A DNA stretch of 47,579 nt from Rhodopila globiformis (lineage in GTDB: Bacteria > Pseudomonadota > Alphaproteobacteria > Acetobacterales > Acetobacteraceae), in contig NZ_NHRY01000224.1 of NCBI RefSeq assembly GCF_002937115.1, forward strand, positions 1 through 47,579. The letters are read 5' to 3'. Below the pieces are notes generated by a model. That model was not told the DNA's origin, did not search any database, and saw nothing but the letters and a program-made list of their open reading frames with translations. Positions 1 through 47,579 of the stretch are shown one piece after another. Numbering within the stretch: position 1 is the stretch's first letter; each line of letters opens with the position of its first letter. A program made the translations under genes and the position numbers.

Positions 1-1043
1 CCGTGCCCCGGCCGCTCCGGCGCCACCGCATTCCCCGCCTCCATCGCCATCGCCTGCTCAATATACCGATCCAGCCCGAACCCATGCACCTCCAGGTACG
101 ACCGGTTCGGCGCCGCCGCCAGCAGGTGCACCGTCAGGTCATGCGCCCCGTGCGAGGTCACCGGCAGGTTGAACGCCTCGGCCAGGTGCGCCACCTTCAT
201 GAACACCGTCACCCCGCCGCAATTGGTCACATCCGGCTCGGGGAACGTCACCCCGCCGGCGGCGATCATCTGCGTGAACTCATGCAGCGTATGCAGATTC
301 TCCCCGGTCGCGATCGGAACCCCGCCCTCGCGCACGATGCGGGCATGGCCGGCGACGTCGTCGGGGATCGTCGGCTCCTCCAGCCAGGTCAGGCCGCAGT
401 CCCGCAAAGCCCGGGCCGCGCGGATCGCCTGATCGACCGTCCAGCGCATGTTGGCATCCGCCATCAGCGGGAAATCGTCCCCCAGGTGCCGCCGCATCGC
501 CGCCACCCGCGCCACGTCCTCCGACAGCCTGGCCCGCCCAACCTTCATCTTGATGGCACGGAAGCCGCGCGCCAAATTCCCATCTGTCTGCGCCAGCAGG
601 GCGTCCAGCGTGAACTCCAGGTCGATGCCGCCGGCATAGCACGGCACCGCCGGATCGAAACCGCCCAGCAGCCGCCACAGCGGCCGCCCCAGCCGCCGCG
701 CCTTCAGGTCCCACAGCGCGATGTCGCAGGCCGAAACCGCCAGGCTAACCGACCCGCCGCGCCCGCCGTAATGCAGCCGCCACCACATGCGCTGCCACAA
801 AGCCTCGATCGCGTCCGCATCCGCGCCCAGCAGCACCGGGCGCAGGCCCTGGTCGATCAGACTGTAAACCGCCGCGCCACCGGCGCCGGTGGTATAGGTG
901 TAGCCGACGCCCTCGGCCCCGTCGCCGTCGCGCAGCCGCACCGTGACCAACTCGAAATGCGTCATCGTGCCGTGGGTGGAATCGGACAGCGGCACCGGCA
1001 GCTCGATGCGGTACAGCGCGGTGTCCAGCGCGGCGATGCTCAT
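1..1043 (-). CDS. Mandelate racemase/muconate-lactonizing enzyme family protein (enolase superfamily), C-terminus cut by window edge
   Basis: The visible 347 residues cover almost a whole enolase-superfamily protein. The capping domain occupies roughly residues 1-115. The barrel follows with the catalytic K-x-K in 'AIKMKVG' (K165, K167), metal ligands in 'MADANM' (D196), 'WLEEP' (E222) and 'TGENLH' (E248), and a late His in 'TSHGAHD' (H298). The family abstracts a proton alpha to a carboxylate, usually on a sugar acid or muconate. The Lys pair plus His suits a racemase or sugar-acid dehydratase, but the substrate cannot be read from sequence. The start is the ATG at 1041-1043, with a GGAGG ribosome site 8-9 nt upstream. 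The gene is divergent from the glycosyltransferase that begins at 1135. The stop codon lies beyond position 1. Confidence 0.88.
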   Translation of the reverse strand, partial: MSIAALDTALYRIELPVPLSDSTHGTMTHFELVTVRLRDGDGAEGVGYTYTTGAGGAAVYSLIDQGLRPVLLGADADAIEALWQRMWWRLHYGGRGGSVSLAVSACDIALWDLKARRLGRPLWRLLGGFDPAVPCYAGGIDLEFTLDALLAQTDGNLARGFRAIKMKVGRARLSEDVARVAAMRRHLGDDFPLMADANMRWTVDQAIRAARALRDCGLTWLEEPTIPDDVAGHARIVREGGVPIATGENLHTLHEFTQMIAAGGVTFPEPDVTNCGGVTVFMKVAHLAEAFNLPVTSHGAHDLTVHLLAAAPNRSYLEVHGFGLDRYIEQAMAMEAGNAVAPERPGH

Positions 1044-1134
1044 GGCGAGGTTCCTCCGACCAGATTTTTCCCCAGCCTGCGCCGCCCGCGCGTGCTTGCC
1101 AACACCGCCCCGACCTGCCACACGCCACAACCCG

Positions 1135-2232
1135 ATGTCCGCCCCACCCCCCGTCCTGATCTACCGCGACCGCATCGGCGCCCCCTCCGAGATCGGCTTT
1201 CTCCGCCGCCAGTATCTCGGCTTCACCCGCCTGCGCCCGGTGTGGATTGGCCGCACGGTCTTGCCGCAGGCGGAGCAGATCAGCCCGAACGTCCACCGCC
1301 TGGGCAACGGTTTCCCGCTCGGCCCGCTGCGCCGCCTGCTGTTCCGCCATTTCGGCATCGTCCCGCCGCTGCCGGTGGAAAACCTCGCCCCCGTGCTGCA
1401 CGCCCAGTTCGCCCGCGGCGGCGCGCTCGCCTTGCCGCTGGCGCAGAAGCTGGGCCTGAGGCTGGTCGTCACCCTGCACGGCGGCGACGTCAGCAAGCGG
1501 AAGAACTGGCAAAGCGGCACCGTGCTGGCCCGCCGCTGGCCCGCCCTGGTGCGCCAGGCGGCCCGCTTCGTCTGCGTCTCCCACGCCGTCGCCGAGATCG
1601 CCGCCGCCCACGGCGCGCCCGCGGACAAGCTGCTGGTGCTGCCCATCGGCGTCGAGGTCCCCGATCATCCCCCGCCCGCCGAAACGCCGACATCCCACCT
1701 GTTCGTCGGCCGCTTCGTGGAGAAGAAGGGCATCCTCACGCTCACCGACGCCATAAGCCGCCTGCGCGCCATGGGCGACACCATGCCCGTCACCTGCGTC
1801 GGCGATGGCCCGCTGCGCCCGGCGCTGGAGGCCCTGGCCCGCGAAACCCCCGGCATCACCCTCACCGGCTGGCTGCCGCCCGACGCCGTCCGCGCCCACA
1901 TGGCAAGCGCCGTGTCCCTGCTCGTCCCCAGCGTCATCGCCAGCGACGGCGACGCCGAGGGCTTGCCCAGCGTCATCCCCGAGGCGATGGCCCAGGCCTG
2001 CCCGGTCATCGGCTCCGACCAGGGCGGCATCGCCGAGGCGATCCGCCCCGGCGCCACCGGCCTGCTGGTCCCGCCCGGCGACGCCGACGCTCTGGCGGCC
2101 GCCATGCACCGGCTCGCCACGCAGCCCGGCCTGCGCCAGGCGCTCGGCCACGCCGGCTACGCCTATGCCGCCACGGGCCTGAACGCCCGCATCCAGTCGG
2201 CAAGGCTGGAAGCGCTGCTGCTGTCGCTATGA
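1135..2232 (+). CDS. Glycosyltransferase family 4 (GT-B fold)
   Basis: This is a 365-residue GT4-type enzyme. The N-terminal half has a short nucleotide-binding-like fold and the motif 'VTLHGGDVSKRKNW'. The C-terminal half has 'LFVGRFVEKKGI', typical of a GT4 donor-binding domain, followed by the E-x7-E signature in 'EGLPSVIPEAMA' and 'GLLVPPGD'. Such enzymes move a sugar from an activated donor to a lipid-linked or surface glycan acceptor at the cytoplasmic face. The start is ATG 1135, because the reading frame upstream runs through the non-coding gap after the divergent enolase-family gene. The next gene on the same strand is a membrane acyltransferase, so the pair may decorate an exopolysaccharide or lipopolysaccharide. 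Donor and acceptor are unknown. Confidence 0.87.
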   Translation: MSAPPPVLIYRDRIGAPSEIGFLRRQYLGFTRLRPVWIGRTVLPQAEQISPNVHRLGNGFPLGPLRRLLFRHFGIVPPLPVENLAPVLHAQFARGGALALPLAQKLGLRLVVTLHGGDVSKRKNWQSGTVLARRWPALVRQAARFVCVSHAVAEIAAAHGAPADKLLVLPIGVEVPDHPPPAETPTSHLFVGRFVEKKGILTLTDAISRLRAMGDTMPVTCVGDGPLRPALEALARETPGITLTGWLPPDAVRAHMASAVSLLVPSVIASDGDAEGLPSVIPEAMAQACPVIGSDQGGIAEAIRPGATGLLVPPGDADALAAAMHRLATQPGLRQALGHAGYAYAATGLNARIQSARLEALLLSL

Positions 2233-2300
2233 CGCTGCTCCGCCCCGCAGGCGCTGACCGGGAATCCCTGCGCGTTTCATACGCCGGCTGTTCTCTCTCC

Positions 2301-2377
2301 GTCATGGCTGGGTGTGTCCCGGCCATCCACCCCCATCCGTTGCAGCGCGGATGGCCGGGACTACGCCCGGCCATGAC
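2301..2377. repeat. REP-like inverted repeat between glycosyltransferase and acyltransferase
   Basis: Two arms of about 30 bp (2301-2330 and 2348-2377) are nearly perfect reverse complements, sharing 'TCCCGGCCATCC' and an outer GTCATGGC/GCCATGAC. The unit is a long imperfect hairpin. A related design recurs at 34768-34923, so this is probably a dispersed intergenic palindrome of the genome and not a gene-specific terminator. Confidence 0.75.
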
Positions 2378-2458
2378 GAGGGGACGACGACCCGGCTCCC
2401 TGCTCCGCTCTATCCCGGCGCCCAAGGCGTCAGGCCCGGCCACACCGCCTATCCCGTC

Positions 2459-3532
2459 ATGCCGAAGCTGATCCGACTCTACCCCTGGGTGCAGGGCCTG
2501 CGCGCCATCGCGGCGCTGTCCGTCGCCTTCCTGCACGTCGCCAACGACGCCATCACCGCCGGCCGTGACCCGGCCGGCTGGATTGCCGCGATCAACGGCT
2601 TCATGCCCTGGGCCGCCGGGGTGGACATCTTCTTCGTCATCTCCGGCTTCGTCATCGTCCACGCCTCGGCCAACCTGTTCGCGGTCCCCGGCGGCGGCCG
2701 GGTCTTTCTCCGGCGCCGGCTGATCCGCATCGTCCCGCTCTACTGGACGATGACGACGCTGTTCCTGGCGACCCTGCTGCTGCAGCGCTCGGCGGTGCAT
2801 GGCGCCATGGGCGGCCCCGGCTTCATCCTCGCCAGCTACGCCTTCCTGCCCTGGCCGCGGCCCGACGGGCTGATGGAGCCGGCCCTCGGCCTCGGCTGGA
2901 CGCTGAACTACGAGATGTTCTTCTACCTCGTGCTGACGCCGTTCCTCCGGCTGCCGCGCGCGTGGGCGGTGCTGGGCAGCGCGGCCTGCCTGGCGCTGTT
3001 CGTCGCCGCCGGGCAGGTCCACGGCTTCCACGCGGCCGCGCTGCGGTTCTGGTCCAACCCGATCGTCCTGGAGTTCGTCGCCGGCATGGGTCTGGCGCTG
3101 GCGGTCGCGCACGGCCTGACGCTGCCGGGCTGGCTGCGGCTGGCGCTGGTGGCGACGGCCTGCGCCGGGCTGCACTTGATGGCTGGTGCGCCCGAACCCT
3201 GGCGGGCGCTGGCCCACGGCCTGCCCGGCGCGCTGCTGGTCGCCGCCGCGGTCGCCGGGCGACGGCCGGAGCGCTCAACCCCCGCCATGCGGATCCTGGT
3301 CCGCCTGGGCGATGCGTCCTATGCGCTGTATCTCTGCCACCCGTTCGTCATGCGCGGCTTCAGCCTTCTGGGCGCGCATCTCGGCCCGCCGACGGCGGCA
3401 AGCGGCATCCTTTATGTCGGGCTGAGCTTGGCAACCGCACAGCTTTGCGCCCTGGCGATCAACGCCGGGTTCGAGCGCAAACTGTCGGCAATGCTGAAAG
3501 GCCGGCGCTGGCGACGCGCGCCAGCGGGCTGA
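2459..3532 (+). CDS. Acyltransferase family 3 membrane protein (OafA/ExoZ-like)
   Basis: The 357-residue protein begins 'MPKLIRLYPWVQGLRAIAA', the usual opening of ExoZ/OafA-like acyltransferases. It carries the family signature 'RRLIRIVPLYW' after the second hydrophobic segment and has about ten hydrophobic helices. The family transfers acetyl or succinyl groups to surface glycans from the inner membrane. The conserved His of the first helix is present in 'AFLHVAND'. The start is ATG 2459. The gene follows the GT4 gene on the same strand after a 226-bp gap holding a REP-like palindrome. The stop codon lies inside the first unit of a GC-rich tandem repeat. Confidence 0.88.
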   Translation: MPKLIRLYPWVQGLRAIAALSVAFLHVANDAITAGRDPAGWIAAINGFMPWAAGVDIFFVISGFVIVHASANLFAVPGGGRVFLRRRLIRIVPLYWTMTTLFLATLLLQRSAVHGAMGGPGFILASYAFLPWPRPDGLMEPALGLGWTLNYEMFFYLVLTPFLRLPRAWAVLGSAACLALFVAAGQVHGFHAAALRFWSNPIVLEFVAGMGLALAVAHGLTLPGWLRLALVATACAGLHLMAGAPEPWRALAHGLPGALLVAAAVAGRRPERSTPAMRILVRLGDASYALYLCHPFVMRGFSLLGAHLGPPTAASGILYVGLSLATAQLCALAINAGFERKLSAMLKGRRWRRAPAG

Positions 3533-3603
3533 CGAACCGGCGCCCGGGCGCCAATGGGCTGACGAACCGGCGCCCGGGCGCCAATGGGCTGACGAACCGG
3601 CGG
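3526..3603. repeat. 30-bp tandem repeat with GC palindrome, 2.6 copies
   Basis: Two identical 30-bp units (3526-3555, 3556-3585) are followed by a partial third. Each contains a perfect 14-bp palindrome, GGCGCCCGGGCGCC (3539-3552 and 3569-3582). The array overlaps the acyltransferase stop codon and sits between two convergent genes, so it may act as a bidirectional transcription barrier. There is no T-tract, so it is not a standard intrinsic terminator. Confidence 0.8.
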
Positions 3604-3628
3604 CCGGTCGCCGGTCGCGGCGGGCTGG

Positions 3629-3754
3629 TCAGCCCTGCCGGCACTTCATGCGGGGGTTCTTCTTGTTGATCACATAGACCCGCCCGTGGCGACGCACCAC
3701 GCGGCAGTTCTTGTCGCGGACCTTGGCGGACCGCAGGCTGTTACGGACTCTCAT
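3629..3754 (-). CDS. rpmJ: 50S ribosomal protein L36
   Basis: A 41-residue basic protein starts at the ATG at 3752-3754 and begins '[18 protein letters not shown]', with '[18 protein letters not shown]' at its end. This matches the longer 41-residue L36 form common in Alphaproteobacteria. L36 binds 23S rRNA in the large ribosomal subunit. Only two of the usual zinc-ligand positions hold Cys, so zinc binding is doubtful. The gene stands alone here, away from the ribosomal protein operons, which is usual for this form. It converges with the acyltransferase gene and is divergent from argC. Confidence 0.93.
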
Positions 3755-3921
3755 GACGCGCGCACTCTAAGCTCGGGTGACTGGAAGGGGCGCTTGGTAG
3801 GGGCCTCGCCCCCCGGAGTCAAGCCGAAGTCAGGCCGAACCGGTCAGCCATGCCGCACGCGCCTCTTGCTTTTCCCCTGCCGCGCCGCGACCTTCCGCCG
3901 CCAGGAAGGAGAATCCCACGC

Positions 3922-4869
3922 ATGGCCACGGTCTTCATCGACGGCGAATCCGGCACTACCGGCCTGGGCATCCGCGAGCGTCTCGGCGCCTTGCCCCAGG
4001 TCACGTTGAAGAGCCTGTCGGACGACCGCCGCAAGGACCCCGCCGCCCGCCGCGCCCTCATGGCCGAGGTCGACCTGGTCGTGCTGTGCCTGCCGGACGA
4101 CGCCGCCCGCGAATCCGCCGCCCTGGCCGCGGAACTCGGCCGGGACGCGCCCAGGCTGCTGGACGCCAGCACCGCGCACCGCGTCGCGCCCGGCTGGGTG
4201 TACGGCTTCGCCGAACTCACCCCGGATCACCACGAAAACATCGCCGCCGCCGCCACCGTCGCGAATCCCGGCTGCTATCCCACCGGCGCCATCGCCCTGG
4301 TCCGCCCGCTGGTCGATGCCGGGCTGCTGCCAGCCGACTATCCGCTGACCATCAACGCCGTCTCGGGCTACTCCGGCGGCGGCAAGGCGATGATCCAGGC
4401 GCATGACGCGGCGCACGGCCCGGCCTTCGAGCTGTACGGCCTGGGGCTGGAGCACAAGCACGTGCCCGAGACCATGCTGTACGGCGGCCTCAGCCGGCGG
4501 CCGATCTTCGTGCCCTCGGTCGGGCACTACCTGAAGGGGATGCTGGTTTCGATCCCGCTGCACCTGGAGACGCTGCCCGGCAAACCCACCGGCGCAGACC
4601 TGCGTTCCGTCCTGCAGGCGCGCTACGCCGGCTGCGCGCAGGTGACCGTCGTGCCTGCCCCCACCAACGGCAAGCTGGAGCCAGAAGCCTTGAACGACAC
4701 CGACCGCCTGGAACTGTATGTTTGCGCCAATGAGGCCCATCGCCAGGCGGTGCTGGTGGCGCGGCTGGACAACCTCGGCAAGGGCGCGTCCGGCGCCGCC
4801 GTGCAAAACATCGGCCTGATGCTGGGCCTGCGCACCGGCGCCGGCGTGCGGGAGTTGGCCGATGCCTGA
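3922..4869 (+). CDS. argC: N-acetyl-gamma-glutamyl-phosphate reductase, type 2
   Basis: This is a 315-residue enzyme of arginine synthesis that reduces N-acetylglutamyl phosphate to the semialdehyde with NADPH. The N-terminal 'FIDGESGTTGLGI' is the nucleotide-binding turn. The catalytic Cys is C118 in 'ANPGCYPTGAIAL', and the conserved His is in 'EHKHVPET'. The length matches the short type-2 family rather than the ~345-residue type 1. The start ATG 3922 has a strong AGGAAGGAG site at 3903-3911. The last codons overlap the start of the carbonic-anhydrase-like gene by 8 nt, so the two are translationally coupled. Confidence 0.95.
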   Translation: MATVFIDGESGTTGLGIRERLGALPQVTLKSLSDDRRKDPAARRALMAEVDLVVLCLPDDAARESAALAAELGRDAPRLLDASTAHRVAPGWVYGFAELTPDHHENIAAAATVANPGCYPTGAIALVRPLVDAGLLPADYPLTINAVSGYSGGGKAMIQAHDAAHGPAFELYGLGLEHKHVPETMLYGGLSRRPIFVPSVGHYLKGMLVSIPLHLETLPGKPTGADLRSVLQARYAGCAQVTVVPAPTNGKLEPEALNDTDRLELYVCANEAHRQAVLVARLDNLGKGASGAAVQNIGLMLGLRTGAGVRELADA

Positions 4870-5425
4870 GATCGCCCACATCGCCCATTGGCCCTACGGC
4901 ACGGTCTTCTCGCTCGACGGCGTCACCCCGCAGATCGCCGCGGACGCCTTCATCGCCCCCACCGCCGCGATCATCGGCGACGTGGTGATTGGCGCCGAGA
5001 CCGGCATCTGGTTCCACTGCCTGGTCCGCGGCGACATGGGCATCATCCGCATCGGGGCGCGCACCAACATCCAGGATGGCACGGTGGTGCACATCGACTC
5101 CGGCGGGCTGGACACGTTCATCGGCGACGACGTCACCGTCGGCCACAACGCGGTGATCCACGCCTGCACGCTCAAAAATCGCGCCTTCGTCGGCATCGGC
5201 GCCACGGTGCTGGACGGCGCGGTGATCGAGGCAGGCGGCATGCTGGGCGCCGGCGGCCTGCTGACGCCGGGCAAGGTCATCGGCGCGAACGAGCTGTGGA
5301 CCGGCTCCCCGGCCAAGCTGCGGCGGGTGATGGACGAGGAGGAACGCCGCAGGTTCGACCGCAACGCCGTGGTGTACCGCGACCTGGCGAAGCGGTTCCG
5401 GGCCGGGCTGAAGGTGGTCGTCTGA
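4862..5425 (+). CDS. Gamma-class carbonic anhydrase family protein (left-handed beta-helix)
   Basis: The 187-residue protein has hexapeptide repeats across most of its length. The three zinc-ligand histidines of the gamma class are at H77 ('VVHID'), H95 and H100 ('VGHNAVIHAC'). It resembles YrdA/PaaY-like trimers that hydrate CO2 or hydrolyse thioesters; activity varies in this group and cannot be assigned. ATG 4862 overlaps the end of argC by 8 nt, so the two form an operon. A link to arginine synthesis through bicarbonate supply is possible but is inference. Confidence 0.9.
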   Translation: MPEIAHIAHWPYGTVFSLDGVTPQIAADAFIAPTAAIIGDVVIGAETGIWFHCLVRGDMGIIRIGARTNIQDGTVVHIDSGGLDTFIGDDVTVGHNAVIHACTLKNRAFVGIGATVLDGAVIEAGGMLGAGGLLTPGKVIGANELWTGSPAKLRRVMDEEERRRFDRNAVVYRDLAKRFRAGLKVVV

Positions 5426-5578
5426 TCTGGTGCCCGGGCGGCGCTGCCGTCGACGATTTGCGCCGTCATCCCGTGGATCCGTACCGCGCCCCTGGCCAGA
5501 CGGGAGGCAGGAGTCGTGCGATGGAAGCTCTTGCTTGGCCCTCGTCGTCAGTTATTGTAACGTAACTATGGCGCCCGT

Positions 5579-6865
5579 TTGCATTCCGGCCGGCTGATTC
5601 GACCGGGGCCGCCGAGCCTCTCACCCATGGGCTTCGAGGCGATGGCAGGCGGTGCCTGGCGAGATCATGCTCTGACGGGCCGTATGGTGATGCGCGGCCC
5701 CGACCGGATTGCGCCGGCTTTCAGGATGCTGACCGGCCCCAGTTCCGACACGCTCTGTGCGAGCAGTTTCCTGGACCTGACCGCCGAGCCGATTATCGTG
5801 ACGGCCCCCGAGACCACCGTTCGGTACTCGATCGTGGCGTACGATCCCTGCTTCGAGGCGCTTCCGATCAGCATCCCGGCGCAGACGCCTGGCGTCTATG
5901 GCCTGACCGGGTCCGGATTTTCCGGCCAGCTTCCCGCCGGTATCACGCCGGTTCCGATGCCCGTCAGCTTCCCCATCATTCCCTTCAGGGTCGACCTGTT
6001 CTCCGCCGTCTGCGAGGATCAGACGGACGCAGCCACGGCATTCCGAGCGTCGCTCAAGATGCAGCCGCTGAGCAAATATCTGGCGGACCCTGCCGGCGGC
6101 TCGGCGAATATTGTGCCGGTCATTTCATTCGCGCCGCTGGGGTCCATCAACGCGAAGGGCGACGCATCGATCACGAAGGATCCGATCGCCTATCTCCAGC
6201 AACTCCAGGCGATCGTGGCATCCCCCCATACCCCACCCCTGTCTCCCGACGCGTAGAAGTTGTCGGAGCGCTTCGATACTCTGTTCCGTAGCGGCAATGC
6301 TGATACGGCTGTGTTCAGCGCGGCCGCCCGCAGGGCGTTCGCGGCGATCGTGAACGAATACATGACGCATGCGGGCCCGACCAACTGGACCCATTACACG
6401 AACTACGGCTGGCTCGGCGGCCAGGTGCTCGCGCGCGCGACGGCAGACGAATTCGGGCAGGGCGGCAACCTCGCCGAGACAGCCATCTATTACAACGCGT
6501 TCAAGGACATCAGCGGCCAGCCGCTCGACGGCAGCAATCCGTCCGGCTACGTCCTGACCTTCAAGCCAGAGCAGATCCCCCACCCGACGCGCTTCTGGTC
6601 GGTCAGCGCCTACACCCGGGAGACGGAGGCGGTCATCCGCAATCCTCTGCGCAAGTACAGCGTCGCCAACTGTACGCCCAGCCTGCAGATGAACCCGGAC
6701 GGATCGCTGTCCATCTACGTGGCCCCACAGCAGCCCGAGGGCGTGCCGGCCGCCAACTGGCTGCCAATCGGCGCTGGCGGGTTCACGCTGTGGCAGCGCA
6801 TCTACGGCCCCGAGGCCGGCGCGAACGAAACCTATGTCCCGCCGGGGATCGCCAGAAGCGATTGA
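5579..6865 (+). pseudogene. DUF1254/DUF1214 family protein, broken by an in-frame amber codon
   Basis: Two open stretches in the same frame (5579-6256 and 6260-6865) are separated only by a TAG at 6254-6256. Together they read as one DUF1254 + DUF1214 protein. The first part has the DUF1254 core ('SSFLDLTAEPIIVTAPET', '...RYSIVAYDPCFEAL'). The second ends with the DUF1214 segment around 'PDGSLSIYVAPQQPEG' and 'ANWLPIGAGGFTLWQRIYGP'. The N-terminus is shorter than usual by about 50 residues, and the only possible opening start is a TTG with no clear ribosome site. The gene therefore looks decayed. A sequencing error at 6254 would explain the stop but not the short N-terminus. Confidence 0.8.
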
Positions 6866-7146
6866 AGATCACACCCGGCGGGCCACGCTCCGGCCGGCGT
6901 TGCACAGGGTCGTCCGGCCGGTCCCTGGCACGACGAGAGTGCCACATCCAAATGCGGCGCAGCGTCTCGACGGCCGCAGGCGCGCATAAAGACTTGCGCA
7001 GGCAATGGCTTTGTTGCTGCGAGCGTGGATCGAGAACCCTGTCGCCGCCAAAGATGTGACCAGCCCCAACGCGCTTTGCACCGCCGGCCGAAATGCGCCA
7101 TCCTGCCCCGCAAAGGCGATCAAGCCGACGATGCGGAGGCTAACGG

Positions 7147-8280
7147 ATGTCCGAACCCCATCCCCAGGTCGTGTGCGCCCTCGCGCTGCATCCGCTGATC
7201 ACGCGGGATGCGGACGCGATCGACCAGCGCCGCGAGCTGACCGCCCCCATCGTCCAGGCCCTGAAGGACGGCGGCTTTTTCCGCATGCTGCAGCCGCGCG
7301 CCATCGGCGGCATGGAGCTGAAGCCGTCGGATTTCGCCTGCGTCACCGAAGCATTCGCCCGCGCCGACGGATCGGTCGCCTGGGTCGTCTGCCAGAGCAA
7401 CGGCTGCGCCATGTCCGCCGCCTATCTCGACCCGAAAATCGCCCGCGCGATCTTCGGATCGATCGATGGCATCCTGGCCTGGGGTCCGCCGGGCGCGCCA
7501 TTCGAAGCCGAGCCCGTTCCCGGCGGCTACCGCATCACCGGCACCTGGCGCTTCGCCAGCGGCAGCCAGAACGCCACCTGGCTCGGCGCGCACATGAAGG
7601 TCGCCGGCTTGCGGGAGGTCCGCACCCTGCTGTTCCTGAAATCCAGTGCGCAGATGGCCGACATCTGGCACACGCTGGGCCTGCGCGGCACCGCCAGCAA
7701 CCAGTACACCGTCACCGACCTGTTCGTCCCGTCCGACTACACCATGCTGCGCGACCAGCCAGCCGATCGGCGGGAGGACGGGCCGCTGTACCGTTTCACC
7801 AGCAACCAGCTGTATTCCGCCGGGTTCGCCGGCGTTGGGCTTGGCATCGCCCGCGGCCTGATCGACGCATTCCTGGACCTGCCGGCCGCCAAGGTCTCAC
7901 GCGGCGCCGGCAGGCCGATGCGGGAAAATAACGTCGTCCAGTCGCAACTGGCGCAGTCCGAGGCGAAATGGCACGCCGCCCGCGCCTTCCTGCACACCAC
8001 GCTGGACGAGGTGTACGACCACGTCGTGCGCCACGGCGAGATGACCCGGCAGCAGGCGGCGATGATCCGCCTGGCCTCCACCTGGGCGATCAACCAGTCG
8101 CGCGAGGCGGTGACGACACTGTTCCATTGCGCCGGGTCGGTCGCGGTGTTCGAGGACCAGCCGTTCGAGCGCCGGCTGCGCGATATCCACACCGTGAACC
8201 AGCAGGCCCAGGGGCGCCAGCTGCATTACGAATCGGTCGGGCAGATCATGCTCGGCCTGCCGCCCGAGAATCAATTCTAA
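7147..8280 (+). CDS. Acyl-CoA dehydrogenase family flavoprotein (HsaA/DszC-like group)
   Basis: This 377-residue protein has the fold of the acyl-CoA dehydrogenase / flavin-dependent hydroxylase group. It has an N-terminal helical domain ('ALKDGGFFRMLQPRAIGGME'), a middle beta-domain ('YRITGTWRFASGSQNATWLG', 'TLGLRGTASNQY') and a C-terminal helical bundle ending 'RDIHTVNQQAQGRQLHYESV'. The C-terminal half is of the type found in two-component monooxygenases such as HsaA or DszC, so a hydroxylase is as likely as a dehydrogenase. No flavin reductase is seen nearby. It is followed after 17 nt by a VOC protein, suggesting a shared catabolic role. Confidence 0.85.
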   Translation: MSEPHPQVVCALALHPLITRDADAIDQRRELTAPIVQALKDGGFFRMLQPRAIGGMELKPSDFACVTEAFARADGSVAWVVCQSNGCAMSAAYLDPKIARAIFGSIDGILAWGPPGAPFEAEPVPGGYRITGTWRFASGSQNATWLGAHMKVAGLREVRTLLFLKSSAQMADIWHTLGLRGTASNQYTVTDLFVPSDYTMLRDQPADRREDGPLYRFTSNQLYSAGFAGVGLGIARGLIDAFLDLPAAKVSRGAGRPMRENNVVQSQLAQSEAKWHAARAFLHTTLDEVYDHVVRHGEMTRQQAAMIRLASTWAINQSREAVTTLFHCAGSVAVFEDQPFERRLRDIHTVNQQAQGRQLHYESVGQIMLGLPPENQF

Positions 8281-8297
8281 CCAGGGGAGAACACGAC

Positions 8298-8723
8298 ATG
8301 CCGGCCCAGTCGCTCAATCATTACACGATCAACGTCCGCGATCTCGAACGCACCAAGGATTTCTACTGCGACGTCGTCGGCCTGACGGTGGGCGAGCGGC
8401 CGCCGCTGCCGTTCCCCGGCTATTGGCTGTACACCGGCGGCGTGCCGGTGGTGCACCTGGTCGGCTATCGCCCGGAACTGCCGGTGATCAACGACGGCCC
8501 GTCCTATCCCGTCCCGACCGGCCGGCTGGATCATATCGCGTTCGCCTGCAACGACCTGAAGGGCATGAAGGCCAACCTGGGCCGGCGCGGCATCAAATTC
8601 GACGAACGGGTGCTGCCGCGGATGAACATGACGCAGCTGTTCTACCTGGATCCGGACGGCGTCGCGGTCGAGTGCAATTTCGACGCCAGCGAGACCGAAA
8701 CCAAGGGCGTGCGCGGCTACTGA
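8298..8723 (+). CDS. VOC (vicinal oxygen chelate) family protein, glyoxalase/extradiol dioxygenase-like
   Basis: A 141-residue protein with two VOC half-modules. The metal-ligand positions are filled: H8 ('NHYTINV'), H79 ('LDHIAF') and E125 ('AVECNF'). The opening 'VRDLERTKDFYCDVVGL' is standard for the fold. Members include glyoxalase I, extradiol dioxygenases and fosfomycin-resistance enzymes; the substrate here is unknown. The ATG at 8298 follows an AGGGGAG site. Linkage to the upstream flavoprotein suggests ring cleavage or processing of the hydroxylated product. Confidence 0.85.
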   Translation: MPAQSLNHYTINVRDLERTKDFYCDVVGLTVGERPPLPFPGYWLYTGGVPVVHLVGYRPELPVINDGPSYPVPTGRLDHIAFACNDLKGMKANLGRRGIKFDERVLPRMNMTQLFYLDPDGVAVECNFDASETETKGVRGY

Positions 8724-8732
8724 TCCGTTACT

Positions 8733-9581
8733 TCACCGAACAGGCGCCGCGTCCGCCGGCCATCCCTTGATCGAGGTGCGCCAGTGGATGCGGTCCTGCT
8801 CGGGCGGGTAGTCGCCCGCCGCCTTGTGGTAGGAACAGCGGTTGTCCCAGATCACCACGTCGCCGACACGCCACTTGTGGCGGTACTGCCCGTTCGGCTG
8901 GATCATCAGCGCCGTTAGTTCCTCGATCAACGCCTCGCTTTCCGCGGGCGCCGCGCCCTGGATGTACAGGATCTTTCCGGGATCGAAGTACAGCGACTTC
9001 CGGCCGGTCTCCTCGTGCGTGCGGATGATCGGGTGGAACGCCGGCGGACGGTCGCGGTCCTCGGGATTCAGCAGCGCCTGCGCCTTGCGCCGGCCGCCAT
9101 AGGCAAAGGCGCCCGGCACGCCGTCCAGCCGAAGTTTCAGCCGTTCCGGCATCGCGTCATAGGCGGCATAGCCGCTGGCGAACACTGTGTCGCCGCCGGT
9201 GTCCGGGATGGCCAGGGCGTAAAGCTGCGTCGCCTTGAACGGGACGTCGTCGTAGGCGCCGTCGGTGTGCCAGCCTTCGGCGCCACGGCGGTAGATCGCC
9301 TGGTCCAGCGTGCCGTCGGGCCGGAACTTGTTGATCCCGAGCAGGGTGATCTCCCGCACGTCCGGATGCCGGGTGCTTTTGGACGGATGCGGCGAAACAA
9401 TCCCGAACCGGCGGCTGTAGGCCAGGAACTGATCGATCGTCAGGTCCTGGCCGCTGACGACCAGGACGTTACGTTCCAGCCACGCCCGGTAGAGTGCGGC
9501 GAAGCCGGCCGCATCCAGCGTGCGCACGTCGATGCCGGAAACCTCCACCCCGATCTGCGGGCAAAGCGGACGGATCTGCAT
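8733..9581 (-). CDS. TauD/TfdA family Fe(II)/2-oxoglutarate dioxygenase
   Basis: The 282-residue protein has the full metal triad of the family: H105 and D107 in 'GWHTDGAY', and H252 in 'CSYHKAAGDYP'. The 2-oxoglutarate-binding Arg lies in 'RIHWRTSIKG' (R264/R268). Such enzymes hydroxylate alkylsulfonates, aryloxyalkanoates and similar compounds, releasing a leaving group. The start is ATG 9579-9581; a GTG one codon upstream is also possible, and both sit below a GGAGG site. The gene converges with the flavoprotein/VOC pair, leaving only 9 nt between stop codons. Confidence 0.92.
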   Translation of the reverse strand: MQIRPLCPQIGVEVSGIDVRTLDAAGFAALYRAWLERNVLVVSGQDLTIDQFLAYSRRFGIVSPHPSKSTRHPDVREITLLGINKFRPDGTLDQAIYRRGAEGWHTDGAYDDVPFKATQLYALAIPDTGGDTVFASGYAAYDAMPERLKLRLDGVPGAFAYGGRRKAQALLNPEDRDRPPAFHPIIRTHEETGRKSLYFDPGKILYIQGAAPAESEALIEELTALMIQPNGQYRHKWRVGDVVIWDNRCSYHKAAGDYPPEQDRIHWRTSIKGWPADAAPVR

Positions 9582-9653
9582 CACTGGCGGTTCCTCCCTG
9601 ACAGGAGCAGAGGCTTCCCGCGGCAGCCCGTCAAGGCGAACGGCATTCTGGTT

Positions 9654-10016
9654 TCAGATCCGGTACGGCATCCGCACGCCAGGATCGCCGGCGGCAAACC
9701 CTTTCATATCTCGGGTCACCAGCAACATCGCGTGGACCTGCGCCGACGCCCAGACGATCGCATCCGGCAGCTTCAGCCGATGCGCCCGCCGCAACGCCAC
9801 CGCCCGGGCCGCAACCGCCTGGTCCAGTTCGATCAGCGTAAAGCCGTCGAGGAAGTCCTGCGTCGCACGCTCCATGGCCGTTGGAGCGCCGATCATCACC
9901 TCCATCCAGGTGACGATGCTGATGGCCTTGCCGGTATAGAGGCTCAGTTCGTCCCGCGCGGCCTGGATGCCGCGCAGGTAGTCGATCAGGACGTTGGTGT
10001 CGAGTAGCGCCTTCAC
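9654..10016 (-). CDS. vapC: PIN-domain toxin of a VapBC module
   Basis: A 120-residue PIN nuclease. The acidic active-site residues are all visible: D6 ('LLDTN'), E39 ('TWMEV'), D85 ('KLPDAIVWA') and D103 ('TRDMKGF'). VapC toxins cut tRNA or rRNA when freed from their antitoxin. The GTG start overlaps the antitoxin stop in a GTGA junction at 10013-10016, giving translational coupling. Nothing looks broken. Confidence 0.9.
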   Translation of the reverse strand: MKALLDTNVLIDYLRGIQAARDELSLYTGKAISIVTWMEVMIGAPTAMERATQDFLDGFTLIELDQAVAARAVALRRAHRLKLPDAIVWASAQVHAMLLVTRDMKGFAAGDPGVRMPYRI

Positions 10017-10228
10017 CACTCGGCGCGGACCTTCTCCTGGTAGGCGAGGCCGTCCATCGCTTCCGAGCCCCATAACCCGAACGCGGACCCGGTGGTCGTT
10101 GCGGCGTGACGATCCAGGTATTCGGCAACAGCGTCACGGATGACCGCGGCGCGCGGCTGGTTGACCCTCTCGCAAAGGGCGGCGAGGGCGCGGATCTGCG
10201 TATCGGGAAGGTCTATCAGTGTGCGCAT
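10013..10228 (-). CDS. vapB: Ribbon-helix-helix antitoxin of the VapBC module
   Basis: A 71-residue protein opening 'MRTLIDLPDTQIRALAAL', the beta-strand and first helix of a CopG/ribbon-helix-helix domain. It continues with 'PRAAVIRDAVAEYL' and a C-terminal tail rich in Gly, Ser and Trp that would wrap the toxin. It precedes vapC with a 4-nt overlap. AT-rich palindromes just upstream are its likely autoregulatory operator. Confidence 0.87.
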   Translation of the reverse strand: MRTLIDLPDTQIRALAALCERVNQPRAAVIRDAVAEYLDRHAATTTGSAFGLWGSEAMDGLAYQEKVRAEW

Positions 10229-10239
10229 GCCGGATCTCT

Positions 10240-10275
10240 ATATCTGATATCAGCATCATATATCATTGCTGATGG
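10240..10275. promoter_or_regulatory. Palindromic operator/promoter region of the VapBC module
   Basis: The AT-rich stretch upstream of the antitoxin contains a perfect 10-bp palindrome, CTGATATCAG (10244-10253). It is followed by a second dyad with arms CATCA (10254-10258) and TGATG (10270-10274). Low GC and symmetry fit a ribbon-helix-helix binding site. The 270 bp beyond it, up to 10547, hold no gene I can support. Confidence 0.55.
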
Positions 10276-10547
10276 ACGCTGCAAGCCCAGCGCATAGGGC
10301 CCGGACAGATCCAAAGCCTGGTGCATGGCTTCGTGGGCTGCACGTCCTGCTCAACTTGCGGGTTCTCCAGGCGTGGCCGTCGTTCCTCGAATACGATCCG
10401 CTGGTGACCCATGCCATGGCAGCCACTGAAAAGCTTCGATGTGACCCTCGGCGTCCGCCCGGCGGTCATGTCGCGACATCACCATCCGCAATGCAGCCGC
10501 CGGATCATCGGCCGCGACGCCAGATCCGGCGGCAAATCCGTGCCGGC

Positions 10548-10985
10548 CTACTTCGCCCGGTACGCCTTGTGGCAGCCGCTGCACTGCTCGCCCAGCAGCT
10601 TGGTGTCGGCGGCCACGGCCTCGGCATCACCGGCCTTCGCCGCCACGGCGACCCGGGTGGCGGCCTCACCCATCTGCCGGGCCCGCTTCTCGAACCCGGC
10701 GCGGTCCGACCAGATTTCCGGCAGCGCCTTGGTATTGCCGCCCTTGTCGGTGCCGGGCGGGAACGCCGCCGGGATCAGCGTTGCCCAGCGGGCGATCGCC
10801 TTGGCCGGCTCATCCAAATGTTTGACGTCGCCCTTGCTCGCCACTACAGCGCGCAGCAATGCGAAGTCGCCGCCGGTGAGGCCCATGGCAGTCTGCCGGA
10901 CGGCAATCGGGTCAAGCCCGTCGGCATGCGCAACACCCATCCCCGCCAGCAGACCGGCGGCACAGAGAGTCAACCAGATTTTCAT
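10548..10985 (-). CDS. Cytochrome c' (c556-type) family protein
   Basis: A 145-residue protein with a signal peptide ('MKIWLTLCAAGLLAGMGVAHA', cleavage near residue 21). A single C-x2-C-H haem site, C135-S-G-C138-H139, lies almost at the C-terminus, as in four-helix cytochrome c'. It would be exported and carry one covalent haem in the periplasm. Roles in this family include electron transfer and NO binding. It stands alone on the minus strand, with no partner dehydrogenase adjacent. Confidence 0.9.
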   Translation of the reverse strand: MKIWLTLCAAGLLAGMGVAHADGLDPIAVRQTAMGLTGGDFALLRAVVASKGDVKHLDEPAKAIARWATLIPAAFPPGTDKGGNTKALPEIWSDRAGFEKRARQMGEAATRVAVAAKAGDAEAVAADTKLLGEQCSGCHKAYRAK

Positions 10986-11108
10986 CCGTTATCCTTCCCA
11001 ATCACTTATCGTTCAGCGCTTCGCAACGATCCGGCACTGCTACGGTGCTTCGCTAGCAGATCCGCGAACGACCGGACAGACTGATCCCATGAACAAACAA
11101 GGACATCC

Positions 11109-11690
11109 ATGACGGCCATACACTCTCTTGCCGTGTTCTGCGGCTCCCGCGTCGGCGTGAATCCCGCCTATGCCGAGGCCGGGCGCCTGCTGGGCCAGGG
11201 GCTTGCCCGGGCCGGCATCCGCCTGGTGTTCGGCGGCGGCCGCATCGGCATCATGGGCGTCATCGCCGACGCCGTGCTGGAGGGCGGCGGCACGGCACTG
11301 GGCGTCATCCCGGAGTTCCTGACGCAGATGGAAGTCGCCCACAGCGGCGTGACCGAGATGGTCGTCACCGACAGCATGCACACCCGCAAGCTGCGCCTCT
11401 ATGCGGAATCGGATGCCTTCCTGATCATGCCCGGCGGCCTGGGCACGTTCGACGAAGCCTTCGAGATCATCACCTGGCGCCAGCTCCGGCTGCACGACAA
11501 GCCGATCCTGGTATGCGACGTGGAGGGCTGGGCGCGGCCGCTGGCAGGATTGATCGACCATGCCATCGCCCAGGGCTTCGCCGCGCCGACCTGCCGCACT
11601 CTGTTCGAGGTCGTCGACGGCGTCCCCGCGGTGCTCGATCGGCTGAAGCTGCTGCCGGCCGGAACGGGTGAACCGGTGGACCGGTTCTGA
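11109..11690 (+). CDS. LOG family protein (cytokinin riboside 5'-monophosphate phosphoribohydrolase-like)
   Basis: A 193-residue protein with the LOG signature 'MPGGLGTFDE' (about residues 107-116) and an upstream 'RKLRLY' segment holding the conserved Arg. The family cleaves the N-glycosidic bond of nucleoside 5'-monophosphates; in bacteria it is often a general nucleotide housekeeping enzyme. The start ATG 11109 follows an ACAAGGACATCC leader with a weak AGGA site. No adenylate isopentenyltransferase is nearby, so a cytokinin role is not supported. Confidence 0.9.
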   Translation: MTAIHSLAVFCGSRVGVNPAYAEAGRLLGQGLARAGIRLVFGGGRIGIMGVIADAVLEGGGTALGVIPEFLTQMEVAHSGVTEMVVTDSMHTRKLRLYAESDAFLIMPGGLGTFDEAFEIITWRQLRLHDKPILVCDVEGWARPLAGLIDHAIAQGFAAPTCRTLFEVVDGVPAVLDRLKLLPAGTGEPVDRF

Positions 11691-11776
11691 GCCACTGTCT
11701 TTCCGCGCCAAGAGAAGACCACTAGACTCGGTGCGGAGAGATCGGTTCCACCCACGCGGAACGGGGAGGCTTCATC

Positions 11777-12406
11777 ATGGATGCCGCGCAACGTCAGCGC
11801 AAACTGGCGGCAAAGGCTGCCCGCCGGAAGGCGGTCGTCACCGAGAAGAAGAAGGCCGAATTGTTGGGGGGCAGCGTCACCAGCCAGATCAGGGTGGCTG
11901 CAAAAGGTCCGATCGCCCGCTGCACGATGCCCAGCAACCTGTTCGACGTCGGCATTGGCGTGGTCATTGTCGCCCGCAAGCTGCCGTCAGGGCTGCTCGG
12001 CTGCGCCTTCTTCCTGCTCGACGTGTTCTGCCTGGGGGTCAAGGAGGCGTTTTATCGCGAAGTGGCCGCTCACGAGCTGAAGTCGCACATGGAGCAGCAA
12101 TACACAGAAGGCTCCAAGGACATCGATCCCGCCTGCGCCCGCAAGCTGATCCGCGATGCGGCCGCCTATGCGGCCAGCCTGGGGCTGCCCGCCGCCAAGG
12201 ACACGCCGGCCGTCGAGGCGATCTTCGGCGATGTCGATGCCGCCGCCTGCACCGAGACCTTCACATTCGGCAAGGACGGCAAGCCCTTCTTCGTGGCCGG
12301 ACCGTACGACTCGCCGGCGCGTGTGCGCGCCGTCATGCAGGCACTGGAAAAGAGTCACGGCCTGGGCGGCGGAGGGGCCGATTTCATCATCCCGCTTGAA
12401 CCGTAG
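11777..12406 (+). CDS. Conserved-looking protein of unknown function, 209 aa
   Basis: I do not recognise this protein. The first 30 residues are basic and probably helical ('KLAAKAARRKAVVTEKKKAE'). A hydrophobic stretch follows ('NLFDVGIGVVIVARKL...LLGCAFFLLDVFCLG'), resembling a beta-hairpin core more than a membrane helix. The second half is soluble, with four Cys in all but no metal-binding spacing. It starts at ATG 11777 just after a GGGGAGG site. Normal codon usage and a separate transcript-sized space on both sides argue that it is real. Confidence 0.7.
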   Translation: MDAAQRQRKLAAKAARRKAVVTEKKKAELLGGSVTSQIRVAAKGPIARCTMPSNLFDVGIGVVIVARKLPSGLLGCAFFLLDVFCLGVKEAFYREVAAHELKSHMEQQYTEGSKDIDPACARKLIRDAAAYAASLGLPAAKDTPAVEAIFGDVDAAACTETFTFGKDGKPFFVAGPYDSPARVRAVMQALEKSHGLGGGGADFIIPLEP

Positions 12407-12431
12407 GTCGGGCGATCGCAAACACCATCTG

Positions 12432-12453
12432 GACATAAGGATATCTTTATGTC
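12432..12453. promoter_or_regulatory. 22-bp palindromic operator of the ArsR-methyltransferase/metH operon
   Basis: Half-sites GACATAAGGAT (12432-12442) and ATCTTTATGTC (12443-12453) form an inverted repeat with one mismatched pair, centred on GATATC. It ends 15 bp before the start codon of the ArsR-domain protein. The size, AT-rich core and position fit an ArsR-family repressor site, most likely autoregulation that also controls metH. SahR-type ArsR regulators of methionine genes are a known precedent. Confidence 0.75.
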
Positions 12454-12467
12454 AGTAGGGTGGCGAT

Positions 12468-13430
12468 ATGGAGCACCTCCTCGCCAGCCTGCGCGCTGCC
12501 GCTGAGCCGACCCGCCTCCGCCTGCTGGCGCTGGCGGCGCGGGGTACGTTCTGCGTCACCGACTTCACCGAGATCCTCGGCCAGTCGCAGCCGCGGCTGT
12601 CGCGCCACCTGAAGCTGCTGTGCGACTGCGGCCTGCTGGACCGGGTGCGTGAGGGCGCGAACGTCTGGTTCGCCCTGCCCACCGGCGCCGACGGCGGCGG
12701 CCTGCCGCGCGAACTCGTCGCCCGTCTCCCCGCCAACGATCCCATCCTGGAAGCCGATCGGCGGCAGGCGGCGCGGGTGCTGGCCGAGCGGGCGCGAGTG
12801 GCGTCGGACAGTTTCCGCAGCAAGGGCGCCGACTGGGATGAGATGCGCGCGCTCGACCTGCCGGCCCGGGCGGTCGAGGATGCGCTGCTGGCCCTGGTCC
12901 CGGCCGAGCCCGCGGGCCGCCTGCTGGACATCGGCACCGGCACCGGCCGCGTGCTGGAACTGCTCGCCCCACGGGTGCGGCAGGGGCTGGGGGTGGATGC
13001 GTCGAAGCAGATGCTCGCTCTGGCGCGCGCCCGGCTGGCCGGTCCCGGCCTCGACCATTGTGCCGTCCGCCAGGCGGACATGTACCGGCTGCCGCTGCCG
13101 GATGCCTCCTTCGATACTGTCGTGCTGCAGATGATCCTGCACCATGCCGAGGATCCGGCCGGCGTGGTGACCGAAGCCGCCCGCGTGCTGGCGCCGGGCG
13201 GGCGCCTGCTGCTGATCGACCTCGCGGCCCACCAGCGCACCGACCTGACCGGCAAGCTGGCGCATCGCTGGCCCGGCTTCGCCGACGCCGACGTCGATCG
13301 AATGTTGACCACCGCCGGGCTGGAGCGGGCCGAGCCCGTCACCATCGCCGGCACCCTGCCCATGCGCATCTGGCCCGCCACCCGGACGGCCGATGTGATG
13401 CCCTCCACGACGCGCGAACTCGCTTTCTGA
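12468..13430 (+). CDS. ArsR-type HTH regulator fused to a SAM-dependent methyltransferase domain
   Basis: The 320-residue protein joins two domains. Residues 1-80 are an ArsR winged helix ('PTRLRLLALAARGTFCVTDF', 'QPRLSRHLKLLCDCGLL'). Residues 130-300 are a class I methyltransferase with motif I 'LLDIGTGTGRVLELL' (152-166) and 'DMYRLPLPDASFDTVVLQ'. This fusion is common next to methionine-cycle genes in Alphaproteobacteria. The methyltransferase fold may act as an SAM/SAH sensor instead of, or besides, an enzyme. It lies 11 nt upstream of metH and 15 bp downstream of a palindrome that is its likely operator. Confidence 0.9.
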   Translation: MEHLLASLRAAAEPTRLRLLALAARGTFCVTDFTEILGQSQPRLSRHLKLLCDCGLLDRVREGANVWFALPTGADGGGLPRELVARLPANDPILEADRRQAARVLAERARVASDSFRSKGADWDEMRALDLPARAVEDALLALVPAEPAGRLLDIGTGTGRVLELLAPRVRQGLGVDASKQMLALARARLAGPGLDHCAVRQADMYRLPLPDASFDTVVLQMILHHAEDPAGVVTEAARVLAPGGRLLLIDLAAHQRTDLTGKLAHRWPGFADADVDRMLTTAGLERAEPVTIAGTLPMRIWPATRTADVMPSTTRELAF

Positions 13431-13441
13431 AAGTTGCCTGC

Positions 13442-16400
13442 ATGACCCGTCCCCATCTGCTTGAAGCCCTGCGCGATCGTGTCCTGCTGTGCGATGGCGG
13501 CACGGGCAGCCGCGTGCAGGCGCTGCCCCTGGACACCGAGAAGGACTTCTGGGGCCGCGAGAACTGCACCGACGTGCTGGTGCTGTCCCGTCCCGACATC
13601 GTGCGGGAGATCCACCGTGGCTACTACGCCGCCGGCGCCGACATGGTGGAGACCAACACCTTCGGCGCCTCCCCGGTCACGCTGGGCGAGTTCGACCTGT
13701 CGGACCGCGCCTTCGAGATCAACAAGCAGGCCGCCGAACTGGCGCGCGAGGCGGCGGAGAGTTTTGCCGATGGCCGCCACCGCTGGGTCCTCGGCGGCGT
13801 CGGTCCCGGCACCAAGCTGCCCAGCCTGGGCAACATCGCCTATGACCCGCTGGAAGCCGCGCTGGCCGAGCAGTGCCGCGGCCTGGTCGCCGGCGGTGTG
13901 GATGCGATCCTGATCGAGACCTGCCAGGACACGCTGCAGATCAAGGCCGCCGTCAACGGCGCCAGGATCGCGCGGCGTGAGGCCGGCGCCGACACGCCGA
14001 TTTTCGTCCAGGTCACGGTGGAGACTACCGGCACCCTGCTCGTCGGGCCCGACATCGCCGCCGCCGCGACCGTGGTGAACGCGCTGGACGTGCCGCTGAT
14101 GGGGCTGAACTGCGCCACCGGGCCGCAGGAAATGGCCGAGCACATCGCCTGGCTCTCCGCCAACTGGCCGGGCCTGATCTCGGTGCAGCCGAATGCCGGG
14201 CTGCCGGAACTGGTGGACGGGCAGACGCGCTATCCGCTGCGTGGGGCCGACATGGCGTCGTGGCTGGAACGCTTCATCAGCCAGGACGGCGTCAACCTCA
14301 TCGGCGGCTGCTGCGGCACCTCGATCGAGCACATCGAGGCGCTGGACGCGATGCTGCGCCGGCGCGGCGACGGCTACCGCCCGGCGCCGGTGGCGCGCAC
14401 CGCGGTCTGGGTGCCAGGCGTCGCCAGCCTGTACCAGGCCGTGCCGCTGCGGCAGGAGAACGCCATCTTCGCCATCGGCGAGCGCTGCAACGCCAACGGC
14501 TCGAAGAAATGGCGCGAACTGCAGGAGACGCAGGACTGGGACGGCTGCGTCGCCATGGGCCGCGAGCAGATCGGCGAGGGCTCGCACGCGCTGGACATCT
14601 GCACCGCCTTCGTCGGCCGCGACGAAAAGGCGGAGATGACGGAAGTGGTGCGCCGCTTCACCGCCTCGGTGAACAGCCCGCTGGTGATCGACAGCACCGA
14701 GACGCCGGTGATCGAGGCGGCACTGAAGCTGCACGGCGGCAAGCCGATCATCAACTCGATCAACTTCGAGGATGGCGAGCACAACGCCACGGAGCGGCTG
14801 GAGCTGGCGAAGCGGTTCGGCGCGGCGGTGATCGCGCTGACCATCGACGAAGTCGGCATGGCCAAGACGCCCGAGGACAAGCTGCGCATCGCCCGCCGGC
14901 TGGTGGACTTCGCCTGCAACCGGCACGGCCTGCAGCAGTCCGACCTGCTGATCGACCCGCTGACCTTCACCATCGCCACCGGCAACGAGGACGACCGCAA
15001 GCTGGCGCAGTGGACGCTGGAGGGCATCGCCGCGATCCGCGCCGAGTTCCCCGACATCCAGATCATCCTCGGCCTGTCGAACGTGAGCTTCGGCCTGAAC
15101 CCGGCGGCGCGCGCGGTGCTGAACTCGGTGTTCCTGGAGCACGCGCGCAATGCCGGCATGAGCGGCGCGATCATCCACGTGTCGAAGATCCGCCCGATGC
15201 ACCTGATCCCGGAGGCGGAACGCCAGGTCGCCGAGGACCTGATCTTCGACCGCCGACGCGAGGACTATGATCCGCTGCAGCGGTTGCTGGAACTGTTCGC
15301 CGGGCGCAAGGCCGCCGACGCGGTGCAGAAAAAGCGCGCCGACACCGCCATCGGGCGGCTGAAGGAGCGCATCATCGACGGCGACCGCAAGGGCCTGACC
15401 GAGGACCTGGATGAAGCGCTGCTGACCCTGCCGCCGCTCGACATCATCAACACCGTGCTGCTGGACGGCATGAAGGTCGTCGGCGAGCTGTTCGGCGCCG
15501 GCAAGATGCAGTTGCCGTTCGTGCTGCAAAGCGCCGAGACGATGAAGGCCGCCGTCGCCTACCTGGAGCCGAAGATGGAGCGGGTGGAGGGCCAGGAAAA
15601 AGGCACCATCGTGCTGGCCACGGTGAAGGGCGACGTGCACGACATCGGCAAGAACCTGGTCGACATCATCCTGACCAACAACGGCTACCGGGTGGTCAAC
15701 CTGGGCATCAAGGTGCCTCTGACGGAGATGCTGCACGCGGTGCAGCAGCACAAGGCGCACGCCATCGGCATGTCCGGCCTGCTGGTGAAATCCACCGTGG
15801 TGATGCGGGAGAACCTGGAGGAAATGGCGCGCCAGGGGCTGGAAGTCCCGGTGCTGCTGGGCGGCGCCGCGCTGACCCGGACCTATGTCGAAGACGACTG
15901 CGTGCGCGCCTATGGCGGCGGCCGCGTCGCCTATGCCCGCGATGCGTTCGACGGCCTGCACCTGATGGACAAGGTCACCGGCAAGTCGTTGGACGACTAC
16001 CTGGCGGCGGTACAGGCCCGGCGCGCCGGCAAGGCGCGGAACACTGCCCGCACGCTGGGGCAGGCGGACGAGAAGGCGTTCCAGCCGGTCGACATCGGCG
16101 CCGTGCAGGCGCGCCGCCGCCGGCTGACGCAGGACCAGCCGGTGATCGAGCCGCCGTTCTGGGGTGCCAAGGTCGTCGAGGCCGCGCCCAAGGCGGTCGT
16201 GCCGTTCGTCAACGAGCGCAGCCTTTACCAGTTCCAGTGGGGCTTCCGGAAGCAGGGCCGCTCGCTGGAGGATTTCCTCGGCTGGGCGAAGCAGGAGCTG
16301 CGCCCGGTGCTGCGGCGCATGCTGACGCTGTGCGAGGAGGAGGACATCCTCAAGCCGCAGGCCGCCTACGGCTACTGGAAGGCCGCCGGCCAGGGCAACG

Positions 16401-16930
16401 ACCTGATCGTCTTCGAGCCAGACGGCACGACAGAGGTGGCCCGCTTCACCCTGCCGCGCCAGCCGCGGGAGGACGGGGACTGCATCGCCGACTTCTTCCG
16501 TGACGTCGATGACGCCGAGCGCGACGTCATCGGCCTGCAGGTGGTCACCGTCGGCCAGAAGGCATCGGACACCGCACGGCTGTGGTTCGAGGCGAACCGC
16601 TACCAGGACTACCTGTACCTGCATGGCCTGTCGGTGGAGATGGCCGAGGCGATGGCCGAATACCTGCACAAGCGGATCCGTGCCGAACTCGGGTTCGCGG
16701 CCGAGGACGACCGCGACATGGAGAAGATGCTGGGCCAGGGCTACCGCGGCAGCCGCTACTCCTTCGGCTATCCCGCCTGCCCGCGGCTGGAGGATCAGGC
16801 CGCGATCCTCCGCCTGCTGGGGGCCGGGCGCATCGGCGTGTCGATCTCCGACGAGTTCCAGCTGCACCCCGAGCAATCGACCAGCGCGCTGGTGGTGCTG
16901 AACCCGCACGCGAAATATTTCTCGGTCTAG
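13442..16930 (+). CDS. metH: Cobalamin-dependent methionine synthase
   Basis: A full-length 1162-residue MetH. The homocysteine domain opens 'DGGTGSRVQALPLDTEKDFW' and has zinc ligands C224 and C290-C291 ('GGCCGTS'). The pterin-binding domain has 'GERCNANGSKKW'. The cobalamin domain has 'DVHDIGKN', with the cobalt-ligand His at H733. The activation domain near the C-terminus carries 'RYSFGYPACP'. It transfers the methyl of methyl-tetrahydrofolate to homocysteine via methylcobalamin. It is transcribed with the upstream ArsR-methyltransferase gene. No metF is present in the window, although it is often the neighbour. The long antisense frame over this gene is a codon-bias shadow. Confidence 0.97.
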   Translation: MTRPHLLEALRDRVLLCDGGTGSRVQALPLDTEKDFWGRENCTDVLVLSRPDIVREIHRGYYAAGADMVETNTFGASPVTLGEFDLSDRAFEINKQAAELAREAAESFADGRHRWVLGGVGPGTKLPSLGNIAYDPLEAALAEQCRGLVAGGVDAILIETCQDTLQIKAAVNGARIARREAGADTPIFVQVTVETTGTLLVGPDIAAAATVVNALDVPLMGLNCATGPQEMAEHIAWLSANWPGLISVQPNAGLPELVDGQTRYPLRGADMASWLERFISQDGVNLIGGCCGTSIEHIEALDAMLRRRGDGYRPAPVARTAVWVPGVASLYQAVPLRQENAIFAIGERCNANGSKKWRELQETQDWDGCVAMGREQIGEGSHALDICTAFVGRDEKAEMTEVVRRFTASVNSPLVIDSTETPVIEAALKLHGGKPIINSINFEDGEHNATERLELAKRFGAAVIALTIDEVGMAKTPEDKLRIARRLVDFACNRHGLQQSDLLIDPLTFTIATGNEDDRKLAQWTLEGIAAIRAEFPDIQIILGLSNVSFGLNPAARAVLNSVFLEHARNAGMSGAIIHVSKIRPMHLIPEAERQVAEDLIFDRRREDYDPLQRLLELFAGRKAADAVQKKRADTAIGRLKERIIDGDRKGLTEDLDEALLTLPPLDIINTVLLDGMKVVGELFGAGKMQLPFVLQSAETMKAAVAYLEPKMERVEGQEKGTIVLATVKGDVHDIGKNLVDIILTNNGYRVVNLGIKVPLTEMLHAVQQHKAHAIGMSGLLVKSTVVMRENLEEMARQGLEVPVLLGGAALTRTYVEDDCVRAYGGGRVAYARDAFDGLHLMDKVTGKSLDDYLAAVQARRAGKARNTARTLGQADEKAFQPVDIGAVQARRRRLTQDQPVIEPPFWGAKVVEAAPKAVVPFVNERSLYQFQWGFRKQGRSLEDFLGWAKQELRPVLRRMLTLCEEEDILKPQAAYGYWKAAGQGNDLIVFEPDGTTEVARFTLPRQPREDGDCIADFFRDVDDAERDVIGLQVVTVGQKASDTARLWFEANRYQDYLYLHGLSVEMAEAMAEYLHKRIRAELGFAAEDDRDMEKMLGQGYRGSRYSFGYPACPRLEDQAAILRLLGAGRIGVSISDEFQLHPEQSTSALVVLNPHAKYFSV

Positions 16931-17059
16931 AGAAGACCGCGGGCAGGTTGAGACGGGGCCGTTTCGGTGGCGTGCGCGCGCACCATTGAACCGGACCCGG
17001 TTCGGCGCCACATAAGGCGTGTTCACGTCGCCCTTTCCGCCCCGCTGAGGAATACCTCC

Positions 17060-17947
17060 ATGACCAACGAAGAACGCGACATCATCAGCCAATTCATCGC
17101 CCGGGTCGGCGGCGCGCAGCCTCCGTCCGGCTTCGCCGCCGGCTCGGTTCCCGCCACCCAGCCCGCGCTGCCGCCGGTTGACCGTGACGCCGACGCCTTC
17201 ATCGCGCAGCAGTTCCAGCAGTACCCTGAGGCCCGCTACCGCATCACCCAGCTTGCCTTCGTGCAGGAGCATGCGCTGGTCGAGGCGCAGAACCGCATCA
17301 AGCGCCTGGAATGGGAAGTCCAGCAGGCGCAGCAGGCTGCCCAGCAGGCGCAACAGGCGGCTTCCCGGTCCGGCTCGTCCGGTGGCGGCTTCTTCAGCGG
17401 CCTGTTCGGCGGCGGCAACCGCCAGCAGCAGGGCGGCCCGCCTCCGGGCGCCGGTCCGTGGGGCCAGGGCGGCGGGCCGCAGCAGGGATACGCCCCGCAG
17501 CAGGGCTACTACCAGCAATCCGCGCCGCCGCCGCCGCAGTATCCGCCGGGCTACCAGCAGGGCATGTTCCAGCGCCAGGGCGGTTCCGGCTTCCTGGGAT
17601 CCGCGCTGACCACCGCGGCGGGCGTGGCCGGCGGCCTGGTGGCCGGCAACGCGCTCATGAGCCTGTTCTCCCCGCACCACAGCGCCTTCGGCGGCGACTA
17701 CGGCGCCGCGGGACTCGGCGGTGCGGCCGGCCTGGGCGGCGCGGCCGCCAGCCCGTGGGCGACGCCGGCGCCAGGCCAGGACTACGTCGACAACGGAAGC
17801 TGGAACCAGGACTCCGCCGCGCCGGCCTCCAACCAGGACTATGTCGACAACGGCACCTGGGACCAGCCGAGCAACGACCAGGACAGCTCCTGGACCGACA
17901 ACAGCGGCGGCGGCTGGGACAGCGGCAATTCGGACGATACGTTCTGA
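17060..17947 (+). CDS. DUF2076 family protein
   Basis: A 295-residue protein opening 'MTNEERDIISQFIARVGG', the typical DUF2076 start. The first ~110 residues are helical with a Gln/Ala-rich coiled coil ('EVQQAQQAAQQAQQAA'). A Gly/Gln/Pro-rich low-complexity middle follows, then a short hydrophobic segment ('GSALTTAAGVAGGLVAGNAL') and an acidic Asn/Asp/Trp-rich tail. The tail carries the repeat 'QDYVDNGSW' / 'QDYVDNGTW'. Members are often called periplasmic or ABC-transporter-related without firm evidence. No signal peptide is seen. Confidence 0.85.
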   Translation: MTNEERDIISQFIARVGGAQPPSGFAAGSVPATQPALPPVDRDADAFIAQQFQQYPEARYRITQLAFVQEHALVEAQNRIKRLEWEVQQAQQAAQQAQQAASRSGSSGGGFFSGLFGGGNRQQQGGPPPGAGPWGQGGGPQQGYAPQQGYYQQSAPPPPQYPPGYQQGMFQRQGGSGFLGSALTTAAGVAGGLVAGNALMSLFSPHHSAFGGDYGAAGLGGAAGLGGAAASPWATPAPGQDYVDNGSWNQDSAAPASNQDYVDNGTWDQPSNDQDSSWTDNSGGGWDSGNSDDTF

Positions 17948-17958
17948 CAGTTTGCGTG

Positions 17959-17982
17959 ACGGCCCGGCGTGTCCCGGGCCGT
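17959..17982 (+). terminator. Hairpin after the DUF2076 gene
   Basis: Arms ACGGCCCGG (17959-17967) and CCGGGCCGT (17974-17982) form a 9-bp GC-rich stem starting 12 nt past the stop codon. There is no T-tract after it, so it could be a Rho-assisted terminator or an mRNA 3' stabiliser. Confidence 0.45.
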
Positions 17983-17995
17983 GGCGCGGCCGCAT

Positions 17996-18130
17996 AAAAA
18001 ACGGCGGTGCTTGTGGCACCGCCGAAGTTTAGGGAGGAAACGTCCAAGAAAGCAGTGCGCCTAAGCGCGGTCTGCGGTAGAGATAATGGATCTCACGGCC
18101 GCGTGACACAAGTCTTTTTTGCTGCAACGC
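17996..18130 (-). ncRNA. Putative small RNA, downstream copy of a tandem pair
   Basis: This unit shares an 81-bp perfect match (17996-18076 = 18198-18278) with the unit upstream on the minus strand. Read on the minus strand it ends in a hairpin with arms CGGCGGTGC/GCACCGCCG followed by six T, a good intrinsic terminator. Before that lies TTTCCTCCCT, complementary to a Shine-Dalgarno sequence. The 5' part has diverged but keeps GCAGCAAAAAA, a small hairpin (TCACG/CGTGA) and nearly the same spacing. No reading frame is shared across both copies, so a coding function is unlikely. The exact 5' end is unknown and the strand is inferred from the terminators. Confidence 0.55.
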
Positions 18131-18196
18131 AGTATTTTGTGAGCCTGAAGGAACGGGCCCGGAGGAACGGGTCTGGAGGAACGCGGACGTGAGGGC

Positions 18197-18330
18197 AAAA
18201 AAACGGCGGTGCTTGTGGCACCGCCGAAGTTTAGGGAGGAAACGTCCAAGAAAGCAGTGCGCCTAAGCGCGGTCTGCGTGCAGGAGAATGGGGCTTGCGC
18301 AAACGCTGTGCAAGCCCCTTTTTGCTGCGA
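18197..18330 (-). ncRNA. Putative small RNA, upstream copy of a tandem pair
   Basis: Homologue of the unit about 202 bp away. On the minus strand it has GCAGCAAAAA, a 9-bp hairpin (arms 18290-18298 and 18310-18318), the identical 81-bp 3' portion with TTTCCTCCCT, and a terminator hairpin followed by seven T. A weak promoter-like pair lies upstream (TTGCGA near 18370-18375 and TATCCG near 18346-18351). The 9-bp hairpin could also terminate plus-strand transcription, since five T follow it in that direction, so the opposite strand cannot be excluded. The 297 bp between this unit and the chemoreceptor stop (18331-18627) hold no recognisable gene. Confidence 0.55.
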
Positions 18331-18627
18331 TGCACAATTCTTTCGCGGATACCCCAATTTGTGGCTTATTCGCAACAGTGCATTCTAATGGGTTGCGCGT
18401 AGCTGCAGTTGTAGTCCTCGGCGTCTGCCGCTCCTCACGCGGGGCGCGATCCCAGGCTGCAGCGTTTGGGTGTCAGTGCCTCGCCTCATCTCAATCAGCG
18501 GGCAGGGCTTCCCCGAGGCGGCCACCCATACCCGGGCCTGCCCCGGGTTGCCGGCTCGACGGAGCCGGTCCGCCCGTGCCGGAAGGACGTCTCGCCAGGC
18601 GATTGGCTGCCACGCCCGGGACCCTTT

Positions 18628-21261
18628 TCAGGCGGCCGTCCTCGTCGCGGCGCCGATGGTGGACGGATAGGCGCGGCCGAATTCATCCAGCGCCTGCATG
18701 ATGTGCGCCGACGCCTGTCGCACCGCTTCAAGCTCCTGTCGCGCCAGCATCATGTCTCCGGCCACCAGGGCGACCAGGGCCCGCGCGCCGGCGTCATGCA
18801 CGACGTGGTGCGGTTCCTCCAGCGCCTTGAATGGCGCGAGCACGCGTGTCGCCGGATCGCTGACGCCGTCAAACCAGCGGCCCAGGCGGCAATGATGCGC
18901 CGTTCCCAGGCTGCTGGCCGGCAACGGCTCGTTGGCTTCCACCGCATGCACCACCTTCTGGACAAAGGCGGCATGATCGGCCTTGGTCTGCTTCACCAGG
19001 TCGGGAATCGTCTCCAGGCTGACCTGGTCCACCTGGGCGGCAGTCAGGCCGTCCCCGGTGAAGGCGATCCGAGGCCCATGCCCAGCCAGTTGCACCACCC
19101 TGCCCTCCAGGCGCAGGCCGAAGCGGTCGAGCGCAAGCGCCAGCGTCTGCCCGGGCTGGCACGGGACGTCCGTCTCCGCCATGCAGCCGCCTTCGGAGAT
19201 GTCGAGGGCCACGGCTCTTCCCGTCCGGCCGGCGCAGCTGATCGTCGCCTCCGCCAGGCAGGGACGGCGGCGATGCCTCCGGCGATCGACGTCGGCGCTG
19301 GAAATCCGGATGACCTGGATCACGACGGTCTTCAGCGCGTTCATCGCCGCATTCAGCGCGGCGGTGTTGTTCAGGAAATCGGCCGCGCGCATCCCGGTCT
19401 GCCTCGCCTCACCGGATACTTCCTGGGTGCGATCGGTCATGGCGTGGGCAGCCGAGGCGGTCTCGGCGACATTGCGGGCGATTTCCGCCGTGGCCGCCCC
19501 CTGCTGCTCCACCGCCGCGGCGATCGAGCCGGCAATGGCGTCGATCTCGCCGATAGTCCGCTCGATCCGCTCGACCGCGGCCACCGATGCGCCGGTGGCG
19601 CTGCGGATCTGGGCGATGTGCGTCGCGATCTCCCGGGTGGAGCGGGCCGTCTGGGTGGCAAGCGCCTTCACCTCCGAGGCGACGACGGCGAACCCCTTGC
19701 CGGCGTCGCCCGCCCGCGCCGCCTCGATCGTGGCGTTCAGGGCCAGCAGGTTGGTCCTGGAGGCGATCGCGCCGATGATGTCCGCCACCGCGCCGATGCG
19801 GCCCACCTGATCGGTCAGCGCCGCGATCGTCGCCCGCGCCTCGCCCCCGATGGTGACCGCGCGCCTGACCACCGCGTTGGACTGGGCGATCTGGCCGCTG
19901 ATCTCGTGGATCGAGGCGCTGAGCTGCTCGGCGGCGCCGGCCACCGTCTGCGCTGTCGCCAGCGCCTGCTCCGAAGCGTTGGCCGCGCTGGCCGCCGCCG
20001 CCCCGGTGCGTTCGGCCGAGGCGCTCATCGCCGCTGCCGTTTCGGTCATCCGATCGGTGCGGCGGCGGATGGTCTCGACCGCAGCCGAGGTTTCCGCCTC
20101 GATCGTCGCGGCCATCGCCAGCAGTGCCGTTTTTTTCTCCTCCTGGGCACTGCGTTCCCGGCGCTGCTGGTTCTGCAACTGCGCGCGCTCGATGGCATTG
20201 CCACGGAACACCTCCACGGCCTGCGCCATGCGCGCGATCTCGTCATCGCCACGCTGCCTCGGCACGATCACGTCGTGGTCGCCCGCAGCCAGCCGCCGCA
20301 TGGCCTCGGTCATGGCGCCGATCGGCCGCATGATGCCACGCGCCAACAGCCATCTGGCGAGCCCGGCAACCAGCAGGGCCAGAGCCGCAATGCCGATGGC
20401 GAGCGCCCGCGCCCGGGCCGCCGTGGCGGCATACGCGGTATTGTCCATCACCAGCTCGACCGCGCCGATGGGCGTGCCGGAGAAGTCCCGGATCGGCCCG
20501 AGCAGAGCCGCCACCGGGGTGGACCCGAGGCTGCCGGTGCGGATCAGGAACGCACCCGCGGTCGCGGTACCGTAATCAGCGGCGTTGAACAGGCTGGCTT
20601 CGCCCAGGGTGCCGCCGAAGGTCCGGAACGCGTCCGGGCCGCGCAGGTGGAAGGCGATGTCGATCCGGCGCACCTGCTTGAAATGCGCGAAGAATGCCTG
20701 GCCGAACGACAGCCCGAATTCCACCGTCCCAAGCTGCTTGCCGGCGCCGCCGACGGGCACGACGCCGCGGATGCTCAGCCCGGCGACACCGCCTTCAAGT
20801 CCGGAAACCGGCATGTGGATGGCATTGGCCCGCACCACCGTCCTGCGGAAGGCCGACAGGTCGTCGCCGTATTTCTCCGGCATGTGCACCTGCAGGAACG
20901 ATATCGCAGGGGCGGTGTGGAACTGGAACTGCTCGACGCCATAGCGCGGCTTCAGGTCACCGAGCCCGCGGCCGAACAGAGCGATCAGCGCTGCGCGGTC
21001 GCCCTGCGCCATCGCCTGCTGCACCGGCGGCATCGAAGCGACCAGCGCGCTCATGGCCGTGGCCTGCCGCGCCTGCTCCTGCAGCAGGGTTTGCAGGAAG
21101 TCGTAGTGGCTGCGCAGTTCCCGCTGGCCCGCCCGGTCGATCAGGCCATCGACGATCCACAGCGCGCCGAACAGCAGGACAAGCGCGGTCGCCGCCGACG
21201 TCAGTGCCAGGGCAGCGGTGATGCGCACCCGCAGTCGCAGCCGATCGAACAACCTTCGCAT
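18628..21261 (-). CDS. Methyl-accepting chemotaxis protein with PilZ and C-terminal CZB zinc-binding domains
   Basis: The protein has 877 residues. TM1 is at about residues 14-38, a periplasmic cache-like sensor at 40-275 and TM2 near 285-305, followed by HAMP. The signalling domain (about 380-655) has the hairpin tip '[19 protein letters not shown]' (500-518). Next comes a PilZ domain with R-x3-R-type 'RRRHRRR' (660-666) and D-x-S-x2-G in 'LDISEGG' (687-692). The end is a CZB domain with 'HHCRLGRWF' (789-797) and His at 763 and 819-822. CZB binds zinc and PilZ binds c-di-GMP, so this receptor could tune motility to both. The start ATG 21261 is placed just before the first membrane helix. No other chemotaxis gene is nearby. 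Confidence 0.92.
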
Positions 21262-21402
21262 GAGCCCTCGGCATGGCAGTGATCCAGTGAACCGAGGTCC
21301 ATAAAGGCATTCCGTTAACAAACGGTTTATGAAGCGCCCAGACTGCTGCTTTCCGCACGGACGGCCTGCGCTTGCCGCGGGTCTGCGGCCCGCCGCCTGT
21401 GC

Positions 21403-22194
21403 TCACGATGGCGGGCCGCTTTGGGTTGCCCCCTGGGTCGCCGCCTGCGTCAGCGCCACCACCGTGCCGAGGCTGGAGGCCATTTCGGTCGGGATCAGCA
21501 CTGTCGTCCCGCGCTCCTTGTTCATCTCGTACAGCAGGTTCATCTGCCGCAGCTTCAGCGCGTTGGGATCGCTGCCATACAGCCGCGCCGCTTGCAGCAC
21601 CTGTTCCGCGATCGCCCGCTCGGCCGAGGCCAGGGTGACGCGGGCGTCCTTCTCGCGTTCCGCCTGGGCCTGCCGGCTCATCGCGTCCTGCAGTTCCCGC
21701 GGGATCGCCACATCCTTGATCTCCACGCTGCGCGCGGTCACGCCCCAGGTGGCGGTCTTCGCCGAGATCGTCTGCCGCAGTTGCTCGTCGGCGGCCTTGC
21801 GGTCGGACAGCAGCTTCGAGAGGTCGATCGAGCCGATCATCTCCCGCAGCGTGGTCTGCGCCACCTGCTCGATCGCCTGTTGGTAGTCGGCAATGCGGAC
21901 CGCGGCGGCCTCGGCGTCCTCGACGTACCAGAAGACGATGGCATCCACGCCAACCGCCACCGTGTCCCGGGTCAAGGCCTGTTCCGCGGTGATGGTCGTG
22001 GTCCGGATGCGCAGGTCGATCAGCTGCGCCACCGAGTCGATGATCGGCAGGACCAGATAAAGGCCAGGCCCCTTGACCCGGTGGAACCGCCCGAGCCGGA
22101 GAACGACGGCGCGCTGCCATTCATAGGCGATGCGGATCGATCGGATCAGGATGAAGGCGACAGCGAGAGCGATGATGATGAACACGATATCCAT
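21403..22194 (-). CDS. SPFH/Band 7 (stomatin/slipin-like) membrane protein
   Basis: The 263-residue protein has one N-terminal membrane helix ('VFIIIALAVAFILI'), then the SPFH domain ('EWQRAVVLRLGRFHRVKGPG', 'DTVAVGVDAIVFWYV', 'LREMIGSIDLSKLLSDR'). A coiled coil ('SRQAQAEREKDARVTLASAE') completes the slipin-type layout. Such proteins form large ring assemblies in membranes and are often paired with an NfeD protease, which is not seen here. It lies upstream of the chemoreceptor on the same strand, separated by 141 bp that include a CCGTT-AACGG hairpin. Confidence 0.92.
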   Translation of the reverse strand: MDIVFIIIALAVAFILIRSIRIAYEWQRAVVLRLGRFHRVKGPGLYLVLPIIDSVAQLIDLRIRTTTITAEQALTRDTVAVGVDAIVFWYVEDAEAAAVRIADYQQAIEQVAQTTLREMIGSIDLSKLLSDRKAADEQLRQTISAKTATWGVTARSVEIKDVAIPRELQDAMSRQAQAEREKDARVTLASAERAIAEQVLQAARLYGSDPNALKLRQMNLLYEMNKERGTTVLIPTEMASSLGTVVALTQAATQGATQSGPPS

Positions 22195-22717
22195 GGCCAG
22201 GCTCCGGACGGTCAGCGCGCCTGTATAGACCCTTGCCAGCGATCATTCGAAACAATCATGCACGCAATGCAATGCCGGCCGCCCTTGCGCATGACCGTTG
22301 GCCCGCGGGCTTTCCGGCGTCATGGCTGGAGACGTTCCCGGCGCCGCCCGCGGCGGATTGCTCTGTCCCCGTGCCCGGGAGATCGATGTGCAGAGCCCGC
22401 TGGCGCGACGCGGGTTCTCGACGGCTCCGCCACCGGCCGTGCGCGGCCGGCGCATGTCTGGCCCGGCTTCGGCGGCAGCACTGGCCGCTGCCGGATTGAG
22501 CGATGGAGGCGCGTATGCAGCCACCGGATTGACCAGGCACGAAATTATACCGTAATTCGCTGGCTGCTACGCGTCCGTTGCCGGCGGCTTTGTTGTCCCG
22601 CCGAAGCCCTTCATGCTGAAAGCAGTAGAAGCAAACATGAAGATCCACCGCCTTTCTGTCCGCCTTGCACCGACTTGTCCCGCCTGATTGTCGTCTGCCG
22701 ATTGCATTGAAGAACCT
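22195..22717. other. Intergenic region without recognisable gene
   Basis: These 523 bp separate the divergent slipin-like gene and a GT-A glycosyltransferase. Short open frames exist on both strands, but none has a family signature, ribosome site or consistent codon bias. I see no RNA gene or clear repeat. Confidence 0.5.
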
Positions 22718-23713
22718 GTGACGCAAAGCCAACATGGTGACGATGGGCCGATCCTGGTGACAGGCGGCGACTCGGTGTATTTCCCGATGATCGAGGAACT
22801 GCACCAGTCGATCCGGGCCGCGTCGCCGGAATCGCCGGCGCTCGGCGTGATCGATGCCGGGCTGACAGCGCCGCAGGTGTGGCAACTGCGGCACGACGGC
22901 GTGACGGTGGTGCAGCCTCGGCCGTTGCCGCACTTCCCTGTCGCGCCGCTGCGCAAGCGGCCGGCGCTGGCGGCCAATCTCGGCAAGCTGTGGCTCGATC
23001 GGCTGTTTCCCGGCTATCGGACGCTGGTCTGGCTGGATGGCGATACCTGGGTCCAGGACTATGCCGCGATCGAGCTGCTGCTGGGGGCGGCGCGGAACGG
23101 AGCGCTCGCCATCGTGCCCGGCGGCGGCCGGTTCTGGCCCCGGCCGATTGACGTTCGCTGGCTGCTGGGCGGCCTGTGGGGACTGGCGCAGGTCCGCTCG
23201 TTCAATTTCAAGAACGGGAAACATGCGGACCTGCCGCTGCGGATCCTGCGCGACATCGGTCCGCGTCCGCTGCTGAATGCCGGCGTGTTTGCCCTGCGGG
23301 CCGACGCGCCGCACTGGGAGGCGATGCGGCGCTGGCAGCAGCACATCCTGCGCCGCGGTAGGCCGTTCACCTCGGACCAGATCGCCATGGCGCTGGCCGT
23401 GCATGAGGATGCGCTGCCGGTCGAGCTGCTGCCGGACACCTGCAACTACATCACCGCCTGGCGCGTCGATCCGCGCTCCGCTTCCCTGCGCGAATATTTC
23501 TATCCCTATCCCAGGATCGGAATCGTGCACCTGGCCGGGCAGAAGGCCATGCGCTTCGATCCGGCGGCGACAGTCGAGGTGCCGGACCTTGCGGGCGGCG
23601 TGCACCAACTCAGCCTGCGCTACGGACATTTCCAACGGATGGCGGCGGCGCTTGCGGCGGAACTGGTGCACCAGGCCGATCCGGCCCGGGTTCAGGATAC
23701 GGTGCTGTCGTGA
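22718..23713 (+). CDS. GT-A fold glycosyltransferase-like protein (nucleotide-diphospho-sugar transferase)
   Basis: A 331-residue protein with the sugar-nucleotide D-x-D motif in 'LVWLDGDTWVQD'. An N-terminal 'ILVTGGDSVYFPMIEEL' and a later 'PLLNAGVFALRAD...W' match GT8-like glycosyltransferases. The start is uncertain: I chose GTG 22718, preceded by GAAG, because it sits 10 residues before the conserved fold; a TTG at 22688 is the alternative. It is followed by a GT4 gene on the same strand after 75 nt, so the two probably serve one glycan. Acceptor unknown. Confidence 0.75.
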   Translation: MTQSQHGDDGPILVTGGDSVYFPMIEELHQSIRAASPESPALGVIDAGLTAPQVWQLRHDGVTVVQPRPLPHFPVAPLRKRPALAANLGKLWLDRLFPGYRTLVWLDGDTWVQDYAAIELLLGAARNGALAIVPGGGRFWPRPIDVRWLLGGLWGLAQVRSFNFKNGKHADLPLRILRDIGPRPLLNAGVFALRADAPHWEAMRRWQQHILRRGRPFTSDQIAMALAVHEDALPVELLPDTCNYITAWRVDPRSASLREYFYPYPRIGIVHLAGQKAMRFDPAATVEVPDLAGGVHQLSLRYGHFQRMAAALAAELVHQADPARVQDTVLS

Positions 23714-23788
23714 CCGCCGGATTGGTCCGCCATCGTGCCTGCATGGCCCGATAGCAGGCCCCCTCTGGCGACTCTATAAGCGAGCATA

Positions 23789-24889
23789 ATGTCTTCCGGT
23801 TCCCCTCTTGTCGCCGTTGTCCTGCCGCCGCGCGAAGGCTTCGGTCCCGGCCGTACCGGCGCCATCGGCCTGCTGGCCCGCCGCCTGGTGCAAACGCCCG
23901 GCTTCGACACCGTCATCATCGGCGGAAAGCAGGACGGCCCGGTGTTCCCGGGCGTCGCCTTCCGGCCCGTCGAGCCGGCCCTGCTGGCGCTGGGCAGCAC
24001 CAATCTCCGCTACGCCGCCGCCGTCGCACGGGTGCTGAAGAAGCTGCGCCCGGCCCTGGTCGAGGTGCACAACCGCCCCGAACTCGCCCTGGCGCTGGCG
24101 GCGAAACTGCCGTCGACGCCGGTGACGCTGATCCTGAACAACGATCCGCAGGGCATGCGCGAGGCCAACACGCCGGCCGAGCGTGCCGCGATGCTGCGGC
24201 GGCTGGCGCGGGTCTTCACCTCCTCCGACTACCTGCGGCGGCGCCTGCTGGAGGACGTTCCGGCGCCGGAGAAGCCGCCGCTGGTGCTGCTGAACTGCCT
24301 GGATCTGAAGGAGATCCCGCCGCCGGAGCCGCGCGAGAAGCTGATCCTGTTCGCCGGCCGCGTGGTGGACAACAAGGCGCCGGATGCCTTCGTCGCCGCC
24401 TGCGCCGAGGCGCTGCCGCACCTGCCGGGCTGGTCCGCCACGATCATCGGCGCCGACCGGTTCAGCTACGACAGCCCCGACACCGCCTTCGTGCAGATGG
24501 TCCGTGCCGCCGCCGGGCCCGCCGGCGTCCGCATGCTGGGCTACCGTGACCACCCGGACGTGCTGGGGGCGATGACCCGCGCGTCGATCGTCGTGGTGCC
24601 CTCCCGCTGGCCGGAGCCGTTCGGGCTGGTGGCGCTGGAGGCGCTGGCCACCGGCGCCGCCCTGGTCTGCTCGCCGCGCGGCGGCTTGCCGGAGGTCGCG
24701 GGCGAGGCCGCCGTCTATGCCGATCCCGACCATCCTGCCGAGATGGCCGCCGCGATCCGCGCCCTGGCGACGGATGAGGCCCGTCGCGCCGCCCTGGCCG
24801 AAGCCGGGCGGCAGCGGGCGAAGCAATTTGACGCACCGGTGATCGCATCGCGGCTGGCAGACCTGCGCCGGGCGGTGCTCGGTGGTTGA
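23789..24889 (+). CDS. Glycosyltransferase family 4
   Basis: The protein has 366 residues with two Rossmann-like halves. The N-terminal domain has 'GPGRTGAIGLLARRLV' and 'VEVHNRPELALALA'. The C-terminal donor domain has 'LILFAGRVVDNKAPDAFVAA', and the E-x7-E motif lies in 'EPFGLVALEALA', followed by 'SPRGGLPEVAGEAAVYADPD'. It probably extends a surface polysaccharide or lipid-linked glycan together with the GT-A gene just upstream. The start ATG 23789 is the first in frame. Confidence 0.9.
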   Translation: MSSGSPLVAVVLPPREGFGPGRTGAIGLLARRLVQTPGFDTVIIGGKQDGPVFPGVAFRPVEPALLALGSTNLRYAAAVARVLKKLRPALVEVHNRPELALALAAKLPSTPVTLILNNDPQGMREANTPAERAAMLRRLARVFTSSDYLRRRLLEDVPAPEKPPLVLLNCLDLKEIPPPEPREKLILFAGRVVDNKAPDAFVAACAEALPHLPGWSATIIGADRFSYDSPDTAFVQMVRAAAGPAGVRMLGYRDHPDVLGAMTRASIVVVPSRWPEPFGLVALEALATGAALVCSPRGGLPEVAGEAAVYADPDHPAEMAAAIRALATDEARRAALAEAGRQRAKQFDAPVIASRLADLRRAVLGG

Positions 24890-24942
24890 CGGGGAACGCC
24901 GCACCTATATTGCTGGACTTGACAGCAACGGAGCCCGCCAAC

Positions 24943-25929
24943 ATGGCTGACGCGAACCCTCAGGTGCCGGTGCCTCAGGTGCCTGTGACTGTGCTGACCG
25001 GCTACCTGGGCGCCGGCAAGACCACCCTGCTCAACCGCATCCTGACCGAGCAGCACGGCCGCAAGTATGCGGTCGTCATCAACGAGTTCGGTGAACTCGG
25101 CGTGGACAACGACCTTGTCGTGGACACCGACGAGGAAGTGTTCGAGATGAACAACGGCTGCATCTGCTGCACCGTGCGCGGCGACCTGATCCGCATCGTC
25201 GGCGGGCTGATGAAGCGGCGCGACAGGTTCGACGGCATCATCATCGAGACCACCGGCCTGGCGAATCCAGCCCCGGTGGCGCAGACCTTCTTCGTCGATG
25301 ACGCCGTCCGGGCCAAGACCAAGCTGGACGCGATCGTCACCGTGGTGGACGCCAAGCACCTGCCGGCGCGGCTGGCCGACAGTCATGAGGCGGCGGACCA
25401 GATCGCCTTCGCCGACGTCATCGTGCTGAACAAGACCGACCTGGTGACGCCGGAGGAACTGGAAGCGGTTGAGCGGACCATCCGCGGCATCAACCCGTTC
25501 GCCGTGATCCACCGCACCGAGCGTGCGGCGCTGCCGATCGAGCAGGTGCTGGACCGCGGCGCGTTCGACCTGGATCGCATCCTGGGGATGCAGCCGAAGT
25601 TCCTTGAGGACAGCGAGCACGAGCACAACGAGGACGTGACGTCGATGAGCTTCGAGGTCGAGAAGCCGATCGACCCGGAGAAGTTCAACGCCTGGATCGG
25701 TGTACTACTGCAGGAGAAGGGCCAGGACCTGCTGCGCACCAAGGGCATCCTGAACTACGCCGGCGAGGATCGGCGTTTCGCCTTCCAGGCGGTGCACATG
25801 ATCGCCGACGGCGACTTCATCGGCCCGTGGAAAGAGGGCGAGCCGCGCGTCAGCCGGCTGGTGTTCATCGGCCGCAACCTGAACCGCCCGCAACTGCGGC
25901 GTGGATTCGAGAGCTGCGCGGCGGACTGA
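24943..25929 (+). CDS. COG0523/CobW family GTPase (metallochaperone-like)
   Basis: The 328-residue protein has the P-loop 'GYLGAGKTT' (G20-K26), the metal-binding 'NGCICCTVRGDL' (C73, C75, C76) and the G4 motif 'LNKTDLV'. The C-terminal CobW domain carries 'SEHEHNEDV', a short His-rich metal loop. The family delivers zinc or cobalt to target enzymes at the cost of GTP. The likely ATG is 24943; an upstream TTG would add 19 unsupported residues. A TTGACG (24886-24891) and TATATT (24906-24911) lie before the gene but are only 14 bp apart. No Zur-like palindrome is seen. Confidence 0.92.
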   Translation: MADANPQVPVPQVPVTVLTGYLGAGKTTLLNRILTEQHGRKYAVVINEFGELGVDNDLVVDTDEEVFEMNNGCICCTVRGDLIRIVGGLMKRRDRFDGIIIETTGLANPAPVAQTFFVDDAVRAKTKLDAIVTVVDAKHLPARLADSHEAADQIAFADVIVLNKTDLVTPEELEAVERTIRGINPFAVIHRTERAALPIEQVLDRGAFDLDRILGMQPKFLEDSEHEHNEDVTSMSFEVEKPIDPEKFNAWIGVLLQEKGQDLLRTKGILNYAGEDRRFAFQAVHMIADGDFIGPWKEGEPRVSRLVFIGRNLNRPQLRRGFESCAAD

Positions 25930-26270
25930 GGGGCGTTCGGGAAAGAGGCTGCGTCCCGACCCTGGCGCGGTCCTGACGGTTCATGCAGCAGTTTCCGTCG
26001 GGGTGTCTCATCGTCATGGCTGAACGCAGCCCCGTACGCGCTGACAACAGCGACCGAGGGCGGCGAGCGTCCTTTCCGCCATGGCGGCCGAGCAAACGCG
26101 ACGCGCCGTTGGTCGGGGGAACCCGCTGTCCGATACGGGAACGCCTCTGGCCTGATAGTGAGGATCTGCCTCCACAGGCTGATGCCGGTCCGTGGTTGCG
26201 CAAGGTTGTGCTATCATGGGAACCGCCCCTTGGCAGTCGCCCGATCCCGGTCGATGAGGAGACCTGATTG
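25930..26270. other. Intergenic region without recognisable gene
   Basis: These 341 bp lie between the GTPase and the DUF29 gene. I see no coding frame with family features, no hairpin with T-tract and no clear repeat. The DUF29 ribosome site (GAGGAGA near 26255) is at its right end. Confidence 0.5.
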
Positions 26271-26684
26271 ATGGACGCCATCAGGATAGACGACGACATC
26301 GTCGCCTGGTCGAAGCAGCAAGCCGATGCACTGCGCCGGCGCGCGTCAAACGAATTGGACTGGGACACGCTGGCAAGCGAAATCGAGGACATCGGCATGG
26401 GTGCGCTGGAGGCAATCGAGGGATTATTGTACCAGGCCCTCAGCCATCAGCTGAAGATCATGGCATGGCCGCAAGCGCGCGACGTACAGCATTGGCACCA
26501 CGAGTATCTCAACTTTCTGGGCCAGGCGCAGCTTCGCTACCGGCCGGCGTGGCGGCAAAAGATTGATTTGGCGAAGATCTACAGGGCTGCTCTGCGGCAT
26601 CAGCCGGAAACGATGTATGGTGCGCTGCCGCAAGCTCTGCCGGACACCTGTCCTTGGACCCTCGAAGAGCTGCTGCAGGATTGA
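26271..26684 (+). CDS. DUF29 family protein
   Basis: A 137-residue protein with the DUF29 layout: an N-terminal 'DIVAWSKQQADALRR', then 'ELDWDTLASEIEDIGM', 'LLYQALSHQLKIMAWP' and the closing 'PDTCPWTLEELLQD'. The family is helical, widespread in cyanobacteria and Alphaproteobacteria, and of unknown function. The ATG at 26271 follows a GAGGAG site. It stands alone. Confidence 0.88.
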   Translation: MDAIRIDDDIVAWSKQQADALRRRASNELDWDTLASEIEDIGMGALEAIEGLLYQALSHQLKIMAWPQARDVQHWHHEYLNFLGQAQLRYRPAWRQKIDLAKIYRAALRHQPETMYGALPQALPDTCPWTLEELLQD

Positions 26685-26867
26685 TTCCTATTGGGCACGC
26701 CGCCCGGCGCGGGTTTGCGGCCGCCCGGTCACTTTGAGCCTGATGTGCCTGCGGCTTCTGATGTGCGCGAGGCACTTTTCTGCCGCGTGTTCAGCACCGC
26801 ATCGTCTGGAAGACAAGCGATTCCAATAATCTGGCCCCTTGCCCGCCGGCCGATTATGTCACTCACT

Positions 26868-27098
26868 TCAATAGGCACGGACCTCGTTGTGCTCCACAGC
26901 AGCACGGCGAGTGCTCGGCGCTTGATCCTTAGCCTGGACAGCATGGTCCGTGTCCGAGATGACCCTCTCCCGGTTCGCGATCATGCTATCAAGCCTGCGA
27001 GCAGAAAGGGTCGTCTGACGCGAAAATACCATGGCCATCAGGATCGTGCCCGCGGCGAATAACCAAAACGCACCTATAACGAATGCACCCTCGATCAC
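26868..27098 (-). CDS. Small single-pass membrane protein coupled to the EIIA-fusion gene
   Basis: A 76-residue protein with one N-terminal membrane helix ('GAFVIGAFWLFAAGTILMAM') and a charged cytoplasmic tail. Its GTG start overlaps the stop of the EIIA(Man)-fusion gene in a GTGA junction (27095-27098), which supports real, coupled translation. I do not recognise a family. It may partner the C-terminal membrane part of its neighbour. Confidence 0.6.
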   Translation of the reverse strand: MIEGAFVIGAFWLFAAGTILMAMVFSRQTTLSARRLDSMIANRERVISDTDHAVQAKDQAPSTRRAAVEHNEVRAY

Positions 27099-27814
27099 CG
27101 TAGCTTGCCTATTTCACGGTACGCCAGCCACTTTAGCACACTTGAACTCACCAGGCCACCCACGAGAAACCCAACTGGTACAAACCACGGATGGGGCGTT
27201 GACGACAGGATGGTAGTGATGGCAATCCCGATCCCACCAGCGCCGGCAGCCCAACCCGCGAGCGTATTGAAAAAATTGGCATTTAGCTTCACGCGCTCGT
27301 TATGGACTGTTCTTTCACGCTCTAGAGTATGAGGGTCCGGAGGAGCGACTGACGCCTGGGGTTTATGGGTTGTTCCCTGATGTTCCAGAGTGTGGGGGGG
27401 CGAAAGAACGACTGGCGCTTGGGACTGGGGGGCGGATACGGCAGCGATATACTTGCGCCCGGCGTCTTCGGCGCAACTGACAGCGTCAGCCAGGGACTGC
27501 CTGTAGCGCACAGCCGCCAGCTTCACCAGCATCGGCAGGTTGACGCCGGCGATCACTTTCACGCTTTTCCGCTCGATCATGGAGATGGCGAGGTTGCAGG
27601 GCATTCCGCCGGCCATGTCGGTCAACAGCACCACGCCTTCGCCAGTATCGCACCGGCCGATGCAGTCTTCGATTTTGGCGCGGCAGTTTTCCATGTCATC
27701 CTCCGGCCCGATGCAGACCGTGTCGACATAACGCTGCCGCCCGACGACATGCTCCATGGCGGCCCGCAACTCATCCGCCAAGCGCCCATGCGTGACCAAA
27801 ACCATCCCGATCAT
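27095..27814 (-). CDS. PTS EIIA(Man)-type domain fused to a C-terminal membrane domain
   Basis: Residues 1-128 of 239 form an EIIA(Man) domain. It begins 'MIGMVLVTHGRLADEL', with the phospho-acceptor His at H9, and has 'GVVLLTDMAGGMPCNLA' and 'VIAGVNLPMLVKLA'. A linker (130-175) repeats a 'PHTLE...T.H' unit twice. Two hydrophobic helices follow (about 186-204 and 210-230). EIIA(Man) proteins in Alphaproteobacteria are usually soluble and regulatory, with HPr and HPr kinase genes adjacent; neither is here. The ATG at 27814 starts the domain exactly, and a TTG at 27835 is less likely. Membrane anchoring of the phosphorylatable domain is the unusual point. Confidence 0.78.
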   Translation of the reverse strand: MIGMVLVTHGRLADELRAAMEHVVGRQRYVDTVCIGPEDDMENCRAKIEDCIGRCDTGEGVVLLTDMAGGMPCNLAISMIERKSVKVIAGVNLPMLVKLAAVRYRQSLADAVSCAEDAGRKYIAAVSAPQSQAPVVLSPPHTLEHQGTTHKPQASVAPPDPHTLERERTVHNERVKLNANFFNTLAGWAAGAGGIGIAITTILSSTPHPWFVPVGFLVGGLVSSSVLKWLAYREIGKLR

Positions 27815-28215
27815 GATTAATCCAGGCGGTTCCAATATATTGCCGGATGTAGAAGTCCGGGTGTTGTTCGTAGGACCATCGTGTTGTGCTGGGCCTCTCG
27901 CGCCAGAACAAGGCGGGTGCAGACCTGTCTATATCTGAATCCTTCTGATGTGCAACCGAGCGGCCCATCAGGAAGGCGTCTTCCGCGCCATCACGCGTCA
28001 GCTCCCCTATCTGTTAGATAGACCCGCCACGGCACGTGCCCGATGCCGTCCGGATGCCCGGCTCCGGCCTGTGTTACAATGCGTTTCGTCAGCTTTTCAA
28101 TCGAATGACCAGATCTGGGCCGATCTCGGTGCATCCGACAGTGTCAGGCAAGCTGTCCGCTCGCAGCGAGGACCGGAGAGCAACCCATGCGAACAAGTGG
28201 CTGGATCGCTTAACC

Positions 28216-28333
28216 TAAACCACGTCCACTTTGGAAACCATAGTCCGGCAGTTCGGACCTGAGGCGCTGGGTATCGGCGCCCTTCCTGATTGCGCGCCGC
28301 CAGAACCATGGTTCTCAAAGTGGACGCAGTTTA
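28216..28333. mobile_element. 118-bp MITE-like unit with terminal inverted repeats
   Basis: The ends (28216-28235 and 28314-28333) are 20-bp inverted repeats sharing TAAAC-x2-CGTCCACTTTG, with only a few mismatches. The interior has a small hairpin (GTCCG/CGGAC) and no coding frame. Short length and terminal inverted repeats fit a non-autonomous transposon remnant. I see no clear target-site duplication. Confidence 0.5.
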
Positions 28334-28390
28334 GTTCACGCATTTGGAGCTAATGGGCTTGTCAGGGAATAACTGCGCTGACACCAATCC

Positions 28391-28418
28391 TTTAATAGCT
28401 TGAAATCAAGTCATTAAA
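28391..28418. repeat. AT-rich 28-bp interrupted palindrome
   Basis: Outer arms TTTAAT/ATTAAA and inner arms CTTGA/TCAAG surround a 2-nt centre. It lies 186 bp past the threonine dehydratase stop. There is no T-tract for a standard terminator, so it may be a protein-binding site or part of the mobile scar. Confidence 0.5.
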
Positions 28419-28603
28419 TTCCCTTTAGTCATGGCGGTTATTTCCTGGCGGTCCCATTAATGGCGATGTAACGGACCCGCTTCATCATGCCGATCCGACC
28501 GAAGTTGCCTGCGCCCGGGTGGCGATAACGACATGAGGGCCAACCCAGATGTCAGCCAGCATCATGGCGTCGTCATAGCGAGCCCGTACCCGTCGGCCAA
28601 ACC

Positions 28604-29800
28604 CTACACCCGTCGGACGATATAGCTCTGCTCCAGCGCCTCGACGATCGCGTTGGCGTGGTCGGGGTCGCGTGCCTCCACCATGACCTCCAGCTCGGCC
28701 GCCTGCACCGAGGCGGCGGCGAACAGGCGCTGGTGCGAGACTTCGATGATGTTGCCGCCGGACCCGCCGATTTTGCCGGCGATGTCAGCCAGCACGCCGG
28801 GGCGGTCGGGGATCTGCAAATGCAGCCGCAGCAGGCGGCCGTCGCGCAGCAGGTCGCGCAGCAGCACGTTGGACAGGATGCGGGCGTCGATGTTGCCGCC
28901 GGTGACGGCAATGCCGACCTTCTTGCCGCGGAAGCGCTCGGGGTAGGCCAGCAGGGCGGCGAGGCCGGCGGCACCGGCGCCCTCAGCCACGGTCTTGGCG
29001 CCTTCCACCAGCAGGCCGATGGCTTCCTCGAAAGCGGGCTCGGGCGTCACCAGCACGCCGGCGACGCGGCGGCGGACGATCTCGAACGGCAGTTCGCCGA
29101 TGTCGCGCACGGCGATGCCCTCGGCGATGGTGGCGCCGCCGACGGAGACGGCGCGGCCAGCCAGGCGCTGTGCCATCGGGGCGTAGGTTTCGACCTCGGC
29201 GCCATAGACCGAGATGCAGGGGTTGAGCCCGGTCGCGGCGATCAGCGCCCCGGCCAGCAGGCCGCCGCCGCCGACGGGCATGATCAGCGCATCCAGATCC
29301 GGGGCGTCCTGCAGCATCTCCAGCGCCAGCGTGCCCTGGCCGGCGATGATGGCGGGATCGTCATACGGGTGGATGAACACCAGCGACTCGGAGTCGGCGA
29401 GGTGGTGCGCGTGCGCGGCGGCCTCGGCCAGCGTGTCGCCCACCAGCAGCACCCGCGCGCCCCAGGCCCGGGTGCGGGTCACCTTGGTCGACGGCGTGTG
29501 CTTCGGCATCACGATGGTGGCTTCGATGCCCAGCAGATGGGCGTGCCGCGCCACCGCCTGGGCGTGGTTGCCGGCCGACATGGCGATCACGCCGCAGGCC
29601 CGCTCGGCGTCCGACAGCAGCGCCAGCCGGTTGGCGGCGCCGCGTTCCTTGAAGGCGCCGGTGACCTGCATGTTGTCGAGCTTCAGCAGCACCTCGGCGC
29701 CGGTGACGCGGGAAATCGCCTGGCAAGGCAGCATCGGCGTGCGGAGGACCCGGCCGGCGATGCGTTCGGACGCCTGCTGGACATCCGCGAGCGTGATCAT
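28604..29800 (-). CDS. ilvA: Threonine ammonia-lyase (threonine dehydratase) with C-terminal ACT domain
   Basis: A 398-residue PLP enzyme that converts threonine to 2-oxobutanoate. The PLP Lys is K51 in 'QVTGAFKERGAANR', the substrate Ser/Asn loop is 'SAGNHAQAVA' and the phosphate loop is 'PVGGGGLLAG'. The last ~75 residues ('LRLHLQIPDRPGVLADIAGK') form a single ACT domain. The length matches the short ACT-containing type found in many Alphaproteobacteria. Whether it is biosynthetic (isoleucine) or catabolic cannot be settled. A TATA-like sequence lies within 15 bp of the ATG, so a very short or absent leader is possible. Confidence 0.93.
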   Translation of the reverse strand: MITLADVQQASERIAGRVLRTPMLPCQAISRVTGAEVLLKLDNMQVTGAFKERGAANRLALLSDAERACGVIAMSAGNHAQAVARHAHLLGIEATIVMPKHTPSTKVTRTRAWGARVLLVGDTLAEAAAHAHHLADSESLVFIHPYDDPAIIAGQGTLALEMLQDAPDLDALIMPVGGGGLLAGALIAATGLNPCISVYGAEVETYAPMAQRLAGRAVSVGGATIAEGIAVRDIGELPFEIVRRRVAGVLVTPEPAFEEAIGLLVEGAKTVAEGAGAAGLAALLAYPERFRGKKVGIAVTGGNIDARILSNVLLRDLLRDGRLLRLHLQIPDRPGVLADIAGKIGGSGGNIIEVSHQRLFAAASVQAAELEVMVEARDPDHANAIVEALEQSYIVRRV

Positions 29801-29911
29801 GTCGGACCTATAATGTCACGCCGGGCGCAGTCCCCGCGGTCTGCGCGCGAGCGGTTGAGAAAGGGCGGATATGGCGATCAAGGCGGGAAGACCGGGCGGA
29901 ACCTACAACGC

Positions 29912-29969
29912 CGGCACCGGGCGCGGCAACGTAGCCGACAGCCCGGTGCCGTGCGGGCCAATCTTTTTT
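29912..29969 (+). terminator. Strong stem-loop between greA and threonine dehydratase, with T-tract on plus strand
   Basis: Arms CGGCACCGGGC (29912-29922) and GCCCGGTGCCG (29941-29951) are perfectly complementary over 11 bp. An inner stem CGGC/GCCG lies at 29924-29927 and 29934-29937. A run of six T follows at 29964-29969 on the plus strand. On the minus strand the hairpin lies about 18 nt past the greA stop and could end the greA transcript without a U-tract. The direction is not certain. Confidence 0.5.
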
Positions 29970-30442
29970 CAGCCGAACCGGATGTCCAGGATCTCATACG
30001 AGCGGTCGCCGCCCGGCGCGGGCACCGAGACGGTGTCGCCCACCTTCTTGCCAATCAGCGCCTTGGCCAGCGGCGAGGAGATCGACAGGCGGGATGCCTT
30101 GATGTCAGCCTCGTGCACGCCGACGATCTGGTAGCTGGTTTCCTTCTCGGTCTCCTCGTCCACCAGGGTGACGCGGGCGCCGAACTTGACGTTGGAGCCG
30201 GACAGGGTCGCCGGATCGATCACCTCGGCGGCGCCGACGATCTCCTCCAGCTCCATGATGCGGCCTTCGATGAAGGACTGGCGTTCGCGCGCCGCGTGGT
30301 ATTCCGCGTTCTCGGACAGGTCGCCGTGCGATCGGGCTTCGGCGATCGCGCGGATGATAGCCGGGCGTTCCTGCGTCTTCAGGGTCCGGAGTTCCTCTTC
30401 CAACCGGACCAGCCCCTGGGCGGTCATCGGAAACTTCTGCAC
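29969..30442 (-). CDS. greA: Transcription elongation factor GreA
   Basis: A 157-residue protein of standard GreA length. The N-terminal coiled coil carries the acidic tip '[13 protein letters not shown]', which enters the RNA polymerase secondary channel and stimulates transcript cleavage. The C-terminal FKBP-like domain has '[20 protein letters not shown]'. It follows carB after 83 nt on the same strand, a gene order common in Rhodospirillales, and probably shares the car transcript. Confidence 0.97.
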
Positions 30443-30525
30443 GGCGCGTCCTCAATCCTTCGGTAAGTGCGGGTCCGTCATGCTGTACGGCCGCGGTCGG
30501 GCGTAACCCGGCCACGGCGTGTGGG

Positions 30526-33771
<3,246 letters not shown>

Positions 33772-33916
33772 GGGGCCTACTTCAGGGTTGAGGCGCGGAG
33801 GCCGGTGAGGGACGCTGGCGGGGTGGGGAGACGGGCAGGGGATTGGCCGGCGCGGGAGGCCGTGGCGCTGTTGGTGCGCACTGGGCGAGCGTCAGTCTTC
33901 GCGGAAGCGATTGAAA

Positions 33917-34526
33917 AATTTAACATGGAGGAAGAACGAGGTACACGAAGGGCCGTGGAGGGGAGCTGTGTTGGCTGCCTGCCTCCGGTCGAAGGGCGTG
34001 TGGTGCTTTCGGCTGTTTCAGGGGCGGCGGTTGCGAGCCTACGGCACCTCAGGCCGCAGGCACTGGCTTGCAAATCCGGCGGATAATGCCAACGGCCTGG
34101 ATTGGTGACCTGTCCTGCGTTACGCGGCCATGACCGGCTCCGGCCGATTGGCCTGCGGGCTTGGGCAGAGGCGCCGGAACAGGAACCATCTGTGTGCATC
34201 TGTGTGCATCTGTGGTTCCCTTCATGCCGTAGGACCAGCAATCGCGCTGCGTCCCGGTCCAAGCGCCAACGGTCGTTTCCTGCCGCGCTGGGAGCGCGTG
34301 ATTGGGGAAACACAGATGCACACAGATGCACGCAGATGACGCCCGTGCGAACGGGCAACCCTGGTGGCGCTTGGCTTTCGGTCGAAAGGCGGGTTGCGCT
34401 GCGGTTCGTTCCGGCCTGACGAAAGGAATGCTTCTTCCCACGGCAGGACCAGGCGCTCCGCGCGTAGCGCAAAGCCAGCCTTCTCCGTGGCCCTTCGTGT
34501 ACCTCGTTCTTCCTCCGTGTTAAATT
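33917..34526. repeat. Nested inverted repeats about 610 bp apart end to end
   Basis: Outer arms 33917-33960 and 34483-34526 are 44-bp inverted repeats with three mismatches; the core reads GGAGGAAGAACGAGGTACAC. Inner arms 34187-34215 and 34311-34338 are made of CATCTGTGTG-type direct repeats in opposite orientations. These word families (CTTCGTGT..., CATCTGTG...) resemble dispersed intergenic repeats found in many bacterial phyla. Confidence 0.75.
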
Positions 34527-34767
34527 GACACGGCCAAATCCAGACGCGGACGTAACCTGCGTAGGCACCGGCGACGCCACAACGTCCCGAATGGCAGACT
34601 GTAGGCCGGTTGCGACGGTCTGACGGTGTACCTTCGTTGTCATGGCAGCCGTACGCCCACCAGCCACGCCTTTGACTGATATACCCATGAGACGGCCAAT
34701 GGCATGCCACGCATCTTGAGCGGACCGCAGGTTGGTTGGGGCAGATGGGCGGCACGCTTTCACCGCC

Positions 34768-34923
34768 GTGGCGGCCGTAGGGCCGCCATCCACGTCTTTG
34801 TTGATAGCGGTACCGCAAGGCGTTGATGCCGGGCCTCCGCCCGGCATGACGATCGGGGATGGCCGCCCTTTGGCCGTCTCGTTGGTAAGCACCGCCAAGC
34901 GTGGATGGCGGCCCTGCGGCCAC
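34768..34923. repeat. REP-like inverted repeat cluster
   Basis: Arms around GGGCCGCCATCCACG (left, 34780-34794) and CGTGGATGGCGGCCC (right, 34900-34914) are inverted. Between them lies a perfect 7-bp GC hairpin (GCCGGGC 34828-34834 / GCCCGGC 34839-34845). The design matches the element at 2301-2377 (GGCCATCC, CATGAC). Confidence 0.7.
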
Positions 34924-34951
34924 CATGACGATGAGCGACCCACCGTGCGTC

Positions 34952-35269
34952 TCAATCTGTCCGCGGCTCGCCGCAACGCGACGCCCCGCCTCCTGAGCCT
35001 GTACCATCCACCCGGAGCAAATTCCTGGCCGCCTCCACGCCTTTCGGCGTCAGCTCCAGGTGCCAGTGGCACTGAAGCGCCCCTTCCGGCAGCCGGATCG
35101 GCTCGCGGATCAGGCCGTCGCGCAGGGCGGCGGCCACGGCGTCGCAGAATGCGGCATAGCTGACGCCCTCACCCGCCAGGGCGGTGAAGCGCGTGAACCC
35201 CGCCTCGATGTTCGGCTCGTTGATGGTGTGGCGGAACGCCGTAGTCAGAAGCAGCCCAAGGACGTCCAT
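34952..35269 (-). CDS. Small conserved-type protein of unknown function, coupled to carA
   Basis: A 105-residue protein with no family I can name. It is soluble, helix-rich at the start ('MDVLGLLLTTAFRHTINEPN'), and has a middle 'RLPEGALQCHWHLELTPKGV' resembling a winged-helix wing. The last ~15 residues are low complexity. The ATG lies 1 nt after the carA stop, so translation is probably coupled to carA. The position between carA and carB suggests it travels with the operon. Confidence 0.65.
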   Translation of the reverse strand: MDVLGLLLTTAFRHTINEPNIEAGFTRFTALAGEGVSYAAFCDAVAAALRDGLIREPIRLPEGALQCHWHLELTPKGVEAARNLLRVDGTGSGGGASRCGEPRTD

Positions 35270-35270
35270 C

Positions 35271-36659
35271 TCACGCCCGCCGCTCGATCATATCGACGAA
35301 GCGGTGGAACAGGTAGTGGCTGTCGCTCGGACCCGGGCTCGCCTCGGGATGGTACTGCACCGAGAACGCCGGCCGATTCTCGCAGGCGATGCCTTCGTTG
35401 GAGCCGTCGAACAGCGAGACATGGGTGACCTTCACGCCGTCCGGCAGCGTCGATGCGTCCACTGCGAAACCGTGGTTCTGGCTGGTGATTTCCACCTTCC
35501 TCGTCCCCAGGTCCTGCACCGGCTGGTTGGCGCCCCGGTGGCCGCGCTCCAGCTTGTAGGTCTTCGCCCCCAGCGCCAGGGCCAGCAACTGGTGGCCGAG
35601 GCAGATGCCGAACAGCGGCACCTTCGCCTCCAGCACGCCACGGATGGCGGGCACCGCATACTCAGCCGTCGCCGCCGGGTCGCCCGGGCCATTCGACAGG
35701 AACACGCCATCCGGCTTGTGGCGCAGGATGTCCTCGGCGGTCGCGGTAGCCGGCACGACGGTGACGCGGCAGCCGGCGGAGGCGAGGCAGCGCAGGATGT
35801 TGCGCTTCGCCCCGTAGTCCACGGCCACGACATGGTATTTCGGCGCCTCCTGCCGACCGGTGCCGGTGGGCCAGGTCCAGGTGGTTTCGTCCCAGGTGTA
35901 GGTCTGGCGGCAGGTGACCTCCTTCGCCAGGTCCATCCCCTCCAGCCCCGGCCATGCCCTGGCCTGGGCGCGCAAGGCGTTCAGGTCGAAGCGCCCGTCG
36001 GTCGGATAGGCCAATACGCCCGTCGGCGCGCCCTTATCGCGGATGCGGACGGTCAGTGCCCGCGTGTCCACCCCGGCGATGCCAGTCACGCCCTGCGCGC
36101 GCAGCCATGCGTCCAGCCCCTGGGCCGAGCGCCAGTTCGACGGCTCGGTGACGTCCTGCTTCACCACCAGGCCGCGCGCAGCGATGGTCTGCGTCTCGAT
36201 GTCCTCGGCATTGGTGCCGACGTTGCCGATGTGCGGGAAGGTGAAGGTGATGATCTGGCCGGCGAAGGACGGGTCGGTCAGCGTCTCCTGGTAGCCGGTC
36301 ATGCCGGTGGAGAAGCACACCTCCCCGACCGGGTTGGTTGCGGCTGTATGCGCGCCGAAGCCGCGCCCCCACAGTACGGCGCCGTCCGCCAGGACAAGAG
36401 CCGCGGTGGCGCCGGCTGGCACGGTGTCGGAGGCATCGGTCATGAGCGCACTCGTTTGTCTGTGGGGCGTCGGTTCAGGGGGCGTTTGCAAATCGGCCAG
36501 TGTCAGGCCGGTGGCGGCAATTACCGCAGGCCAGTGGCGGGAGGGAATCGCGTTGTTCTGGCGCCACTTGCGCACGGCTTCGGTACCAACGCCGGTCAGG
36601 CGGGCCGCAGCCTCCGCCCCACCCAGGCGTTCTATGATATGATCGATGGCGATCGGCAT
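35271..36659 (-). CDS. carA: Carbamoyl-phosphate synthase small chain, with in-frame N-terminal Cro/YdaS-like HTH domain
   Basis: From M73 onward (ATG 36443) this is a standard 390-residue CarA: N-terminal domain 'VGEVCFSTGMTGYQETLTDP', then a class I amidotransferase with the nucleophile in 'GICLGHQLLALALG' and 'YHPEASPGPSDSHYLF'. It releases ammonia from glutamine for CarB. The frame stays open upstream to ATG 36659, encoding 72 residues that read as a Cro/YdaS-like helix-turn-helix ('IIERLGGAEAAARLTGVG', 'AVRKWRQNNAIPSRHWPAVI'). Either the two are fused, or the HTH is made as a longer alternative form. Neither ATG has a strong ribosome site. Two palindromes lie just upstream at 36673-36729. 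The CarA call is firm; the fusion is moderately supported. Confidence 0.85.
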   Translation of the reverse strand: MPIAIDHIIERLGGAEAAARLTGVGTEAVRKWRQNNAIPSRHWPAVIAATGLTLADLQTPPEPTPHRQTSALMTDASDTVPAGATAALVLADGAVLWGRGFGAHTAATNPVGEVCFSTGMTGYQETLTDPSFAGQIITFTFPHIGNVGTNAEDIETQTIAARGLVVKQDVTEPSNWRSAQGLDAWLRAQGVTGIAGVDTRALTVRIRDKGAPTGVLAYPTDGRFDLNALRAQARAWPGLEGMDLAKEVTCRQTYTWDETTWTWPTGTGRQEAPKYHVVAVDYGAKRNILRCLASAGCRVTVVPATATAEDILRHKPDGVFLSNGPGDPAATAEYAVPAIRGVLEAKVPLFGICLGHQLLALALGAKTYKLERGHRGANQPVQDLGTRKVEITSQNHGFAVDASTLPDGVKVTHVSLFDGSNEGIACENRPAFSVQYHPEASPGPSDSHYLFHRFVDMIERRA

Positions 36660-36672
36660 GGCCAGCTGAATA

Positions 36673-36729
36673 TGGGAAAAAACTTCCCACCGCAACCCGA
36701 GCCTCGCCCGGCTGGGAAGTTTCTTCCGT
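36673..36729. promoter_or_regulatory. Two palindromic operator-like sites between carA-HTH and the GFA gene
   Basis: Site 1 (36673-36689) has perfect half-sites TGGGAA and TTCCCA with 5 bp between. Site 2 (36713-36729) has TGGGAA and TTCCgt with the same spacing. Their centres are 40 bp apart, close to four helical turns. They lie between divergent genes, immediately upstream of the HTH-encoding ATG, so the HTH domain is the obvious candidate ligand. Confidence 0.65.
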
Positions 36730-36747
36730 TAACAAGGGGAAACTGAC

Positions 36748-37221
36748 ATGTACAAGACCCAACCGACAATCACCGGCGGCTGCCAATGCGGCGCGATCCG
36801 CTATGCGCTGTTCGAATGGCCCGAATCGACCATTTGCCACTGCCGCATGTGCCAGAAGGCTGTCGGCGGCCCGTTCGCGGCGTTGTCGAAGGTGCGCCGG
36901 GAGTGCTTCGCCTGGACCCGTGGCCAGCCGGCCGCCTTCCGCAGCTCGAACGCCGCCGAGCGGCAGTTCTGTCGCGCCTGCGGCACGCCGCTGGCCTTCC
37001 ACTACCTGGAGGACGGCGACTCGATCGAGGTCACCACCGGCAGCCTGGACCACCCGGCGGACCTGCCGCCGAAAAAGAATTTCGGCGTCGCCTCCCGCCT
37101 GCCGTGGATCGCCCTGCTGGTGCCGGGGGGCTTGCCGGAAGTCCCCCCGGATGGCAGCCGGGTGATCGTCAGCCGCCAGCACCCCGATCACGAAACAGCG
37201 GAATGGCCGATTCCAGCCTGA
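36748..37221 (+). CDS. GFA (glutathione-dependent formaldehyde-activating enzyme-like) zinc protein
   Basis: The 157-residue protein has the Mss4-like zinc-site cysteines of the GFA family: C12 and C14 ('GGCQCGAIRY'), C30, C32 and C35 ('CHCRMCQKAVG'), C75 and C78 ('FCRACGTPL'). Most members are of unknown role; the founding one speeds S-hydroxymethylglutathione formation. It is divergent from the HTH-carA gene and shares the operator-bearing gap. ATG 36748 follows AAGGGGAA. Confidence 0.9.
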   Translation: MYKTQPTITGGCQCGAIRYALFEWPESTICHCRMCQKAVGGPFAALSKVRRECFAWTRGQPAAFRSSNAAERQFCRACGTPLAFHYLEDGDSIEVTTGSLDHPADLPPKKNFGVASRLPWIALLVPGGLPEVPPDGSRVIVSRQHPDHETAEWPIPA

Positions 37222-37229
37222 TGTTTCCG

Positions 37230-37258
37230 TTCCGGCGGCGGCGGCACCATACTATAAA
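37230..37258 (+). promoter_or_regulatory. Possible promoter of yqeY-dnaG-rpoD
   Basis: TATAAA at 37253-37258 is a good -10 candidate 30 bp before the yqeY start. TTCCGG at 37230-37235, 17 bp upstream of it, is a poor -35. The low-GC -10 stands out in GC-rich surroundings. Confidence 0.35.
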
Positions 37259-37288
37259 CCCCCGCTTTCGCGCAGGAGCGAAGTCGAC

Positions 37289-37747
37289 ATGAGCCTGAGA
37301 GACCAGTTCACCGAGCAGTTGAAAACGTCGATGAAAGCCGGTGACGCCCCCCGCACCTCCACGCTGCGGATGATCCTCGCCAGGCTGAAGGACGTCGACA
37401 TCGCCGCCCGCCCCAAGGGCGTCGACAAGGTGCCGGACGACGACGTGCTGGCGATGCTGCGCGGCATGGTGAAGTCCCGCCGCGAATCGGTGGAACTCTA
37501 CAAGCAAGGCAACCGCCCGGACCTGGTGGCGAAGGAGGAAGCCGAGATTGCCGTGATCGAAGGCTTCCTGCCGCAGCAGATGGACGAAGCCGCCATGCAG
37601 CAGGCCGTCGCCGACGCGGTGGCGGACACCGGCGCGACCAGCATCAAGGACATGGGCAAGGTCATGGCTGCCCTGAAGGTGAAGCATGCCGCCGCGATGG
37701 ACATGGCCAAGGCCGGCCCGCTGGTCAAAGCCCGCCTCTCCGCCTGA
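37289..37747 (+). CDS. yqeY: GatB/YqeY domain-containing protein
   Basis: A 152-residue helical protein beginning 'MSLRDQFTEQLKTSMKAGDA', with the YqeY signature 'DDVLAMLRGMVKSRRESVELYKQG' split over two helices and the C-terminal 'IKDMGKVMAALK' module. The domain resembles the tRNA-binding tail of GatB. Its cellular role is unsettled, but it is very often placed before dnaG and rpoD as here. ATG 37289 has an AGGAG site at 37273-37277. Confidence 0.92.
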   Translation: MSLRDQFTEQLKTSMKAGDAPRTSTLRMILARLKDVDIAARPKGVDKVPDDDVLAMLRGMVKSRRESVELYKQGNRPDLVAKEEAEIAVIEGFLPQQMDEAAMQQAVADAVADTGATSIKDMGKVMAALKVKHAAAMDMAKAGPLVKARLSA

Positions 37748-37762
37748 GGCAGCGGCGCGCCC

Positions 37763-39592
37763 ATGGCTCTTCCCGCCAGCTTCCTCGACGAACTCCGCGC
37801 CCGCACGCCGATGGCGGGCCTGGTCGGGCGCCGGGTGCGGCTGGCGCGGTCCGGCAAGCAGTGGAAGGGCTGCTGCCCGTTCCACGGCGAAAAATCCCCC
37901 AGCTTCTTCGTCTATGAGGACGGCTACCACTGCTTCGGCTGCGGCGCGCACGGCGACGCCATCAGCTTCGTCATGCAGAGCCAGGGCCTGTCGTTCATGG
38001 AGGCGGTCAGCCAACTGGCGGCGGAAGCCGGGCTGGAGGTGCCGAAGCCGACGCCCGAAGCCGCCGAGGCGGAACGGCGGCGGCTCGACATTGTCGGCGT
38101 GCTGCAGGCGGTGCAGGCGCACTACCAGCGCCGGCTGGGGCTGCCGGAGGGCCGGGCGGCGCGCGACTACCTCGCCGGACGCGGCCTGACCGAGGAGACC
38201 ATTGCCCGCTTCGGCCTGGGCTGGGCGGGCGAGCGCGGCGTGCTGACCGCCGAGATGGCGCGCCAGGGCATCGGCCTGGACCAGCTGATGGAAGCCGGAC
38301 TGATTCGCCGGGATGAGGAAACCGGCCGCACCTACGAGCTGTTCGGCCAACGGGTGATGTTCCCGATCCGCGACCGCCGCGGCGTGATCATCAGCTTCGG
38401 CGGCCGTATCCTGGGATCGGGCCAGCCGAAATACCTGAACGGGCCGGACACGCCGGTGTTCTCCAAGCGCCGCAACCTCTACGGCCTGGACCTGGCACGC
38501 GAGGGCGTGCGCGCCGGCGCCACCCTGGTGGTGGTCGAGGGCTACATGGACGTGATCGCCGCTGCCCAGGCGCTATTGTCCGGCGCCGTCGCCCCGCTCG
38601 GCACGGCGCTGACCAAGGAGCAGCTGGACGAGCTGTGGCGCGTCTCCCCCTGCCCGGTGCTGTGCTTCGACGGCGACGCCGCCGGCGCCAAGGCGGCGTC
38701 CCGGGCGATGGAACTGGCGCTGCCGCTGCTGACGCCGGAGCGGACGCTGAAATTCGCCACCCTGCCGACGGGCGAGGACCCGGACACCCTGGTGCGCAAG
38801 GGCGGCGCCGCGGCGTTCCAGGCGGTGTTGGACATCGCCCGCTCGCCGGTCGATGCCCTCTACGACATGCTGCGCGCCGAGATCGGCGACACCACGCCCG
38901 AGCAGCGCGCCGCTCTTTGGTCGCGCCTGACCGAGGCATCCGGCCGGATTGCCGACAAATCGCTCGCCTGGGAATATCGTGAGGCCCTGAAGGAGCGTTT
39001 CCGTGCCAGCCGTTTCCGGCCCGGCCAGCGGAACAACAAGTGGGACGGCAAGCGCCCCGGCGCCTGGAACCAGGCGGCTGTGCCCCGGGCGCCCCGCGCG
39101 CATCTGCACCAGGACGGCACCACGGCCGAGCGGACGCGCATCCTGACCGCCATCCTGCTGCGGCACCCGTTCCTGCTGAACGAGGTCTTCCAGGCCTACA
39201 ACAGCCTGCCGCTTGATCCGCTTCTGGAACGCCTGCGCACTGCAATGGATGCATGGGCGGAAACAGCCGAGGCTCTTGACTCTGAGGGGTTGATCAACCA
39301 CCTCACGAAATCTGGATTAGAGTCTGAAGTTCACCACGTCCTGGCAGAGGCGCCGATGCCTCTTCCGGCGTGCGCCGCCTTGGACGCGATGCCAGCCGAC
39401 GCAACGACGGGGTGGTGGCACATCTTTGGCTTCCTCAATGTCGAACAGCTGCTTGAGGAAGTTGAGTTGGCCCGGGCGGACGCCAACCGTAACCTGACCG
39501 CCGAAACCGAGCGTCGCCTCCGTGCGCTCGTTGAAGCGTTCAGCAAGGTCCGCAGCGGTGAGCCCGACGGCGTCGGACTCGTTGATGCATAA
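37763..39592 (+). CDS. dnaG: DNA primase
   Basis: A 609-residue primase of standard length. The N-terminal CHC2 zinc finger uses C38, H41, C57 and C60 ('CCPFHGEKSPSF', 'YHCFGCGAHGDA'). The catalytic TOPRIM domain carries 'VVVEGYMDVIAA' (Glu near 259) and 'CFDGDAAGAKAA' (Asp-x-Asp near 303-305). The C-terminal ~140 residues form the DnaB-binding helical domain. It makes RNA primers for replication. It is 15 nt after yqeY and 57 nt before rpoD, the classic macromolecular-synthesis arrangement. Confidence 0.97.
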   Translation: MALPASFLDELRARTPMAGLVGRRVRLARSGKQWKGCCPFHGEKSPSFFVYEDGYHCFGCGAHGDAISFVMQSQGLSFMEAVSQLAAEAGLEVPKPTPEAAEAERRRLDIVGVLQAVQAHYQRRLGLPEGRAARDYLAGRGLTEETIARFGLGWAGERGVLTAEMARQGIGLDQLMEAGLIRRDEETGRTYELFGQRVMFPIRDRRGVIISFGGRILGSGQPKYLNGPDTPVFSKRRNLYGLDLAREGVRAGATLVVVEGYMDVIAAAQALLSGAVAPLGTALTKEQLDELWRVSPCPVLCFDGDAAGAKAASRAMELALPLLTPERTLKFATLPTGEDPDTLVRKGGAAAFQAVLDIARSPVDALYDMLRAEIGDTTPEQRAALWSRLTEASGRIADKSLAWEYREALKERFRASRFRPGQRNNKWDGKRPGAWNQAAVPRAPRAHLHQDGTTAERTRILTAILLRHPFLLNEVFQAYNSLPLDPLLERLRTAMDAWAETAEALDSEGLINHLTKSGLESEVHHVLAEAPMPLPACAALDAMPADATTGWWHIFGFLNVEQLLEEVELARADANRNLTAETERRLRALVEAFSKVRSGEPDGVGLVDA

Positions 39593-39649
39593 TTATAGGG
39601 GGGACGCGGTATTTGCCAACCGCCACCTCTCAGACGAAGGAGTGCCCTG

Positions 39650-41596
<1,947 letters not shown>

Positions 41597-41638
41597 GGGC
41601 GGTGGGTCGCCATCGGCCTTGTTTTCGCCACGCCAATT

Positions 41639-41664
41639 CCTTACTCTTACATGTAAGAGTAAGG
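41639..41664. promoter_or_regulatory. Perfect 26-bp palindrome upstream of the AbrB/PIN module
   Basis: Half-sites CCTTACTCTTACA (41639-41651) and TGTAAGAGTAAGG (41652-41664) are exact reverse complements with no spacer. The right end overlaps the AAGGAGG ribosome site of the antitoxin. Binding by the antitoxin here would block both transcription and ribosome access. Confidence 0.8.
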
Positions 41665-41671
41665 AGGCAAA

Positions 41672-41911
41672 ATGCGCATCACAACGAAAGGCCAGGTCAC
41701 GATCCCTGCCGACATCCGCGAGCAAGCCGGCCTGCTTCCGCATACCGAGGTCGAATTCCAGTTCGACGGCACCGACGTGCGGATCGTCCGGGCCGCCTCC
41801 CCCCGGCGGACCGATGGCCGGGGTGCCCGCGTGGTCGCCAACCTGAAGGCGCATCCGGGCGATGTTCCCATGAGCACCGAGGCCATCATGGCCTTGACCC
41901 GTGGCGACTGA
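41672..41911 (+). CDS. AbrB/MazE-type antitoxin
   Basis: A 79-residue protein starting 'MRITTKGQVTIPADIREQAG', the swapped-hairpin AbrB DNA-binding fold. The C-terminal half ('GDVPMSTEAIMALTRGD') is the toxin-binding tail typical of antitoxins paired with PIN toxins. It directly precedes the PIN gene with no gap between stop and start. The perfect palindrome just upstream is its likely operator. Confidence 0.9.
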   Translation: MRITTKGQVTIPADIREQAGLLPHTEVEFQFDGTDVRIVRAASPRRTDGRGARVVANLKAHPGDVPMSTEAIMALTRGD

Positions 41912-42325
41912 ATGACCGCCGTCCTGGTTGACAGCAATGTTCTGCTCGACGTGGTCACCAACGACACTAACTGGGCAACATGGTCGGCCAACGCCATAGA
42001 AAGCGCGGCCGACCGGTTTCGCCTTGTGATCAATGCCGTCATCTACGGCGAGGTTTCCGTTCGCTATTCGCGCATTGAAGACCTCGATACAGCCCTGCCG
42101 GACGCCATGTTCGAACGGGAGGAACTGCCATACGAGGCGGCCTTTCTGGCCGGAAAGGCATTTCTCACCTACCGGCAGCGGGGTGGTACGAAGCGTTCGC
42201 CACTCCCGGACTTCCTCATTGGTGCGCATGCCGCGGTTGCAGGATATCAGCTTCTGACCCGCGACATCGCCCGGTACCGTACCTATTACCCGCGCCTTCG
42301 CCTGATAGCGCCGGATTATTGCTGA
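41912..42325 (+). CDS. PIN-domain ribonuclease toxin
   Basis: A 137-residue PIN protein with the acidic residues D7 ('LVDSNVLLD'), E47 ('YGEVSV'), D100 ('PLPDFLIGAHA') and D118 ('TRDIARY'). It starts right after the antitoxin stop. It is the second, unrelated type II toxin-antitoxin pair of the window; the first, near 10 kb, uses a ribbon-helix-helix antitoxin. Confidence 0.9.
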   Translation: MTAVLVDSNVLLDVVTNDTNWATWSANAIESAADRFRLVINAVIYGEVSVRYSRIEDLDTALPDAMFEREELPYEAAFLAGKAFLTYRQRGGTKRSPLPDFLIGAHAAVAGYQLLTRDIARYRTYYPRLRLIAPDYC

Positions 42326-42700
42326 AGCCGGTTCCAAGCCGCGCGGATCGCGTACGATAGCCGCCTGCTGCCGAAGGCCCCTGTCCATCAGGCCGCTTCG
42401 AATATCCCCCCGAAGCTCCGATACGATCAGCCTTTTTCCACTTGGCTTGAATCACCGCACGGCATAGGACGTTGACGACAATCATGGTTGTCAGGCAGCG
42501 TCTGTGCTGGCGCGGCTGCGGGGCCTCTGGCGACACCGGCAGCCGCGCGGACAGCCTGTATCCTGACCGCCATCATTCATGGGGAACCCGGGTGGCACCG
42601 ACATATCGAACGAATGCGCGTCTGTCGGACAGGTTCGGCTGGCTCTCCGCCAGTCCCGCCCAGCCCCTTTTCCTTGCAATTCCATGAGGTCCTGATCGCC
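42326..42700. other. Upstream region of the radical SAM cassette
   Basis: These 375 bp hold no convincing gene. They must contain the promoter of the cassette. I see a dyad with arms GACAA (42477-42481) and TTGTC (42488-42492) just after a TTGACG (42472-42477), and a second dyad CCGACA/TGTCGG (42598-42603, 42623-42628). No good -10 is visible, so promoter placement is open. A longer PqqD-like frame runs into this region, but its extension looks non-coding. Confidence 0.4.
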
Positions 42701-42961
42701 ATGCAACTCGGCAAATACGTCAAGTTCCGGGAAGAGAAGTTCGGGGGCGTCCTGTTCGAGACCCAGTCGGAGAAGGTTTACACGCTGAACCCGACGGCGG
42801 CGGCGATCATCCGGGAACTCGGCTCCGGCTGTGACGCGACGGAACTCACCCAGCGCCTGGCAGACCGCTTCCAGGCACCGATGGACACGATCGAACGCGA
42901 CGTGGCCGCGCTGATCGCCGACCTGCGGCAGAAGGGTTTGGTGGAAGACGCAAGGTCATGA
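42701..42961 (+). CDS. PqqD-family RiPP recognition protein (peptide chaperone)
   Basis: An 86-residue protein with the PqqD winged-helix features: 'VLFETQSEKVYTLNPTAAA' followed by 'IIRELGSGCDATELTQRLAD' and a C-terminal helix ending 'LRQKGLVED'. PqqD proteins bind the leader of a precursor peptide and present it to a radical SAM enzyme. ATG 42701 has a GAGG site 11-14 nt upstream. Longer starts exist (from 42488), but their extra residues do not look like protein. Its stop overlaps the next start in an ATGA junction, so it is coupled to the first radical SAM gene. Confidence 0.88.
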   Translation: MQLGKYVKFREEKFGGVLFETQSEKVYTLNPTAAAIIRELGSGCDATELTQRLADRFQAPMDTIERDVAALIADLRQKGLVEDARS

Positions 42962-43962
42962 CCCAGATCACCGGCGTCACGCCGCTGCCCGGCAGCAGCA
43001 TTCCCGTCTCCACGCCGGCGACCACCACCTCCGGCATGTTGCGCGCCCCGCTCTATGTCGCGTGGCAGGTGACGAACGAGTGCAACCTCGCCTGCATGCA
43101 CTGCATTGAGGAAAGCGGCCCCGGCAAGGCGTTCAAGGACGAACTGTCGAAGGAGCAGGTGTTCGACGTGCTGCGGCAGATCGCCGAGAACGACGTGCCG
43201 TACCTGTCGTTCTCGGGCGGCGAGCCGATGCTGCACCCGTATTTCTTCGAGATGGTGGAATACGCCTGCAGCCACGGCACGCAGGTGAAGGTGGAAACCA
43301 ACGCCCACTACCTCTCGCCGGAGGCCTGCGCCCGGCTGAAAGCGGCCGGAGTCAAGGCGGTGCAGGTCAGCCTGGACGGCGCCAACCCCGAAAGCTTCGG
43401 CCGCATGCGGGTGCGCGGCAATTTCCACCAGGTGATCGAGGGGCTGCACAACCTGCATGAAGCGGGGGTGCCGATCGAGATCAACCACTCGCCGACGGGA
43501 TTCAATGCGCATGAGATCGCCAACATGGTGGATCTCTCGGCCGAGGTGGGTGCCGACAGCTTCTACACCGGCCGCACCATGTACACCGGCAACGCGGTGA
43601 AGACCTGGGCGAAGCTCAACGCCACCGATGAGCAGTACGAGCAGTTCTTCGCCACGTTGCGCGAGAAGACCGAGCAGTACCGCGGCCGGATGCGGATCCA
43701 TTTCCACGAGATGGGCCTGCTGGAGGAGCTGCAGTACCGCCTGCACCACCCCGCGGCGCTGCTGATCGTGCTGCCGAACGGCTTGGTCAAGCTGATCAAC
43801 GCCCTGCCTTTCGTCTGCGGTGACCTCCGCAGGCAGAGCCTGACCGAGATCTGGGCACACTTCCAGCAGGCCTGGCAGGACCCGCGGGTTGCGGCGTTCG
43901 TCCACGCGCTCGAGCAGGATCCCGGCAAGACAGCGATGCTGCACCAATGGATCAGCGTTTAG
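42958..43962 (+). CDS. Radical SAM protein 1 of the peptide-modification cassette (PqqE/NirJ-like)
   Basis: The protein has 334 residues. The first 28 are a Ser/Thr/Pro-rich extension absent from the two sister proteins. The 4Fe-4S/SAM site is C42-x3-C46-x2-C49 in 'TNECNLACMHCIEESGPGK', with the SAM motif 'SGGEP' at 86-90. The C-terminal part has the SPASM/twitch-like run 'VLPNGLVKLINALPFVCGDL' and 'LTEIWAHFQQAW', but only one Cys (C287) and none of the final CxxC-type cluster ligands. Related enzymes make C-C or C-N links on peptides or trim haem side chains. It overlaps PqqD by 4 nt and UbiA by 16 nt. Confidence 0.88.
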   Translation: MTQITGVTPLPGSSIPVSTPATTTSGMLRAPLYVAWQVTNECNLACMHCIEESGPGKAFKDELSKEQVFDVLRQIAENDVPYLSFSGGEPMLHPYFFEMVEYACSHGTQVKVETNAHYLSPEACARLKAAGVKAVQVSLDGANPESFGRMRVRGNFHQVIEGLHNLHEAGVPIEINHSPTGFNAHEIANMVDLSAEVGADSFYTGRTMYTGNAVKTWAKLNATDEQYEQFFATLREKTEQYRGRMRIHFHEMGLLEELQYRLHHPAALLIVLPNGLVKLINALPFVCGDLRRQSLTEIWAHFQQAWQDPRVAAFVHALEQDPGKTAMLHQWISV

Positions 43963-44876
43963 CCGCGCCGCACGCGCGGCCGGGTCACCGGCTGCTGCGT
44001 GTCCTCAGCCTGGTCCGCTACCGGTTCTTTCTCTATGCGGGCCTGCTGCCGTACCTGCTGGGGGCGGCCTGGGCGTGGCGCGTCACCGGCTCGGTGCCGG
44101 GCACGACGTTCTGGAGCGGCCTGGGCGGCGTGATCCTCGCGGTCATCGGCGTCGAGGCGTTCAACGAATATTTCGACGCGCGCATGGGCACCGACCGGGT
44201 GTTCAACCCGGACGACCTGCCGCCGATGTCGGATGCGGTGATGTGGCTGGGCGTTGCGGGCTTTGCCGGCGCATTGGCTGTGGGCTTCTATCTGACGCTT
44301 CTCGTGGGCTGGCCGATCCTGGCGTTCGCCGTGCTCGGGGGGCTGGCCGCGGTGTTCTATGTCGCGCCCCCCGTACGCTGGGCGTATCGCGGCCTGGGCG
44401 AGACGGTGATCGCGCTGTCCTATGGCCCGTGGATGGTGCTGGGCAGCCTGTACCTGCATGCGCACACCCTGGCATCGGGGGCGCTGTGGGCGTCGCTGGT
44501 CCCGGGGCTGCTGATCATGGCGCTGGCGGTGGTGAACGCCATCCCGGACTTCCATCAGGACCGTCTGGTCGGCAAACGCAACCTCGTGGTCCGGCTGGGC
44601 CGGCAGAAAGCCGTCGGGCTGTATCTCGGGCTGGCGACAGCGGGGCTGATGGTGGCGCCGATCGGCGTGGTCGAGCGGGTGTTTCCGCCCGAGTGCCTGG
44701 TCACGCTGCTGGCGCTGCCGCTGCTGGTTTCCAGCGCGCGCAAGGCCATCGGTACCTACAACACGCCGAGGCTGTTCGTGCCGGCGATCCGCAGCATCGT
44801 CGCCTGCTATGGCGTCGCGGTGTCGCTGTTCACCCTTACGGTGGCGTTTGACGCCTGGCTGCATATGCCGGGATGA
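43947..44876 (+). CDS. UbiA/MenA-type prenyltransferase inside the radical SAM cassette
   Basis: A 309-residue integral membrane protein with about eight to nine helices. Both Mg-prenyl-diphosphate motifs are present: 'NEYFDARMGTDRV' (N73, D77, D83) and 'DFHQDRLVGKRNLVVRLG' (D201, D205). 'YRGLGE' (about 148-152) and the GKR-x4-RLG run are typical of MenA-like members. The family moves an isoprenoid chain onto an aromatic acceptor such as 4-hydroxybenzoate, dihydroxynaphthoate or homogentisate. It overlaps radical SAM 1 by 16 nt and is followed after 10 nt by radical SAM 2. No menaquinone or ubiquinone genes are near, so the acceptor is probably the product of this cassette. Confidence 0.9.
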   Translation: MDQRLAAPHARPGHRLLRVLSLVRYRFFLYAGLLPYLLGAAWAWRVTGSVPGTTFWSGLGGVILAVIGVEAFNEYFDARMGTDRVFNPDDLPPMSDAVMWLGVAGFAGALAVGFYLTLLVGWPILAFAVLGGLAAVFYVAPPVRWAYRGLGETVIALSYGPWMVLGSLYLHAHTLASGALWASLVPGLLIMALAVVNAIPDFHQDRLVGKRNLVVRLGRQKAVGLYLGLATAGLMVAPIGVVERVFPPECLVTLLALPLLVSSARKAIGTYNTPRLFVPAIRSIVACYGVAVSLFTLTVAFDAWLHMPG

Positions 44877-44886
44877 ACGGGCCGGC

Positions 44887-45849
44887 ATGAACTGGATCGA
44901 TTCGCTCGCCGCGCCGCTGTTCGTTTCCTGGCAGCTGACCCGCGCCTGCGATCTGGCCTGCCTGCACTGCTGCACCGACTCGGCCCCGAACAAGCCGCTT
45001 GCCGATGAGCTGGATGCCGACGCGGCAATGCGGCTGGCCGAGGACATCGTCCGCCACGACGTCCCGTACGTCATGCTGTGCGGCGGCGAGCCGCTGATCG
45101 TGCCCTATTTCTTCGACATCGCCGAGTACCTGGGCCGCGCCGGCGTCAAGCTGAAGATCGAGACCAACGGCCAGCGCTTCGACGCCGCCGCGGCCGAGCG
45201 TCTCAAGCGGCTGCCGATTCGCTCGATCCAGATCAGTCTCGATGGCGACACCCAGGACGTGTATGGGCGCCAGCGTCCCGGCGCTTCATTGGCGAAGACC
45301 CACGCCGCCTGCCGCGCGGTGCGCGACGCCGGGCTGCCGCTGGAGGTGACGTTCGCCCCGACCCGGATGAACATCCATCAGGCCGAGGCGGTGATCGCTC
45401 GCGCGCGGGACCTCGGCGCCTTCCGTTTCAACACCGGCGCGCTGATGCGAATCGGCCGGGCGGCGCGGCTGTGGCCGCGGATCGCGCCGTCGGAGGCGGA
45501 CTACGCGCGCTTCCGCGAAACGCTGCACCGGCAGCAGCATATCATTGACGATACAATGCAGTTTTGCCATGATCCGTTTGCAATCGAAGCAGGGTTGCAG
45601 CAGAGCCTGGGCTCCCCGCCGGCGACTTTGATGGTGCTGCCGAACGGATGGGTCAAGGTCGTTGCGGCGATCGGTTATGTCTGTGGTGACCTTCGCCGTA
45701 TGACGCTGACGGAGGTATGGGACAGTTATCGCGCCGCCTGGCGCAACGAAACGGTCCTGGACGCGATACGCCGCGCCATTGCGGCGGAAGCGGGTCACGC
45801 GGACGCAAACACCTGGCAGTCCATTCCGGACGAAGGAGCAGTGACATGA
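44887..45849 (+). CDS. Radical SAM protein 2 of the peptide-modification cassette
   Basis: The protein has 320 residues. The cluster motif is C21-x3-C25-x2-C28 with an extra C29 ('TRACDLACLHCCTDSAPNK'), followed by 'CGGEP' (65-69). The C-terminal segment 'VLPNGWVKVVAAIGYVCGDL' keeps a single Cys (C266) at the same place as radical SAM 1 and lacks the rest of a SPASM set. The shared motif S-x-P-x-K-x3-DEL after the cluster ties the three proteins together. ATG 44887 lies 10 nt past the UbiA stop. Its own stop overlaps the precursor start (ATGA at 45846-45849). Confidence 0.88.
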   Translation: MNWIDSLAAPLFVSWQLTRACDLACLHCCTDSAPNKPLADELDADAAMRLAEDIVRHDVPYVMLCGGEPLIVPYFFDIAEYLGRAGVKLKIETNGQRFDAAAAERLKRLPIRSIQISLDGDTQDVYGRQRPGASLAKTHAACRAVRDAGLPLEVTFAPTRMNIHQAEAVIARARDLGAFRFNTGALMRIGRAARLWPRIAPSEADYARFRETLHRQQHIIDDTMQFCHDPFAIEAGLQQSLGSPPATLMVLPNGWVKVVAAIGYVCGDLRRMTLTEVWDSYRAAWRNETVLDAIRRAIAAEAGHADANTWQSIPDEGAVT

Positions 45850-45992
45850 ATGACATGGTAGTCGAAACGACCAAGGCTGCCGAAACTGTGCAGGCCAAGA
45901 AGCAGAAGAGCGACCTGCCCTTCTGGGAGACTCCGAAGCTTGAGGACGTCTCCGAGCAGGTGATGGCGCAGCCCTACATCCGCTTCACCTGA
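45846..45992 (+). CDS. Putative RiPP precursor peptide, PqqA-like C-terminal core (48 aa)
   Basis: The 48-residue peptide has a Lys/Glu/Thr-rich leader (residues 1-23, with 'QAKKQKSD') and an aromatic C-terminal part from L24 to T48. The segment from W27 aligns without gaps to PqqA: W27-x2-P30-x3-D34-V35-x8-Y44-I45 against W-x2-P-x3-D-L-x8-Y-I. At the place of the PqqA Glu that is cross-linked to Tyr there is M40; E37 is the nearest acid. GAAGGAG (45832-45838) sits 7 nt before the ATG, the best ribosome site in the operon, fitting a substrate needed in excess. It lies between two radical SAM genes. The precursor role is inferred from size, position and this alignment. Confidence 0.75.
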   Translation: MNDMVVETTKAAETVQAKKQKSDLPFWETPKLEDVSEQVMAQPYIRFT

Positions 45993-46009
45993 GCCGATCG
46001 GCTGTGACA

Positions 46010-46969
46010 ATGAGCGGGCGATCGCTTGACGAGTTTGGGTCCCCGCTCTTCCTCGCCTGGCAGTTGACCAACCGCTGTGAGGCGAACTGCCTCGCATGCT
46101 GTGAGGAATCAGGGCCGGACAAGGGCTGGAAAGACGAACTCAACCGGGACGAAGCCTTGCATGTCGCCGAACAGGCGATCGGCATGGGCATCCCGTACGT
46201 GGCTTTTGGCGGCGGTGAGCCGCTGAGCGTCCCGTTCTGCTGGGACATCTTTGAAAAGCTGGCCGCGGCTGGCATCACCCTCAAGCTGGAAACCAACGGG
46301 CGCCACATCGACGACGCCGCGGCCGATCGGCTGCAGGCGATGCAGGTGCAGTGCGTCCAGATCTCGGTGGATGGTTCGACGGCCGAGGTGCACGAACGGG
46401 TCCGCCCCGGCTCCAGCTTTGATGCCGCCCTCGCCGCAATCGATCGGCTGGTGTCGCGTGGCCTGGCGCCACAGGTGGTGTTCTCGCCGACGCGGCTGAA
46501 TGTCGACGACATGGCGGCCACCTATGAGCTGGCGAAGCAGCACGGGTGCAGCGCGTTCGTCACCGGGCCGCTGATGCAACTGGGTCGGGCGGCGTGGGCG
46601 TGGGATACGCTGGCCTGCGACGAGGAAACCTGGCGGGACGCGGCGATGACGCTGCGGGCGCGGGCGATCGCGCTCGGCGGCGGGCTGATGCTGTCGATCT
46701 ATCCGTGGGGCATCCTGACGGAGCTGGACAAGCGGATCGAAAGCCCGCAGGCGATGATGCTGGTGGTGCCGAACGGCCGGGTCAAGCTGCTGAACGCTCT
46801 GCCCTTCGCGCCGGGCGACCTGCGGCGGATGACGCTGGCCGAAGCCTGGGATGCCTATCGGCAGGCCTGGAAGACCGATGAGGTGCGGGATTTCATCGCA
46901 CGCTGTCAGGCCGACCCGAATCTGCTGCGGCATGCTAACGAAACGTGGTACTTGCGGGAAACGGTCTGA
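46010..46969 (+). CDS. Radical SAM protein 3 of the peptide-modification cassette
   Basis: The protein has 319 residues from ATG 46010; a GTG at 46004 would add two. The cluster motif is C23-x3-C27-x2-C30 plus C31 ('TNRCEANCLACCEESGPDK'), then 'GGGEP' (67-71). In the C-terminal run 'VVPNGRVKLLNALPFAPGDL' the one Cys kept by its sisters is replaced, so no auxiliary cluster ligands of the SPASM type remain. The closing 'LAEAWDAYRQAW' matches the other two. It starts 17 nt after the precursor stop and is the last gene of the operon. Confidence 0.87.
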   Translation: MSGRSLDEFGSPLFLAWQLTNRCEANCLACCEESGPDKGWKDELNRDEALHVAEQAIGMGIPYVAFGGGEPLSVPFCWDIFEKLAAAGITLKLETNGRHIDDAAADRLQAMQVQCVQISVDGSTAEVHERVRPGSSFDAALAAIDRLVSRGLAPQVVFSPTRLNVDDMAATYELAKQHGCSAFVTGPLMQLGRAAWAWDTLACDEETWRDAAMTLRARAIALGGGLMLSIYPWGILTELDKRIESPQAMMLVVPNGRVKLLNALPFAPGDLRRMTLAEAWDAYRQAWKTDEVRDFIARCQADPNLLRHANETWYLRETV

Positions 46970-47404
46970 TAGCGGTCGCGGTAGAGCCTGATCGTCGGGG
47001 ACGGAGCTGCCGGCGCGCTGGCAAGCGGCGTCTTGATTGCGCTGTTGAGCCGGCCTCCAGAGGCCGGAGTGCCGCCATATTCGCCGGTCGCTGCCGTGTC
47101 AGAGCCTACGCCGCCAAGTCCAACGATTGCCCCGGCCTGACGAAGCCTGTGGGACAGCGGTTGCTCCCAGGCGACCGCAGGTCGCAACAAGTTCTTCTCC
47201 GCGGACTCTGCGCCCCGCTCTGCGGACGCTGCGTTGAAAAATGCGGTGCCGCAACAAAGATCGGTGTTGCCGGTGGGTTGCCCAGCCCGAAACGCCGGTG
47301 GCGCCCCGGCCACCGCGATTCAACGCAGAGCGGGGCGCAGGCTCCGCAGAGCAGGGATTCAGATGGCCTGTGGTCGCATTGCGCTTGCATCCGCTACCGT
47401 TCCC
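46970..47404. other. Intergenic region with inverted repeats after the cassette
   Basis: No gene is recognisable in these 435 bp. Two related blocks (47206-47238 and 47319-47351) are in opposite orientation, built from TTCAACGCAG, GCAGAGCGGGGCGCAG and CCGCAGAG words in shuffled order. They look like dispersed intergenic repeats comparable to those inside the car operon. No terminator hairpin with T-tract follows the radical SAM 3 stop. Confidence 0.5.
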
Positions 47405-47579
47405 TAACGTAACCGGGAGTTCCCCCGGCTCTGCCGGGGAGGCAGCAGCAGTTTGACATTTGCGGGGGTAGGCCCCGGTTCGCCCATCAATGAAACTCTG
47501 GAGCGTGAGCCGCCAAAGCACACGCTGATGGAGTTCCATCAATGGACGAATTCGAGAGCCTAAATCACACCAAATGGGA
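47405..47579 (+). mobile_element. Left end of an IS200/IS605-type insertion sequence, cut by window edge
   Basis: A compact hairpin with arms CCCCGG (47423-47428) and CCGGGG (47434-47439) and a 5-nt loop precedes a non-coding leader and a transposase start at 47542. A subterminal hairpin instead of inverted repeats is the hallmark of IS200 ends. The exact left boundary is not determined. Confidence 0.65.
47542..47579 (+). CDS. tnpA: IS200/IS605-family transposase TnpA, N-terminus only
   Basis: The first 12 codons read 'MDEFESLNHTKW', the usual opening of IS200-type Y1 transposases (M-D-E-[FY]-x-S-L-x-H-T-K-W). These single-strand transposases carry a catalytic His-x-His and Tyr that lie beyond the window. 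The upstream hairpin supports the call. Only 38 bp are visible, so intactness is unknown. Confidence 0.75.
   Translation, partial: MDEFESLNHTKW

Follow-up and report, generated by a model that had tools for sequence, protein, structure and literature searches.

A six-gene operon of Rhodopila globiformis appears, with slightly better than even confidence, to direct the biosynthesis of a lipid-soluble isoprenoid quinone, with an aromatic head group that would be cut from a ribosomally made peptide. A more specific proposal, which we put forward tentatively, is that the operon constitutes a third, ribosomally templated menaquinone pathway, in which non-SPASM radical SAM proteins (rSAMs) would carve a naphthoquinone head from the peptide end VMAQPYIRFT and the MenA-type enzyme encoded in the operon would prenylate it, the product being MK-9 in R. 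globiformis and the sole respiratory quinone in many oxidase-bearing Elusimicrobiota. Support for the quinone reading comes from comparative genomics, namely gene content, gene order, conservation, orthology and co-occurrence. To our knowledge, no isoprenoid quinone with a head group from a ribosomal peptide has been characterised, and neither a peptide route to a quinone nor a described pathway matching the whole gene set was found among the papers listed by literature searches, as judged by titles and abstract openings.

The operon lies in a 47,579-nucleotide stretch of R. globiformis DNA (the window; Table 1). The initial annotation had read six genes in one direction, and their open reading frames, overlaps and gaps were reproduced: overlaps of 4, 16 and 4 nt, one gap of 10 nt and, between the peptide and rSAM3 genes, 17 nt to the ATG or 11 nt to the GTG start. 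No peptidase, hydroxylase or methyltransferase is encoded within the operon. For context, 10 of the 153 listed open reading frames of the window were scanned against Pfam; five had no match, one matched DUF1254, and the other four matched an acyltransferase, an acyl-CoA dehydrogenase, CobW and the carbamoyl-phosphate synthase large chain.

Table 1. Genes of the operon, with positions in the window.
Feature	Position	Strand	Match or motif
PqqD-type peptide-binding protein (RRE), 86 aa	42701..42961	+	Pfam PF05402, 59.3 bits
rSAM1, radical SAM protein without SPASM match over cut-off	42958..43962	+	PF04055
UbiA-superfamily prenyltransferase, MenA type by sequence	43947..44876	+	PF01040, 74.1 bits
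rSAM2, paralogue of rSAM1 and rSAM3	44887..45849	+	PF04055
48-aa precursor peptide	45846..45992	+	variable leader, W27xxP30xL32, invariant C-terminus VMAQPYIRFT
rSAM3	46010..46969 (ATG); GTG start at 46004 possible	+	PF04055

Beyond the window, the gene set is found as a unit in G211, a genome from the host's family, and in 17 of the 198 Elusimicrobiota genomes examined. The order PqqD-rSAM1-UbiA-rSAM2-peptide-rSAM3 is common to the window, to G211 and to 14 Elusimicrobiota loci, so that the conserved synteny sought by the initial annotation extends to another phylum; as far as sequenced, the order holds in 16 of the 17 Elusimicrobiota, with the set of G857 split over two contigs and that of G851 cut inside rSAM1. 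The same order in another phylum, together with the identity of the last ten peptide residues at all 19 loci (window included), indicates that the set is more than a chance assembly. Far from being routinely missing, both UbiA and the peptide occur at all 18 homologous loci besides the window, UbiA even where there is a single rSAM; the UbiA of L041 is cut by a contig end, its remainder lying on contig C123, and that of L037 matches over residues 121-295 only. Since the peptide was the means by which 15 of the 18 loci were recovered, its invariance is in part an effect of ascertainment. The other three loci (G211, L013 and L014) came from searches with rSAM3, independently of the peptide (a contig scan with rSAM3 patterns accounts for two loci), and their peptides also end in VMAQPYIRFT.

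All six genes that had been described as a set are thus present in other genomes, but the set was drawn too narrowly: in 15 of the 17 Elusimicrobiota a polyprenyl diphosphate synthase, a family assignment checked for two loci, lies upstream and is also part of the operon. Other neighbour clusters common to at least three loci comprise a MarR-like regulator and an aminotransferase-fold enzyme (three loci each) as well as DNA ligase, NusB, AICARFT and histidine kinase genes. A plasmid collection searched by blastn in distant mode gave no match to the set.

Judged from its sequence, the operon UbiA is of the MenA type. Its top NCBIfam matches are DHNA polyprenyltransferases, below cut-off, and it scores 68.2 bits against the MenA equivalog TIGR00751, short of the cut-off of 102.15 bits. 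The window protein carries the Asp-rich motifs NEYFDxxxGxD and DxxQD, and NEY[FY]D...G[TS]D and D[FY].QD were found in all 17 UbiA rows, which represent 17 of the 19 loci, L037 and L041 being omitted as incomplete. In the tree the operon enzymes group with two MenA-like rows (support 100/99), which are of odd composition and one of which sits on a long branch, and apart from CtaB.

The distribution of known quinone genes in Elusimicrobiota is consistent with a quinone product. Among the 198 genomes, of unstated completeness, the peptide was found in 17 and MqnA/D (PF02621) in 9, with no overlap. COX1 was matched in 25 genomes, of which 14 have the peptide, 7 have MqnA/D and 4 have neither, so that peptide or futalosine genes together cover 21 of the 25; in the remaining four the sole UbiA is CtaB-like. 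Three of the 17 carriers (G800, G843 and G855) had no COX1 match, and NO reductases probably account for some of the COX1 matches. Fisher values for these co-occurrences overstate independence, since the carriers share ancestry. An enzyme of the UbiA-like/MqnP type that scores above the TIGR01475 cut-off is present in 9/9 Mqn genomes and 0/17 Elusimicrobiota carriers, and in 13 of these 17 no other plausible quinone prenyltransferase was found; G800 has an additional MenA-like enzyme, while G843, G855 and G882 have an additional UbiA-family protein of unassigned type. NuoH, which occurs in 17/17 carriers, does not discriminate them, since four of five non-carriers examined have it too.

The Men pathway was searched through MenD as its single marker: none of 24 genomes, all 19 carriers included, exceeded the 244.2-bit cut-off (highest score 97 bits), whereas 7 of 14 controls did, and MenD-like ThDP enzymes below the cut-off were seen in 16 of the 24. 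With neither MenD over cut-off nor MqnA/MqnD (PF02621) in any of the 17 Elusimicrobiota carriers, no known naphthoate source is apparent in these genomes. The distribution of the peptide relative to COX1, MqnA/D and MenD appears to strengthen the initial suggestion that the product is possibly a redox cofactor.

Menaquinone is reported from R. globiformis itself (PMC9640540, PMC12542754), which together with the MenA-like grouping of UbiA would also suit an operon with two functions, in which UbiA serves the organism as MenA, with dihydroxynaphthoate of unspecified origin as its substrate, and the peptide and rSAMs yield an unrelated soluble cofactor or signal. We regard this as rather unlikely. 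Dihydroxynaphthoate-supplying enzymes could have been missed, the MqnA/D search having covered the Elusimicrobiota; such a supply is nevertheless disfavoured by the MenD results in the 19 carriers and the MqnA/D results in the 17 Elusimicrobiota carriers, and a separate function for UbiA by its place inside the peptide locus in 18/18 cases. In favour of the quinone reading, R. globiformis has five UbiA-family genes, among which no MenA or MqnP other than the operon UbiA was found, and MenD over cut-off was not found in this genome. An MqnP-type UbiA, which made up the futalosine check in R. globiformis and G211, was found in neither. Rhodopila is not mentioned in PMC11707229, and the available text of PMC10715153 holds nothing on menaquinone.

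The precursor peptide combines a variable leader with a fixed end. At the 19 loci the last ten residues are identical although the 30 underlying nucleotide sites include 10 variable ones, and among the best 120 of 643 peptide homologues all 120 end in EDVSEQVMAQPYIRFT, their N-terminal parts being different in all 120. The peptide matches no Pfam or NCBIfam family at E <= 0.1. The accessible part of PMC13381572 gives [Y/W]xxPx[L/V/I/F/A] as an RRE leader motif; the operon pairs an RRE protein (PF05402) with this motif, which takes the form W..P.[LIMVFA] in 119 of the 120 peptides listed (best 120 of 643), and in the G211 peptide Leu replaces its Trp. The top NCBIfam match of the PqqD protein is the lasso PqqD family, at 55.9 bits and below the cut-off of 70.

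That match, and the standard RiPP architecture of radical SAM, PqqD and short peptide, could point to a prenylated peptide natural product, a signal or antibiotic that is no electron carrier. ComX is a known example of a prenylated peptide signal. Most signals and antibiotics, however, do not have cores so conserved across phyla, whereas the core here is identical across two; no exporter or immunity gene was found among the annotated neighbour clusters common to at least three loci (all but two clusters are annotated), and in Elusimicrobiota the peptide follows COX1 and excludes futalosine genes. A natural product is, in our estimation, unlikely.

The rSAMs form three clades in the tree, with support of 92/100 for the rSAM2 group and 100/100 for the rSAM3 group, and the rSAM3 orthologue of G211 is 69% identical. 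In an alignment of 38 sequences, the invariant cysteines of rSAM1 were C42, C46 and C49 (CX3CX2C) and, besides these, C287 only. Pfam SPASM reached 13.7 bits in rSAM1, compared with a cut-off of 21.5, and gave no match in rSAM2 or rSAM3. rSAM2 has three additional mostly conserved Cys residues (C142, C227 and C266), which make an extra cluster possible. The NCBIfam models nearest to the rSAMs are MftC, AhbD/NirJ and related ones; the MftC model (TIGR03962, cut-off 265 bits) is the top match for rSAM2 (110.9 bits) and rSAM3 (115.5 bits) and the third for rSAM1 (130.3 bits), all below cut-off. The predicted model of rSAM1 (pLDDT 88.9) matched the fold of SkfB (6efn) best and that of PqqE (6c8v) second.

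Likeness to these models and folds, and a peptide whose Trp, Pro and Tyr stand at PqqA spacing, could suggest that the operon supplies a dedicated dehydrogenase with a redox cofactor resembling PQQ or mycofactocin, the prenyl chain serving as membrane anchor only, apart from the respiratory quinone pool; this we consider quite improbable, as no dehydrogenase was found among the annotated recurring neighbours and the 13 carriers described above would be left unexplained. The spacing was seen in an ungapped register against PqqA-like peptides of the host's genus, a register chosen beforehand, in which a shuffle test gave no more than a suggestive result, the G211 peptide faring worst. The earlier label "PqqA-like" holds for this register and fails for family membership, the peptide not being a PF08042 member. 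W-x-x-P-x-L also corresponds to the general RRE leader motif in the accessible part of PMC13381572.

In the proposed quinone pathway, the 48-aa peptide would be made and would dock through its W-x-x-P-x-L segment on the PqqD protein, as suggested by the published RRE leader motif and by PqqD homology. PqqD would then present VMAQPYIRFT to the three paralogous radical SAM enzymes, which may convert the part around its Tyr (or Phe) to an oxidised aromatic head group, and peptidases encoded outside the operon would trim the modified peptide. The MenA-type UbiA, which has the catalytic motifs, would add a polyprenyl chain, supplied by the same-operon synthase in Elusimicrobiota and presumably by a synthase encoded elsewhere in Rhodopila, and the product would act as a membrane electron carrier. 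The comparisons seem to uphold the initial annotation's ribosomal-peptide-derived, prenylated, membrane-associated compound.

If true, the pathway would represent a novel route to a respiratory quinone, linking RiPP chemistry with core bioenergetics. According to the available text of PMC13386864, a survey of 26,264 genomes, many lineages have no known quinone pathway, and in four species menaquinone was measured with no pathway; for some such lineages the operon would offer a concrete, testable answer. Gloeobacter is reported there to produce menaquinone although no pathway for it is known. R. globiformis is a cultured host, which makes direct testing feasible.

Three other readings were rejected. 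A heme reading had been prompted by the likeness of the rSAMs to AhbD and NirJ and by the membership of heme O synthase in the UbiA family; in the tree the operon enzyme falls with the MenA-like rows and not with CtaB, and the host as well as 14 of the 17 Elusimicrobiota carriers have a separate CtaB. The operon is not the host's PQQ operon: a PqqA-like peptide (PF08042, 20.3 bits, just below the cut-off of 21.1) and a further radical SAM gene sit on contig C111 instead. As to an anti-phage system, PADLOC matches were of the viperin type only, along the radical SAM core.

Among known systems, PQQ (PqqA-PqqD-PqqE) shares the short precursor peptide, the PqqD-type RRE, a radical SAM enzyme and a redox product, here proposed, as well as W-x-x-P ... 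Tyr in the register of PqqA-like peptides from the host's genus. In PqqA, a conserved Glu and Tyr are cross-linked. In contrast, the peptide described here has no PF08042 match and has Met at the Glu position with the Tyr kept, the three rSAMs have no SPASM match over cut-off, and a UbiA is added, in Elusimicrobiota along with the polyprenyl synthase. Mycofactocin, a peptide-derived redox cofactor, is resembled in the MftC matches of the rSAMs and in the PqqD-like partner, but the rSAM scores fall far under the MftC cut-off, a prenyltransferase is present and no further gene of mycofactocin synthesis was identified next to the operon. Lasso peptide systems share the [Y/W]xxPx[L/V/I/F/A] motif (PMC13381572, part available) and the best match of PqqD, which stays below the family cut-off, whereas the remaining operon genes are rSAMs and UbiA rather than lasso genes. 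The menaquinone pathways (Men with MenA, futalosine with MqnP) are resembled in the MenA-type UbiA, in the polyprenyl diphosphate synthase of Elusimicrobiota and in the mutual exclusion of the cassette and MqnA/D there, comparable to that of the Men and futalosine routes in the accessible part of PMC13386864. Unlike in those pathways, MenD over cut-off and, in Elusimicrobiota carriers, MqnA/D are absent, and the peptide, PqqD and rSAMs would take the place of the chorismate-route enzymes.

Re-derived ORF coordinates confirmed the six genes and the spacing described in the initial annotation, and Pfam backed the identities of PqqD, UbiA, and the three radical SAM (rSAM) proteins; the 48-aa peptide had no Pfam or NCBIfam match. 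Every NCBIfam match displayed for the five enzymes (best 25 considered per rSAM) scored under the curated cut-off. Within the host's order, rSAM3 was found at E <= 1e-30 in 2 of 299 genomes, the host and G211, which belongs to the same family. The peptide profile matched 1 of 398 genomes of the host's phylum, the host itself, and 17 of 198 Elusimicrobiota (hereafter carriers), two of which contain loci L013 and L014.

Comparison of the window with 18 other loci disclosed that the order PqqD-rSAM1-UbiA-rSAM2-peptide-rSAM3 is kept in G211 and 14 Elusimicrobiota loci, including L037, whose shortened UbiA match reflects either a truncated gene or an assembly fault, and L038, which carries an extra ORF. 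A contig break falls inside rSAM1 in L043 and inside UbiA in L041 (genome G857), where the polyprenyl diphosphate synthase, PqqD, rSAM1, and the first part of UbiA lie at another contig's end. L048 (genome G800) is a minimal variant. Its single rSAM had 1,180 relatives at E <= 1e-50 in a protein search, those named among the 120 matches listed coming from Elusimicrobia, Planctomycetes (Phycisphaerales, Sedimentisphaerales), and Omnitrophica. UbiA homologues at E <= 1e-40 numbered 2,082 among 7,999 scored candidates; those named among the 120 matches listed belong to Rhodopila, Acidocella, Casimicrobiaceae, Burkholderiales, and Betaproteobacteria.

Coordinates of features in the window and in Elusimicrobiota loci
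Locus	Coordinates	Strand	Feature
Window	42701-46969	+	Operon
Window	41672-42325		Two small ORFs upstream of operon; by eye a putative AbrB-type/PIN-type toxin-antitoxin pair
L013	2421-2873		PqqD ORF with long in-frame N-terminal extension after polyprenyl synthase (also L036, L038, L039, L044)
L037 (G872)	2309-2836		Operon UbiA match, starting at residue 121, directly after rSAM1
L038	6840-8342		500-aa ORF between peptide and rSAM3; HPFADGNGR motif, presumably Fic-like (by eye)
L040	3207-4451		Aminotransferase-fold gene (PF00155) 5' of polyprenyl synthase, homologous in L040, L044, and L047 (two of three scanned)
L044	2723-3913		Same gene
L047	745-2349		Same gene
L048 (G800)	8264-10866		Whole cassette consists of peptide, PqqD, a single rSAM, and UbiA

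A search of ~5.8 billion proteins returned 643 peptide homologues at E <= 1. Among the best 120, whose ranking by similarity to the query overstates their uniformity, all 120 share the C-terminus EDVSEQVMAQPYIRFT, 119 have W-x-x-P-x-[LIMVFA] at a constant distance from it, and the N-terminal parts all differ. The peptides of G211, L013, and L014, read from DNA, likewise terminate in VMAQPYIRFT; these loci were located via rSAM3 and hence give independent support for this end. Across 19 loci the ten residues are invariant, 10 of the 30 nucleotide sites vary, and all three kinds of stop codon follow, so the constraint acts on the protein.

In a 33-row tree (rSAM1/2/3 from 9 of 19 loci, five minimal-type rows, and one PqqE-like row), rSAM1, rSAM2, rSAM3, and the minimal type were each split off by one branch (92/99, 92/100, 100/100, and 100/99, respectively). 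Within each of the three rSAM groups the two Acetobacteraceae adjoin Elusimicrobiota loci L013 and L042, a pattern that fits whole-cassette transfer. CX3CX2C and C287 of rSAM1 are invariant in 38 of 38 sequences (the window, 15 loci, and 22 chosen from the 120 listed L048-rSAM relatives), and its predicted structure (pLDDT 88.9) has the peptide maturases SkfB and PqqE as closest folds. A 19-row screen, which includes mis-assigned or truncated ORFs, found no additional fully conserved Cys in rSAM3; in rSAM2, C142 (18/19), C227 (16/19), and C266 (17/19) are mostly conserved, so this enzyme could possibly bind a cluster through three Cys, as MoaA does.

The tree and motif check of the operon UbiA covered 17 of 19 loci. 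These rows form one group (97/89), joined to two MenA-like rows (100/99) and separate from the CtaB, UbiA, MqnP, and BchG rows; all 17 contain both Asp-rich motifs. Outside the operon, CtaB or a CtaB-like protein is the only UbiA-family member in 12 of the 17 carriers, with several CtaB scores just under cut-off and those of G776 and G804 well under. G776 has CtaB-like and PRK08238-like proteins, and G882 has CtaB plus one protein weak against prenyltransferase models. The sole such protein is similarly weak in G843 and G855, its matches including the homogentisate phytyltransferase and MenA models, respectively, and is MenA-like in G800. MenA-like proteins at L069 and L073, in G800 and G704, exceed the TIGR00751 cut-off; neither genome has MenD over cut-off or the futalosine-route genes MqnA/D. 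The operon UbiA is the only quinone-prenyltransferase candidate in 13 of 17 carriers. A polyprenyl diphosphate synthase, its family taken from an NCBIfam scan of two loci with scores under cut-offs, lies 5' of PqqD in 15 of the 17. It is absent from the cut locus L043 and from L048; no synthase match adjoins the operon in G211, and none of the ORFs directly upstream in the window resembles one.

Among the 198 Elusimicrobiota, COX1 (PF00115) occurs in 25, MqnA/D in 9, and the peptide in 17; peptide and MqnA/D never coincide. The 25 COX1 genomes comprise 14 with the peptide, 7 with MqnA/D, and 4 with neither (G753, G790, G849, G866); these four have one CtaB-like UbiA-family match apiece and may either be incomplete or obtain quinone from another source. 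Fisher tests, which ignore kinship, gave 2.5e-12 for carrier versus COX1 and 7e-4 for the exclusion within COX1 genomes. COX1 was not found in carriers G800, G843, and G855 or in Mqn genomes G812 and G816; the sole match in Mqn genomes G761, G798, and G802 is weak (187-220 bits, ~770-aa frame) and may represent NO reductase. Each of the nine Mqn genomes encodes a UbiA-like/MqnP protein that scores above the TIGR01475 cut-off. NuoH, present in 17 of 17 carriers, says little because 4 of 5 non-carriers have it too. None of 24 genomes examined (host, G211, the carriers, and 5 other Elusimicrobiota) had MenD over cut-off, versus 7 of 14 controls, and 16 of the 24 had weaker matches of MenD-related enzymes.

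The host's reaction-centre H protein (contig C252) is identical across 258 residues to chain H of PDB 7XXF, the Rhodopila globiformis complex (PMC9640540). According to that report, the membranes contain ubiquinone, menaquinone, and rhodoquinone, and a menaquinone occupies the QA site (PMC9640540); a second source gives MK-9, UQ-9, and RQ-9/-10 (PMC12542754). Five UbiA-family matches occur in the host genome (98.55% complete), namely CtaB, UbiA, BchG, PRK08238-like, and the operon's; G211 has CtaB, UbiA, BchG, and the operon's. MenD, the Men gene covered, gave no host match over cut-off and ten weaker ones.

To our knowledge, known quinone routes all employ a UbiA-superfamily enzyme. The simplest account is that the operon would make a quinone from the peptide, since its MenA-type UbiA is the sole candidate in most carriers and in most stands beside a polyprenyl synthase, tied to a peptide-PqqD-rSAM cassette. 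Menaquinone as the product, suggested by R. globiformis and the MenA likeness, is a tentative and rather doubtful assignment. Both readings are made slightly less likely by the weakly matching extra UbiA proteins and the non-discriminating NuoH.

[Y/W]xxPx[L/V/I/F/A] is the leader motif recognised by lasso-type RREs, according to one report (PMC13381572), and the window PqqD has the lasso PqqD family as its best match. PqqA-like peptides of the host's genus share the W-P-Tyr spacing, ungapped, although PqqA has Glu where the operon peptide has Met; judged by shuffles, the likeness to PqqA is suggestive only.
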